Below, piece by piece: positions 1 through 47,324 of a stretch of DNA of 47,324 bases. The translations under genes and the position numbers were made by a program. The first letter of the stretch is position 1; each line of letters begins with the position of its first letter. The notes beneath the pieces are model-generated. The model worked only from the letters and a program-made list of their open reading frames with translations, was not told where the DNA came from and searched no databases. Origin of the DNA: Spirochaetota bacterium (GTDB lineage Bacteria > Spirochaetota > UBA4802 > UBA5550); assembly GCA_025457915.1 (NCBI GenBank), contig JALOTL010000023.1, forward strand, positions 1 through 47,324, given 5' to 3'.

Positions 1-320
1 GTCACCGCCCGATGAAACGCGATTACCGTTACAGGAAGCATGACGAAAAACAGGGCGGCTCCGCCCAGGAGGATGAACATCACCGGCAGGCCCTTTGAGT
101 CCCGGGAAAGCGAGTCGATTCCCGCGGACATCAGGGCTATCGCGGCAATTCCAGTGATAAAAGCCGCCGCGATGTAGAACCCGCCGGCCGACCCGCCGGA
201 TGAATTCGGCCGACAGGAGACAACCCACCAGGCAAGGTAAAACAGGCAGCAGAACAAAAGCAGCAGATTACCTGCGAAAATCTCCCAGAGCGGGGCCGTG
301 AAGTCGCGGAAACAGGTCAT
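1..320 (-). CDS. Membrane protein of unknown function, N-terminal part
   Basis: The reading frame begins at an ATG at 320 with a GGAGGA ribosome site just upstream and stays open to the left edge, so only about 106 residues are seen. After a short start there is one very hydrophobic stretch rich in Leu, Phe, Cys and Trp (about residues 12-33), a Gly/Ser-rich hydrophilic turn, then two more hydrophobic stretches (about 46-64 and 77-103). This looks like a small polytopic inner-membrane protein. I do not recognise the family. It is followed on the same strand, upstream of it in transcription, by the aminotransferase gene that ends 61 bases away, so co-transcription is possible. Confidence 0.6.
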   Translation of the reverse strand, partial: MTCFRDFTAPLWEIFAGNLLLLFCCLFYLAWWVVSCRPNSSGGSAGGFYIAAAFITGIAAIALMSAGIDSLSRDSKGLPVMFILLGGAALFFVMLPVTVIAFHRAV

Positions 321-381
321 GGCGTCCTCCAGTGCTGAGATTGACGGGAATTCTGCATTCCCGATCGCTCCTGCTTTTGAT

Positions 382-1539
382 TCACTTCTTATCGCGAAGC
401 AAGGCCAGTCTTTCAACGGCTTTTTTTAACGTCTCGGGTTTTTTGGCGAAATGGAATCTGATAAGGTGATTGGTGTTTTCCCTGAAAAAGCTGGAACCCG
501 GTACGGCCGCCACGCCGATTTCCCTTATCATCCATTCGCAGAACTCGACATCGCTCTTACGGTTAAAATCGGATATGTCCGCCATTACGTAATATGCGCC
601 CTGGGGGAGCGTGTATTTCAGGCCGGCCTCGTCAAGTCCCTTTAAAAATATATCGCGCATCCCGGTGTATTTCCTTTTTAAATCTTCATAGTATTCATCG
701 GGGAAATTCAAACCCGTGACGGCCGCCTCCTGGAGGGGCGCGGCCGCTCCGACCGTCAGAAAATCATGCACCTTCCTCGCTCCGTTTATTATGGACGGAT
801 GGGCTATTATGTAACCGAGGCGCCAGCCCGTGATTGAATAAGTCTTGGAAAGAGAACTGCACGAAATGGTCCGGTCCGACATGCCGGGCAGGGACGCGAT
901 GTAAACGTGTTTGTAAGGTTCATATATGATGTGTTCGTAAACCTCGTCCGTAATGACGAAGGTATCGTATTTTATCGCGAGTTCGGCAATCAGCTCCAGT
1001 TCATCGCGAGTGAAGACCTTTCCGGATGGATTGGAAGGGTTGCACAGGATCAATGCCTTCGGTTTCTGTTTGAAGGCCCTGATCAGCTCTTCCCTGTCGA
1101 AATTGAAGTCTGGAGGGTCCAGCGCGACGTATATCGGTTCGGCCCCGGATAATATGGCATCGGCGGTATAATTTTCGTAAAAAGGGGAAAAAACTATCAC
1201 CCTGTCACCGGGGTTGCAGGCCGTCATCATCGCGGCCATCATCGCTTCGGTGCTTCCGCACGTCACCACGATCTGGGTTTCAGGGTCTATTTCCATGCCC
1301 ATGAACCTGGATTGCTTCCTGGCCAGGGCCCGGCGGAAATTGGGCGCGCCCCATGTTACCGCGTACTGGTGGGGCCCTTTCACGGATATGTCCGCGAGTG
1401 CCCGCGTGATTTCAGGGGGAGGATCAAAATCAGGGAATCCCTGTGAAAGGTTTATCGCGCCATGCGCGTTGGCCACGCGGGTCATCCTTCTTATCACGGA
1501 TTCGGTAAAATTTTTGATCCTTTCGCTTGTATCCGGCAT
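382..1539 (-). CDS. Class I/II PLP-dependent aminotransferase
   Basis: This 385-residue protein has the full fold-type I aminotransferase pattern: NLSQGFPDF near residue 30, CNPSNPSG at 166-173 (Asn that contacts PLP), TDEVYEH at 197-203 (Asp and Tyr of the cofactor site), the Schiff-base lysine K232 in SLSKTYSITGWR, and the carboxylate-binding Arg R361 in LIRFHFA. The family transfers amino groups from aspartate, methionine or aromatic amino acids to 2-oxoacids in the cytoplasm. The opening around SQGFPDF resembles the kynurenine/methionine aminotransferase branch, but the substrate cannot be fixed from sequence alone. The ATG at 1539 is preceded by AGGAAG. Length is normal for the family. 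No operon partner gives a pathway hint. Confidence 0.9.
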   Translation of the reverse strand: MPDTSERIKNFTESVIRRMTRVANAHGAINLSQGFPDFDPPPEITRALADISVKGPHQYAVTWGAPNFRRALARKQSRFMGMEIDPETQIVVTCGSTEAMMAAMMTACNPGDRVIVFSPFYENYTADAILSGAEPIYVALDPPDFNFDREELIRAFKQKPKALILCNPSNPSGKVFTRDELELIAELAIKYDTFVITDEVYEHIIYEPYKHVYIASLPGMSDRTISCSSLSKTYSITGWRLGYIIAHPSIINGARKVHDFLTVGAAAPLQEAAVTGLNFPDEYYEDLKRKYTGMRDIFLKGLDEAGLKYTLPQGAYYVMADISDFNRKSDVEFCEWMIREIGVAAVPGSSFFRENTNHLIRFHFAKKPETLKKAVERLALLRDKK

Positions 1540-1716
1540 ATGTCTTCCTGGTGTTATGTGACTTTATAGAAAAGACATGGCGGACCGGAGTCAATAATAA
1601 AATTTTGAAGAAATTTCATATTAAATTATTTTATTTCGCTTTTTCATTTTAAAAAAAGAGTTTGAATAATTTCATAAAAAATGAGATGCTTGATTCAGCT
1701 TTTATGGAGGCCGGTC

Positions 1717-2949
1717 ATGACAGGGAAAAACGTTTTTTCAGCTATTATCTGTCCATTAGTCCTTATTTTCATCTCATGCGCTTCAGTACCACCGCTGGCT
1801 ACGATCAGTTCCAATGGAAAAACCGTAGATCTCAGGCTGAATGAAAGCAAGAGGAGCCTGAAGGAATTTCTGACCATCAAAAAGGCGGTACTCAGTCCCG
1901 ATAAAAGGCATCTTCTGGTAATTAATATGTACATGGGGTCCGCGGCAATTTATAATGACAATATCGAACAGATACAATACGACTATATTCTTTTAGATGC
2001 GGCAAAAGAAGCGATAATTGAAGACCGGGCCAGGAGCGAAGCGCTGAACGCGCTGAAAACCCCGCATTTCAAAATGACCGGACCGAATTATTATAACGAT
2101 GAACAGTGGAACAGCCCCGACAGAAGATACAACGCAACAATAACTCAAACATATCCCAACGGCCTTATCCTGCGCATGGAAGTCAATGATACCTTGACCG
2201 GTAAAAGCAATATCATTTATAACCCTATAATATCATTGGGGTTGGGGCTGCACTGGTTTATCGGGAATTCAATGATGTTTATCGGGACCGAGGATACGAA
2301 TTTCAAAATGTCGTTATCCTTCATGTCCCTTCCCGGGTTCAAGAAAATCAAAAGCTATTCCAGCTACTATACACTTGGTTATCATGAATGGAATGATTAT
2401 TATTTCTCTTTTTCATCCGATTCATCCTTCGAAACCCTGGTGGTGCACAACGGACGCCTGATCATGTTTTATGAATTCAAGACCGGGAAATACCTGGGCA
2501 GCCTCATGCTGTGCGGCAAAGATAAATGGTTTGCGGTCTCATCGACGGGAGAATACGACGGCACGGAGGATATGTTCGACTCTTTCTATTGGATTTATGA
2601 AAAGGAAACCATACCTGTCAACAAATTCGATAAGAGTTTCAGGAACAAAAAACTCCTGTCCCATCTATTCGGTCTTCGCAGAGAGAAGACAACGGAGGCG
2701 TCCAGGATCGACCTTGCGGGACAGCTAATCGGCAAGGTGCGTGAAGTAAAGGGCGCGGAGATAATCGTTTCGTCCAGCAGGGCGGCCGAGACCATGAAGA
2801 TGGGGGACAAAGTCTTCGTTATAATAGACGGGAAAAGGGTTGTGATTGATGTCAGGTTCCCCATGCAGACGATAGCAAAATGCTCGCTGTCAGGCCAGAG
2901 CGCGGCTTACCAGGGAAAAATCACTGCGGGCATGCCGGTTTTTAAATGA
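1717..2949 (+). CDS. Probable lipoprotein with propeller-like C-terminal region
   Basis: I start this at ATG 1717 because GGAGG lies at 1706-1710; an in-frame ATG at 1681 has no ribosome site. The product is 410 residues: a hydrophobic export signal ending in LIFISC (Cys 21, a relaxed spirochaete-style lipobox), a body with blade-like phrases such as LSPDKRHLLVIN, and the phrase KWFAVSSTGEYDG near residues 270-282. That phrase resembles the closing segment found after WD-type propellers in some bacterial caspase-like proteins. The last 80 residues form a separate small domain with GDKVFVI and a terminal GMPVFK, of a type common on envelope lipoproteins. Function unknown; likely periplasmic or outer-membrane scaffold. 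The gene stands alone in a long A+T-rich region. Confidence 0.7.
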   Translation: MTGKNVFSAIICPLVLIFISCASVPPLATISSNGKTVDLRLNESKRSLKEFLTIKKAVLSPDKRHLLVINMYMGSAAIYNDNIEQIQYDYILLDAAKEAIIEDRARSEALNALKTPHFKMTGPNYYNDEQWNSPDRRYNATITQTYPNGLILRMEVNDTLTGKSNIIYNPIISLGLGLHWFIGNSMMFIGTEDTNFKMSLSFMSLPGFKKIKSYSSYYTLGYHEWNDYYFSFSSDSSFETLVVHNGRLIMFYEFKTGKYLGSLMLCGKDKWFAVSSTGEYDGTEDMFDSFYWIYEKETIPVNKFDKSFRNKKLLSHLFGLRREKTTEASRIDLAGQLIGKVREVKGAEIIVSSSRAAETMKMGDKVFVIIDGKRVVIDVRFPMQTIAKCSLSGQSAAYQGKITAGMPVFK

Positions 2950-3178
2950 TTTAATGTTTATCGGAGCGTGAGCCACATGCCGGTATTTTTACCGCGAATG
3001 GAAAATCATAGGCAATTTTGATACATTTTTTTTGTTTGCCATGGTTTATTTCCTCACTTTTTTTAACAATAATTTATTTTTATGCCAATTATTCAAATTC
3101 TTTTAAATTCTTATAGTATCTACTATTAATTCCATCAGCAAAATCACCTAGGGGATTTTAATTAAAAATTATATTGGC

Positions 3179-3196
3179 ATCAGCATTTCTGCTGAT
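3179..3196 (+). repeat. Inverted repeat overlapping a -35 box
   Basis: ATCAGCA (3179-3185), four bases, then TGCTGAT (3190-3196) form a perfect seven-base inverted repeat. Its right arm touches the -35 element of the promoter that follows, and there is no T run after it, so an operator fits better than a terminator. This is inference from position only. Confidence 0.45.
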
Positions 3197-3223
3197 AGAC
3201 AAAAGCAACAAATATGCTATAAT
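3196..3223 (+). promoter_or_regulatory. Sigma-70-type promoter with extended -10
   Basis: TAGACA (3196-3201) and TATAAT (3218-3223) are separated by 16 bases, and TG lies one base ahead of the -10 box (extended -10). Transcription would start near 3230, about 50 bases before the gene at 3283, which has the ribosome site AAGGAG. Confidence 0.65.
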
Positions 3224-3282
3224 GTCATAAATTTTTTGTCATTATTATCAAAAAATCAACGCTTATAGATTAAGGAGATCAA

Positions 3283-3975
3283 ATGAGAAAGATAACAGTC
3301 ATTCTGGTTACAGGTTTTGTGTTATTCACTGCAATCGACTGCATGGCGGCGGCCGGATTAGGTGCATACGTCAACGGCGGCGGAGGCATGAATTTCCAGA
3401 AATACGGAATTCATAATCTCGGAGGAGGACTGCTCTTCGACACGAACGTTTCAGGCGACAGGCTGTTCAATTACAGGCTGAACATCGGCGTGGACCGCTG
3501 GATTGAAGAGTTCATGATAAGCGAATACAAGTTGTTTGAAAAGCCCGTAAACACTAAATCTATCAATTATCCGAGACTTCACATCAACAATTCATTCGGT
3601 TTTGGAATGATAAAAGAAAAAGATTACAGGTTATGGCTCGGTCCTCAGATAGGTTTCGGTTTCGGCTTCAGCAAGAGGTTCAGGCTTTTCACCGGTTCGA
3701 TCGGACCGGTGATAGGACTAAATTATAGTTTAAGCGATAATGTCATGTTAAGCATTGAAGGTATAGTAAATTGCATTTTAGAAAGTAAGATATACAATAA
3801 AAGCACTTCAGTTGATCCGGATATTTATTTAGCAACTGATCTTCAATATTTTTTAGAAATGCAATATGGTTTGTTTACTTACTTTATTTTACAACACAGG
3901 GTCAATAAATCCATGATTGATGGTTCGATAATCGGAAATATTTCTTTGAGTTTTATATACAGGTTTGGAGATTGA
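3283..3975 (+). CDS. Outer-membrane beta-barrel-like protein, paralogue A
   Basis: The 230-residue product starts with a signal peptide (MRKITVILVTGFVLFT, then a cut near CMAAAG) and continues with alternating hydrophobic and polar residues and many Gly and aromatic residues, as in small outer-membrane barrels. It ends with FIYRFGD, near an aromatic terminus. It is clearly related to the protein at 39859 in this window: both have FDTNVS/IDSNVS, YRLNIG/YRAGIG and RLWLGPQIGF/RFWIGPQLGL at matching places. AAGGAG precedes the ATG. The DNA turns sharply A+T-rich from about 3720, inside the gene. Role unknown; a surface protein is the best inference. It may be read through into the SGNH hydrolase gene 81 bases downstream. 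Confidence 0.7.
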   Translation: MRKITVILVTGFVLFTAIDCMAAAGLGAYVNGGGGMNFQKYGIHNLGGGLLFDTNVSGDRLFNYRLNIGVDRWIEEFMISEYKLFEKPVNTKSINYPRLHINNSFGFGMIKEKDYRLWLGPQIGFGFGFSKRFRLFTGSIGPVIGLNYSLSDNVMLSIEGIVNCILESKIYNKSTSVDPDIYLATDLQYFLEMQYGLFTYFILQHRVNKSMIDGSIIGNISLSFIYRFGD

Positions 3976-4056
3976 AAGATACGAATTGGTTTTTGAAATG
4001 AATTTATAAAACTGAGATTTAAGATGATATTAATTCATTATAATTAGCAGTAAAGT

Positions 4057-5349
4057 ATGAAAACAATATTAATGATAGTCCTAATTTTATCACTTATTCC
4101 AATAAAGGGTTTTACAAAGGATTTCACTTTTTTAGGTGACAGCAGAGCTGATCAATTAGGCGGGAAAACATACCCAATACCTATACAGAATAATGATCTG
4201 CCTTTATTATATATTAGAGATGCCACATGGGTTGACGGAAGCACCGAGAGGATTTTAAAAGGCGATGATGTCAATTTTAAAAATTTAGCGGCTTCCGGAT
4301 CAATATCTGCATTCTGGGTCCTATGGACAAATGATTACAAAGCAAACATAAGCAAAGGCGGTCTGCCTTATCGCTCCGATGTAAGTCTGATTTCCCTTGG
4401 CGGCAACGATTATCTTATACCGGCAATGTTGGGTGTTACAAGGCGATTGATAAAAATGATTTCAAACGAAATACTCAATCACCTTGCATACGAAGAAGGT
4501 CTCGCCGGTTATATGGTACTATGCGTGGGTTCATGGTATGCTGAAACAACTGCGGATATAGCTGTAAACAATACCGGCTATTTGATGAAATTCATTTTAG
4601 ACTGTGATCCGAACAACAAAGTAATTTTAAATGATATCGCACCAGTTTTAATGATGGATCCTGTAGTTGTAGATATGGACTCAAACATACCGAGGAAACT
4701 CGATCCTGAATTCACCTGTATAATGAATCACATGGTAAATGTACTGAATATTAAGTACAGGGACGAATTAATGCCATTGTTGAAAGCAACTTATGGTGAC
4801 AGGGTCCAGCACCTGAAAACCTTTACATTTTTCATGACGGCAATACAGTTGTGGGACATCCAGCATTACTGGCCGTTTATATATTACAGCCTTGTCGACG
4901 GCGTTCATTTTACAATCTTCGGCAACATTACATGGGGAAGAATGGTAGCGAAAAAAATCGGGGCGCTCGGGTGGTTCAACAGGGCCGACTCGATATGCAA
5001 TTCCGACTCAACGCCCCCGACTTTCCACCTGCCGACTTCCGGATGCATTCCCGGTATCGGAATGTTCGGCATACTTAATTCACCGGTCCCATTAGATTTC
5101 ATCATTTCAGACAACGGCAGGGTGATGGATGTGGAAAACGCGGAACAGCTCATAGGAAATGCCTACAGGATATATCTGAACAACAACATGCCGGCCGGAA
5201 AGGTGATGGAACTTGACATAGTTGCGAGGGACACATGCGGCAATCCTTCGGGATATAAAATCAAGTACTGGATGGCGATTACCGGCATGTGGCGGGCGGT
5301 GTGGGGCTTTTACAGCTACCTTCTTTTTTACACATGCACTCCGATATAA
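4057..5349 (+). CDS. Secreted SGNH/GDSL-type hydrolase with C-terminal extension
   Basis: A signal peptide (residues 1-20) leads into the four SGNH blocks: GDS at 27-29 (nucleophile Ser29), Gly81 in LAASGS, GGND at 115-118, and DGVH at 281-284 (catalytic Asp281 and His284). Family members are esterases, lipases or acetyl-transfer enzymes acting on lipids or glycans; the substrate here is not readable. After about residue 310 there is an extension of some 110 residues with paired cysteines that resembles an added binding domain. No good ribosome site precedes the ATG (only a weak GCAG), unlike its neighbours. Base composition is very A+T-rich up to about 4850 and normal after it. Export is expected; the lipoprotein gene follows 17 bases later. 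Confidence 0.75.
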   Translation: MKTILMIVLILSLIPIKGFTKDFTFLGDSRADQLGGKTYPIPIQNNDLPLLYIRDATWVDGSTERILKGDDVNFKNLAASGSISAFWVLWTNDYKANISKGGLPYRSDVSLISLGGNDYLIPAMLGVTRRLIKMISNEILNHLAYEEGLAGYMVLCVGSWYAETTADIAVNNTGYLMKFILDCDPNNKVILNDIAPVLMMDPVVVDMDSNIPRKLDPEFTCIMNHMVNVLNIKYRDELMPLLKATYGDRVQHLKTFTFFMTAIQLWDIQHYWPFIYYSLVDGVHFTIFGNITWGRMVAKKIGALGWFNRADSICNSDSTPPTFHLPTSGCIPGIGMFGILNSPVPLDFIISDNGRVMDVENAEQLIGNAYRIYLNNNMPAGKVMELDIVARDTCGNPSGYKIKYWMAITGMWRAVWGFYSYLLFYTCTPI

Positions 5350-5366
5350 AATTTCAGAGGTCGGCC

Positions 5367-5996
5367 ATGATAAAAACGACGATACTATTCTTCATTTTAA
5401 CAACTGTTCCAATTCTCCTTTCCTGCTCAAACATGTCTGACAATAAAAAAGATAAATTGGCAATTCTGATCGGCACTGGAATCGATAGAGCGGGAAAATT
5501 GACTTCTGTGCAGAAAACGGTAGTATCGAAAGAAATGACCGAGTTCTATGAAAAAGTCGAAGAAGGCTGTCCCTGCCTGGTCCCGGAAAAGGAAACTGAT
5601 CCGAAATACATTATTGGCAAAGAAGAGAAAGCTGCTCTTGATTCATACAAAAACGGCATTAAGGCTGACGGCCTTGACAAACCGGACAAACGAAAAGAAA
5701 GGGTTGAAATTCTCCAGGATAAACACTTCAAGGCGTATGCGGAAGCAGGCATCCCAGCAGAGCGATATTTGATGAAAATGCTCGCGCAGAAAGAGAAAAA
5801 CAACGAGATATGCACGGTTCAGATTTTGAAGGCACTGCGGAACGTGACTTCTGCGAAAATCATCGAGATTGATTCTGCAATTAATGAAAACGGGAAAGGA
5901 CTCGGTCCATTGTATCTGGAATTCCTGAATGCAGAACTTAAGACTTTCATACAGGTGAGGAAATCGATAATTGATGAGCTGGCTAAGAGAAAATAA
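5367..5996 (+). CDS. Hypothetical lipoprotein
   Basis: ATG 5367 with AGAGG upstream gives a 209-residue protein with a clean lipoprotein signal: a hydrophobic run ending LTTVPILLSC, Cys20. A longer frame from GTG 5289 would bury this signal and overlap the SGNH gene, so I reject it. The mature part is charged, rich in Lys and Glu and predicted helical, with no domain I recognise. It follows the SGNH hydrolase at 17 bases and could act with it at the envelope. Confidence 0.65.
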   Translation: MIKTTILFFILTTVPILLSCSNMSDNKKDKLAILIGTGIDRAGKLTSVQKTVVSKEMTEFYEKVEEGCPCLVPEKETDPKYIIGKEEKAALDSYKNGIKADGLDKPDKRKERVEILQDKHFKAYAEAGIPAERYLMKMLAQKEKNNEICTVQILKALRNVTSAKIIEIDSAINENGKGLGPLYLEFLNAELKTFIQVRKSIIDELAKRK

Positions 5997-6152
5997 GACA
6001 AATATCCGTCTTCTTGTTTAATGATGTACTAACTTATAAGGTGGACCATATTTTAAGGTAGAGGACAATATGGTTAACTTGATCCGTTTTGACGGAGTAA
6101 AGGCCATTATAGAGTGGAAAAGCCGTTTGATATATTATTAAACGCGGACCCG
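5997..6152. other. Spacer with one tiny doubtful frame
   Basis: No recognised gene. A 23-codon frame at 6070-6141 on the plus strand has a good-looking AGAGGA site but no recognisable product, so it is not called as a gene. The end of the lipoprotein transcript has no obvious terminator of its own here. Confidence 0.4.
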
Positions 6153-6202
6153 AAAATAATACAGCATCCCAAAACCGGAAAAGAATCCCGGGATACTGTA
6201 TT
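6153..6202 (-). terminator. Probable terminator of the tRNA operon
   Basis: Just past tRNA-His on the minus strand, AATACAG-T-ATCCC (6202-6190) can pair with GGGAT-G-CTGTATT (6170-6158), a 13-base stem with one G-U pair and a 19-base loop, followed by ATTTT. The loop is long and the T run short, so efficiency is uncertain. Confidence 0.5.
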
Positions 6203-6211
6203 ACTGTTATG

Positions 6212-6284
6212 GGTGGATGACGGGACTCGAACCCGCAACAACTGGAACCACAATCCAGGGCTCTACCATTGAACTACATCCACC
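6212..6284 (-). tRNA. tRNA-His (GTG)
   Basis: Read on the minus strand, the cloverleaf has the anticodon loop TTGTGGT with anticodon GTG, the T arm GGGTTCGAGTCCC, and the extra 5' G (position -1) paired to C73 that marks histidine tRNA. The CCA end is not encoded. It is the last gene of a three-tRNA cluster. Confidence 0.95.
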
Positions 6285-6285
6285 A

Positions 6286-6362
<77 letters not shown>

Positions 6363-6366
6363 GTAT

Positions 6367-6440
<74 letters not shown>

Positions 6441-6451
6441 TTCAGGGTGAC

Positions 6452-6480
6452 AAAATATAAACACGGATGGTCAATGTCAA
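6452..6480 (-). promoter_or_regulatory. Promoter of the tRNA operon
   Basis: On the minus strand TTGACA (6480-6475) is followed by TATTTT at 17 bases (6457-6452), or TATATT at 15 bases (6459-6454). Transcription would begin a few bases ahead of tRNA-Pro. The perfect -35 box and the position support it; the choice between the two -10 boxes is open. Confidence 0.6.
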
Positions 6481-6555
6481 TATATTTTCACGGGGCGGAA
6501 TCCGGGTATTTTTGATGTCTGAAAGCGTATAAAAGGGCGGTCATCCGCCGTTTTT

Positions 6556-7278
6556 TTAAAGGCCGGCGCTTTTGTTCCATATGTCGCGCAGTGCGGCCCG
6601 CCACGCCGGGTGCGTGAAGGCCCTGCCTCTCCATGCCGATCCGCCCGTGACGTCCGCCGACAGGGACTTCCACGCCGTTTCGTAATCGAACGTCTTCCAT
6701 AGCGTGCCGGCCTTGAATATGAATTCCGTGTTGCCGGTCCCGATCAGCCTGGCGAACCCCCTTTTATAGTCGAATTCTCTCCAGTGGGCGCCGGCGTAGA
6801 AGATGAACTCCGCGTTCCCGGACTCCATCAGCGCCTCGAAGCCCTTCGCGTAGTTGTACGACTTCCATTCCTGTCCGGCGTAGTAGATGTACCTTGGCAG
6901 TCCAATCCCTATGAGGGCGTCCAGGCCCCTTTCGTGGTCGAATCCCTTCCAGAACCTCCCGGCCCTGTAGATGTACTCCACGTCGCCGAGCGAGAAGAGA
7001 TGGCGCATGCCCGCCTCGAAATCGAACGCGGGCCAGAAAATCCCCGCCTTGTGTATGAACTCCGCGCTGGCCAGCGAGGCCAGCCTTGAGAGTCCGGTTT
7101 CGCGATCAAACGCCTTCCAGTCCCTTCCCGCGAGGAAGATGCATTCCGGGTCCCCGAGCGAGAGGATGCCCGCGGTGCCTGCCTCGAAATCGAACCCGTC
7201 CATTTCACAGCCTGCGCGCCACAGCCCCCTCGCGTCGCCTGAATTCAACAGCTCTTCAATGTTTCCTTTATCTTCCAT
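6556..7278 (-). CDS. Tandem 28-residue repeat protein in a MoxR/VWA operon
   Basis: The 240-residue protein is built almost wholly from about six to seven units of exactly 28 residues. Each unit runs roughly F-D-x-E-x-G-(3)-L-(3)-G-(4)-F/Y-I-(2)-A-G-(2)-W-(2). The start of each unit (FDFEAG, FDRETG, FDFEAG, FDHERG, YNYAKG, FDYKRG, FDYETA) and the inner AG..W are seen clearly. It is soluble, with no signal peptide. The regular spacing suggests a helical solenoid that binds a partner. Its gene starts 13 bases after the zincin/VWA gene and is last in the TetR-MoxR-VWA operon, so it probably serves that chaperone-like system. I do not recognise a named family. The ribosome site is weak (GAGAACGC). 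Confidence 0.75.
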   Translation of the reverse strand: MEDKGNIEELLNSGDARGLWRAGCEMDGFDFEAGTAGILSLGDPECIFLAGRDWKAFDRETGLSRLASLASAEFIHKAGIFWPAFDFEAGMRHLFSLGDVEYIYRAGRFWKGFDHERGLDALIGIGLPRYIYYAGQEWKSYNYAKGFEALMESGNAEFIFYAGAHWREFDYKRGFARLIGTGNTEFIFKAGTLWKTFDYETAWKSLSADVTGGSAWRGRAFTHPAWRAALRDIWNKSAGL

Positions 7279-7291
7279 AATAGATGCGTTC

Positions 7292-8713
7292 TCAGCGAAC
7301 GCCGGTCTCCCCGGTCTCGATCCTTATGACCCTTCCGAAGGGCGGGCGGAACGGGTCCCTCCTTCCGGATGGTATCACCCACACGGTCGGGTGGTATTTC
7401 CTCAGTTTTTCAAGGTCGTATATGTAGCCGTCGGTTATCACGAGAAGCATCTCGGCCCTTCCCTTCATGTAAGAGTTGAAGAGCGGCTCGAAGAAGGTGG
7501 TGCCCCCGCTTCCGGTTCGGATGCGCTTCCAGTCCCCCTTTTTGTAGTAGTAGGGTTTGTCGAGGTTCCTGCCTGCGCCGAAAAATTCACCCTCGACCCT
7601 GGGGACGAACAGGTCCTCGTCCAGGCAGACCAGGTTTATCCTGTACTTTACCAGGAGCTCCTCCAGCACCCCGAACGCGGATTCGATGTCGGCAGGGTTC
7701 ATCACCATCGAACCGGACACGTCCACGGCCACGGTAAGTATCTCCTGCTCCTTGAATATCCTGCCCGGAGCGTAGATACCGCCGGCGAAGTACCTCCTGT
7801 CGAACCTGCCGTATGTGTATACCCATTCGTTCGACTGCGACGAGAAGTCCACCAGGCTCTTCAGCAGATGACGCCATGTCGAGATGTCGGACCTGCGTAT
7901 TTTTTCGATTATTCCCTTTATTTCCTGGTAGGCGCGCTCCTCCCTCATCTCGCGGTCGGTCTCCGCCATGTTCATGATCTGCGTCCTCTTGGCCTCCATT
8001 TTATCGAGCGTTTCGCGGTCGTTCATCACGTGCACGCCGGTGCCGACGGGCGAGTCCGTCTCGTCGATGAAAACAAGACCCTTCATGCCGGCGAAGTCTA
8101 TCGTGTCCATCAGGTCCTCGTTTTTCCCGGTAAGCGGGCCCGCCGCCGCAAGATCGTCCAGGCCGCCCGGAGCGGCGGCGTCCAGTGGAATGTCGAAGCC
8201 GGACCTCCCGCTCCTTCCGGACAGGCGCCTGACGGTTTTAGGCGGTTTGCTTTTCAGCCATTCATATACGTCTTCCCAGGAGGGGTCGTCCACGCCGGTC
8301 TCCCTGCGGAAGTCCTCCGGCACGACCGGGAGCCCGCGGTGCACGACGAGCCCTGCGCCGTCCCTTTCGCCGGACTTAGAAAAAAAAGTCCTGCTGCGCT
8401 CTGCCATGAAGCTGTTTATCACCATGTCCTGGGCCAGGTTCTGCAGATAGGGGTCGCTGCCCACGTACGCCCTGTGCGAGTGGTTGAGGACGCCGTGCAT
8501 CATTTCGTGCACCAGCAGGCAGATCAGCCCGTCTTCTCCGAGGCCTGAAATGAACTTTTCGTTGTAATACAGGACGAGCCTGGCGGAATGTATTGCGAGG
8601 GCAAGGGTGGGGATGTTCGCGTCCGGGATGAAGCTCACGTTCTGGTAGAAGAAGGACACGAACCTGCTTTTCCCCCAGAGCGATTCCAGGGCCGAATCGA
8701 TCCTGTCATTCAT
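7292..8713 (-). CDS. Zincin-like metallopeptidase/VWA domain protein (DUF2201 type)
   Basis: This 473-residue protein joins two parts. Residues 1-160 hold a metallopeptidase-like domain with the zinc motif HEMMH (69-73) and the conserved QDMVIN soon after. The C-terminal third is a von Willebrand A-like domain with the metal-site motif DVSGS (331-335) and a later TDGYIYD. This pairing is known as DUF2201, often encoded beside MoxR ATPases. The middle section is charged and probably helical. The gene overlaps the MoxR gene by eight bases (ATGAATGA), so translation is likely coupled. By family analogy the VWA protein and the AAA+ partner act together in metal insertion, remodelling or maturation; the target is unknown. 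Whether the zincin is active as a protease is not shown. Confidence 0.85.
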   Translation of the reverse strand: MNDRIDSALESLWGKSRFVSFFYQNVSFIPDANIPTLALAIHSARLVLYYNEKFISGLGEDGLICLLVHEMMHGVLNHSHRAYVGSDPYLQNLAQDMVINSFMAERSRTFFSKSGERDGAGLVVHRGLPVVPEDFRRETGVDDPSWEDVYEWLKSKPPKTVRRLSGRSGRSGFDIPLDAAAPGGLDDLAAAGPLTGKNEDLMDTIDFAGMKGLVFIDETDSPVGTGVHVMNDRETLDKMEAKRTQIMNMAETDREMREERAYQEIKGIIEKIRRSDISTWRHLLKSLVDFSSQSNEWVYTYGRFDRRYFAGGIYAPGRIFKEQEILTVAVDVSGSMVMNPADIESAFGVLEELLVKYRINLVCLDEDLFVPRVEGEFFGAGRNLDKPYYYKKGDWKRIRTGSGGTTFFEPLFNSYMKGRAEMLLVITDGYIYDLEKLRKYHPTVWVIPSGRRDPFRPPFGRVIRIETGETGVR

Positions 8714-9875
8714 CTTTCATCTCTACCGCCGCCGTGAATTTTTTCATGAGCTCGGCCGCCCTTTTCCCGTCCGGGATCATCCTGACCGCGTCCGGTATCT
8801 GAGCGAAGATGCCGCAGTCCCTGAGGAGCCTGTAGAAGAAGGATATCCGCATGTCAGAGCGGGAGTAGCCGATGAAGAGAAGGGTGTTGGACAGGACCCT
8901 CATCCCGTCTTCACCGAGGGCGCCGCCTCCTGCGGCCGCGAGCCCGCAGAGGTGCGAGGCCGCCCCGGAAAGGGCCCACATCACGTCCTCGGACGGCAGT
9001 GTCCCGGCGGTCATTTCCGAGAGCTTTCCCTCGTCGCCGTCGAGAATGTGGCGCGTGCTTATGGTCCTGGGCGCTGTCATCTGGCCGACGAAGTCGGTGC
9101 CGGCCACAGCTCCCACCAGGGAGTCTATGATTTTCGGCAGCGATCCGCCCGGGCTGCCCGCAAGGTGCCCGGTCAGGGCCTCCTCGGTGCCGAGGCCGTA
9201 GGATTGCGTGATCGCCATGGAGACCTGGTGCCATCCCCTGGGATTGGGATTGATCGCGGCCTCGTCCCAAAGCCTTTCCGGGAACAGCGAGATGTATCTC
9301 GTTATTGAGGGGTGTATGCCGGAACCGGAGGCCCACGCGAGCCAGTCCCCGGTCGTCGGCCTGAGCTGGAATACCGCCAGCCTCCCGTCGAGGGCCGCGT
9401 CGTCGAATTCGGTTATGGTGGTCTGGTCGTCCTCGCCGAGGTTGCCCGCGAGGACTATCGACGTGCCCGCGGGAAGCGGGTGTTCGCCGCAGGTCCCCTC
9501 GGTTATGATCTGGAAGAGCGTCTGGATTACGGTCGGGTGGGCCCTGTTGGATTCGTCCAGGAACCAGGCGACCCCGTCTTTCCCCCCGGGGACCCTTTCG
9601 GGCGGGATGAATTTGGGGCGGTAGTATATCATCCTCATCGATTCATGGTCTGGCACGGGGTAGCCGCCCAGGTCGACGTTTTCCTTGAACGCGAGCCGGG
9701 TGTCTATGAACAGGAGGTTTTTCCTCTCGGCGACCTGCCGGACTATCGCTGATTTGCCGATCCCCGGGTGCCCAACGATCTTCAGCGCGTAGTTGAGCCT
9801 GGATCCGGCGTCGAAGTATTTTTCAAGTATCTCCTCCAGCTCGGAGGCGGACACGGTTACCGGTTTTTTTCTCAT
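8706..9875 (-). CDS. MoxR-type AAA+ ATPase
   Basis: The 389-residue protein has Walker A GHPGIGKS at 35-42, Walker B WFLDESNRA at 104-112, and a sensor-like segment with LAGNLGEDD. The phrase GGYPVPD after the first core strand and the absence of extra domains fit the MoxR branch of AAA+ proteins, cytoplasmic chaperone-like ATPases that act with VWA-domain partners. The gene overlaps the TetR gene upstream by four bases (ATGA) and the VWA gene downstream by eight. This makes a tightly coupled cassette under the TetR promoter. The substrate of the system cannot be read from sequence. Confidence 0.88.
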   Translation of the reverse strand: MRKKPVTVSASELEEILEKYFDAGSRLNYALKIVGHPGIGKSAIVRQVAERKNLLFIDTRLAFKENVDLGGYPVPDHESMRMIYYRPKFIPPERVPGGKDGVAWFLDESNRAHPTVIQTLFQIITEGTCGEHPLPAGTSIVLAGNLGEDDQTTITEFDDAALDGRLAVFQLRPTTGDWLAWASGSGIHPSITRYISLFPERLWDEAAINPNPRGWHQVSMAITQSYGLGTEEALTGHLAGSPGGSLPKIIDSLVGAVAGTDFVGQMTAPRTISTRHILDGDEGKLSEMTAGTLPSEDVMWALSGAASHLCGLAAAGGGALGEDGMRVLSNTLLFIGYSRSDMRISFFYRLLRDCGIFAQIPDAVRMIPDGKRAAELMKKFTAAVEMKDE

Positions 9876-10492
9876 TGTCTGTCCTTCCTGATTTTGCTCT
9901 GCAGCAGATCCCTGAACACCTTCGCGACCCTCTTCATGTGCGCGATTATCTTCTCGTCGTCCCTTCCGGGGAGCTTCCTGTAAGTGACCAGTATCCCGTT
10001 CAGCATCGCGAAGATGTGGTAGGCCAGGATCCTGGAATTGCCCCTGTATCCCATTTTTTTAAAGGCCGCCTCGAATACGCGGAAACCCCGCCTGACCACG
10101 TCGTTCAGCTTTTTCAGGGATTCGGGGCTGAGGCTCCCTATGGTCATGAAGACGACCATCATCCTGAAATATGAATCATGCCTGGATATGAATTCTATGA
10201 ATGAATCTATGACCCTGTCCAGGACGGGCCTGCCGGACCTGGTCCCTTCGACTATTCCGCCGATCTCCTCGATCAGGAGGTTGCTGTCCCTTATCGTCGC
10301 CTCCACGAAGAGGGCCTCCTGGTTGGGAAAGTAGGTGTATATGGAGGAGGGGGCTATCCCCGCCTCGCCGGCTATCTCCCTCATGCTTACCCTGTTGAAC
10401 GGCCTGGTTGAAAAAACCCGCTCCGCCGCGTCGATTATGAGGTCTTTCCTGTCCCTCCTTTCCTTGATTTTCATCTCGGTGAGTACGCTCAT
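9872..10492 (-). CDS. TetR-family transcriptional regulator
   Basis: Residues 14-62 form a typical TetR DNA-binding domain (RKDLIIDAAERVF, then SMREIAGEAGIAPSSIYTYF, with the recognition helix in the second phrase). The remaining 140 residues are the helical ligand-binding domain, which varies among family members. Usual size is about 200 residues, and this has 206. It heads the MoxR operon and is divergent from two acyl-CoA dehydrogenase genes, with an inverted repeat GAACA-G-TGTTC between them. A fatty acyl-CoA or related ligand is therefore a reasonable inference. The start at 10492 has AAGGAG rather far away (14 bases); Met7 is an alternative. Confidence 0.88.
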   Translation of the reverse strand: MSVLTEMKIKERRDRKDLIIDAAERVFSTRPFNRVSMREIAGEAGIAPSSIYTYFPNQEALFVEATIRDSNLLIEEIGGIVEGTRSGRPVLDRVIDSFIEFISRHDSYFRMMVVFMTIGSLSPESLKKLNDVVRRGFRVFEAAFKKMGYRGNSRILAYHIFAMLNGILVTYRKLPGRDDEKIIAHMKRVAKVFRDLLQSKIRKDRQ

Positions 10493-10556
10493 TTTATAAG
10501 GGGTTTCTCCTTTTTCGTATGCCAGACAGGTTAGAAAATTTGGCGGTAATTACAAG

Positions 10557-10574
10557 CAGATTTTTTGAAATCTG
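10557..10574. repeat. Inverted repeat in the divergent TetR/dehydrogenase spacer
   Basis: CAGATTT (10557-10563) and AAATCTG (10568-10574) surround TTTG; the stem extends outward with one G-U pair. The T run is in the loop, not after the stem, so it is not a terminator. It could be a regulator site or an RNA hairpin. Confidence 0.35.
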
Positions 10575-10585
10575 TTTGACATATC

Positions 10586-10596
10586 GAACAGTGTTC
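10586..10596. promoter_or_regulatory. Possible TetR operator
   Basis: GAACA-G-TGTTC is a perfect odd-centred inverted repeat, placed five bases after a TTGACA box (10576-10581) that could serve the dehydrogenase operon. It lies between the regulator and the genes it is divergent from, where TetR proteins usually bind. No sequence near 10600 is a good -10 box, so the promoter itself is less sure. Confidence 0.45.
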
Positions 10597-10641
10597 AGTC
10601 AATTGATTTTAGTTCAATATTTTTTACCTGCGAGGTTGATC

Positions 10642-12348
10642 ATGATCCTACTTAATCCACACAAGCATTTGAGAAAATACCCGGACGAAAAGTCCAGGCA
10701 GATAATGCTGAAGACGATAGAGTTTTTCGAGAAAAAGGGACTGAAGCAGATAAAGAAGGACTGGCACGAAAAGAAATGGAATTATGATTTCGTCGAATTC
10801 CTGAAGGAAAACCAGGTTTTCGCCACCCTGATGACGCCGTCGGGCTACGGCGCCCCGGATTCAAGGTGGGACACCTACAGGAACAACGAATTTTCCGAGA
10901 TAACCGGATTTTACGGCGTCACCTACTGGTACACATGGCAGGTATCGATGCTCGGCCTCTGCCCCATATGGAACGGAAGCAACGAGGAGGTCAAGCACAG
11001 GACCGCCAAGCTTTTACAGGAAGGCGGGGTTTTCGCCTTCGGCCTTTCGGAGAAGGAGCACGGCGCGGACATATACTCGAGCGACATGATGCTGTATCCC
11101 AATCCCGACGGCACCTACAGGGCGAACGGCGACAAGTACTATATAGGAAACGGGAACGAGGCGGCGCTCGCCTCCACATTCGCCAAGATGGCGGACACGG
11201 GTGATTACGTGTTCTTCGTCGTCAACTCCAAGCACCCCAAGTACGAGTGCATCAGGAACGTGGTCAACGAGCAGAACTACGTCGCTGAATACGCGCTCCA
11301 TGACTATCCCATAACCGACGCCGATATCACCGAGAAGGGCCAGAAGGCCTGGGACGACATGCTGAACACCATTAACGTCTGCAAGTTCAACCTCGGATGG
11401 GGCGCGATCGGGCTCTGCACCCACTCCCTGTACGAATCGATCGACCACGCAGCGAACAGGAACGTATACGGGAAATTCGTGACTGACTTCCCGCACGTAA
11501 AGAGGCTCTTCATGGATTCCTACTGCAAGCTGGTGGCCATGAAGCTCTTCGCAGAGAGGGCCTCGGACTACATGAGGTCCGCAAGCGAGGAGGACAGGCG
11601 TTATCTCCTGTTCAATCCCATGGTAAAGATGAAGGTCACCAGGGAGGGCGAGGAGGTCATGAACCTTCTTCACGATATCATCGCGGCCAAGGGCTTCGAG
11701 AACGAGCCCTTCTTCGAAATAGCCAAGCACGAACTGCCCATGCTGCCGAAGCTCGAGGGAACGGTTCACGTCAACATGGCGCTCATAGTCAAGTTCATGC
11801 CGAACTACTTCTTCAACCCGAAGGCGTACGACGAGGTCCCCAGGAGGGACGATCCGGCCAACGACGCCTACCTTTTCAGGCAGGGGCCGACCAAGGGGCT
11901 GGGCAAGATCCAGTTCCACGATTACAACATAGCCTACAACAGCGTTGACCTTCCGAACGTCAATATCTTCAAGGAGCAGATCAAGCTCTTCAAGGATTTC
12001 CTGGCGAAGGCCTCGCCGGACAAGGGGCAGTCGGAGGACATAGATTACCTCCTGGCCCTGGGCGAGATACTCACCCTGGTGGCCTACGGCCAGCTGATCA
12101 TCGAGAGCAGGAAGTATTTCAAGGTCGAGGACGACCTTCTCGAGGAGATATTCGATTTCATGGTAAGGGATATGTCAAAATACGCCCTCAACATCCACAT
12201 GAAGCCGTCCAACTCCGACAGGCAGAAGGAGCTGGCACTGAAGATAATAAAGACGCCGATCCCGAACCCGCAGCGCTTCGAAAAAATATACAGGGAACAG
12301 GTATACGCACTGAAGGGCGCCTACAAGATGAGGGACCAGAATATCTAA
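10642..12348 (+). CDS. Acyl-CoA dehydrogenase, tandem paralogue 1
   Basis: Start ATG 10642 (GAGG upstream) is chosen by alignment with the next gene, which begins the same way (ILLNP); both then give 568 residues. The fold of acyl-CoA dehydrogenases is shown by FGLSEKEHGAD (133-143), which stands where most relatives have the flavin-side TEPxxGSD, and by LEGTVHVN (371-378), where Glu372 matches the catalytic glutamate of YEGTxG in standard members. These enzymes oxidise acyl-CoA to 2-enoyl-CoA and pass electrons to ETF, in the cytoplasm. The chain length specificity is not readable. The operon is divergent from a TetR gene, which may control it. The wording of both motifs places the pair in a side branch of the family. 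Confidence 0.85.
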   Translation: MILLNPHKHLRKYPDEKSRQIMLKTIEFFEKKGLKQIKKDWHEKKWNYDFVEFLKENQVFATLMTPSGYGAPDSRWDTYRNNEFSEITGFYGVTYWYTWQVSMLGLCPIWNGSNEEVKHRTAKLLQEGGVFAFGLSEKEHGADIYSSDMMLYPNPDGTYRANGDKYYIGNGNEAALASTFAKMADTGDYVFFVVNSKHPKYECIRNVVNEQNYVAEYALHDYPITDADITEKGQKAWDDMLNTINVCKFNLGWGAIGLCTHSLYESIDHAANRNVYGKFVTDFPHVKRLFMDSYCKLVAMKLFAERASDYMRSASEEDRRYLLFNPMVKMKVTREGEEVMNLLHDIIAAKGFENEPFFEIAKHELPMLPKLEGTVHVNMALIVKFMPNYFFNPKAYDEVPRRDDPANDAYLFRQGPTKGLGKIQFHDYNIAYNSVDLPNVNIFKEQIKLFKDFLAKASPDKGQSEDIDYLLALGEILTLVAYGQLIIESRKYFKVEDDLLEEIFDFMVRDMSKYALNIHMKPSNSDRQKELALKIIKTPIPNPQRFEKIYREQVYALKGAYKMRDQNI

Positions 12349-12357
12349 TGAATTTCG

Positions 12358-12377
12358 GGCGGGGTAAAGGCCCCGCC
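12358..12377 (+). repeat. Hairpin between the two dehydrogenase genes
   Basis: GGCGGGG (12358-12364) and CCCCGCC (12371-12377) form a seven-base stem with a six-base loop. No T run follows, so it is unlikely to stop transcription; it could be a processing or mRNA-stability element that sets the ratio of the two products. A strong AGGAGG follows at 12391. Confidence 0.5.
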
Positions 12378-12405
12378 TTCCGCTTAAAAAAGGAGGCTGA
12401 ATGAA

Positions 12406-14112
12406 ATGGAAAAGATACTGCTGAATCCAAAAGAACTGGTCGCGAAGCATGCCGACGAGGAGACCAGGCAGATCATGCTGAAGACCATCGATTTCTTCGA
12501 GGGCCGCGGTCTGAAGAAGATGAAGGATGATTTTCACGAGTGCAGGTGGTACACCGAGTTCCTGGATTTCATGAAGGAAAACCAGATAATGTCGAAGCTC
12601 CTCACCCCGGCAGGCGTGGGAAGCGCCTCTGCGCGCTGGGACACATCGCGCATCACCGATTTCGCCGAAATCCTCGGCTTCTACGGTCTCACCTACTGGT
12701 ACACCTTCCAGGTGAGCGCCCTGGGACTGGGACCGATCTTTCTGGGGTCCAACGCCGAGGCCAAGCAGAAGGCGGCGAAACTGCTGAAGGAGGGCGCCAT
12801 CTTCGCATTCGGTCTCTCCGAGAAGGAGCACGGGGCGGACATATACTCAAGCGACATGATGCTCTATCCGAACAACGACGGCACATACAGGGCCAACGGC
12901 GACAAGTACTATATAGGCAACGGCAACGAGGCCGCGATGGTGTCCACCTTCGGCAAGGTGGCGGACAGCAATGATTACGTCTTCTTCGCCGTAGACTCAA
13001 AGCACCCGAAATACGAGTGCGTGAAAAACGTCATAAACAACCAGGACTACGTGGCCGAATACGCACTGCATGATTATCCCATAACGGAAGCGGACATCCT
13101 GGAGCGCGGCCAGAAGGCCTGGGACGATATGCTGAATACCATCAACATATGCAAGTTCAACCTGGGCTGGGGTTCGATCGGCATCTGCGAGCACGCCTTC
13201 TACGAGTCGATAAACCACGCGGCGCACCGCAATCTTTTCGGCAGCTTCGTGACCGACTTCACCCATATCCGGCAGCTTTTCATGGACGCCTACTGCAGGC
13301 TCGTGGCGATGAAGCTCTTCGCGCTCAGGGCGACTGACTACATGAGGTCCGCGAACGAGAACGACAAGCGCTACCTGCTGTACAATCCCATGGTGAAGAT
13401 GAAGGTCTCCACGCAGGGAGAGGAAGTCATCAACCTCCTGTGGGACGTGATAGCGGCCAAGGGCTTCGAGAAGGACACCTACTTCGAGAACGCGGCGACC
13501 GACATAAGGGCCCTGCCGAAGCTCGAGGGCACCGTCCACGTGAACATGGCCCTGATAATAAAATTCATGCCGAACTACTTCTTCAACCCGGCGAAGTACC
13601 CGGAGGTGCCGCAGCGCCGCGACGCCGCAAACGACGACTTCCTGTTCAACCAGGGCCCCACGAAGGGGCTGGGCAAGCTCCAGTTCCATGACTACAACAT
13701 CGCCTACAATTCCGTCGACATTCCAAACGTGAACGTTTTCAAGGAGCAGATCGCTTCTTTCAAGGAATTCATGGTGGTGTCCATGGAATCGCTGAAGGAG
13801 CAGTCGAACGACATCGACTTCCTGCTAAACGTCGGGGAGCTCTTTACGCTCGTGGCGTACGGCCAGCTCATCCTGGAAAACAAGAAAATCTACGGGGTTT
13901 CGGACGAGCTCATCGACCAGATATTCGATTTCATGGTGAGGGACATGTCGAAATTCGCGCTAATCATCTACACGAAGCCGATAACGACTGAAAAACAGCA
14001 GGCGTCGTGTCTGAAGATGCTCAAGAGACCGGTGGTGAACAGGGAAAGATACGAAAAGATACTGAAAGAGAACGTATACTCGCTGACCGACAAGTACAAG
14101 ATGAACGACTGA
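12406..14112 (+). CDS. Acyl-CoA dehydrogenase, tandem paralogue 2
   Basis: This 568-residue protein matches the preceding one along its whole length, with the same FGLSEKEHGAD and LEGTVHVN motifs (catalytic Glu374) and many long identical runs. The pair therefore arose by tandem duplication. The differences are concentrated near the N-terminus and the last 120 residues, which suggests different acyl chains or a heteromeric complex; that is inference. AGGAGG lies nine bases before the ATG at 12406. The gene is 57 bases after its sister, in one operon that ends at a strong terminator. Confidence 0.87.
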   Translation: MEKILLNPKELVAKHADEETRQIMLKTIDFFEGRGLKKMKDDFHECRWYTEFLDFMKENQIMSKLLTPAGVGSASARWDTSRITDFAEILGFYGLTYWYTFQVSALGLGPIFLGSNAEAKQKAAKLLKEGAIFAFGLSEKEHGADIYSSDMMLYPNNDGTYRANGDKYYIGNGNEAAMVSTFGKVADSNDYVFFAVDSKHPKYECVKNVINNQDYVAEYALHDYPITEADILERGQKAWDDMLNTINICKFNLGWGSIGICEHAFYESINHAAHRNLFGSFVTDFTHIRQLFMDAYCRLVAMKLFALRATDYMRSANENDKRYLLYNPMVKMKVSTQGEEVINLLWDVIAAKGFEKDTYFENAATDIRALPKLEGTVHVNMALIIKFMPNYFFNPAKYPEVPQRRDAANDDFLFNQGPTKGLGKLQFHDYNIAYNSVDIPNVNVFKEQIASFKEFMVVSMESLKEQSNDIDFLLNVGELFTLVAYGQLILENKKIYGVSDELIDQIFDFMVRDMSKFALIIYTKPITTEKQQASCLKMLKRPVVNRERYEKILKENVYSLTDKYKMND

Positions 14113-14138
14113 TCCGAGCTTGTCTCTCCAGATATAAT

Positions 14139-14169
14139 GGCCCGCCGGGGGATCGGCGGGCCTTTTTTT
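14139..14169 (+). terminator. Rho-independent terminator of the dehydrogenase operon
   Basis: GGCCCGCCG (14139-14147) and CGGCGGGCC (14154-14162) make a perfect nine-base G+C-rich stem with a six-base loop, followed by seven T. It ends 60 bases after the second dehydrogenase gene. Confidence 0.92.
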
Positions 14170-14171
14170 AT

Positions 14172-14244
14172 AGCCAGCAGCCGGAATCGAACCGGCGACA
14201 GGTCGATTACGAATCGACTCCTCTACCAACTGAGGTATGCTGGC
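14172..14244 (-). tRNA. tRNA-Thr (CGT)
   Basis: The minus strand folds with acceptor GCCAGCA/TGCTGGC, anticodon loop TTCGTAA (anticodon CGT, codon ACG), and T arm CCGGTTCGATTCCGG. Position 73 is T and CCA is not encoded. Confidence 0.93.
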
Positions 14245-14261
14245 AATGGATCGGTTTTTAG

Positions 14262-14290
14262 AAATTGGGACCTATGCGGGAAACTGTCAA
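14262..14290 (-). promoter_or_regulatory. Candidate promoter of tRNA-Thr
   Basis: TTGACA (14290-14285 on the minus strand) is followed at 17 bases by CAATTT (14267-14262), a poor -10 box, about 18 bases ahead of tRNA-Thr. Position and the perfect -35 favour it. Confidence 0.35.
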
Positions 14291-14444
14291 GTGTTTCTGC
14301 TTTTTTTTGTTTATTTTTACGTGGAATGAATAACTGGATAAGAACCGGACGGGTTTTTCATTTTGCGGTCCGGGGTCGTTGCGGATCGCACATCCCGGCC
14401 CGGATGCCGGATTGACGGTTTATAAAGCGGTAACGATGAAAGCG

Positions 14445-15053
14445 TCAGTTGGCGGCCTGGACCTCTGAACCGTCCCTGTTGGTTCCGATTACCCTGTTGT
14501 TTTTCTTCAGGAATTCGGCCCTGTCGCGTATCGCCTTGAAGAGGGTGGGGATGCTTTTCGTGATAAGACTTTCCCTCGCCCAGTTCGGCAGGAGCGGGTG
14601 CTCGAACTCGACGAAATAAGTCAGCATGACCTTGTCACCGTAAGGCTTTATTTCCCAGCTCCCCCTGTTGAATTTGAACGGGCCCTCGGACTGGTTCCAT
14701 GACACCCTCAGCGTGTTTCTCTCCTCGATCATCTCGCAGGTGAACTTTACGTTGAAGACCAGGAATGACATGATGTTTTTGACCCAGATCCTGTTGCCGT
14801 CCTTGCGCACTATCTCGCTTTTCTTCACGTGGGGCATGAACTGCGGCGTGGCCGGGTAGTCGGTTATCATCCCCCAGACCATGGAGGGGGTAGCGTCTAT
14901 GATGCCGGTCGCCCTCGCGCCGAGATACATGTTGTTCTCTTTTATCGTGGATATGGCGATGCCGTTTTCAGGCTCCGCCGGACCGGAGAAAGACCCGGTG
15001 GCCGAGAAAATCATGATAAATGAGGCAAAAGCGAGGATCATTTTTCTGTTCAT
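14445..15053 (-). CDS. Exported SRPBCC/START-like lipid-binding protein
   Basis: ATG 15053 (AAGGAA upstream) gives 202 residues; a TTG one codon earlier is less likely. A signal peptide of about 24 residues (hydrophobic core AFASFIMIFSATGSF) precedes a domain with the SRPBCC pattern: ATPSMVWGMITDYP near the start, a run of beta strands around VKFTCEMIEE and GSWEIKPYGDKVMLTYFVEF, and a long final helix. The fold holds a hydrophobic ligand such as a lipid, quinone or polyketide, and here would do so in the periplasm. The ligand is unknown. It has no same-strand partner. Confidence 0.72.
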   Translation of the reverse strand: MNRKMILAFASFIMIFSATGSFSGPAEPENGIAISTIKENNMYLGARATGIIDATPSMVWGMITDYPATPQFMPHVKKSEIVRKDGNRIWVKNIMSFLVFNVKFTCEMIEERNTLRVSWNQSEGPFKFNRGSWEIKPYGDKVMLTYFVEFEHPLLPNWARESLITKSIPTLFKAIRDRAEFLKKNNRVIGTNRDGSEVQAAN

Positions 15054-15394
15054 CAAAGACCGTTCCTTATTGCGTCAATAATTATTGGATGAAAGATAAA
15101 AAAGCGACATAAAAATCAAGTATTTTTGACAGGTTTTTTAAACTTTTGGGTATTGTTCCGGTATAACCGTATCTGTCAAGCCTAAGATTTTAATCATTAT
15201 CCGGTTAATCAACGGGAATTAAAAAAATAAGATTTATCTCTTTAATAGAGCAAAATTGCCTGGACTTTGCGCCGGATTGAGACATAATTTTTTTGATTTT
15301 TAAAGAAAGTTTGGTTATTTATATTAAAGAAATGCCGATAAATTATACAGGAGTAATAGGATAAATATTTATAGGCTGACAAAGGAGTGTAAAT
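15054..15394. other. Spacer holding the fliD promoter
   Basis: The gap between the SRPBCC gene and fliD is A+T-rich and has no credible gene. Both genes start here on opposite strands. The only strong signal found is the sigma-28-like -10 octamer at 15334; a homopolymer run near 15290 is not preceded by a stem. Confidence 0.6.
15334..15341 (+). promoter_or_regulatory. Sigma-28 (FliA)-type -10 element of the fliD operon
   Basis: GCCGATAA is an exact match to the -10 consensus of flagellar sigma-28 promoters. The expected TAAA at -35 is not at the standard distance (TTAT stands at 15315-15318), so the -35 is weak. Position about 50 bases before fliD and the class of the gene both support it. 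Confidence 0.6.
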
Positions 15395-17443
15395 ATGCCG
15401 GTATCACTAAGTGGCCTCTCATCAGGGATGAATACGGATGCCATAGTTGAGAAACTCGTCAATGTCGAAGCAAGGCCGATAAGGCAGCTCGAAGACATTA
15501 AAAAGAACCACGGTCAGAGAAAAGAAGCCCTCAAAGCCCTGCGCAACCAACTCGAAGATCTCAACAACGCAGCAAAAGACCTTTACGGATTCAGGTCGCC
15601 GTTCAGTGAAAAGAACGCGACAGTGTCCGATCCGTCCGTCATGGAAATCAAGTCCGGGAAAGGCGCCGAGGGCGGGACGAAGAAGGTCCAGGTCATGCAG
15701 CTGGCGACAAACCACAAGATCTCCACCGACGCCGTCGATGAGAAGGAGACGCTGCCCGCCGGAAAAATCAAGATTGAAGTCAACGGCGAGGCCGCAAATA
15801 TCAGCTTCAACGGCGGCACAATGAAGAACCTCGAGGAGAAAATCAGCGAATCGGCCCAGGAAGTGGTGACGTCCGCGTACGTCAGGACGAGCGGCGACAA
15901 CTGCATCGTCACCCTCGAGTCAAGGACCCAGGGAAGAAAGGGCGAGATAAAGGTTTCAGGCGACCAGGCCCTGCTGAATAAAATCGGCCTTGTCGGAGTT
16001 CCATCCACTGGAAAGAAAAACGAAGCGGGGCTTACCTTCGACAGGAGATACCTCTCCGCCTATTCCGGGGATAAAAAACCCGGCACGCAGAGCGGGAGCG
16101 TTTCCGTGGGCGGGGACGGCAGGTCGCTGGGCATGAAGGGGCTGGTATGGCAGGAATACGCGCTCCCGGTCGAGTCGCAGCTGAAGAAGGATTCGACGCT
16201 CGCGCTTGATTTTTCATATACGGCGCAGAAAAGCGAAATGGACGACAGGGCCGTTCCGGGCAGGATCGAGACCGGCCCGGACGACAGGGTGAATATTAAG
16301 GGGATTGAGCTCAACGGATACAACGTCTCCAGGATAAGGCAGAAATCCGACAGGAAAAAGGCCTCGGAATTCGACAGCCTTGCCGGGATCGGCGTCGTTT
16401 CAGAGGAGAACGGGAAGAGGACTGAAAAGATTTACGGCATGGAAAAGGACTCTAAGGGAAGGGTGGAGATCCCGGTCGGCCGGGACTTCGCCGGCAAAAA
16501 AATCGGCAGGATAATTTTTTACTGCAACGCGGGAGAGGCCGTATTCTCAAACGCCTCCTTTTCCACCCCGTTAAATGATGATAACAGGATAACCCTGAAG
16601 AACGAGCTTGCGAAAGCGGACAATGCCAGGGTCAGGGTCGACGGAGTCGAGATGGAGAGGGACAGGAACAACGACCTGAACGACGTGATCAAGGGCCTCA
16701 CCCTTACCCTCAAGAAGACGCACGATGGCGAAATAAGCGTAAATATCGACCAGAACCTGGACAAGGCGGTCGAGAAGATAAAGAAATTCGTCGACGTTTA
16801 CAACAAGTATATCGATTTGCACAGGGAACTGGTGAAGACCGCGAAGATCAGCAAGCCCGGCGAATTCAATAATAGAAACAACGGGAAGGGGCTCTTCGTG
16901 GGCGACATGACCCTCGTCAACCTCGAGGGAAATCTCAAGAAGACAATCAGCAACGCGTATCCCAACAGGGCCGAACACCAGATAAGGATCATCTCCCAGC
17001 TGGGAGTTTCGACCGGGGCGGTAAATGCGGACTGGGAGGCCATAAAGGCCGGCAAGCTCGTGATCGACGACGCCCTGCTCAGGAAGACCATCACGGAAAA
17101 TCCGGAGGGCGTCTCCATGTTTTTCGGTTCCGATTCGGACGGGGACAGCAAGGTGGACACCGGCATGGCTTATTCGCTCGGCCAGGCGCTGAGGCCCTAC
17201 CTTACGTCGGGCAAGAACATTCTTGTGACGAAGATGGACCTCGAGGAAGGATCAATCAAGAGCGCCGATGAAAGGATAGACAGGCAGGAGCAGCACCTCA
17301 AGCAGTACGAGGAAAAGCTGAAAAAGAAATTCAGGAACATGGAAAGGGCGATTTCGGAATCCAATTCGCAGAAGTCCTGGATGAACAACCAGTTCAAATC
17401 GGCCGGCGGCACGGATGGCCAGGGCGCGAACATGAAAAAATGA
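15395..17443 (+). CDS. fliD: Flagellar filament cap protein FliD
   Basis: The 682-residue protein begins with the FliD signature (GLSSGMNTDAIVEKLV, residues 7-22), the N-terminal coiled helix that contacts the filament end. It ends with the C-terminal FliD domain, including a heptad coil (about 625-665) and the typical NSQKSWMNNQF. The insert of about 300 residues in the middle is larger than in E. coli FliD but spirochaete FliD proteins are of this size. FliD caps the growing flagellin filament, which in spirochaetes lies in the periplasm. AAAGGAG precedes the ATG. It opens a three-gene operon with a sigma-28-like promoter. Confidence 0.93.
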   Translation: MPVSLSGLSSGMNTDAIVEKLVNVEARPIRQLEDIKKNHGQRKEALKALRNQLEDLNNAAKDLYGFRSPFSEKNATVSDPSVMEIKSGKGAEGGTKKVQVMQLATNHKISTDAVDEKETLPAGKIKIEVNGEAANISFNGGTMKNLEEKISESAQEVVTSAYVRTSGDNCIVTLESRTQGRKGEIKVSGDQALLNKIGLVGVPSTGKKNEAGLTFDRRYLSAYSGDKKPGTQSGSVSVGGDGRSLGMKGLVWQEYALPVESQLKKDSTLALDFSYTAQKSEMDDRAVPGRIETGPDDRVNIKGIELNGYNVSRIRQKSDRKKASEFDSLAGIGVVSEENGKRTEKIYGMEKDSKGRVEIPVGRDFAGKKIGRIIFYCNAGEAVFSNASFSTPLNDDNRITLKNELAKADNARVRVDGVEMERDRNNDLNDVIKGLTLTLKKTHDGEISVNIDQNLDKAVEKIKKFVDVYNKYIDLHRELVKTAKISKPGEFNNRNNGKGLFVGDMTLVNLEGNLKKTISNAYPNRAEHQIRIISQLGVSTGAVNADWEAIKAGKLVIDDALLRKTITENPEGVSMFFGSDSDGDSKVDTGMAYSLGQALRPYLTSGKNILVTKMDLEEGSIKSADERIDRQEQHLKQYEEKLKKKFRNMERAISESNSQKSWMNNQFKSAGGTDGQGANMKK

Positions 17444-17461
17444 TCATTGCAGAGGTATAAG

Positions 17462-18448
17462 GTGGAAATCAGGATAAACGACCACCCTGTGGATTTCGAG
17501 CTGCAGGGCGAGAAAAAAATAGGCGAGATAATCGATTCGCTGGCCGGCTGGGCAAGGGAGCGGGACCTCGTCTTTTTCGAGGCCGACATAAACGGCGTCA
17601 GGTACGCCATCGACAGCCTGCCGGAGATGGGCGTAGATGCGGTCAAAACCGTCAACTGCGTCTTCAAGTCCAGGGCCGACATGGTCCTCTCCACCGGACA
17701 CGAGGCGTTCGAATACTGCGGCAGGATCATCCGGCACATTGAAAAGGCCAACGGCAACGGGGGATTCACCCCTGCCAACTACGCGGAGCTTTTGAGCGGC
17801 CTTGAATGGCTGTGCGAGGTCATATTAAAGATCGCCGGCATCCTCGGGATCGACGCGGCCGTCATGAAATACGCCGACAGGCCCCTTTCAGCGCACCTTG
17901 ACGAGCTGAAAAACGTGACTTCCGGCCTGAAGGACCACCGGGACAGGGCCGGGATCAGGGCCGTAGCGGTGACGGTTGAAAGCGCCAGGAACATCATCAT
18001 GATGCTTTTCCTGAGCGACGAGATGAAGTCCTTCCAGTTGAAAAGCGTTGACGCGCCGGACGAGATCGCCGCGTCCCTGCATAAATTGAAGAAAGACCTT
18101 CCGGCCCAGGCGGACAACCTCGAGCTGACCGCGATAGCCTTCCAGACAGGGAAGGACAGGGACGGGGCCGAAAGGCTGAACTCGTTCATAGATTTCATAT
18201 TCAGGTACATCAGGGCCGCGCACCAGTCGGTCCAGGTATTCGGCCTCGATCCCAAATCGATAGATGTTAAAGGGGAAACCCTGGAGGCATGCAACGAGTC
18301 CCTCAGGGGTCTGCTGGTCCAGGCCATGGAGTCCATGGAAAACGGCGACATCATAAGCCTTTCGGACGTTCTTGAATACGAGATCAAGCCCGCGGTTGAA
18401 GACCTGGGCGCTTTCCTGGACGTCCTGATCGAAAAAAGCTCCTCGTGA
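17462..18448 (+). CDS. Unrecognised protein in the fliD operon
   Basis: I start at GTG 17462, which has AGAGG six bases upstream; a TTG at 17447 has none. The product has 328 residues and no signal peptide. The first 80 residues look like a small alpha/beta domain (strands around VEIRINDHPVDFEL), and the rest is nearly all helical with patterns that fit helical bundles (for example ELLSGLEWLCEVILKIAGIL). I do not recognise the family. It lies 18 bases after fliD and is joined to the next gene by a four-base overlap. A role as a cytoplasmic chaperone or regulator of flagellar assembly is possible, but is only inferred from position. Confidence 0.65.
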   Translation: MEIRINDHPVDFELQGEKKIGEIIDSLAGWARERDLVFFEADINGVRYAIDSLPEMGVDAVKTVNCVFKSRADMVLSTGHEAFEYCGRIIRHIEKANGNGGFTPANYAELLSGLEWLCEVILKIAGILGIDAAVMKYADRPLSAHLDELKNVTSGLKDHRDRAGIRAVAVTVESARNIIMMLFLSDEMKSFQLKSVDAPDEIAASLHKLKKDLPAQADNLELTAIAFQTGKDRDGAERLNSFIDFIFRYIRAAHQSVQVFGLDPKSIDVKGETLEACNESLRGLLVQAMESMENGDIISLSDVLEYEIKPAVEDLGAFLDVLIEKSSS

Positions 18449-18783
18449 ACCGCGGTGTTGGGGCGGTCCTTCTGTGCGCCGTCGCGCTCTCCTGTTCTGC
18501 GGGGGCCGCGACGAAAAGCCTTCATGAAAGGGACAGATCCGCGGCCGGCTCTTCCGGCCGGCCTGAAATGGCCGGCGAGTACATCGTGGCGCTTCATGGC
18601 CGTGACAGCTCGGTTATAAGGGAAGCATTCGGGAAATTCACCGTTGTTGAAATAAAGGCCTCGGCATCCGGGAACGTGTTTCTCGTCAGGATCAAAAACG
18701 ATCCCGGGCCGGATGAGATGTCCAGGGCCGCTTCCCGGCATCCATTCATCGCCTCCGTCCAGCGCAATACGAAGCTCCACTGA
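18445..18783 (+). CDS. Small lipoprotein with subtilisin-propeptide (I9)-like domain
   Basis: The GTG at 18445 overlaps the stop of the previous gene (GTGA), so translation is coupled. The 112-residue product has a hydrophobic leader with a lipobox-like ALSC (Cys17), a short Ser/Gly-rich linker, then about 65 residues that match the plan of subtilase propeptides (inhibitor I9): GEYIVALHG, a central strand-helix, and HPFIASVQRN near the end. Such domains fold independently and can inhibit or chaperone subtilisin-like proteases. Here no protease follows, so a stand-alone inhibitor at the envelope is the inference. The operon ends in a terminator about 45 bases on. Confidence 0.6.
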   Translation: MNRGVGAVLLCAVALSCSAGAATKSLHERDRSAAGSSGRPEMAGEYIVALHGRDSSVIREAFGKFTVVEIKASASGNVFLVRIKNDPGPDEMSRAASRHPFIASVQRNTKLH

Positions 18784-18826
18784 AATTCATCAAGGATCAA
18801 TCCCCTGGCCGACGGTCCCAATTAAT

Positions 18827-18863
18827 GCCGGGGCATCATCTCTCCCCCGGCCGGTATTTTTTT
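18827..18863 (+). terminator. Terminator of the fliD operon
   Basis: GCCGGGG (18827-18833) pairs with CCCCGGC (18845-18851) across an 11-base loop, and a run of seven T follows after CGGTA. Separation of the stem from the T run makes it a little atypical. Confidence 0.65.
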
Positions 18864-18864
18864 A

Positions 18865-18892
18865 TTGATAATTATGTTTATTCATGTAATAT
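18865..18892 (+). promoter_or_regulatory. Promoter of argH
   Basis: TTGATA (18865-18870) and TAATAT (18887-18892) are 16 bases apart, with transcription starting close to the argH ribosome site TTGGAG. It follows directly on the fliD-operon terminator. Confidence 0.6.
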
Positions 18893-18923
18893 GGGCCAGT
18901 CAAAATCATTATTGGAGATCCAA

Positions 18924-20321
18924 ATGTCCGATTCAAAAGGAAAAATGCTCTGGGGCGGCCGCTTCAGCGGCGGGTCCGCAGACGTGACGAAGAGAATCTC
19001 GTCTTCCGTGCATTTCGACGGGAGGATGTACGAACAGGACATCGAGGGGTCGAAGGCGCACGCCAGGATGCTGGGGAAAATGGGGGTCCTGAAGGAGGAT
19101 GAAGTGGACGCCGTCGTCAGGGGACTGGACGGGATCCTCAACGATATCGGATCGGGCAAATTCGTCTTCTCCGAGGAACTCGAGGACGTGCACATGAACA
19201 TCGAGTCCGAGCTGACCAGGAGGATCGGCGACGCGGGGAAGAGGCTTCATACCGCCAGATCGAGAAACGACCAGGTGGCCCTCGACATGAGGCTTTACCT
19301 CAGAAAGGAGATATCCGCCGTCAGGACTCTCATTACGGGACTGATGAGCATTATTGTCGGCCTTTCGGAGAAGAACATGGATGCGGTGATGCCGGGTTAC
19401 ACGCACCTCCAGGTCGCGCAGCCTGTCAGGTTTTCGCACCACGTCCTGGTTTACGCCTGGCAGCTCGCCAGGGACCTTGAAAGACTTTCCGCCGCCGAAA
19501 GGGCCTGCGGGTCCATGCCTCTCGGCTCCGGCGCGCTCGCGGGCGTCAACTACGGAAACGACAGGGAATTTTTAATGAAGGAGCTCGGCTTCGACCGCGT
19601 AGCAGAAAATTCCATGGACGCGGTCAGCGACAGGGACTTCGCGCTCGATTTTCTATACTTCGCTTCCGTGCTCGGATCGCACCTGTCCAGGTTCTGCGAG
19701 GAACTTGTGCTCTGGTCGTCTTCGGAGTTCGGGTATATCAGGCTGGCCGACGGCGTTACCACGGGCTCCTCGATCATGCCCCAGAAAAGGAACCCGGACG
19801 TGGCGGAACTCATACGCGGGAAGTCCGGGAGGCTTTACGGGAACCTGTTCTCGCTTCTGACGATAATGAAGGGGCTCCCCCTGGCGTACAACCGCGACAT
19901 GCAGGAGGACAAGGAGCCGCTCTTCGATTCCGTGGACACGGTGAAGATATGCCTTGAGGGAATGGCTGAAATGCTTTCAGGCATGGAGGTCAACGCCCGG
20001 AGGATGAAGGAGTCTGTATACAGGAACTATTCCACGGCCACGGACGTGGCGGATTACCTCGTGGGGAAGGGCGTCCCGTTCAGGGAATCCCACGAGATCG
20101 TGGGCAGGATAGTGGCGCACTGCGAAGAAAAGGGGCTGGATTTTTTCAACCTTGACGCGAAGACCCTCAGGGGCTTCTCCGGGGCATTCGGGGACGATGC
20201 GGTCGGTTATTTCAACCCGGAAAGCTCGGTTGAAAGAAAGGTTTCAGCGGGCGGAACATCCGGATCTTCGGTAAAGGGGCAGGCCGCGAGGCTGAGGGAA
20301 ATAATCAAACTTTATTCTTGA
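18924..20321 (+). CDS. argH: Argininosuccinate lyase
   Basis: ATG 18924 with GGAG upstream gives 465 residues, the usual length; a longer frame from 18825 would include the promoter region and is rejected. Signatures: LWGGRFSGG at the start, HTARSRNDQVALD (third helix region with the conserved Asn-Asp-Gln), PGYTHLQVAQP, and the fumarase/lyase signature GSSIMPQKRNPD with the catalytic serine loop. The enzyme splits argininosuccinate to arginine and fumarate, the last step of arginine synthesis. argG and other arg genes are not in the window. ilvE follows 60 bases downstream on the same strand. Confidence 0.96.
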   Translation: MSDSKGKMLWGGRFSGGSADVTKRISSSVHFDGRMYEQDIEGSKAHARMLGKMGVLKEDEVDAVVRGLDGILNDIGSGKFVFSEELEDVHMNIESELTRRIGDAGKRLHTARSRNDQVALDMRLYLRKEISAVRTLITGLMSIIVGLSEKNMDAVMPGYTHLQVAQPVRFSHHVLVYAWQLARDLERLSAAERACGSMPLGSGALAGVNYGNDREFLMKELGFDRVAENSMDAVSDRDFALDFLYFASVLGSHLSRFCEELVLWSSSEFGYIRLADGVTTGSSIMPQKRNPDVAELIRGKSGRLYGNLFSLLTIMKGLPLAYNRDMQEDKEPLFDSVDTVKICLEGMAEMLSGMEVNARRMKESVYRNYSTATDVADYLVGKGVPFRESHEIVGRIVAHCEEKGLDFFNLDAKTLRGFSGAFGDDAVGYFNPESSVERKVSAGGTSGSSVKGQAARLREIIKLYS

Positions 20322-20381
20322 CAATTTCCGGCCCTGTCGCCGATCATCATGCAGGATATCGTTATTAATTGAGGGTTTAAT

Positions 20382-21416
20382 ATGTCTTCAAAAATAAAAA
20401 AGGCGGACCTTGACTGGAAGAACCTTCCATTCGATTATCACAAGACGGATTACAATATACGTTTCCACCATAAGGACGGCAGGTGGTCCGGGGGTGAACT
20501 GGTCGAAAGCGAGCACATCAACCTCCATATGGCGGCCCCCGCGATCCATTACGGGCAGCAGGCGTTCGAGGGGCTGAAGGCGTTCGAGACCCAGGACGGC
20601 AGGATAGTCTGTTTCAGGCCGGATGAAAACGGCAAGAGGCTCCAGAGGAGCTCCGAAAGGATATACATACCGGTGTTTCCGGTCGAGACATTCACCGATG
20701 CGGTCAGAACGGTCATAAAGGCCAACGCGAAATATGTACCGCCCTACGGCACAGGCGCCAGCATGTATCTAAGGCCGGTCGTTTTCGGCACCGGTCCGAG
20801 GGTCGGGCTGGGACCCGCATCGGAATACCTTCTTATAATTTTCGGGACGCCGGTCGGACCTTATTACAAGGGCGGCTTCACTCCCGTGAAGGCCCTCGTG
20901 GTCGAGGATTACGACAGGGCCGCGCCCCAGGGGGTCGGCGACTGCAAGGTAGGGGGAAATTACGCGGCCGGACTGGGCGGCGGGCAGTACGGAAAAAATC
21001 TTGGTTTTCCCGTAGTGCTTTACCTTGACCCCAGGGAGAAGAAATACATAGACGAGTTCAGTACTTCGAATTTCATCGCGGTAAAGGGCAATACCTATAT
21101 CACGCCCAGATCGGAATCGATACTTCCGAGCATAACCAACGACAGCCTGGCGGTGATCGCCGCCGACATGGGAATGAAGGTGGAAAAAAGACAGGTGGAG
21201 ATAAGCGAGCTGGCGGATTTCGACGAGGTTGGTGCGGTCGGGACGGCCGCGGTGATAACTCCCGTTAACCAGATCAAGTTCAGGGACAGGGAATATACCT
21301 TCGGCAAAGGCGACGCCGCCGGAGAAGTGATAACTAAGCTCTACAAAAGGCTGACGGGCATACAGACCGGCGACGATGCAGACAAGTTCGGCTGGCTGCA
21401 TGAAATCGCGGTCTGA
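20382..21416 (+). CDS. ilvE: Branched-chain amino acid aminotransferase
   Basis: The 344-residue protein is a fold-type IV PLP enzyme of the longer BCAT II type. Seen are YGQQAFEGLKAF (57-68), the PLP lysine K189 in DCKVGGNYAAGL, and the later DEFSTSNF that replaces the more common EGGTMNxF loop binding the cofactor phosphate. It interconverts valine, leucine and isoleucine with their 2-oxoacids, using glutamate. GAGGG precedes the ATG. It ends three bases from the convergent small gene on the minus strand. Confidence 0.93.
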   Translation: MSSKIKKADLDWKNLPFDYHKTDYNIRFHHKDGRWSGGELVESEHINLHMAAPAIHYGQQAFEGLKAFETQDGRIVCFRPDENGKRLQRSSERIYIPVFPVETFTDAVRTVIKANAKYVPPYGTGASMYLRPVVFGTGPRVGLGPASEYLLIIFGTPVGPYYKGGFTPVKALVVEDYDRAAPQGVGDCKVGGNYAAGLGGGQYGKNLGFPVVLYLDPREKKYIDEFSTSNFIAVKGNTYITPRSESILPSITNDSLAVIAADMGMKVEKRQVEISELADFDEVGAVGTAAVITPVNQIKFRDREYTFGKGDAAGEVITKLYKRLTGIQTGDDADKFGWLHEIAV

Positions 21417-21419
21417 TTA

Positions 21420-21614
21420 TCAGGTGGAAGTGACTTTTTCCGCCTGAATGGCGAGGTACTTCACCAGGGTCTGTTCAGAAATGGCGCCCTGGGACACGAG
21501 GATGATGCCTATCAGTCCGCCCTCCTTTTGCTGATACTCTACGGCCTTGTTGAGCTGATCCTCGGTTATTTCCTTGTGATCGAGGAGTATTTTCCCCAGT
21601 AACGGTTTATCCAT
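21420..21614 (-). CDS. Miniature MshEN/GspE-N-type domain protein
   Basis: The second ATG (21614) sits eight bases from GGAGG; the first (21620) is too close, so I choose 64 residues. The sequence LLGKILLDHKEITEDQLNKA then IGIILVSQGAISEQTLVKYL shows the two-part pattern of the MshEN N-terminal domain of type II/IV secretion ATPases, where each half carries LGxxLxxxGxIxxxxLxxAL. Some MshEN domains bind c-di-GMP; the full conserved binding residues are only partly kept here. As a stand-alone domain it could be an adaptor or nucleotide sensor. It is upstream of and codirectional with nothing close: glpK ends in the same direction beyond it. Confidence 0.6.
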   Translation of the reverse strand: MDKPLLGKILLDHKEITEDQLNKAVEYQQKEGGLIGIILVSQGAISEQTLVKYLAIQAEKVTST

Positions 21615-21673
21615 GATCATTTCCTCCAGCTTTATTTGGTGTTAATTGCCGATCCCGCCTTTTATCAATGCGT

Positions 21674-23173
21674 TCAGTCGGTATCTTTAACGAGCAGCCT
21701 GTTGATCGCGTCCTTCCAGAGCCTGATTTCGGATTTCCTTTCGTCCGCGTTCATGACCGGATCGAACCTCGAGGTGATTTTATTTTTTCTCGCCACCTCG
21801 TCGATTGTTTTATAAATCCCCGCGGTTATTCCCGCGAGATAAGCGGCCCCGAGGGCCGTCGATTCCGTTATTTCAGGCAGGAGGACCGGTATCCCGAGTA
21901 TGTCCGCCTGGTACTGCATGAGGAAGCTGTTCTGGGTCGCGCCGCCGTCCACCCTCAATTCCTTGAGCGCTTTTCCCGTGTCCTGCTGCATGGCGGTAAA
22001 GACGTCCATGGACTGGAGGGCGATGGATTTTACAGCGGCCCTGACGATCTGTTCTATCGAGGTGTCCCGCGTGAGTCCGAAGATCGCGCCCCGTGAGTCC
22101 ATTTTCCAGTAAGGGGCGCCGAGACCTACGAATGCGGGAACGAATACGACCTCGTCTTTTTTATTGAGGTTTGATATCATCGTTTCCGATTCGGAACTCT
22201 TGCGGAAGAATTTCATGCAGTCCCTGAGCCACTGTACCACCGCGCCGCCTATGAAGACGGATCCCTCCAGGGCGTAGGCCGGACCGCCCCTGTTGTCGCA
22301 TGCGAGGGTGGTCAGGAGCCCGTTCTGGGAAATGGTGAGCGATGAACCGTTGTTCATCAGCATGAAGCACCCGGTGCCGTAGGTGTTCTTGGACGTGCCC
22401 TCGAACACGCAGTTCTGGCCGACCATGGCGGCCTGCTGGTCGCCGGCGATCCCGCCTATCACTATTCCGTCCGGGAGCCCGGGCGCGTTGAGGGTCTTAC
22501 CGAAGTTTGAAGCCGATTCAGCCGCGGAGGGCAGGATGACATCCGGAATGTCGAGTATTTCGAGGAGTTCGGGGGACCATTTTTTTTCCTTTATGTCGAA
22601 TATCATGGTCCGGGACGCGTTCGAGTAGTCCGTCGCGTGGGATTTCCCGCCGGTTAGTTTCCACAGGACCCATGTGTCGATCGTGCCGAAAAGAAGGGCG
22701 CCTTTTTTCGCCGACTCCCTCGCTCCCTTGACATTGTCGAGGATCCACTTGATCTTCGTGCCGGAGAAGTACGCGTCTATGACAAGGCCGGTCTTGTTCC
22801 TGAACAGGGTTTCGTATGCCGATTCCTTGAGCTTGTTGCATATATCGGTGGTGCGCCTGCACTGCCATACTATGGCATTGTAAACCGGTTTGCCGGTCTT
22901 TTTGTCCCATATGACGGTGGTTTCCCTCTGGTTCGTTATCCCTATCGATACCGCGTCATCCGGTGAAAGGCCGCCTTTTTTTATGGCCTCCGGGATAAGG
23001 CCGCAAATAGACTCCCATATTTCGTTGGCGTCGTGTTCAACCCATCCCGGTTTTGGAAAGTGCTGGGTGAATTCCCTGTAGGCGCTGGATACGGGGTGGC
23101 CGGTTTCGTCGAAGCAGAAAACCCTGTTCCCTGTAGTACCCAGGTCGATTGAAATGATGTATTTTTTTCCCAT
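21674..23173 (-). CDS. glpK: Glycerol kinase
   Basis: This 499-residue FGGY-family kinase has the family length and motifs: SIDLGTTGNR at the N-terminal phosphate loop (DQGTTSSR in E. coli), NQRETTVIWD, GIAGDQQAAMVGQ, GTSKNTYGTGCFM, and GGATQNSFLMQYQADIL near residue 405. It phosphorylates glycerol to glycerol 3-phosphate with ATP, feeding phospholipid synthesis (pgsA and pgpA are in this window) and energy metabolism. No glpF or glpD is adjacent. A TTGACA on the minus strand at 23233-23228 may belong to its promoter, but no good -10 is seen. Confidence 0.93.
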   Translation of the reverse strand: MGKKYIISIDLGTTGNRVFCFDETGHPVSSAYREFTQHFPKPGWVEHDANEIWESICGLIPEAIKKGGLSPDDAVSIGITNQRETTVIWDKKTGKPVYNAIVWQCRRTTDICNKLKESAYETLFRNKTGLVIDAYFSGTKIKWILDNVKGARESAKKGALLFGTIDTWVLWKLTGGKSHATDYSNASRTMIFDIKEKKWSPELLEILDIPDVILPSAAESASNFGKTLNAPGLPDGIVIGGIAGDQQAAMVGQNCVFEGTSKNTYGTGCFMLMNNGSSLTISQNGLLTTLACDNRGGPAYALEGSVFIGGAVVQWLRDCMKFFRKSSESETMISNLNKKDEVVFVPAFVGLGAPYWKMDSRGAIFGLTRDTSIEQIVRAAVKSIALQSMDVFTAMQQDTGKALKELRVDGGATQNSFLMQYQADILGIPVLLPEITESTALGAAYLAGITAGIYKTIDEVARKNKITSRFDPVMNADERKSEIRLWKDAINRLLVKDTD

Positions 23174-23323
23174 AAAGCCCGCCCTGAGCTGAAATTGATT
23201 TTAAAGTTGAGGCCCTGGATTTGATAATGTCAATAAAAATATTGCCGGGTGGTTAACCTTCTTAAAATTTATATTATTTTTAAGGGGAAGACACACGAAA
23301 ATCAAAAGGTAGGCTCCAAATTC

Positions 23324-24358
23324 ATGCTTGATAAAATATTTAAAAAAAGAAGAAGCTCCGTGTATATCGCGGAGATAGGTCTCAACCACAACGGCAGCTA
23401 CGAACTTGCCAGCAAAATGATAGGTTCCGCCGCAGGGGCCGGGGCGGACGCGGTAAAATTCCAGGTATTCGTGCCTGAAAAGATGAACTCGGTCTATACC
23501 ACCAGCCTGCTTGAACGCGGGACCGACGATACGCCCGACCGAAGCCAGCTGGATTTTCTCGGCAGGTTCGTGCTGAAGGGTGCGGAATACGCGGGCCTCA
23601 AAGCCCGGGCGGATGAATGCGGCGTCGTGTTCTTCTCGTCGGTCTTCGACGAAGAATCTTTCCAATTAATGGAATCCCTGGGAGCTCCTCTTTACAAGAT
23701 CGCTTCGTCCGAGGTGACCAATCATCCCCTTATAGAAAGGGTCGCGGCCACGGGGAAGCCGGTCATCATGTCCACCGGCATTTGCACGGAAGGTGAAATT
23801 TCATCGGCCGTCGAAATAATAAGGGATCGCGGTGGCGCCGGGCCCGTGCTCATGCACTGCGTTTCCCTTTATCCCACGTCGCCTGAATTCGCCAATCTTT
23901 CCAGGATAAGGACACTGGCTGACAGGTTCGGGCTGGAAGTCGGTTTTTCAGACCATACGGCGGGCACGTTCGCCTGTTCCCTGGCCGCGGCAACGGGGGC
24001 CAGGCTGTTCGAAAAACATTTTACTGTTGACAGATTTCATGACTGTCCGGATAAAGATGTATCCCTCGGCCCGGAAGAATTCTCTTCAATGATCGATCAG
24101 GTGGAAAAGGCCGTTTCGATGATGGGGGATGGATCCATATCATCGGGCAGTCCCGAGAATGGCACCGCAAGGGCGGCCAGGAGGAGCCTTTTCGCCGCCA
24201 GGAATATTCCTGCAGGGAATGTGATCGGGCGGGACGACCTGATCGCCCTCAGGCCGGGAACCGGCATACCGGTCATCCGAATGGGGGATGTGCTCGGGAA
24301 AAGGGCGGCCCTGGATATAAAAAAGGAACGCATCATCAAATTAGAATACCTGGAATGA
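23324..24358 (+). CDS. neuB: NeuB-family nonulosonic acid synthase
   Basis: ATG 23324 gives 344 residues, the family norm; the frame is open back to 23249 but that part aligns with nothing. Motifs: YIAEIGLNHNGS (strand 1), AVKFQ, IASSEVTNHPLI, VIMSTGI, and the metal-site GFSDHT. The last 60 residues are the antifreeze-like SAF domain (AARNIPAGNVIGRDDLIALRPG). Such enzymes condense phosphoenolpyruvate with a hexosamine to make sialic, legionaminic or pseudaminic acid; which one is not certain. Products decorate surface glycans or flagellins. A coupled lipoprotein and a polysaccharide deacetylase follow. No other neu/pse genes are in the window. Confidence 0.88.
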   Translation: MLDKIFKKRRSSVYIAEIGLNHNGSYELASKMIGSAAGAGADAVKFQVFVPEKMNSVYTTSLLERGTDDTPDRSQLDFLGRFVLKGAEYAGLKARADECGVVFFSSVFDEESFQLMESLGAPLYKIASSEVTNHPLIERVAATGKPVIMSTGICTEGEISSAVEIIRDRGGAGPVLMHCVSLYPTSPEFANLSRIRTLADRFGLEVGFSDHTAGTFACSLAAATGARLFEKHFTVDRFHDCPDKDVSLGPEEFSSMIDQVEKAVSMMGDGSISSGSPENGTARAARRSLFAARNIPAGNVIGRDDLIALRPGTGIPVIRMGDVLGKRAALDIKKERIIKLEYLE

Positions 24359-24951
24359 ACGGAATGAAGCTTATCAGAACAGCAATTTTAATCCTTCTTG
24401 CCTGCCTGCTCGCGAATTGCTCCACGTATTACAGGATGTTCGGCGAGAAAAGCACTTATTTCACGGACGAGGAGAAGGCCCTGCTCGGAAGGATATCCCA
24501 ATCCCTGGACTATGATTACGGATTCGACGTCGATCTGAAGGTCGATTACGTCTTTTCCTATACTTATCTCGAAAAGGAGATCCCGGAGAACGAAAAGCTG
24601 AAGAAGGAAACGGTGGCGAAGGATAAAAACCTCAATAACGCCCTCAAGGGATACAGCAGGGACAGCGTAAAAGCATTCTATGAAAAAATCTACAAGCTCA
24701 GGTGCATCAACACCCACTGGATGAACTACTATAAGGAAAAGAAGGACTGGAAAAATTATACCTATCTTGAAAAATATATACTCCCCTCCGTGGTAACTTT
24801 TACCGATCTATTGGAAAAGAACGTCATTCAAGCCGATAAGGCCTATGCGGCCGGAATCGAGCAGAGAAAAAAAGAAATTGAGAAGCAGGCTGAAGCGGAG
24901 ATCGAGGAAAACAAGAGAAACCAGCTTCTCGAAAATGATTACGACGCCTGA
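24355..24951 (+). CDS. Lipoprotein coupled to neuB
   Basis: The ATG overlaps the neuB stop (ATGA). The 198-residue protein has a lipoprotein signal: a hydrophobic run ending LLACLLANC (Cys22). The mature part is very rich in Lys, Glu and Tyr and predicted helical, with a Lys/Glu coil near its end (residues 168-192). No domain is recognised. It sits between the nonulosonate synthase and a polysaccharide deacetylase, so a part in surface glycan export or anchoring is possible but unproven. An ATG three codons later is an alternative start. Confidence 0.65.
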   Translation: MNGMKLIRTAILILLACLLANCSTYYRMFGEKSTYFTDEEKALLGRISQSLDYDYGFDVDLKVDYVFSYTYLEKEIPENEKLKKETVAKDKNLNNALKGYSRDSVKAFYEKIYKLRCINTHWMNYYKEKKDWKNYTYLEKYILPSVVTFTDLLEKNVIQADKAYAAGIEQRKKEIEKQAEAEIEENKRNQLLENDYDA

Positions 24952-24960
24952 GAGAACGCC

Positions 24961-26199
24961 ATGATTTTTTACAACCTCATGATTTCAGCTGCCATAATGT
25001 TCACCGCGGCCCCGGAACCGCCGTGCGTCCATGTCCTGTGCTACCATGCATTCAAGCCTACGAAAAACGAGTTCTGTTTTTCAATCGACGAGCTCAAGTC
25101 CCATATAAAGTTCTACAAGGACAACGGTTTCAGGTTCGTAAGCATGTCGGATGTCGTCAGCGGCAGGATAATCGGGAACAAGAATATTCTTATTACCGTC
25201 GACGACGGCAATAAAAGCGTCTTTGAGGCCTACACCGAGGTCTTCAAGCCTAACGGTATCAGGCCCGTCATCGGGATCTACCCGGCGATCATAGACAGGA
25301 AGGATTATGCCCTTACCTGGAAGCAGCTGAAATACCTGGCAGACAACGGGTGCGATGTGGCCGCCCACGGGTACAACCATCTTATCCTCAACAAAAAGCT
25401 CTACAACAAGGACCGGAAGGCATTCAACCGCGAGATATTTCATGCGAAAAAGGTGCTGGAGGAAAAACTCGGAAGGCAGATAAACCTGTATGTTTACCCG
25501 TTCGGCGTCAGGAGCGAGGAGACCATTGACGCGCTGAAAGAGGCCGGGATTAAATACGCATTCACCATCGTAAACGGCGGGATGGTACTGCCGATCAGCA
25601 GGAACTACAATTCCCTCGAGCTCCCGAGGTACATGATCACAAGGAACAACTGGAAGGGAAGTTTCAAGAGGATCACCAGCAACATCCTCTACAAATACAA
25701 GAAGCACGATCTTGCGACAGCCGCGGTAACCGGCGATCCGGACAAAAAGCTCGCATCCGCTCATTATGAAAAAAAACAGGCTGAAAAAGCCCGGCCGGAG
25801 AACCTCCCGAAAATGAAAGAAAAGCGCGCAAAGGGACAGGATTCGGTCAGGAAGCATGTCCTGCTGGACAGGCCGGCACTTCCTGATTTGAAGGTCAACG
25901 ACAGGGAATCGACCGGTAAGACCGTGATGCCCATCATTGAAGCGCGGAGCGGCCTCCTCGCAGTCAAAAAGGGGAACGATGATAAGTCGAAGGACGGGAA
26001 GGCCGCGCCCAAAGACGCGCAGGAAAAAGCCGCAAAGCCCGAGAAAAAGGCCGGGCAGTCCAGGCTGAAGACTGAATACAGGGGCCTCACCCTTGATTCA
26101 TACCACGCCTATAACAAGTTCATGGATTCGTTCCGGGGCAGGATACAGGGATACGGCTACAGGCTTTCGGATATTTTAAAGAAGAACTTCACCGACTGA
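24961..26199 (+). CDS. Exported polysaccharide deacetylase (NodB fold) with Lys-rich tail
   Basis: A hydrophobic leader (residues 1-16) precedes a NodB-type domain. Its motifs are VLCYHAF (25-31), ITVDDG with Asp81-Asp82 (catalytic base and metal ligand), AHGYNH with His136 and His140 (metal ligands), and VYPFG (178-182). Such enzymes remove acetyl groups from N-acetylated glycans such as peptidoglycan or capsule sugars, in the periplasm. After residue 250 comes a section of about 100 residues that is rich in Lys, Ala and Asp and looks disordered, then an ordered end (SYHAYNKFMDSFRGRIQGY). It starts nine bases after the lipoprotein gene. Confidence 0.83.
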   Translation: MIFYNLMISAAIMFTAAPEPPCVHVLCYHAFKPTKNEFCFSIDELKSHIKFYKDNGFRFVSMSDVVSGRIIGNKNILITVDDGNKSVFEAYTEVFKPNGIRPVIGIYPAIIDRKDYALTWKQLKYLADNGCDVAAHGYNHLILNKKLYNKDRKAFNREIFHAKKVLEEKLGRQINLYVYPFGVRSEETIDALKEAGIKYAFTIVNGGMVLPISRNYNSLELPRYMITRNNWKGSFKRITSNILYKYKKHDLATAAVTGDPDKKLASAHYEKKQAEKARPENLPKMKEKRAKGQDSVRKHVLLDRPALPDLKVNDRESTGKTVMPIIEARSGLLAVKKGNDDKSKDGKAAPKDAQEKAAKPEKKAGQSRLKTEYRGLTLDSYHAYNKFMDSFRGRIQGYGYRLSDILKKNFTD

Positions 26200-26220
26200 T
26201 TGACGCGAACGTTCCCGCCG

Positions 26221-26964
26221 TCATTTTTTTAAAACAATTTCATGCGTCAGGTTCATATAGTCTACGGCGCCGTTGCTGTTGGGGCTGTATTCGAATATGG
26301 TTTTGCCCCAGCTGGGGGCCTCCTGGAGGGCCACGTTCTCCCTTATCATGGTTTCGAACAGTTTTTCAGGCAGCCTTTTTTTCGTCTCCTCGATGACCTC
26401 CCTGTTTATCGATTTACTGGCATTGTACATGGTCCCGATTATGCCGGTAACGTCGATCCCCTTGTTCAGTCTTTTCCTGACCATCTGGACGGCTTCGAAG
26501 AGGTTGTACATCCCGTGGAAGGGGAGGAACTGCGCCTGCAGCGGTACAATGATTTCCTTCGAGAATGCCATGGCGTTAAGAGTGAGTACCCCGAGGGAAG
26601 GAGGGCAGTCTATCAGTATAAAATCATACCCGCTCACCTTTTCCAGGGCCTCGCTGAGCAGGAATTCCTTGGCCGGTATCGGCATGAATTCTATGTTTTT
26701 GAGGTCCGTGTGCGCCGGGAGAATGTGCAGTCCGTTTCTGTCTATTATTATGTCTTCGTAACCCGCTTCATCCATGAGGACGTTGTAAATTGATTTTTTA
26801 ATATCGGTTGGATTGAAGCCGAAGTGATAGGTCGTCTGCGCCTGGTGGTCGAGGTCTATGACAAGTACTTTTTTTTCAAGTATATTCAGCGCGGCCGCTA
26901 TGTTGACGGTGCTGGTGGTCTTGCCGACCCCGCCCTTGTTGTTGGAAATTGCTATTATCCTCAT
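26221..26964 (-). CDS. ParA/Soj-type ATPase without adjacent ParB
   Basis: ATG 26964 has GGGGA six bases upstream; a TTG at 26976 is possible but worse. The 247-residue protein has the deviant Walker A motif KGGVGKTT (10-17), the A' motif VIDLDHQAQTT, and Walker B FILIDCPPSLG. These mark the ParA/MinD family of cytoplasmic ATPases that dimerise on DNA to place chromosomes or other cargo. No parB or noc gene is next to it. It may be a chromosomal Soj or a cargo-positioning ParA (chemoreceptors, flagella); the lack of partner leaves this open. Confidence 0.85.
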   Translation of the reverse strand: MRIIAISNNKGGVGKTTSTVNIAAALNILEKKVLVIDLDHQAQTTYHFGFNPTDIKKSIYNVLMDEAGYEDIIIDRNGLHILPAHTDLKNIEFMPIPAKEFLLSEALEKVSGYDFILIDCPPSLGVLTLNAMAFSKEIIVPLQAQFLPFHGMYNLFEAVQMVRKRLNKGIDVTGIIGTMYNASKSINREVIEETKKRLPEKLFETMIRENVALQEAPSWGKTIFEYSPNSNGAVDYMNLTHEIVLKK

Positions 26965-27125
26965 TTTCTTCCCCAAATAAGGAGATTATTGTTTGATAAA
27001 TTTGTCAATGAAATAAAATATTGGGGATGAATGCTGGGTTTTCAATTTCAAACAGGCCGCCTGCCCGTGGATCCGGCAGCGGATTATTTATTTGATATGA
27101 AAATGCGAAAAGGGATTATGGATTG

Positions 27126-27413
27126 ATGAAACGGGTAATGAAATGCAGGGCTGGTTGCGGCGCATGCTGTATTGCGCCTTCCATTACAGGGCCCATCCCG
27201 GGAATGCCCGGGGACGGCGGAAAGCCTGCCGGACTGGCCTGCGTCAACCTGGATCCGGAGTCACGCGAATGCAGGATCTGGGGCGGACCGGATTATCCCG
27301 GCGTATGCAGCGACTTTACACCATCGGCTGAAATTTGCGGCGGCACGAGGGAGGAAGCGATGGGCTTGCTCGCCGCCCTTGAAGAGGCTACCAGGCCCGT
27401 AAAAGATTATTAA
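27126..27413 (+). CDS. YkgJ-family cysteine-cluster protein
   Basis: This 95-residue protein opens with KCRAGCGACCIAPS and has further Cys at CVNL, CRIW, CSDF and ICGG, the pattern of YkgJ-type proteins, thought to bind a metal or iron-sulphur cluster. The closing LLAALEEATRP is also typical. Biochemical role of the family is not settled. Start: ATG 27126 (the preceding TTG is a possible alternative). It is divergent from parA and stands alone. Confidence 0.78.
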   Translation: MKRVMKCRAGCGACCIAPSITGPIPGMPGDGGKPAGLACVNLDPESRECRIWGGPDYPGVCSDFTPSAEICGGTREEAMGLLAALEEATRPVKDY

Positions 27414-27542
27414 AGCTCCATTAACAGGCAACAGGCCATATGACAATCCAGGCTTCCGGATCTGATTGGATCACTGTAAATCGAAATTCCTTGATGGCTT
27501 AATAAATATTTAGATAGACATTTTTAGCGGAAGTTTATTATA

Positions 27543-27548
27543 TATAAT
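27543..27548 (+). promoter_or_regulatory. Candidate -10 box for the PilZ gene
   Basis: TATAAT at 27543 stands in an A+T-rich run 24 bases ahead of the TTG start. The nearest -35-like TAGACA (27515-27520) is 22 bases away, too far, so this is tentative. Confidence 0.3.
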
Positions 27549-27572
27549 ACGGAACAAAAGGAAAATACCGGT

Positions 27573-27869
27573 TTGGAAGACGACAGAAGAAAACATTTAC
27601 GTGAATCAGTGTCCTATGGTTCAAGTATTCAATTCGACGGCAGGGACTATGATTGCATGATTCAGAATATATCTGCCGGCGGAGCGCTATTGAGGATAGA
27701 TGCCGGGCAATTGGCGGATATAGAGAAGAACTGTCTCGGCGGGGAAGTGATTCTCAAAAATAATTCGGGCGACCCCTTCACCGTCAGGGGAAGAATAATC
27801 AGGCTCAACGAGCTTGACGGCTCGAAATATCTCGCCGTATTTTTTCTCGACTCGAAGCGTAGTCTGTGA
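27573..27869 (+). CDS. PilZ-domain c-di-GMP receptor
   Basis: The 98-residue protein is a single PilZ domain: RxxxR at Arg6-Arg10 (RKHLR) and the N-x-S-x-x-G motif at Asn32-Gly37 (NISAGG), both needed for c-di-GMP binding. Such stand-alone PilZ proteins pass second-messenger signals to motility or envelope targets. The start is TTG 27573 with AAGGA ten bases upstream; there is no in-frame ATG nearby. It is convergent with the next lipoprotein gene at eight bases. Its partner cannot be told. Confidence 0.85.
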   Translation: MEDDRRKHLRESVSYGSSIQFDGRDYDCMIQNISAGGALLRIDAGQLADIEKNCLGGEVILKNNSGDPFTVRGRIIRLNELDGSKYLAVFFLDSKRSL

Positions 27870-27877
27870 CAGTTCCG

Positions 27878-29032
27878 CTACTTTTTCCTTTCAGCGCTCA
27901 TCAGGTTTGATTCATTGATCTTGTAGTCGTAGCCGTAGCTGAACGGCAGCATGCCGGTTGACTGCTTCTTGAACGCCTCGCGCAGGTCCTTCTGCGCCCT
28001 GTTCCTGAAAAGGGATATGGGCTGATCGTAAATCCCGTGGAAACGCAGCTTCCATTCTGAAGCTGGGAAATACCTCATGGGTATTCCAGAATCGTCCTGG
28101 AGCACGTAATCGCTGTTTTTCAGGATGAAAGACCTTATCTTCGTGAATTTAACATTGTCGTTATGCATCAGGTACGAAGCTGATTTTAAAAGCGTGGTGA
28201 ACCTGCCTTCCCCTGCCAGGTACGGGAGGAAGTTCGGGGAGCTTGATGCCAGCGCCTCGTCGATTACGTTAAGCATGTAATACCTGATTCTCTGTATCCT
28301 GCCGCCGGGTTTTTTAAACGCGATCTCAACACCGGGCACCCTCGACCTGGGCGGGCTCTGCCACCTGATTTTATCATCAGCCGCTACGGCAGGCCTGATC
28401 TTTGAATCGCCGTCGACTACGATTTTTTCCGCCCCGAGAACGGTATAACCGTTCGTGGAAAGGAAAAACATCATGATCCCCGTGATCCCGTTGAAGGATT
28501 TGTCCGTTATTTCGACAGCCATGGATTCGGTCTTGAAGAAGTTCACCCTGAATATGGTTCCAAGGGATTTTTTAAGGCCGTTGAGGCCGGAATTGATCTG
28601 TTCCTGTGACATGCCGTACGGATCTGGTATTATGCCTGGAGGCTCGAGTCCGAAGAGGACATACAGGTCGGCCTCCGGGAAGAAGACGAGGGCGTTGATT
28701 ATGTCAGGACCGCTGAAGGGATACAGCACCGTATCGTTGTATGATTTCGGCGCGAAGCCGGGCCACCATTTTTTGATTTTATCGAGATTCGGTTTCTGGA
28801 ACCTGTTCCACGCCGGGACGATTTCACTTTTATATGACTCGTAATACCTGTTTTTCGTGTACTGGCTGAGCGGCGAATCCTGTGAAACGCCCCTGCCTGC
28901 GAGTAGGCATGCCGTTTCATTAAGCCGCGTTGCCTTTGCGTCCACCGCGAACCCTTTTTCCTTCTCGGGGCAGCCCGTGAGCGATATGACCGCCATTACG
29001 ATGGCCGCCGCTATGTTTATCCTGGGTTTCAT
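27878..29032 (-). CDS. Lipoprotein with YPFSGPD motif, unknown function
   Basis: ATG 29032 with GGAG six bases upstream starts a 384-residue protein with a lipobox SLTGC (Cys21). The frame is open further upstream but that would hide the signal. A central block reads TVLYPFSGPDIINALVFF then YVLFGLEPPG, a set of phrases I recall from a widespread family of uncharacterised exported proteins. The second half has alternating strand patterns and a final helical section with EAFKKQSTGMLPFSYGY. No catalytic motif is recognised. It is probably at the outer membrane. The gene is single. Confidence 0.7.
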   Translation of the reverse strand: MKPRINIAAAIVMAVISLTGCPEKEKGFAVDAKATRLNETACLLAGRGVSQDSPLSQYTKNRYYESYKSEIVPAWNRFQKPNLDKIKKWWPGFAPKSYNDTVLYPFSGPDIINALVFFPEADLYVLFGLEPPGIIPDPYGMSQEQINSGLNGLKKSLGTIFRVNFFKTESMAVEITDKSFNGITGIMMFFLSTNGYTVLGAEKIVVDGDSKIRPAVAADDKIRWQSPPRSRVPGVEIAFKKPGGRIQRIRYYMLNVIDEALASSSPNFLPYLAGEGRFTTLLKSASYLMHNDNVKFTKIRSFILKNSDYVLQDDSGIPMRYFPASEWKLRFHGIYDQPISLFRNRAQKDLREAFKKQSTGMLPFSYGYDYKINESNLMSAERKK

Positions 29033-29327
29033 ATTGGTCTCCGGAATTACTGGTTGAGTATCGAAGGATAAGAAACGGTTTTTTCCTGTCAAGACATAAG
29101 ATCATGAAAAAACATTTTTTGGAGGCATGCTGCGCAAGGTATTTTATTTTTTCTTGACTTAATTCATGGAGTATATATGAAGATAGATAAATAAGGGATC
29201 CTCTAATAATCAAATCAGGGTGTTCCCTTGCGGGCTCTTGCAGTGTATAAATAAGGTTTTTCAGTGGTTTTATAATAAAAAAATCAAATTTATAGAGGTG
29301 CCCAAAACTGATACATGGAATCATGAT

Positions 29328-29813
29328 ATGAAATCTTTAAGAATTATAATCATAATCGTTTTAACGGCTGTTTTTTTCCCGGCCTGCTCTAAAATCCCTG
29401 ATAAACTTCAATCCCCGACCCTGAGGGTCACCATCGAGATTTCGGATGGCAGGGAGGTTTATGTATTCAAGCTTTTATCAGGCATAATCAATGAAAACAG
29501 CTCCGTGGTCCTCGTAAACATGAAGGGCAGGGTTTTAATCAAGAACCCGTCCGACGGGGGAAGGGTTTTCCTTGAATTTCCATTCGAGGTTCCCGAGATA
29601 ATGCCTTTTGATACGGCTCTTCTCGATATCGATAAAAAGACCGATGAAAAGGATGCCATAAAGGTTCTTGATCTGCTGAAAATAGACAGGGGCAGGCTTC
29701 TGCAGGGAAGGGAGATCGACAGCATTTTCATAGACGATAAATTCATACGTTTCGAGATTACATCCTGCGATAAGAAAAATATCGGTCAATTATTGAAAGG
29801 AAAAGGCAAATGA
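29328..29813 (+). CDS. Small lipoprotein
   Basis: Starting at ATG 29328, the 161-residue product has a strongly hydrophobic leader (RIIIIIVLTAVFFPAC, Cys20). The earlier in-frame start at 29220 is rejected since it precedes this signal. The mature domain has strand-rich phrases such as VTIEISDGREVYVFKLL and ends in a helix and strand; no family recognised. Its ribosome site is weak. The stop overlaps the start of the next gene by four bases. Confidence 0.65.
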   Translation: MKSLRIIIIIVLTAVFFPACSKIPDKLQSPTLRVTIEISDGREVYVFKLLSGIINENSSVVLVNMKGRVLIKNPSDGGRVFLEFPFEVPEIMPFDTALLDIDKKTDEKDAIKVLDLLKIDRGRLLQGREIDSIFIDDKFIRFEITSCDKKNIGQLLKGKGK

Positions 29814-30244
29814 AGAAGATAAATGATTCGAAGCTGTACTTTTATTTCGGAGCGGCGACCCTGGCCATTTCGATAATAACCGCCGCGGTTTCCGCATATT
29901 CCGTTTTTTCTGTCGAAAGGGAAACCGAAAGGCTTCTTTCGGCCGGCGATAAGGTGAATGAGCAATATAAAAAGGCCTATTTGATGATCAGGGACCCGCA
30001 GGTTTTCGCCGGTCTTGACAACTTCGATGCGTCCGGCATGTCAGTAAAGAATTCCATAATATATTTCGATAAAAAGATCGCTTCGGGTTCGGAGCTGGAA
30101 CCCGCCGACAGGTCATATCTTGAAATCATCCTGGACAGGAGAAAAAAAGGCTCAAGGCTGGGGATTAATACTGCGGCTTTCCTGCTCCTTGTTTCCGGCC
30201 TGGGATGGGCCATGTTCTTTTACGAAAGAAAAAGCAATTCATAA
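29810..30244 (+). CDS. Two-helix membrane protein with periplasmic loop
   Basis: The ATG overlaps the preceding stop (ATGA). The 144-residue protein has membrane helices near residues 12-33 and 117-137. Between them is a charged, helical loop of about 80 residues, the layout of a four-helix sensor domain without signalling output. The next gene (57 bases on) encodes a receiver/phosphatase, so it could sense or report a periplasmic state to it, together with the lipoprotein before it; that is inference. Confidence 0.6.
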   Translation: MKKINDSKLYFYFGAATLAISIITAAVSAYSVFSVERETERLLSAGDKVNEQYKKAYLMIRDPQVFAGLDNFDASGMSVKNSIIYFDKKIASGSELEPADRSYLEIILDRRKKGSRLGINTAAFLLLVSGLGWAMFFYERKSNS

Positions 30245-30300
30245 TAAGCATTTATTGTTTTTCCGACCGGCTATTTCATAGCACCGGGATACGTATTTCC

Positions 30301-31398
30301 ATGAAAAAGAAAATTTTTGTCATCGACGATGAAGAGTCCATAAGGAAATTCCTTACCAGGATACTCGACAAATCGGGTTATGAAGTCGTCACCGCCTCGG
30401 ACGGAAGGGAGGCACTGGAGATCGTCGATTATGATACCGTCGATCTCATAATGCTCGACATGAACATGCCCAAGATGAACGGGATCGAGTTCCTCAGAAA
30501 GCTCGGCACCATGAACGTGAAAAAAATTCCCGTTCTCATGGTTTCCGGGGAAACGGACCTGGACGTGATGGTTGAATGCTATAAGCTCGGCGTTTATGAT
30601 TTCATAAAGAAGCCCGAACAGGTCGAAGTCATGCTGAAGAGGGTTGAAAACGGCCTTAAGATCGGCGAGATGATTCACTTCAACGAATTCATCAAGATCG
30701 AGCTCAACATGGCCAGGAAGTTCCAGAAATACCTTTACCCCGACCCGGAATTTTCTACGGACAGGCTGGGAATAAGGATATGGTCGAAGCTCCTTTCGGA
30801 CATAGGCGGAGATCTCTATGACTACCTTGTTCTAGAAGGCGGAAGGCTGGCTTTTTTCGTGGCCGACGTTTCAGGTCACAGCATTTCCGCCGCGCTTTAT
30901 ACTGCGATAGTCAAGATGATTTTCAGAAATTCCATACACAGGACATCCGATCCCGGGGGGCTGCTTACCCTTGTCAACAAGGACCTTTTCGGAAATATAC
31001 CGGTCGAATCATTCGTTACAATGTTCTGCGGCGTGCTTGATCCGGAAAGCGGCGTTCTGAATTATGCCAATGCCGGCCATCCGGAGCCTTATGTCCTTTC
31101 CGCGAACGGGTCTGATGTTCTCCAGGGCAACGGTTCTTTCCTGGGGCCTATTAAAGATGCGACATACGAGACATTTTCAAAGAACCTCGATCCGCATGAC
31201 TGCCTTATAGTCTTTACCGACGGAGTGCTGGATGTCTTCAGCGAATCCATGAAGGTTGGGAACAGGCTTTTACAGGAATGCCTCAATATCCCTGCATCGA
31301 CCTGCGATGAAAGGTTCGAACTTCTCAAAAACAGGCTTTTATCAGAAAACATAAACATCCATGACGATTGCACCCTGATGATGATCAAGCTGAAATGA
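30301..31398 (+). CDS. Response regulator with PP2C (RsbU/SpoIIE-type) phosphatase output
   Basis: Residues 1-120 are a receiver domain with the acidic pair Asp9-Asp10, phospho-acceptor Asp53 (MLDMNMP) and Lys103/104 (FIKKPE). Residues 160-365 are a PPM/PP2C phosphatase with metal-site phrases IGGDLYDY (168-175) and ADVSGHS (188-194), then NAGHPEPYV and FTDGVLDV. Such proteins dephosphorylate anti-sigma-antagonist (STAS) proteins after receiving a phosphoryl group, and so switch partner sigma factors. No STAS or kinase gene is adjacent. The start at ATG 30301 lacks a clear ribosome site. The next gene is coupled by ATGA. Confidence 0.88.
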   Translation: MKKKIFVIDDEESIRKFLTRILDKSGYEVVTASDGREALEIVDYDTVDLIMLDMNMPKMNGIEFLRKLGTMNVKKIPVLMVSGETDLDVMVECYKLGVYDFIKKPEQVEVMLKRVENGLKIGEMIHFNEFIKIELNMARKFQKYLYPDPEFSTDRLGIRIWSKLLSDIGGDLYDYLVLEGGRLAFFVADVSGHSISAALYTAIVKMIFRNSIHRTSDPGGLLTLVNKDLFGNIPVESFVTMFCGVLDPESGVLNYANAGHPEPYVLSANGSDVLQGNGSFLGPIKDATYETFSKNLDPHDCLIVFTDGVLDVFSESMKVGNRLLQECLNIPASTCDERFELLKNRLLSENINIHDDCTLMMIKLK

Positions 31399-31859
31399 AC
31401 CTGATCAGGATCATGATTGTCTCCGACACGCACGGAAGCTGGGACAAGCTGAGGGCGGCCGTTGAAAGGCAGTTTCCCTTCGATTTCCTGGTCCATTGCG
31501 GAGACGGGATAAGGGACATCCTTCACGCCGGCATACCCCGGGGCGTCGTCGTGATCAAGGTGCCAGGGAACATGGACATGGGTTATGCCGGGGGCATGGA
31601 AAGGCTGCTTTTCCATACGATATCCGGAAAAAAAATCATGATAACACACGGCGATCTTTTCCGGGCGCATAACGGTCTTGAACTTCTTGAATCCGAAGGT
31701 ATAAGGGCGGACTGCGATGTTGTTTTTTTCGGGCATACCCATAACAGGTATTTTGGGGGATCCAGACCCGTTCTTTTCAATCCCGGCGCTCTTTCCGGGG
31801 GAAGTTACGGGATCGCGGAGCTGAACGGATCACTTGTTCTGAAGCATTTTTATCTTTGA
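31395..31859 (+). CDS. YfcE/MJ0936-type metallophosphoesterase
   Basis: ATG 31395 overlaps the preceding stop by four bases (ATGA), giving 154 residues. All five metallophosphatase motifs are present: SDTHG, HCGDGI, PGNMD, MITHGD, and FGHTHNR. The family hydrolyses phosphodiesters in the cytoplasm with two metal ions, commonly manganese; true substrates are poorly known. Tight coupling to the RsbU-like gene suggests co-expression but not necessarily a common path. It ends in a terminator. Confidence 0.87.
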   Translation: MNLIRIMIVSDTHGSWDKLRAAVERQFPFDFLVHCGDGIRDILHAGIPRGVVVIKVPGNMDMGYAGGMERLLFHTISGKKIMITHGDLFRAHNGLELLESEGIRADCDVVFFGHTHNRYFGGSRPVLFNPGALSGGSYGIAELNGSLVLKHFYL

Positions 31860-31873
31860 GCGGAGGAAATAAA

Positions 31874-31898
31874 AAAACCGGCCATGCTGGCCGGTTTT
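31874..31898. terminator. Bidirectional terminator
   Basis: AAAACCGGCCA (31874-31884) and TGGCCGGTTTT (31888-31898) are perfect complements around three bases. The A and T tracts allow it to work for the phosphoesterase operon on the plus strand and the small gene on the minus strand. Confidence 0.85.
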
Positions 31899-31912
31899 GA
31901 TCATGCTGAATT

Positions 31913-32107
31913 TCAGAGAGAAAAGGAAGGATCTTTTTTAATCAGGATTTCTTTTATTTTCGAATCGCCTGCTGAGAAATAAATAACGTGAGATTCCATC
32001 AGTTTGTACTCGTTCATCAGGCTCCGGAATTCCTCGTCCCTTCCGGTTTCAAAGAGGTCGATTTCCCTGAATCTATTGTTATCTACACCGATATAGATTG
32101 TTTTCAT
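31913..32107 (-). CDS. Small hypothetical protein
   Basis: A 64-residue frame with AAGGG before its ATG, a good promoter 66 bases upstream and a shared terminator is very likely a real gene. The product is soluble and acidic to neutral (KTIYIGVDNNRFREIDLF at the start) with an alternation of strand and helix. No family recognised. Confidence 0.6.
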   Translation of the reverse strand: MKTIYIGVDNNRFREIDLFETGRDEEFRSLMNEYKLMESHVIYFSAGDSKIKEILIKKDPSFSL

Positions 32108-32172
32108 TATAGCGCCCTTAAGGAATATTTATTTTACAAGGAAGAAACCGGTACGACACATTCAATAAAGCA

Positions 32173-32200
32173 AGTATACAATTATTAATAATTTTGTCCA
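32173..32200 (-). promoter_or_regulatory. Promoter of the small gene 31913-32107
   Basis: On the minus strand TGGACA (32200-32195) and TATACT (32178-32173) are 16 bases apart, about 65 bases ahead of the ATG. Confidence 0.6.
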
Positions 32201-32341
32201 GCATTTTAATAGAATTTTTTCTAACAAAAGTATCTCAGTCATTCTGCGGACCGTTCGGCCGGCCACCGGGTGTTCACGGAATAAATTTCCTGATGATAAG
32301 CTTTCATTTTTTATAATTGAAAATGGATCCTGTTTTTAGTA

Positions 32342-32370
32342 TTGACTTTTAACCGCTCTTAATTTTAATT
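32342..32370 (+). promoter_or_regulatory. Candidate promoter of the lolA operon
   Basis: TTGACT (32342-32347) is followed at 17 bases by TTAATT (32365-32370). The -10 is imperfect; a second TTGACT lies just downstream. Confidence 0.4.
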
Positions 32371-32405
32371 GACTCCGAAAATCCATCTCTGTTTTGGTTG
32401 AACAA

Positions 32406-33104
32406 ATGAAATCCAGATATGTTTTTATTTCAATTTTCACAGTTTTTTTATTTATATTCGCGTCCGGCATCCATCTTTCGGCGTACAAATTCGATTTTAC
32501 CACGGTTGGCGACATAGTCAAGGGCGTTAAAAAACGCTTCGGAGAAATCGACTGCTATCAGGCGAATTTCGTGATAAATTCCGACAAGATGGGTAAAAAG
32601 AAAACCCAGACCGGCATTATCAGGTACAAGTCGTCGGACAGGCTCCTTGTGGAATTCAGCCAGCCTTCCGGTCAGAAGATCGTTGCCAACGACAAGACAA
32701 TGTGGATCTACATCCCTTCAATGAACGTGGTGGCCGAACAGGATTTGAAATCCGACACCGGTTTTTTCAGCACCGGCACCAAGAGCGGCCTTAAAAGGCT
32801 TTTTTCAAAATATCACTACAGGTTCGCTTCAAAAGAACAGCCCGAGGTACAGGACGACGGTTCAAAATGCTATACTCTCATTTTGAAGCAGAAAGAGACC
32901 AGGAGCGGTTTCAGGACCCTCAAACTCTGGGTGTCCCCGGAATATTTCATCGTCAGGGCCGCTGGAGAAACGTCTACGGGTAAAAGGGTGGACATATCCT
33001 TTACAAATATAAGGACCGATGTAAAGCATCCAAACGGCATATTCAGAATGGAAATGCCCTCCAGGGCCAATGTTATAAAGAACCCGATGATTTCAGAGGA
33101 GTGA
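32406..33104 (+). CDS. lolA: Outer-membrane lipoprotein carrier LolA
   Basis: ATG 32406 gives 232 residues (a TTG four codons earlier is less likely). A signal peptide of about 27 residues (hydrophobic FISIFTVFLFIFASGIHL) is followed by a LolA fold: FGEIDCYQANFVIN, then TGIIRYKSSDRLLVEFSQPS, KTMWIYIPSMNVV, and the closing FTNIRTD...GIFRMEMPS. LolA carries lipoproteins across the periplasm in its hydrophobic cavity. That fits the many lipoproteins here. It opens an operon with the rodZ-like gene three bases later. Confidence 0.85.
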   Translation: MKSRYVFISIFTVFLFIFASGIHLSAYKFDFTTVGDIVKGVKKRFGEIDCYQANFVINSDKMGKKKTQTGIIRYKSSDRLLVEFSQPSGQKIVANDKTMWIYIPSMNVVAEQDLKSDTGFFSTGTKSGLKRLFSKYHYRFASKEQPEVQDDGSKCYTLILKQKETRSGFRTLKLWVSPEYFIVRAAGETSTGKRVDISFTNIRTDVKHPNGIFRMEMPSRANVIKNPMISEE

Positions 33105-33107
33105 CAA

Positions 33108-34232
33108 GTGGAAAGCATAGGTGAAAAGCTCAGGACGGCCAGGGAAGCGAAAAAAATGTCCATCAGGGATGTGGTTAAGGAGACCAACATCAGCCCGCTT
33201 TACCTTGAGGCCCTCGAGGATGAAAAATTCGATAAATTCCCTAGTGAAACCTACCTTATAGGGTTTCTCAGGTCATACGCGGAATTTTTAAGACTGGATG
33301 TCGAATCCATCATACAGTCCTATAAAGGATACAAGATCGGCGAAAGCGCCACCCCGCTTGAAGAGCTCACAAGGCCGACAAAATCATCATTCATGATAGC
33401 GATGTCTTCATTTGTCGCAAAATACAGGAATTTTTTAATGATCGGCGGCGTTGTTCTGGGAATCGTACTTATCGGATGGATGATCAGCGCAATATTCAAA
33501 TCGAACGTGGATGTTTCCGGCGGAAAGGACATAAAGGACGAATACAGCGCCAAAAACAAGGCCAGCGACATAGAAAACATAAGGCCGCTGCAGCTCACCA
33601 ACGACAGCGGTATAATACTTGTATATAAAAACGAGGCCGTTCAATTTCTTGTAGACAACAAGGAGGTTGTTTTCCTTTTAAAGGAAATCAAGGGCAAAAG
33701 CGTGATCATGGAAATCCTGCCCGGAAAGCAGAATGAAAAAATAGATATCGAGGTCCCGAAGACAGTCAAAGTCAGCGGTTGTCCCCGGGAGATAACCTTC
33801 ACCCTTACCGGATTGACTGAAAACAGGGCCAAGATCATGGTGAACCTGGGCAGCAAGATAGCATCAGAGGCCGATGAAAAGCAGGAAGAGGCGATCCAGA
33901 AGAGGGAGGGCGACAATACCATGGTAGTTGCCCAGAACAAGAACAACCTGAAAATCGTTTTTGAAGCGGAATTTACCCAGAAATCGTTCGTTGAGCTTTA
34001 CCTGGACGGAAACAGGAAATTGAGGAGTTTCGTCCCGCAGGGCACGAAGGAAAGGTGGGAAGCAACCGAATACATGCAGATCAAAATAGGAAACGCCGGC
34101 GGCCTCAAGGCCAGGATTAACGGCAAGGACTATACGTTCGGAGGATCGGGGCAGGTCGCCAACAAGGTCATTACCTGGAAGAAGGACGTTAACAATCCCA
34201 ACCTCTACCACGTGGTCGTGAAGGACTGGTAA
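33108..34232 (+). CDS. RodZ-like helix-turn-helix membrane protein
   Basis: Start is GTG 33108 with GAGGAG six bases upstream; only three bases separate it from lolA. Residues 1-75 are a Cro/RodZ-type helix-turn-helix (KLRTAREAKKMSIRDVVKET, then YLEALEDEKFDKFPSETY). A single membrane helix is at 108-130. The periplasmic part is strand-rich and ends with a domain like DUF4115 (FVELYLDGNRKLRSFVPQG, then a turn around AGGLKARING). RodZ links the MreB cytoskeleton to cell-wall synthesis. Its 374 residues are a usual size. Confidence 0.83.
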   Translation: MESIGEKLRTAREAKKMSIRDVVKETNISPLYLEALEDEKFDKFPSETYLIGFLRSYAEFLRLDVESIIQSYKGYKIGESATPLEELTRPTKSSFMIAMSSFVAKYRNFLMIGGVVLGIVLIGWMISAIFKSNVDVSGGKDIKDEYSAKNKASDIENIRPLQLTNDSGIILVYKNEAVQFLVDNKEVVFLLKEIKGKSVIMEILPGKQNEKIDIEVPKTVKVSGCPREITFTLTGLTENRAKIMVNLGSKIASEADEKQEEAIQKREGDNTMVVAQNKNNLKIVFEAEFTQKSFVELYLDGNRKLRSFVPQGTKERWEATEYMQIKIGNAGGLKARINGKDYTFGGSGQVANKVITWKKDVNNPNLYHVVVKDW

Positions 34233-34249
34233 AACCGGCCTGAATTGAA

Positions 34250-35593
34250 GTGTTCCTATCCAGTGACATATCCTTCCACATAATATCGCTCGGCTGCGCG
34301 AAGAACCTCGTCGATTCGGAAAGAATCAACGGGGCCCTCATGTCCGCGGGATTCGCAAGGGCCGGGGACTCCAATGAAGCTGACATCACCATAATCAACA
34401 CGTGCGGGTTCATCAACACGGCCAAAGAGGAGTCGATTGATGTGATTTTCGACGCATTGGGCGGCGGCGTAAAAAAGAGAAAACTCAAAAATTTCATGGA
34501 AAACGGCAGGATTGTAAAGAAAAGCTTCCCCGTTAAGGTCGTAGCCGTCGGATGCCTCACGCAGAGATATATGGAAAAGATGAAAGAGGAGATCCCTGAA
34601 CTGGATTTCATCTGCGGCATAACGGACGAAACCTTCGCAGGGCAGGTCTGTTCCAGGTTCGGGATCACCATGGAACCCGGCCACGGGGCCTCAAGGGTCC
34701 CGATAATCAGCCAGGCTTACTCCTACATTAAAATCTCTGATGGGTGCTCCAACAATTGCAGTTTTTGCGCGATACCCCTGATCCGCGGCCCGGCAAGAAG
34801 CTTTTCGCCGGAACTTGTTCTCGCGGACGCGTCAGACGCCGCGGCTTACGGCGTGAAGGAGCTGATAATCATAGCCCAGGATATAGCGTCATACAGATGG
34901 GGGGATGTCGGTCTGGCTGAGATTGTAGGAAAAATAACGGAAATTAAAGGTCCCGAATGGATACGCCTGATGTACTGTCATCCAAACCATATCGAGGAAA
35001 CCCTTATCGACTGCCTGGCAAACAACGAAAAAGTGCTGAAGTATATAGACATTCCCTTCCAGCACGCCAGCGGAAAAGTGCTCAAATCAATGGGTAGGGC
35101 GGGGGACGGAGCGAAATACATCGGCCTGATCGAAAAATTGAGGGAAAGGGTCCCGGGGATAAGGATCAGGTCAAGCTTCATGGTGGGTTATCCGGGGGAG
35201 GATGAGGGGGATTTTCAAGCCCTGATGGAATTCCTCCGGGAGGCGCGCCTCGACAGGGTCGGGGCCTTCATCTATTCGCCGGAGGAGGGAACGCGCTCTT
35301 TCGGCCTCGCGGACCGGGTTCCGGCGAGGGAGAAGAGGAAAAGGTACAATGAGCTTATGAAACTTCAGAAGGCCATCTCATCCCAAAAACTCGAAAAGAT
35401 GATAGGCGCCGATGTAAGGGTCATTCTCGAGGAAAGGCTGGACGGTTCCACCTTTGCCGGAAGGAGCGAGTACGACGCGCCCGAAGTGGACGGCATTTTT
35501 TACTTGACCGCGTCCGGAGCCGGCCTTAATTCTATTGTAAGGGCGAGGGTCACGGGCTCGAGTGAATACGATCTGTACGGAGAAATGTATTGA
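34250..35593 (+). CDS. rimO: Ribosomal protein S12 methylthiotransferase RimO
   Basis: The 447-residue protein has the three parts of RimO: a UPF0004 domain with Cys16, Cys52 and Cys102 (second iron-sulphur cluster), a radical-SAM domain with Cys166-x3-Cys170-x2-Cys173 (DGCSNNCSFCAIP), and a C-terminal TRAM-like part (about 385-447). The motif SFMVGYPGEDEGDF is also typical. It adds a methylthio group to the conserved Asp of ribosomal protein S12. The GTG start at 34250 has no good ribosome site, so coupling to the previous gene (17 bases) is likely. An insertion around GGGVKKRKLKNF is slightly unusual. Confidence 0.93.
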   Translation: MFLSSDISFHIISLGCAKNLVDSERINGALMSAGFARAGDSNEADITIINTCGFINTAKEESIDVIFDALGGGVKKRKLKNFMENGRIVKKSFPVKVVAVGCLTQRYMEKMKEEIPELDFICGITDETFAGQVCSRFGITMEPGHGASRVPIISQAYSYIKISDGCSNNCSFCAIPLIRGPARSFSPELVLADASDAAAYGVKELIIIAQDIASYRWGDVGLAEIVGKITEIKGPEWIRLMYCHPNHIEETLIDCLANNEKVLKYIDIPFQHASGKVLKSMGRAGDGAKYIGLIEKLRERVPGIRIRSSFMVGYPGEDEGDFQALMEFLREARLDRVGAFIYSPEEGTRSFGLADRVPAREKRKRYNELMKLQKAISSQKLEKMIGADVRVILEERLDGSTFAGRSEYDAPEVDGIFYLTASGAGLNSIVRARVTGSSEYDLYGEMY

Positions 35594-36234
35594 ACATCCC
35601 GAATCTGCTGTCTTTATCGAGGATCATCCTGATCCCGGTATTCCTTTATCTTCTATTCATACCCGCCATCTGGGCGAGGATAGGGGCGCTTGCCGTTTTT
35701 CTCCTGGCCTCCCTGACCGATCTTCTCGATGGATGGAGCGCCAGAAAGCTCAACCAGGTTTCCGAATTCGGAAAGTTCCTCGACCCCCTTGCGGACAAGA
35801 TACTCGTCCTTGCGACTTTGCTGGCCCTGGTAATTCTTGATCCGCTTGTGCCGCTCTGGATGGCGATGGTGATAGTGGGGAGGGACATGCTCATAACCCT
35901 CATGAGGTATTTTGCCATAAAAAGGGGTGCTTCTCTCAGGACCAGCAGGTTCGGAAAAATAAAGACGGCGTTCCAGATGATATCCATAGTAATAATCATA
36001 ACGATACTGATTTTCAGGAGCGAGGTCGTAAAGCTCGGGGACAAGGACATCATCGATGTCATGGTCCTGGATTCTTCATACCCGGAGAAATGGCTCATAG
36101 TGGCGCCTTACTGGATAATGTTCGTGGTTACTCTGCTCACCGCCATATCCGGGATCAGGTATTTTTTCACGAACTGGAGGCTGTTCCTGCCGGATAAATT
36201 TCTCGAGAAGAAGAGAGCGGATGGAGACGATTAA
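35590..36234 (+). CDS. pgsA: CDP-diacylglycerol--glycerol-3-phosphate 3-phosphatidyltransferase
   Basis: The TTG start at 35590 overlaps the rimO stop (TTGA). The 214-residue protein has several membrane helices and the CDP-alcohol phosphatidyltransferase motif D-x2-D-G-x2-A-R-x8-G-x3-D-x3-D (DLLDGWSARK then GKFLDPLADK). It makes phosphatidylglycerol phosphate from CDP-diacylglycerol, in the inner membrane. The next gene, pgpA, overlaps by 14 bases and does the following step. Confidence 0.94.
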   Translation: MNIPNLLSLSRIILIPVFLYLLFIPAIWARIGALAVFLLASLTDLLDGWSARKLNQVSEFGKFLDPLADKILVLATLLALVILDPLVPLWMAMVIVGRDMLITLMRYFAIKRGASLRTSRFGKIKTAFQMISIVIIITILIFRSEVVKLGDKDIIDVMVLDSSYPEKWLIVAPYWIMFVVTLLTAISGIRYFFTNWRLFLPDKFLEKKRADGDD

Positions 36235-36703
36235 GAAGCTCGTCTATACCGCGTTTTTCAGCGGCATGTGCCCCGTAGCGCCCGGAACCGCCGGCACATT
36301 AATCGCCGTGATAATATATATCGTGGAGTATCTTTTTTTCGGCGATTACTGCCGGATTTCCAACCTGGTGCTGGTGGCGGTATTGGCCGTACCCGCGGTG
36401 AAAATAGCGGATTCAGGGGAAAAATATTTCGGGCGAAAGGACCCGCCTCAATTCGTCCTCGACGAGGTTGTCGGTTACTGGATAGGCCTTCTTTTCCACG
36501 GTTTTTCATGGACCCTTGTCGCGGCCGGTTTCGTTATTTTCAGAATCCTGGATATATTCAAACCTTTCCCGATAAACAGGGCCCAGCGCCTGAATGGCGG
36601 CCTGGGCGTGGTCATGGACGATTATATCGCCGGAATCTATACAAATCTCATTCTCTGGTGCCTGGTTTTTTTTATGGAATATATCGGCGTCGGGTTAATC
36701 TAG
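36221..36703 (+). CDS. pgpA: Phosphatidylglycerophosphatase A
   Basis: The 160-residue membrane protein shows PgpA motifs: CPVAPGTAGTL near the start, FVLDEVVGYWIG (metal-binding acidic group), and LDIFKPFPI then GGLGVVMDDYIAGIYTN. It removes phosphate from phosphatidylglycerol phosphate to give phosphatidylglycerol. The 14-base overlap with pgsA shows that the two steps are made together. Confidence 0.93.
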   Translation: METIKKLVYTAFFSGMCPVAPGTAGTLIAVIIYIVEYLFFGDYCRISNLVLVAVLAVPAVKIADSGEKYFGRKDPPQFVLDEVVGYWIGLLFHGFSWTLVAAGFVIFRILDIFKPFPINRAQRLNGGLGVVMDDYIAGIYTNLILWCLVFFMEYIGVGLI

Positions 36704-36752
36704 GCGACACGGCATGGGTCACCGGTCATTTCATTTATTTCAGAGGTGCTTT

Positions 36753-37589
36753 ATGATGGGCAAAATCGGCATTCTTTCGGCGCTGTTGATTCTTTTTTCT
36801 TATTGCGGATACCTGCAACCCGAACTGCTGGCGGAGAAAAAACCTTCGGAAACGGACTACTGCGTGGAATGCCACAAGGGGCTTTCCGGTTCGCTCAAGA
36901 CGGCAGTCGATGACTGGAAGAAGAGCCGGCACTCGAAGATAGGCACCTGCAACATATGCCACCAGGGCAACTCCGGGATAAATGATAAAAGGCAGGCAAA
37001 GGCCCCCGCTTCCGGTTATATAGGAAGGCCCGACAGGCGCATGAACATAGATTTTTGCGGGAGGGGAGGCTGCCATTCGGAACATATAAACAACTTTAAA
37101 ATCGGACCGCATTACAAGATCATGCTCAGGGACGGCAAACCGGACTGCTTGAGCTGTCACGGTTTTCACAGGATTGAAATGCCTTCATCGGTTATAATAA
37201 AGGAAACAGCCTGCATAAAATGCCATTCCAGGGAGGATTTCGGCAATTTCACCATGATTCTCGGCAACATGGAAAAAGGCATGGAGAAGGTGAGCGAAAA
37301 CATTGATTACCTGAAATCAAAAAGCATCGATGTCGTTCCGTACCAGAAAAGATACGTGCAATCGAAGGTATTCTTGAACCAGTTCGTGCATTCCATGTCC
37401 AAGGAGGACATTAAATCGACGAGAAAGATAATAGAGCTTCAGATCGAAAACCTTTCAAGGGAGACAAGCGGCCTTTATTCGCTGACAAAAAGGCTCGATA
37501 TATTTTATATTATCATAGTTTCGTTCGGCCTGATCGTCATAGCGGGCATTTCAATATATACGTTCCTGACCTACATGCAGAGAAAGTGA
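36753..37589 (+). CDS. Pentahaem c-type cytochrome, membrane-anchored
   Basis: ATG 36753 has GAGG seven to eight bases upstream; the earlier in-frame ATG 36714 does not. The 278-residue product has a signal sequence (1-27), then haem-binding CxxCH at 37-41, 66-70, 132-136 and 154-158, and one C-x4-CH at 102-108, a spacing seen in some cytochrome c3-type proteins. A helical section of about 80 residues and one membrane helix (about 247-270) follow, so the haems are periplasmic and tethered by the C-terminus. It should carry electrons; donor and acceptor are unknown. Its place in an operon for envelope lipids and protein sorting is unexpected. Confidence 0.82.
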   Translation: MMGKIGILSALLILFSYCGYLQPELLAEKKPSETDYCVECHKGLSGSLKTAVDDWKKSRHSKIGTCNICHQGNSGINDKRQAKAPASGYIGRPDRRMNIDFCGRGGCHSEHINNFKIGPHYKIMLRDGKPDCLSCHGFHRIEMPSSVIIKETACIKCHSREDFGNFTMILGNMEKGMEKVSENIDYLKSKSIDVVPYQKRYVQSKVFLNQFVHSMSKEDIKSTRKIIELQIENLSRETSGLYSLTKRLDIFYIIIVSFGLIVIAGISIYTFLTYMQRK

Positions 37590-37590
37590 C

Positions 37591-38103
37591 ATGATCCGCG
37601 ACCATCTCTTCAACACTGAAAAGATAAAGTACGTGAAGAGCAGAAAGACGGGCTCCGGCTGCATACTGTGCGCCATAAGGGACCGCGATCCGGATGTGAA
37701 GAGCCTCGAGGTATTCAGAAGCGGGGGCCTGATAGTGACCCTGAATCTTTATCCCTTCAATCCCGGACATTTAATGATATTCCCGGCCAGGCATATCGAT
37801 GATATTTCCCTGCTTGATAAAGGGGAGGCCGCCGGGCTGCATGAACTTCTCGTCAAGGCGCTGAAGATACTTAAAGAGGAATTCGATGCGTCGGGCTTCA
37901 ATGTGGGCTATAATCTCGGCGAAAACAGCGGGGCGAGCATCGCCCATATCCACATGCAGATCGTTCCCCGTTATCCGAACGAGCTCGGATTCATTGACAT
38001 CATATCCGGGTCGCGGGTTTACGTAAACGACCCGGCGGCGGTAATGGACAGGCTGAAAAAAAGGTTTGAAGAAGCGGAAGCTGAAGACGTTACGACAGGT
38101 TGA
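37591..38103 (+). CDS. HIT-family hydrolase/AP4A phosphorylase-like
   Basis: The 170-residue protein has the histidine-triad plan with NPGHLMIFPARH and NLGENSGASIAHIHMQIV. The last His of the triad is Gln (HIHMQ, 119-123), as in the AP4A-phosphorylase branch. CILC at 24-27 may be half of a zinc site. These enzymes act on nucleotides joined to phosphates or amines, such as diadenosine tetraphosphate. It starts one base after the cytochrome gene and ends the seven-gene operon. It overlaps the convergent zinc-ribbon gene by 14 bases. Confidence 0.85.
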   Translation: MIRDHLFNTEKIKYVKSRKTGSGCILCAIRDRDPDVKSLEVFRSGGLIVTLNLYPFNPGHLMIFPARHIDDISLLDKGEAAGLHELLVKALKILKEEFDASGFNVGYNLGENSGASIAHIHMQIVPRYPNELGFIDIISGSRVYVNDPAAVMDRLKKRFEEAEAEDVTTG

Positions 38104-38290
38104 CCTGTTCCTCGGCCTCCATCAATTGCTCCATTTCATCCTTCGTGAGGTTGATCCTGAACGGCTCGCTGCACATCGGGCAGGAGCCCGGGTTGTCGCC
38201 AACCGTGATATCAGTGAATTTAATCCCCAGCTTCGACCCGCACATCATGCAGGTGAAATCGGAGGCCTTCATCTGCCCGCGTCTCAGCAT
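38090..38290 (-). CDS. Small zinc-ribbon protein
   Basis: The 66-residue product has CMMC (14-17) and CPMC (37-40), a pair of CxxC knuckles that would hold a zinc ion, then an acidic helix (TKDEMEQLMEAEEQV). GGGGG precedes the ATG by seven bases. It follows the SPFH gene by 19 bases on the same strand and is likely co-transcribed. The function is unknown. Confidence 0.65.
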   Translation of the reverse strand: MLRRGQMKASDFTCMMCGSKLGIKFTDITVGDNPGSCPMCSEPFRINLTKDEMEQLMEAEEQVNLS

Positions 38291-38309
38291 GTTTGAACCC
38301 CCTTCCCGG

Positions 38310-39188
38310 TCAGTCTTTCTTCAATATGCTTTTTATGGTATTGAGGAAGTCGGCCGGAAGCAGTACTATCTTGCTGTTCGCCGATTCCCCGAGCTTCATG
38401 AGGCCCTTCACGTATTGCTGTCCTATGAGATATGTAAGCGGGTCTCCGCCGCTGTCCTTCAGCGTATCGGTCACCAGTCTTATAGCAACGGCCTCGGCCT
38501 GCGCCAGCCTTTCCCTGGCCTCGGCGTCCATCATCGCGGATTCCTTCCTGGCCTCGGCCTCGAGTATCTGCGCGCGTTTGAACCCCTCGGCCTTTTTTTC
38601 CTGCGCCTCTTTCTGCGCCTCGGCCTCGAGCACGGTCGCCCTTCTTTCCCTCTCGGCCTTCATCTGGAGCGCCATGGCCTGCTGGAGGTCCTGGGGCGGC
38701 TGGATATCCTTTATTTCCACGCGGGTGATTTTCGTCCCCCACGAGTCCGTCGCCTCGTCCAGTATCTTTAGCAGATCGGCGTTGATCTTATCCCTTGATG
38801 AAAGCGAATTGTCCAGGGTCATTTTGCCCATGATGGACCTGAGGGACGTGAGCGCCAGTTTGGAGATGGCGAGCGTGAGGTTTTCAATGCCGTAAAACGC
38901 CTTGTACGGGTCGAGTATTTTATAGAAGACGACGCCGTCAACCTCCACGGCCGCGTTGTCCTCGGTTATTATTCCCTGTGAGGGAAGGTCGAGGACCTGT
39001 TCACGTACGTCGAATTTAATCGCTATCTTCGAGAAAACGGGATTGATGAGGTTGAGTCCGGGCTTGAGCGTTGATGAATACTTTCCGAACCTTTCCACGA
39101 CCCAGTTCTGGGCCTGTGGCACGATCCTCACGCCCTTCAGAATAAGAAATATGGCGAGTATCGTTAAGGCAATGACTATATATTCCAT
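38310..39188 (-). CDS. SPFH/band-7 membrane protein (QmcA/paraslipin type)
   Basis: The 292-residue protein has one N-terminal membrane helix (3-19), then an SPFH domain (VPQAQNWVVERFGKYSSTLK, VREQVLDLPSQ, DGVVFYKILDP), and a long Ala/Glu/Arg-rich coiled coil (about 175-240). Such proteins build membrane microdomains and often pair with NfeD proteins. Here the NfeD-type gene ends one base upstream and is translated just before it, the classic pairing. GGAGG lies six bases ahead of the ATG. Confidence 0.9.
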   Translation of the reverse strand: MEYIVIALTILAIFLILKGVRIVPQAQNWVVERFGKYSSTLKPGLNLINPVFSKIAIKFDVREQVLDLPSQGIITEDNAAVEVDGVVFYKILDPYKAFYGIENLTLAISKLALTSLRSIMGKMTLDNSLSSRDKINADLLKILDEATDSWGTKITRVEIKDIQPPQDLQQAMALQMKAERERRATVLEAEAQKEAQEKKAEGFKRAQILEAEARKESAMMDAEARERLAQAEAVAIRLVTDTLKDSGGDPLTYLIGQQYVKGLMKLGESANSKIVLLPADFLNTIKSILKKD

Positions 39189-39189
39189 T

Positions 39190-39654
39190 TCATTCCTCCC
39201 TTGACGGATTGATTTTTTTTACAACGAGCTTGATCCCGCTGGCCTCGATGACCGAGACCATGTCCCCTTCATGTATGACGTTGACGGATTCAGCGGGCCA
39301 TCTGCGGAGACCGTGGAAGGTGTCGAACAGCTCGATTTCACCGGGCCTGGACGGGGATATATCTTTTATGCAGGTGCCCTGGAGATTGACAAGAGTCGGG
39401 TCCCTTGCTTCGTCCCTGCCGCCCTTTGACAGCTTTTTTTTAAGATATCCGAACCACAGGGCAAGAAATGACATGGACGAGAGTATGAAGAAGAGCCACT
39501 GGGATTCCGCGGATTTCAATATGCCGAAAAACACAAGCAAGGAAGTTAAAGTTCCGCCGAGACCAAACCAGAAAATAACGAACCCGGGCACGATTATTTC
39601 AAGCGCCATGAGTATTATGCCGGCCGCCAGCCATATTGATGGTGAAAGATCCAT
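39190..39654 (-). CDS. NfeD-family membrane protein
   Basis: ATG 39654 (GGAA upstream) gives 154 residues; a longer frame to 39753 is less likely. Two to three hydrophobic segments (for example IWLAAGIILMALEIIV, then around 31-49 and 55-75) are followed by a C-terminal OB-fold domain of about 65 residues (LQGTCIKDISPSRPGEIELF through VVKKIN). Such short NfeD proteins partner SPFH proteins; the gene pair is an operon here. Confidence 0.88.
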   Translation of the reverse strand: MDLSPSIWLAAGIILMALEIIVPGFVIFWFGLGGTLTSLLVFFGILKSAESQWLFFILSSMSFLALWFGYLKKKLSKGGRDEARDPTLVNLQGTCIKDISPSRPGEIELFDTFHGLRRWPAESVNVIHEGDMVSVIEASGIKLVVKKINPSREE

Positions 39655-39818
39655 GATTGTTTCCAGAAGGGTAAGTTTAAGAAAAAAATAAAAAAAATCA
39701 AGCAATAAAAATCGATCCATGATGCGTGATAAGAAAGCGCAAAATTGTAACAATTTTTTAAAAAAAGCTCTTAATAACTGTACCGATATAAGGATTTTCC
39801 GGCATAAAAATAAAAAAA

Positions 39819-39837
39819 CATAAACATCATGTTTATG
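39819..39837 (+). repeat. Inverted repeat in front of outer-membrane paralogue B
   Basis: CATAAACA (39819-39826) and TGTTTATG (39830-39837) are perfect complements around three bases, located ten bases upstream of the ribosome site GGAGGG. It could be a 5' mRNA hairpin or an operator. Confidence 0.45.
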
Positions 39838-39858
39838 AAATAATCTACGGAGGGCTAA

Positions 39859-40563
39859 ATGAAGAAAGTATTTATCATTTCATTATTTATGATGGCAATG
39901 GTTGTCTGTGAGAAATCTGATCTGTCCGCATGGGGCATCGGGCCGTACATCGGTTCTTCCGCCGGGGCAAGCAGAAAGACGCATGAAAGCATTTATAACA
40001 GGGATAAAAACTGGATTACGGACGGATATTATTCAACGCGTGATCTATACGGGGGCGTCATGATAGATTCCAATGTAAGCAAAAACGACCTGGTCGGCTA
40101 CAGGGCTGGGATCGGTGCGGGTTGCTCTTCCTTTAATGATAAAAGATATTTGAGATTTGACGCGAACAACATCCTTTCATTCAGGCTGGTTCAAAATGAA
40201 AGCCTGAGGTTCTGGATCGGGCCCCAGCTCGGCCTGCATCTTGACCTTGTAAAAAACAGGCCCTGGCCTTTTTCAATTAAAAGAGTCGCGATGTTTTCAA
40301 TAGATACCGGCTATAATGGCGCCGTTGACCTGGGGCTTGCGGTGGGCGCCAATATAAGGATAAGCGAACCTGTATATTTCACGATCGACGGCGGGGTTAA
40401 ATACAATGTTAATTTCAACCTGAGTCATGTCAGATATAATGACAGGATAGGAAGTCATCCGAACAAATTGCTTCATGGATATGAAACTTTCTTAAATATG
40501 GGTTTTTTATACAGGATGGGGGAAGGAGGACAGGAGAAAACTGAAAATAAAGACAAGGGTTGA
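39859..40563 (+). CDS. Outer-membrane beta-barrel-like protein, paralogue B
   Basis: The 234-residue protein has a signal sequence (MKKVFIISLFMMAMVV, cut perhaps near LSAWG) and the same strand-rich, Gly- and aromatic-rich organisation as the product of 3283-3975, with matching IDSNVS, YRAGIGAG and RFWIGPQLGL. Its tail is longer and hydrophilic (EGGQEKTENKDKG). Ribosome site GGAGGG. Base composition is normal through the gene, unlike paralogue A. Role unknown; probably surface-exposed or barrel-forming. It ends in a terminator about 60 bases on. Confidence 0.7.
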   Translation: MKKVFIISLFMMAMVVCEKSDLSAWGIGPYIGSSAGASRKTHESIYNRDKNWITDGYYSTRDLYGGVMIDSNVSKNDLVGYRAGIGAGCSSFNDKRYLRFDANNILSFRLVQNESLRFWIGPQLGLHLDLVKNRPWPFSIKRVAMFSIDTGYNGAVDLGLAVGANIRISEPVYFTIDGGVKYNVNFNLSHVRYNDRIGSHPNKLLHGYETFLNMGFLYRMGEGGQEKTENKDKG

Positions 40564-40621
40564 TGCCGATCAACAATACAGTTTTTTTAAATGTTCCTGA
40601 ATAGTTGCATTTATTATAGAC

Positions 40622-40654
40622 ATGGTCCGATCACTTGAACGGGCCATTTTTTTT
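40622..40654 (+). terminator. Terminator after paralogue B
   Basis: ATGGTCCG (40622-40629) pairs with CGGGCCAT (40640-40647) with one G-T pair, and eight T follow. Confidence 0.82.
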
Positions 40655-40687
40655 GAAAGTATTAATTTCCGGCACTTTCAATAAGAT

Positions 40688-40713
40688 TTGACAAATTTTT
40701 TGCTTTTTATAAT
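40688..40713 (+). promoter_or_regulatory. Promoter of the third acyl-CoA dehydrogenase
   Basis: TTGACA (40688-40693) and TATAAT (40708-40713) are both perfect but only 14 bases apart; TAATTT two bases later would give 16. The near-ideal boxes make a promoter likely, with short spacing perhaps lowering its basal activity. Confidence 0.5.
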
Positions 40714-40779
40714 TTTGGAACAACTTAACAGAGCTATCCCCGGCTCAGAAAACAGGTAAAATTCATATCGGAGGTTATC

Positions 40780-42651
40780 ATGGCTTTAAATCCTATAGTT
40801 GATTCAAGGGACGTAAGATTCATACTTTTCGAGCTTCTCGAGGTCGACAAGCTGACGAAATACGAGAAATACTCGGCTTTCGACAAGGACATGTTCGAGG
40901 ATGTAATCAGCCTCGCTGAAAAAATCGCGGTCGAGCAGGTATATCCCGCAAACGCGCCGGCTGACAAGAAACACGCGCAGTACAATCCAAAGACTAAAGA
41001 AGTCATCATACCGGAGGAGTATTTTCCCGGGCTCAAGGCATACTACGAGGCCGGTTTCATCGGTCTTGCGACCGAGCCTGAATGGGGCGGAATGGGAATG
41101 CCCGAAGTAATATTCCAGAGCTGCATGGACTTCTTCTCGTCCGCGAGCACCGCGTTCAGCATGTACCCGGCCCTCAGCGTCGGCGCGATGAACCTGGTCA
41201 AGAATTTCTACGAAGGCCCGGACAAGGAAAAGATCATTGAAAAACTCATGACTGGAGAATGGGGCGGCACCATGTGCCTCACCGAGCCCGATGCCGGGTC
41301 CGACGTCGGCGCCCTCAAGACAAAGGCCGTGAAAAACAGCGACGGCACATATAAAGTAACAGGCCAGAAAATATTCATATCATCCGGCGACAACAACTAC
41401 TTTAAAAACAACATACATCCGGTGCTGGCCAGGATAGAGGGAGACCCGGGCGGAACGAAGGGCATATCCATATTCATGGTTCCCAAGTACTGGGTGAAGG
41501 CGGGCGGAGCAGTTGGAGAACACAACGACGTAATATGCTCCGGGATCGAACACAAGATGGGAATCACCGCTTCCGCCACCTGTACGCTTAACTTCGGTGA
41601 CGAAGGCAAATGCAAGGGCATACTTCTGGGCGAAGAGAGAAAGGGAATGAAGATAATGTTCCAGATGATGAACGAGGCCAGGCTGTATGTCGGCTCGCAG
41701 GGGATGTCCGTCTCAAGCTCGGCCTACATGCACGCCGTCACCTACGCCAGGAACAGGGTGCAGGGGGTCCACGTGACCCAGATGCTGAATCCCGAGGCGA
41801 AGGGAGTGACCATCATCAACCACCCCGACGTCAAGAGGATGCTTTTGTCCATGAAGGCCAGGGTGGAGGCGATGAGAAGCCTCACGTATTTCCTCGGATA
41901 CCTGCTGGACATCGCCCACGTCGAAAGCGGCGACAAGGCGAAAGAAGCGCAGGCGCTGGTTGAATTCATGATACCTATAAACAAGGCCGGGAACACCGAT
42001 ACCGCATGGCAGGTCACTTCCGACGCCATCCAGACCTACGGCGGTTACGGGTTCTGCTCCGATTACCCGGTCGAGCAGTTCGCCAGGGACGCCAAGATCC
42101 TGGCGATATATGAAGGTACCAACGGGATCCAGTCCATGGACCTCGCCATGAGGAAGCTCCTCATGAACCCCGAGCTTTACAATTACGGGGTCTACAAGAA
42201 GAAGATAAACGAGGCCATGGCCAAGGCCAAGGGAATCGTTGAGGACAGGTACATAGACATGATCGGGAAATGCCTTGCAAAGATTGACGAAGCCGTCAAC
42301 AGGATGAAGGAGGAAATGGCCGGCGGAAAATTCCTTAACATTTTCGCTAACGCCACGCCGCTCCAGCAGGCCTTCACGATGATGACCTACGGGTGGATGC
42401 ACCTCTGGGGCCTGACGCATGCGGTTCCGAAGATGAAGGCGCTCGTCGGCGACAAAAAGGGCGAGGAAAGGGAGGCCTTTCTCAAGGACAACCTCGAGGC
42501 CGCCTATTACACCGGCAGGGTACTTTCCGGACAGTTCTACATCGGCGCGGAGCTCTGTAAGCTTCCCGGCATGGTGGATTACATCATCTCCGGCGAGGGC
42601 GCGGTGGTAAAGTCATCTGACCCGGTATTTACCGGCGCGCTTGCAGAATAA
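40780..42651 (+). CDS. Acyl-CoA dehydrogenase with extra C-terminal domain
   Basis: The 623-residue enzyme has canonical motifs: CLTEPDAGSDVGALKTKA (FAD side), QTYGGYGFCSDYPVEQFARD and the catalytic Glu in YEGTNGIQ. About 130 residues after the usual end form an added helical domain, as in the large bacterial FadE5/DmdC-like type. It oxidises acyl-CoA esters using ETF; which chain or branch is unclear. GGAGG precedes the ATG. It is single, between terminators. It is only distantly related to the tandem pair at 10642-14112. Confidence 0.92.
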   Translation: MALNPIVDSRDVRFILFELLEVDKLTKYEKYSAFDKDMFEDVISLAEKIAVEQVYPANAPADKKHAQYNPKTKEVIIPEEYFPGLKAYYEAGFIGLATEPEWGGMGMPEVIFQSCMDFFSSASTAFSMYPALSVGAMNLVKNFYEGPDKEKIIEKLMTGEWGGTMCLTEPDAGSDVGALKTKAVKNSDGTYKVTGQKIFISSGDNNYFKNNIHPVLARIEGDPGGTKGISIFMVPKYWVKAGGAVGEHNDVICSGIEHKMGITASATCTLNFGDEGKCKGILLGEERKGMKIMFQMMNEARLYVGSQGMSVSSSAYMHAVTYARNRVQGVHVTQMLNPEAKGVTIINHPDVKRMLLSMKARVEAMRSLTYFLGYLLDIAHVESGDKAKEAQALVEFMIPINKAGNTDTAWQVTSDAIQTYGGYGFCSDYPVEQFARDAKILAIYEGTNGIQSMDLAMRKLLMNPELYNYGVYKKKINEAMAKAKGIVEDRYIDMIGKCLAKIDEAVNRMKEEMAGGKFLNIFANATPLQQAFTMMTYGWMHLWGLTHAVPKMKALVGDKKGEEREAFLKDNLEAAYYTGRVLSGQFYIGAELCKLPGMVDYIISGEGAVVKSSDPVFTGALAE

Positions 42652-42671
42652 TATTTCACTGGACGCGAATG

Positions 42672-42700
42672 AAAAGGCGGCCGAATGGCCGCCTTTTTTT
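42672..42700. terminator. Bidirectional terminator
   Basis: AAAAGGCGGCC (42672-42682) and GGCCGCCTTTT (42687-42697) are perfect complements around four bases, followed by T to 42700. It serves the dehydrogenase gene and, with the A tract as T on the other strand, the convergent cob operon. Confidence 0.9.
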
Positions 42701-42739
42701 ATGCATAAAATTTTTCCGGGTACACACTGCAGCGGAATT

Positions 42740-43795
42740 TTATTTTTTTCCGCTGACGCCGGCTTCGGAGAATGATGCCATTTCGGTCATGATCCTGCAT
42801 GAGGCGTCAATTATCCCCATCGCGAGGGCGGCGCCGGTTCCCTCGCCGAGTCTCATGCCCAGATCGAGTATCGGCACAAGCCCCAGCGCGCCGAGCGCGT
42901 GCGCCTGTCCCTTTTCAACTGACCTGTGCGCGGCGAACATGTAGCCCGATGAGCGGGGATCCAGGATGTTCGCCAGAAGGCCTGCCGCGCATGAAATGAT
43001 GCCGTCAAGGACCACCGGTATGCCGTTTGCCGCGGCCGCGAGCACCCCGCCCGCCATGCCGCCGATCTCGAACCCGCCCACCTTTGACAGTATGTCAATC
43101 GCGTCAGCCGGGTCAGGCCCGTGCAGTTTTATGGATTCATCGATGACGCGGATCTTTTTTTTGAGGGATTCGTCGTCTATGCCGGTGCCGCGCCAGGTGG
43201 TCTCCTCCGCTCCGATTCCCAGGGCGGCGGATATTATGGCCGAGGAAGAGGCCGTGTTGCCGATTCCCATGTCCCCGACGCCGATGATTTCAAGGCCGTC
43301 TTTCCTGATCCGTTCATCGACAATTTCATACCCGGCAAGAACGGACTCCTCCGCCTCCGGCCGTTCCATCGCCGCCTCCATGAGGAAGTTTTTCGTGCCC
43401 ATGGCGATTTTTCTTACGGTAATCCCCGCGTCCTTACCGAAAACGTGGTTCACTCCCATGTCTATTACATGAAGGCCGATGAGGCCCTGTCGGCATAAAA
43501 CGTTTATCGCGGCCCCGCCCCTCATGAAATTCATCACCATCTGGGAGGTTACCTCCTGGGGATAGGCTGAAACGCCTTCCCTGGTAATTCCATGGTCGCC
43601 CGCGAATACAAATAAAGCCTTGTTTTCCGCATTCGGCGTTAAGCTGTTCCTTATCATGCACATTTTGACGGCGATCAATTCGAGAGTTCCGAGGGACCCC
43701 GCCGGCTTGGTCTTGCCGTCTATTTTATCCATCGCGGCCTTTTCCATCGATCTGCCCGTGTCTTTAATGACGTTCGTGATATCATTTATATTCAT
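42740..43795 (-). CDS. cobT: Nicotinate-nucleotide--dimethylbenzimidazole phosphoribosyltransferase
   Basis: The 351-residue protein shows CobT motifs: GKTKPAGSLGTLE, FVFAGDHGITREGVSAYP, GIGNTASSSA and LGEGTGAALA with the catalytic Glu318 (Glu317 in Salmonella). It joins a benzimidazole base to the ribosyl phosphate of nicotinate mononucleotide, giving alpha-ribazole phosphate for the lower ligand. It is the last gene of the cob operon and starts one base after the CbiR-like gene. Operon context: TonB receptor, CobU-CobS, CbiR-like. Confidence 0.96.
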   Translation of the reverse strand: MNINDITNVIKDTGRSMEKAAMDKIDGKTKPAGSLGTLELIAVKMCMIRNSLTPNAENKALFVFAGDHGITREGVSAYPQEVTSQMVMNFMRGGAAINVLCRQGLIGLHVIDMGVNHVFGKDAGITVRKIAMGTKNFLMEAAMERPEAEESVLAGYEIVDERIRKDGLEIIGVGDMGIGNTASSSAIISAALGIGAEETTWRGTGIDDESLKKKIRVIDESIKLHGPDPADAIDILSKVGGFEIGGMAGGVLAAAANGIPVVLDGIISCAAGLLANILDPRSSGYMFAAHRSVEKGQAHALGALGLVPILDLGMRLGEGTGAALAMGIIDASCRIMTEMASFSEAGVSGKK

Positions 43796-43796
43796 T

Positions 43797-44552
43797 TCAG
43801 CTACCGAATGAGTTTTTAAGGATTTTTACCGATTCTTCCAGATCTTGGTATGAATACACCTCGATGATCATTATACCCGTGTAGCCGCCGAGAAAGGTTA
43901 CGATTTTTTTAATGATGGCCGGATTTACGGCTCGGAGCGAAATATGGTCCCTGGCTCCGTCAAAACCGTGAAGGTGGACAACCCTGATCCTGTCGCCGAA
44001 AATGGCCAGGAAACCGTTCATGTCATGGCCCTTCATGTAAATGTGCCCTATGTCCATGCAGATTCCGAATCCGTGCCGGGCGAGCGGTCCGCTTATGGAT
44101 AGAAGGTCGAAACCAGTGTTTTCCACAAGGACCCTCCCGTACGGGTCCATCCGTCTTATCATCCCGAGGACATCATCCAGCCGGGCGCTGTCGCATGCTC
44201 CGTCGAGGTGCAGAATGAAATATTCCGGTTTGATGTCGGCGGTCGCGGAAATTATGCTGTTGATTATCCCGGCCGATTTTTCAAATTCGGCGGCGGATGA
44301 AAACAGGTCAAGGTTGATGGGCAGATGGATTATGTATGATATATTGTTTGAATTTTTTATTTCCGCCAGGCGTTTAATTATGCCGGCCGACATAACGTCA
44401 TCCAGCCCGTTTCTGTCATAGAAAAGAAGCTGTATGACGTCGAAACTGTCCTTGAGCAATTCCACGTTCGCGGTCAGGTTGTCGTTCATGAAGGGAAAAA
44501 TATAGGATGTCGTTCCCGATCTGAAATGAAATGATTTCCTGCAGTTTTCCAA
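43797..44552 (-). CDS. cbiR: CbiR-like cobamide hydrolase (AP-endonuclease-2 TIM barrel)
   Basis: The 251-residue TIM-barrel protein of the xylose isomerase/AP endonuclease 2 superfamily opens with RSGTTSYIFP and has candidate metal-binding residues at strand ends: His76 (IIHLPIN), His115 (LHLDG), Glu144 (VENTG), Asp167 and His170 (MDIGH), His193/195 (VHLHG), His203, and Glu231 (IEVYS). CbiR is a published remodelling enzyme from Akkermansia that removes the nucleotide loop of cobamides. This opening and its place among cobU/S and cobT fit that family. It would let the cell rebuild imported cobamides. The start is TTG 44552 (no in-frame ATG until residue 22). Assignment rests on recalled family features and context. 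Confidence 0.78.
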   Translation of the reverse strand: MENCRKSFHFRSGTTSYIFPFMNDNLTANVELLKDSFDVIQLLFYDRNGLDDVMSAGIIKRLAEIKNSNNISYIIHLPINLDLFSSAAEFEKSAGIINSIISATADIKPEYFILHLDGACDSARLDDVLGMIRRMDPYGRVLVENTGFDLLSISGPLARHGFGICMDIGHIYMKGHDMNGFLAIFGDRIRVVHLHGFDGARDHISLRAVNPAIIKKIVTFLGGYTGIMIIEVYSYQDLEESVKILKNSFGS

Positions 44553-44565
44553 GACGGCGGCCGTC

Positions 44566-45927
44566 CTATATTATGGCCGCGGGGAATGCAACGGCTGCGT
44601 AAAGGATAAGCTCTGCGGTCTCGCATGCGGCACCAAGAACATCGCCGGTCGCCCCGCCTATTTTTTTCCGGGATAAGAGGATCATGCAGACCGAAGCCGC
44701 AAGGGTCAGACAGATGAATGCGGCAAGCGTTTCAGCCGTTGACGCATATCCTGCGGTTAAATAAAGCGGTGCGCCTGCCGCGGCAATGCATATCATGGTC
44801 GAAGACGCTATGATCGCGGGTGATGTCCTTCCTATCATCGCGGCTCCGAGCCCGATTTTTTTCGGGTAACTGGAGAAGGCGGAAACCAGGACCATGGAGT
44901 ATCTTGAAAATACCGGAACGGCCAGCAGGAGGGCCGCCGTTTCCTGGCTGCCCGAGATTTTTTTCAGCATGATGAATTTCGCGATGAGGTATATGCACCC
45001 GACCGCGAGTGCGAAACTGCCGATCCTGCTGTCCTTCATTATTTCAAGCCGCCCGGACGGACCCCTGTCGGCCAGAAACGCGTCGGCCGTGTCGCAGAGC
45101 CCGTCGAAATGGAAGAACCCGTTCAGGAGGTATGGAACCAGCAGCAGGACCAGTGCTGTTATTTCGATGTCGGCCGATAAACGCGCCATTATCAGCCAGG
45201 CTGAATAGAGGACAAAACCGTATGCCAGTCCCACCAGCGGAAAGAAGGCGAGGGAGCGCATCAATTCGTCTTCAGCTTTATCCCGCGGTACCGGGTGCGG
45301 CACCGGGATCCTGGAAAGCAATCCGATCGATATCAGGAGGGAGTTGAATATCGACTTCATTTTATTCTCATGGGTATCCCGGAAACCAAAGAAATACACC
45401 CCGCCGGCATCACCCGCTAGTTTCATATTGATCCTGCCCTGCGTGTCCCTGAAATTTCTCCCGAGGGCCGTGTGGGGAACTATTCCCAGGCCGACTTCGT
45501 TCGAAACGACTATAAGCGTTTTGTCATTTTTCCCGACTGATGTGAACAACCCTGTAATTTTCAGGAGCTTTTCAAATGCTATTTTTTCGGCGGTCTTTTC
45601 ACCGTTTTTGTAAAAAATATTTCCAAGCCACGTGGTGAGGCATTCGAGAACGAAAACTGAATAACCGGAATGAATTTTTTCCAGCAGCGTATCGACTTCC
45701 ACGGGCTCCTCGAAGGTTTTGAACCCCACGGCCCGCTGTTTAATGTGCTCCTCTATCCTTCTTTCAAATTCAGGGTCGCTCCTTTCCCCGGTCGCGACGA
45801 ACGCGGCCGGGTTGCGGGTTCCCCGTGCCGAATTTATTTCCACCGCGAGATTTTCCGCGAAAGAGCTTTTCCCGGATCTTGCGCCGCCGAGGACGAGGAT
45901 TATCCCGCTTTCATTTGTATCCATCAT
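44566..45927 (-). CDS. cobU-cobS: CobU-CobS fusion: adenosylcobinamide kinase/guanylyltransferase and cobalamin synthase
   Basis: One 453-residue frame holds two enzymes. Residues 1-183 are CobU: P-loop GGARSGKS (14-21), His61 in EEHIKQR (matching the guanylylated His of Salmonella CobU), SNEVGLGIVP, and FRDTQGRIN. After a short linker (184-192) residues 193-453 form CobS, a polytopic membrane protein with the signature HFDGLCDTADAF (274-285) and LSRIPVP at its start. CobU phosphorylates and activates adenosylcobinamide with GTP; CobS adds the alpha-ribazole. Fusing them would pass the unstable GDP-cobinamide directly to the membrane enzyme. The ATG overlaps the TonB receptor stop by four bases (ATGA). 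CobC phosphatase is not in view. Confidence 0.93.
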   Translation of the reverse strand: MMDTNESGIILVLGGARSGKSSFAENLAVEINSARGTRNPAAFVATGERSDPEFERRIEEHIKQRAVGFKTFEEPVEVDTLLEKIHSGYSVFVLECLTTWLGNIFYKNGEKTAEKIAFEKLLKITGLFTSVGKNDKTLIVVSNEVGLGIVPHTALGRNFRDTQGRINMKLAGDAGGVYFFGFRDTHENKMKSIFNSLLISIGLLSRIPVPHPVPRDKAEDELMRSLAFFPLVGLAYGFVLYSAWLIMARLSADIEITALVLLLVPYLLNGFFHFDGLCDTADAFLADRGPSGRLEIMKDSRIGSFALAVGCIYLIAKFIMLKKISGSQETAALLLAVPVFSRYSMVLVSAFSSYPKKIGLGAAMIGRTSPAIIASSTMICIAAAGAPLYLTAGYASTAETLAAFICLTLAASVCMILLSRKKIGGATGDVLGAACETAELILYAAVAFPAAII

Positions 45928-47324
45928 AATACCAGCTTCAGGCCTCCGTAAAATGACCTTTCCGGCGTCTTGTATCCGCGGACCTCCTCGTAATTTGCAT
46001 TGAGGAGGTTTTCACACCTGATGAAGGCCTGAAGGTTATCTATTATCCAGTATGAAGCGGATGCGTCAAGCTTGTAATATGAATTGATGGGGGCAGACTG
46101 CGGAAAATATTTGAAGAGAAGGAGCTCCAGGGTTGAAAAATTATAATTATAGCCCGCGAATGTAAAAATTGAAAGGTCCATGCGCCTCCCGACATAGATG
46201 AATCCGAGGTTGATGTTGGCCTTTTTATCAAGGAAGGATATATTGAGGTTTGCTCCGACCTTGTGTTCCGGCCTCCTGAGAAGGGGACGGTTATTGTCCT
46301 TGTTTTTCGCTATCTGGTAGGTGTAGTTCGCTTCGAGCTTGAGGTCCTCGATCGGTTTGATGCTCAGCAGGCTTTCAACTCCCCTCGCGAAGGAGTTTGA
46401 ATTCCTGTACATGCCGTATTGTCCCAGGGTGAAATCGAAGAGTATCATCCTGTCCGTGTCGATCGAGAAATAATTGCACTCCAGATTGATTTTTTCCTTC
46501 CAGAGCGGCTGTTCTATCCCGGCATCCCAGCTCTTGCTTGATTCCGGTTTCAGGTATATGTTTCCGTACATGCTGTCGTATCTCTGGTAGAGGGAGGGGA
46601 TCTTGTATCCCGTGCTGAAGTTGCTTTTGATTCTTGTTTCCGTCATGGGAAGAATAAACGATCCGGAGGTGGAATAGGAAAGGTTTGACTTGTAGTGATC
46701 CGGTTCTGAATACCTTACGCCGGCGGTTATGAAAATCCTTTTCATTAACTTCAGGTGGTTCTGGAGATAGGCGGCTTTCTGGTAGTTCGTCTTGTCAATG
46801 CCGTAGCTGGAGTACATCGATGAGAACATCATGGTTGCGGCCTTGTCTTCTTCAATTTCGCCGCCGATCGAGATTTCGTCGACCTCGGCGATGATAAACC
46901 TGTTTTTCCATTCCGCCTTTCTCATTTTTCCCCTGAAAAACATGTCCGAATAAGAAGTGTCGAACATGTCGGGCAGGTCCCTGATTTTCCTTGACTGGTT
47001 CATGTATGAAAAGGTGAGCCTGGACTCCCACCAGCTGAACAGCGGGATCGCGTAATCAATGTTGGCGGCCATGAGGTCGCCTTCGGTTTTCTTGTAATGC
47101 TCGTCCACGTAGGGCAGGTAACCGTCCAGCCCGGCGGAGGAGTCATAGTATCTCATGGCGAAGGATATCCAGCTGTCCATGACGGTCCTGACTCCGAGTC
47201 TTGCCGAAAGGGTCGTGTTTTCATATGGGTCCCTTTCGTATCTCCCGGCGCAATGCTGGGGTTTGGATGACTTGCTGAAACCCCTCGAATCTATCCTTGA
47301 CGCCGCGAAGGAATAAAACGCTCC
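45924..47324 (-). CDS. TonB-dependent outer-membrane receptor (BtuB-like), 3' part
   Basis: The frame is open from the right edge to the stop at 45924, so about 466 residues of the C-terminal barrel are present and the plug and start are outside the window. An internal ATG at 47180 is not the true start. Beta strands repeat as aromatic-polar alternations (for example YNFSTLELLLFKYF, ENLLNANYEEVRGY), the latter being the closing phrase of TonB receptors before the last strand. The operon, with cobU-cobS, cbiR and cobT downstream, indicates corrinoids as the substrate; a B12 riboswitch could lie beyond the edge. The protein ends GGLKLVL, without the usual final Phe or Trp. Confidence 0.85.
   Translation of the reverse strand, partial: GAFYSFAASRIDSRGFSKSSKPQHCAGRYERDPYENTTLSARLGVRTVMDSWISFAMRYYDSSAGLDGYLPYVDEHYKKTEGDLMAANIDYAIPLFSWWESRLTFSYMNQSRKIRDLPDMFDTSYSDMFFRGKMRKAEWKNRFIIAEVDEISIGGEIEEDKAATMMFSSMYSSYGIDKTNYQKAAYLQNHLKLMKRIFITAGVRYSEPDHYKSNLSYSTSGSFILPMTETRIKSNFSTGYKIPSLYQRYDSMYGNIYLKPESSKSWDAGIEQPLWKEKINLECNYFSIDTDRMILFDFTLGQYGMYRNSNSFARGVESLLSIKPIEDLKLEANYTYQIAKNKDNNRPLLRRPEHKVGANLNISFLDKKANINLGFIYVGRRMDLSIFTFAGYNYNFSTLELLLFKYFPQSAPINSYYKLDASASYWIIDNLQAFIRCENLLNANYEEVRGYKTPERSFYGGLKLVL

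Follow-up and report, generated by a model that had tools for sequence, protein, structure and literature searches.

Described systems and the locus analysed

Cobamide remodelling by CbiR has been described in Akkermansia muciniphila. The enzyme (Amuc_1679) cuts cobamides to cobinamide-phosphate and alpha-ribazole whatever the lower ligand, a usable one included (PMC7733943). It is oxygen-sensitive and inhibited by EDTA, and with it E. coli can use a cobamide that is otherwise of no use to the cell (PMC7733943). It belongs to the AP endonuclease 2 superfamily and has conserved His, Asp and Glu residues, and its gene is clustered with cobT, cobS and cobU in an organism without corrin-ring synthesis (PMC7733943). 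CbiR homologues were reported from 22 phyla; cobamide genes adjoin 80% of the homologues, and transport genes 25% (PMC7733943). The amidohydrolase CbiZ likewise begins cobamide remodelling by removing the lower-ligand part. However, it is not related to CbiR and acts on the amide bond adjacent to the aminopropanol linker (PMC7733943), and therefore rebuilding needs CbiB.

In this study, a contig from an uncultured spirochaete was analysed. The window is the entire contig (C35; 47,324 bases) of a genome of 3.66 Mb in 50 contigs, which is 96% complete. Its cobamide genes resemble the Akkermansia locus in the superfamily and conserved residues of CbiR, in the neighbouring cob genes and in the apparent lack of corrin-ring synthesis. 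The Akkermansia locus differs in carrying cbiB and cobDQ as well, whereas no cbiB turned up in the genome of the window. In addition, cobU and cobS form one ORF in the window, and the operon begins with a TonB receptor gene, probably together with a riboswitch. From these genes, we consider it highly likely that a btuB-cobUS-cbiR-cobT operon, probably under an AdoCbl riboswitch, serves the remodelling of imported cobamides.

Operon structure

The transcription order on the minus strand is TonB receptor barrel, cobU-cobS, cbiR and cobT (Table 1). The receptor gene and cobU-cobS overlap by 4 nt, the gap between cobU-cobS and cbiR is 13 nt, and that between cbiR and cobT is 1 nt. The four genes form a tightly packed operon ending in a terminator hairpin. 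With its flanks, the hairpin gave a z of -4.8, and none of 200 shuffles was equally stable; it precedes a converging acyl-CoA dehydrogenase gene. Repeats around the operon occurred at chance level only. The original prediction placed import, lower-ligand removal, activation and rebuilding in one coupled operon. The tight packing of btuB, cobUS, cbiR and cobT agrees with this, but the adenosyltransferase is encoded elsewhere in the genome.

Table 1. Positions of the cobamide-related features in the window and on two other contigs (C31, C45) of the same genome
Feature	Position	Strand	Evidence
Terminator-like hairpin 3' of cobT, 11-bp stem ending in a U run	42672..42697	(-)	Folding vs shuffles
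cobT, lower-ligand base phosphoribosyltransferase, 351 aa	42740..43795	(-)	TIGR03160 410 bits vs 319.3; PF02277 408 bits
cbiR, predicted cobamide-remodelling phosphodiesterase, 251 aa, TTG start	43797..44552	(-)	NF041277 match
cobU-cobS fused ORF, 453 aa	44566..45927	(-)	PF02283 150 bits at 10-179; PF02654 165 bits at 201-443
btuB-type TonB-dependent receptor, 3' part (beta-barrel)	45924..47324	(-)	PF00593 102 bits; TIGR01779 positions 190-607
Open frame, 225 aa, very probably the missing receptor half	G000:C31:3-677	(-)	PF07715 (TonB plug) 99 bits; best model TIGR01779, positions 28-148
Predicted AdoCbl riboswitch	C31:689-815		RF01482 58.9 bits vs 50
BtuR/CobA-type adenosyltransferase (predicted)	C45:3242-3763		Above Pfam cut-off; slightly below TIGR00708 cut-off

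The 5' end of the receptor gene is missing from the window, as the contig stops there. At the start of contig C31, an open frame carrying a TonB plug domain runs off the contig edge, and this frame is very probably the missing half of the receptor. TIGR01779, the B12 receptor model, was the top NCBIfam model for both halves; their scores (106.8 and 102.2 bits) are far below the full-length cut-off, as expected of fragments. The stretch between the corresponding points of the receptor is about 114 nt in four relatives of the same family, and we therefore place C31 and C35 about 110 nt apart; on this comparison the two contigs most likely adjoin. From its family, the receptor is predicted to import cobamides or cobinamide.

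Upstream of the plug half, the covariance model of the AdoCbl riboswitch RF01482 scored above its cut-off, and a genome search with the related family RF00174 returned this place only. Same-family relatives also have RF01482 riboswitches beside btuB. Minimum-free-energy folding of the region was no better than that of shuffles (z -0.06), and it is the covariance model that supports the riboswitch call. Joined across the contig gap, the whole operon probably reads riboswitch-btuB-cobUS-cbiR-cobT.

Identity of the CbiR protein

The window protein scored 174.6 bits against the NCBIfam equivalog model for CbiR, NF041277 (cut-off 105), with residues 10-246 aligned to profile positions 1-248 of 249. 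At E <= 0.001 no other NCBIfam model matched it, and this includes the curated sugar-isomerase families. The Pfam family AP_endonuc_2 (PF01261) gave 33.7 bits against a cut-off of 31.1. In an alignment (A1) of 17 proteins including that of the window, all of which match the CbiR model, the TTG start lines up with ATG starts in several relatives, and H76, H115, E144, D167, H170, H193, H195, D202, H203 and E231 are invariant; these positions are numbered on the window protein. A1 is diverse, and no part of it was conserved well enough to scan genomes with; the narrower alignment A2 was used for the scan. A scan of viral contigs with the protein returned no relative.

The AlphaFold model of the protein is a TIM barrel (pLDDT 91.3, pTM 0.90), in which most of the invariant His, Asp and Glu residues lie at or just after the barrel strands. 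The closest solved folds were MJ1311 (PDB 3wqo; Z 23.4, rmsd 2.6, 22% identity over 235 residues), UlaE and endonuclease IV, and the fold is related to that of endonuclease IV and the sugar epimerases. These three proteins share the metal-binding TIM-barrel superfamily with the window protein, but none of them is described as acting on cobamides, and any known substrates of theirs are different ones.

In a tree that included E. coli members of the superfamily, UlaE, YcjR, Hyi and YgbM split from the CbiR group with a support of 99/98. Endonuclease IV, whose branch is very long, came out on the CbiR side, a position that is not to be read as a placement. Inside the CbiR group, the window protein grouped loosely with other spirochaete proteins (81/70). 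The tie to the characterised Akkermansia enzyme runs via the NCBIfam model rather than via the tree. The nearest homologue is only about 40% identical, and the nearest named relatives are 'Spirochaetes bacterium' MAGs. A CbiR of spirochaete type had been proposed for this locus; the model score, the barrel, the invariant residues, the tree and the named relatives all bear this out. By these comparisons the protein is a member of the CbiR family, with a catalytic activity predicted from homologues.

Distribution of CbiR in the phylum

Among 393 sampled genomes of this phylum, 35 had a protein above the CbiR cut-off. Twenty loci were examined in wider context (for one of them, L066, the CbiR position was taken from the 393-genome search), and cobU, cobS or cobT adjoins cbiR at 14 of them. 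Three loci (L053, L054 and L055, in genomes G053, G147 and G163) have the order cobU-cobS-cbiR and encode CbiR proteins 37-41% identical to that of the window. In L054, btuB stands immediately before cobU, which gives btuB-cobU-cobS-cbiR. All three differ from the window in that cobU and cobS are separate genes, and at L054 and L055 no cobT was found adjoining cbiR. The original prediction considered a spirochaete CbiR notable. Given the 22 phyla already published (PMC7733943), the 35 genomes and the 14 loci with cob genes, this is not supported. The locus is a sound, if fairly ordinary, instance of a route known from other bacteria; it supports the published view of CbiR remodelling as widespread and leaves the general picture unchanged.

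A plainer reading of the operon is corrinoid salvage, in which BtuB, CobUS and CobT complete imported cobinamide and the CbiR-like protein has another function, such as that of a sugar isomerase, or a minor accessory one. CobU, CobS, CobT and an adenosyltransferase are indeed enough for cobinamide salvage, and the activity of the window protein, so distant from its nearest homologue, is a prediction. However, the protein is 70 bits above the equivalog cut-off and matches no sugar-isomerase model, its gene is packed between cobUS and cobT, and cob genes are kept beside cbiR at most of the phylum loci examined. We regard salvage without remodelling as quite improbable.

Five loci from another genus of the same family (L049-L052 and L056) keep cbiR apart from the cob genes. 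The operon membership of cbiR thus varies within the family. Such loci, away from transport and cob genes, would suit a CbiR acting mainly in turnover or quality control, where damaged or wrong intracellular cobamides rather than fresh imports are recycled, and so would the indifference of the Akkermansia enzyme to the lower ligand, a usable one included (PMC7733943). In the window, cbiR shares an operon with a receptor and, probably, a riboswitch, which ties it to uptake, and a role mainly in turnover is very improbable here.

At four of these five loci, cbiR adjoins a gene for a predicted secreted, outer-membrane-like protein of about 300 aa; the one copy tested matched no Pfam or NCBIfam family. 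In these genomes the cob genes lie elsewhere, partly under riboswitches.

Cobamide capacity of the genome and proposed route

The cell evidently uses cobamides. The genome has 11 matches to B12-binding domains, among them one MetH-like protein and several of the B12-radical-SAM type. Family searches of the 96%-complete genome found no CbiC, no CbiB and no corrin-ring methylase, and control genomes behaved as expected in the corrin-ring and CbiB searches. Only two TP_methylase proteins are present: one is a HemD/uroporphyrinogen methyltransferase fusion, and the other, a 258-aa frame, is taken to be a putative RsmI. The cell appears to be unable to make the corrin ring. The lack of corrin-ring genes first read from the window alone therefore extends, as far as searched, to the rest of the genome, where such genes were to be looked for.

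No PduO-type adenosyltransferase was found in the genome, and the BtuR/CobA-type candidate on C45 is listed in Table 1. Its gene comes after larE, larB and larC with overlaps or gaps of a few nt (L048:3242-6555; G000:C45). The three lar genes are nickel-pincer cofactor genes, and the arrangement suggests a mixed cofactor operon.

Nitroreductases resembling BluB were not taken as BluB (best score 57.8 against a cut-off of 150), and the single ThiC-family protein was not taken as BzaB, as it scores as ThiC (608.9 against 410) and falls under the BzaB cut-off. Lower-ligand synthesis of the BluB or Bza type was thus not found in the genome, and therefore the cell would either scavenge the base or use adenine or another common purine.

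What was observed is which genes are present, in what order and how conserved, and these observations make cobamide remodelling, as originally proposed, the best reading of the gene set; each catalytic step of the following route is predicted from homologues. At low intracellular adenosylcobamide, the riboswitch would be permissive. BtuB would then import cobamides or cobinamide made by other microbes. CbiR would hydrolyse the nucleotide-loop phosphodiester of the imported cobamide at the metal-bound site of its TIM barrel and, by analogy with the Akkermansia enzyme, would yield (Ado)cobinamide-phosphate and an alpha-riboside. The CobU domain would convert cobinamide-phosphate to AdoCbi-GDP, and CobT would convert an available base to an alpha-ribotide. 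The CobS domain would couple AdoCbi-GDP and the alpha-ribotide to a cobamide for the MetH-like and B12-radical-SAM enzymes. The upper ligand would come from the BtuR-type adenosyltransferase encoded elsewhere.

Cobinamide-phosphate is a substrate of the CobU guanylyltransferase step, and CbiR, CobU, CobS, CobT and an adenosyltransferase would therefore suffice. As CbiB was not found, a route through cobyric acid, of the CbiZ type, could not be completed. A CbiR-type cut after the phosphate is, on this predicted route, the kind of remodelling that the gene set can finish. The locus would thus be a compact set of remodelling genes, carried by an uncultured spirochaete in whose genome no corrin-ring synthesis, CbiB or known lower-ligand synthesis was found. 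The prediction is that the cell needs its neighbours for the corrinoid, and perhaps also for the base.

The cobU-cobS fused ORF

The original prediction mentioned a fusion arrangement. We found that cbiR itself is unfused and that the fusion joins cobU with cobS. The CobU part (kinase/guanylyltransferase) extends to about residue 189, and the CobS part (cobamide-phosphate synthase) begins at M190. The junction reads GFRDTHENK-MKSIFNSLLIS and contains no stop codon. The compared relatives have cobU and cobS as two genes, which abut, overlap a little or are parted by a third gene, and in two genomes of the same family they occupy a shared frame broken by a single stop codon. Because the two genes adjoin in relatives, and because two genomes have such a one-stop frame, the fusion looks like the loss of a stop between neighbouring genes. 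The apparent fusion may also reflect an assembly error, or translation may start internally: codon 190 is still the ATG of CobS and has a GAG a few bases upstream, and a separate CobS could arise by initiation there.

Our literature search, which was not exhaustive, gave no paper evidently about a CobU-CobS fusion. In a plasmid search, which was not a survey of fusions, the CobU and CobS parts were separate among the matches listed. The fusion is the only mildly unusual element of the locus. One could imagine that it is a truly bifunctional membrane enzyme which acts with CbiR and BtuB to link uptake directly with remodelling. The imported cobamide would be cut, and cobinamide-phosphate would be handed through the fused protein. 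If true, this would explain how a futile cycle of cutting and rebuilding is avoided. We consider this reading unlikely.

Other features of the window

Three further places in the window were recorded. An ORF with several CxxCH motifs (36714-37589), a probable multihaem c-type cytochrome, had no NCBIfam match at E <= 1e-15, and neither did two adjoining large ORFs of 609 and 568 aa (10519-14112). The third (23249-24358) encodes a NeuB/PseI-like sialic or pseudaminic acid synthase that scored under both equivalog cut-offs.
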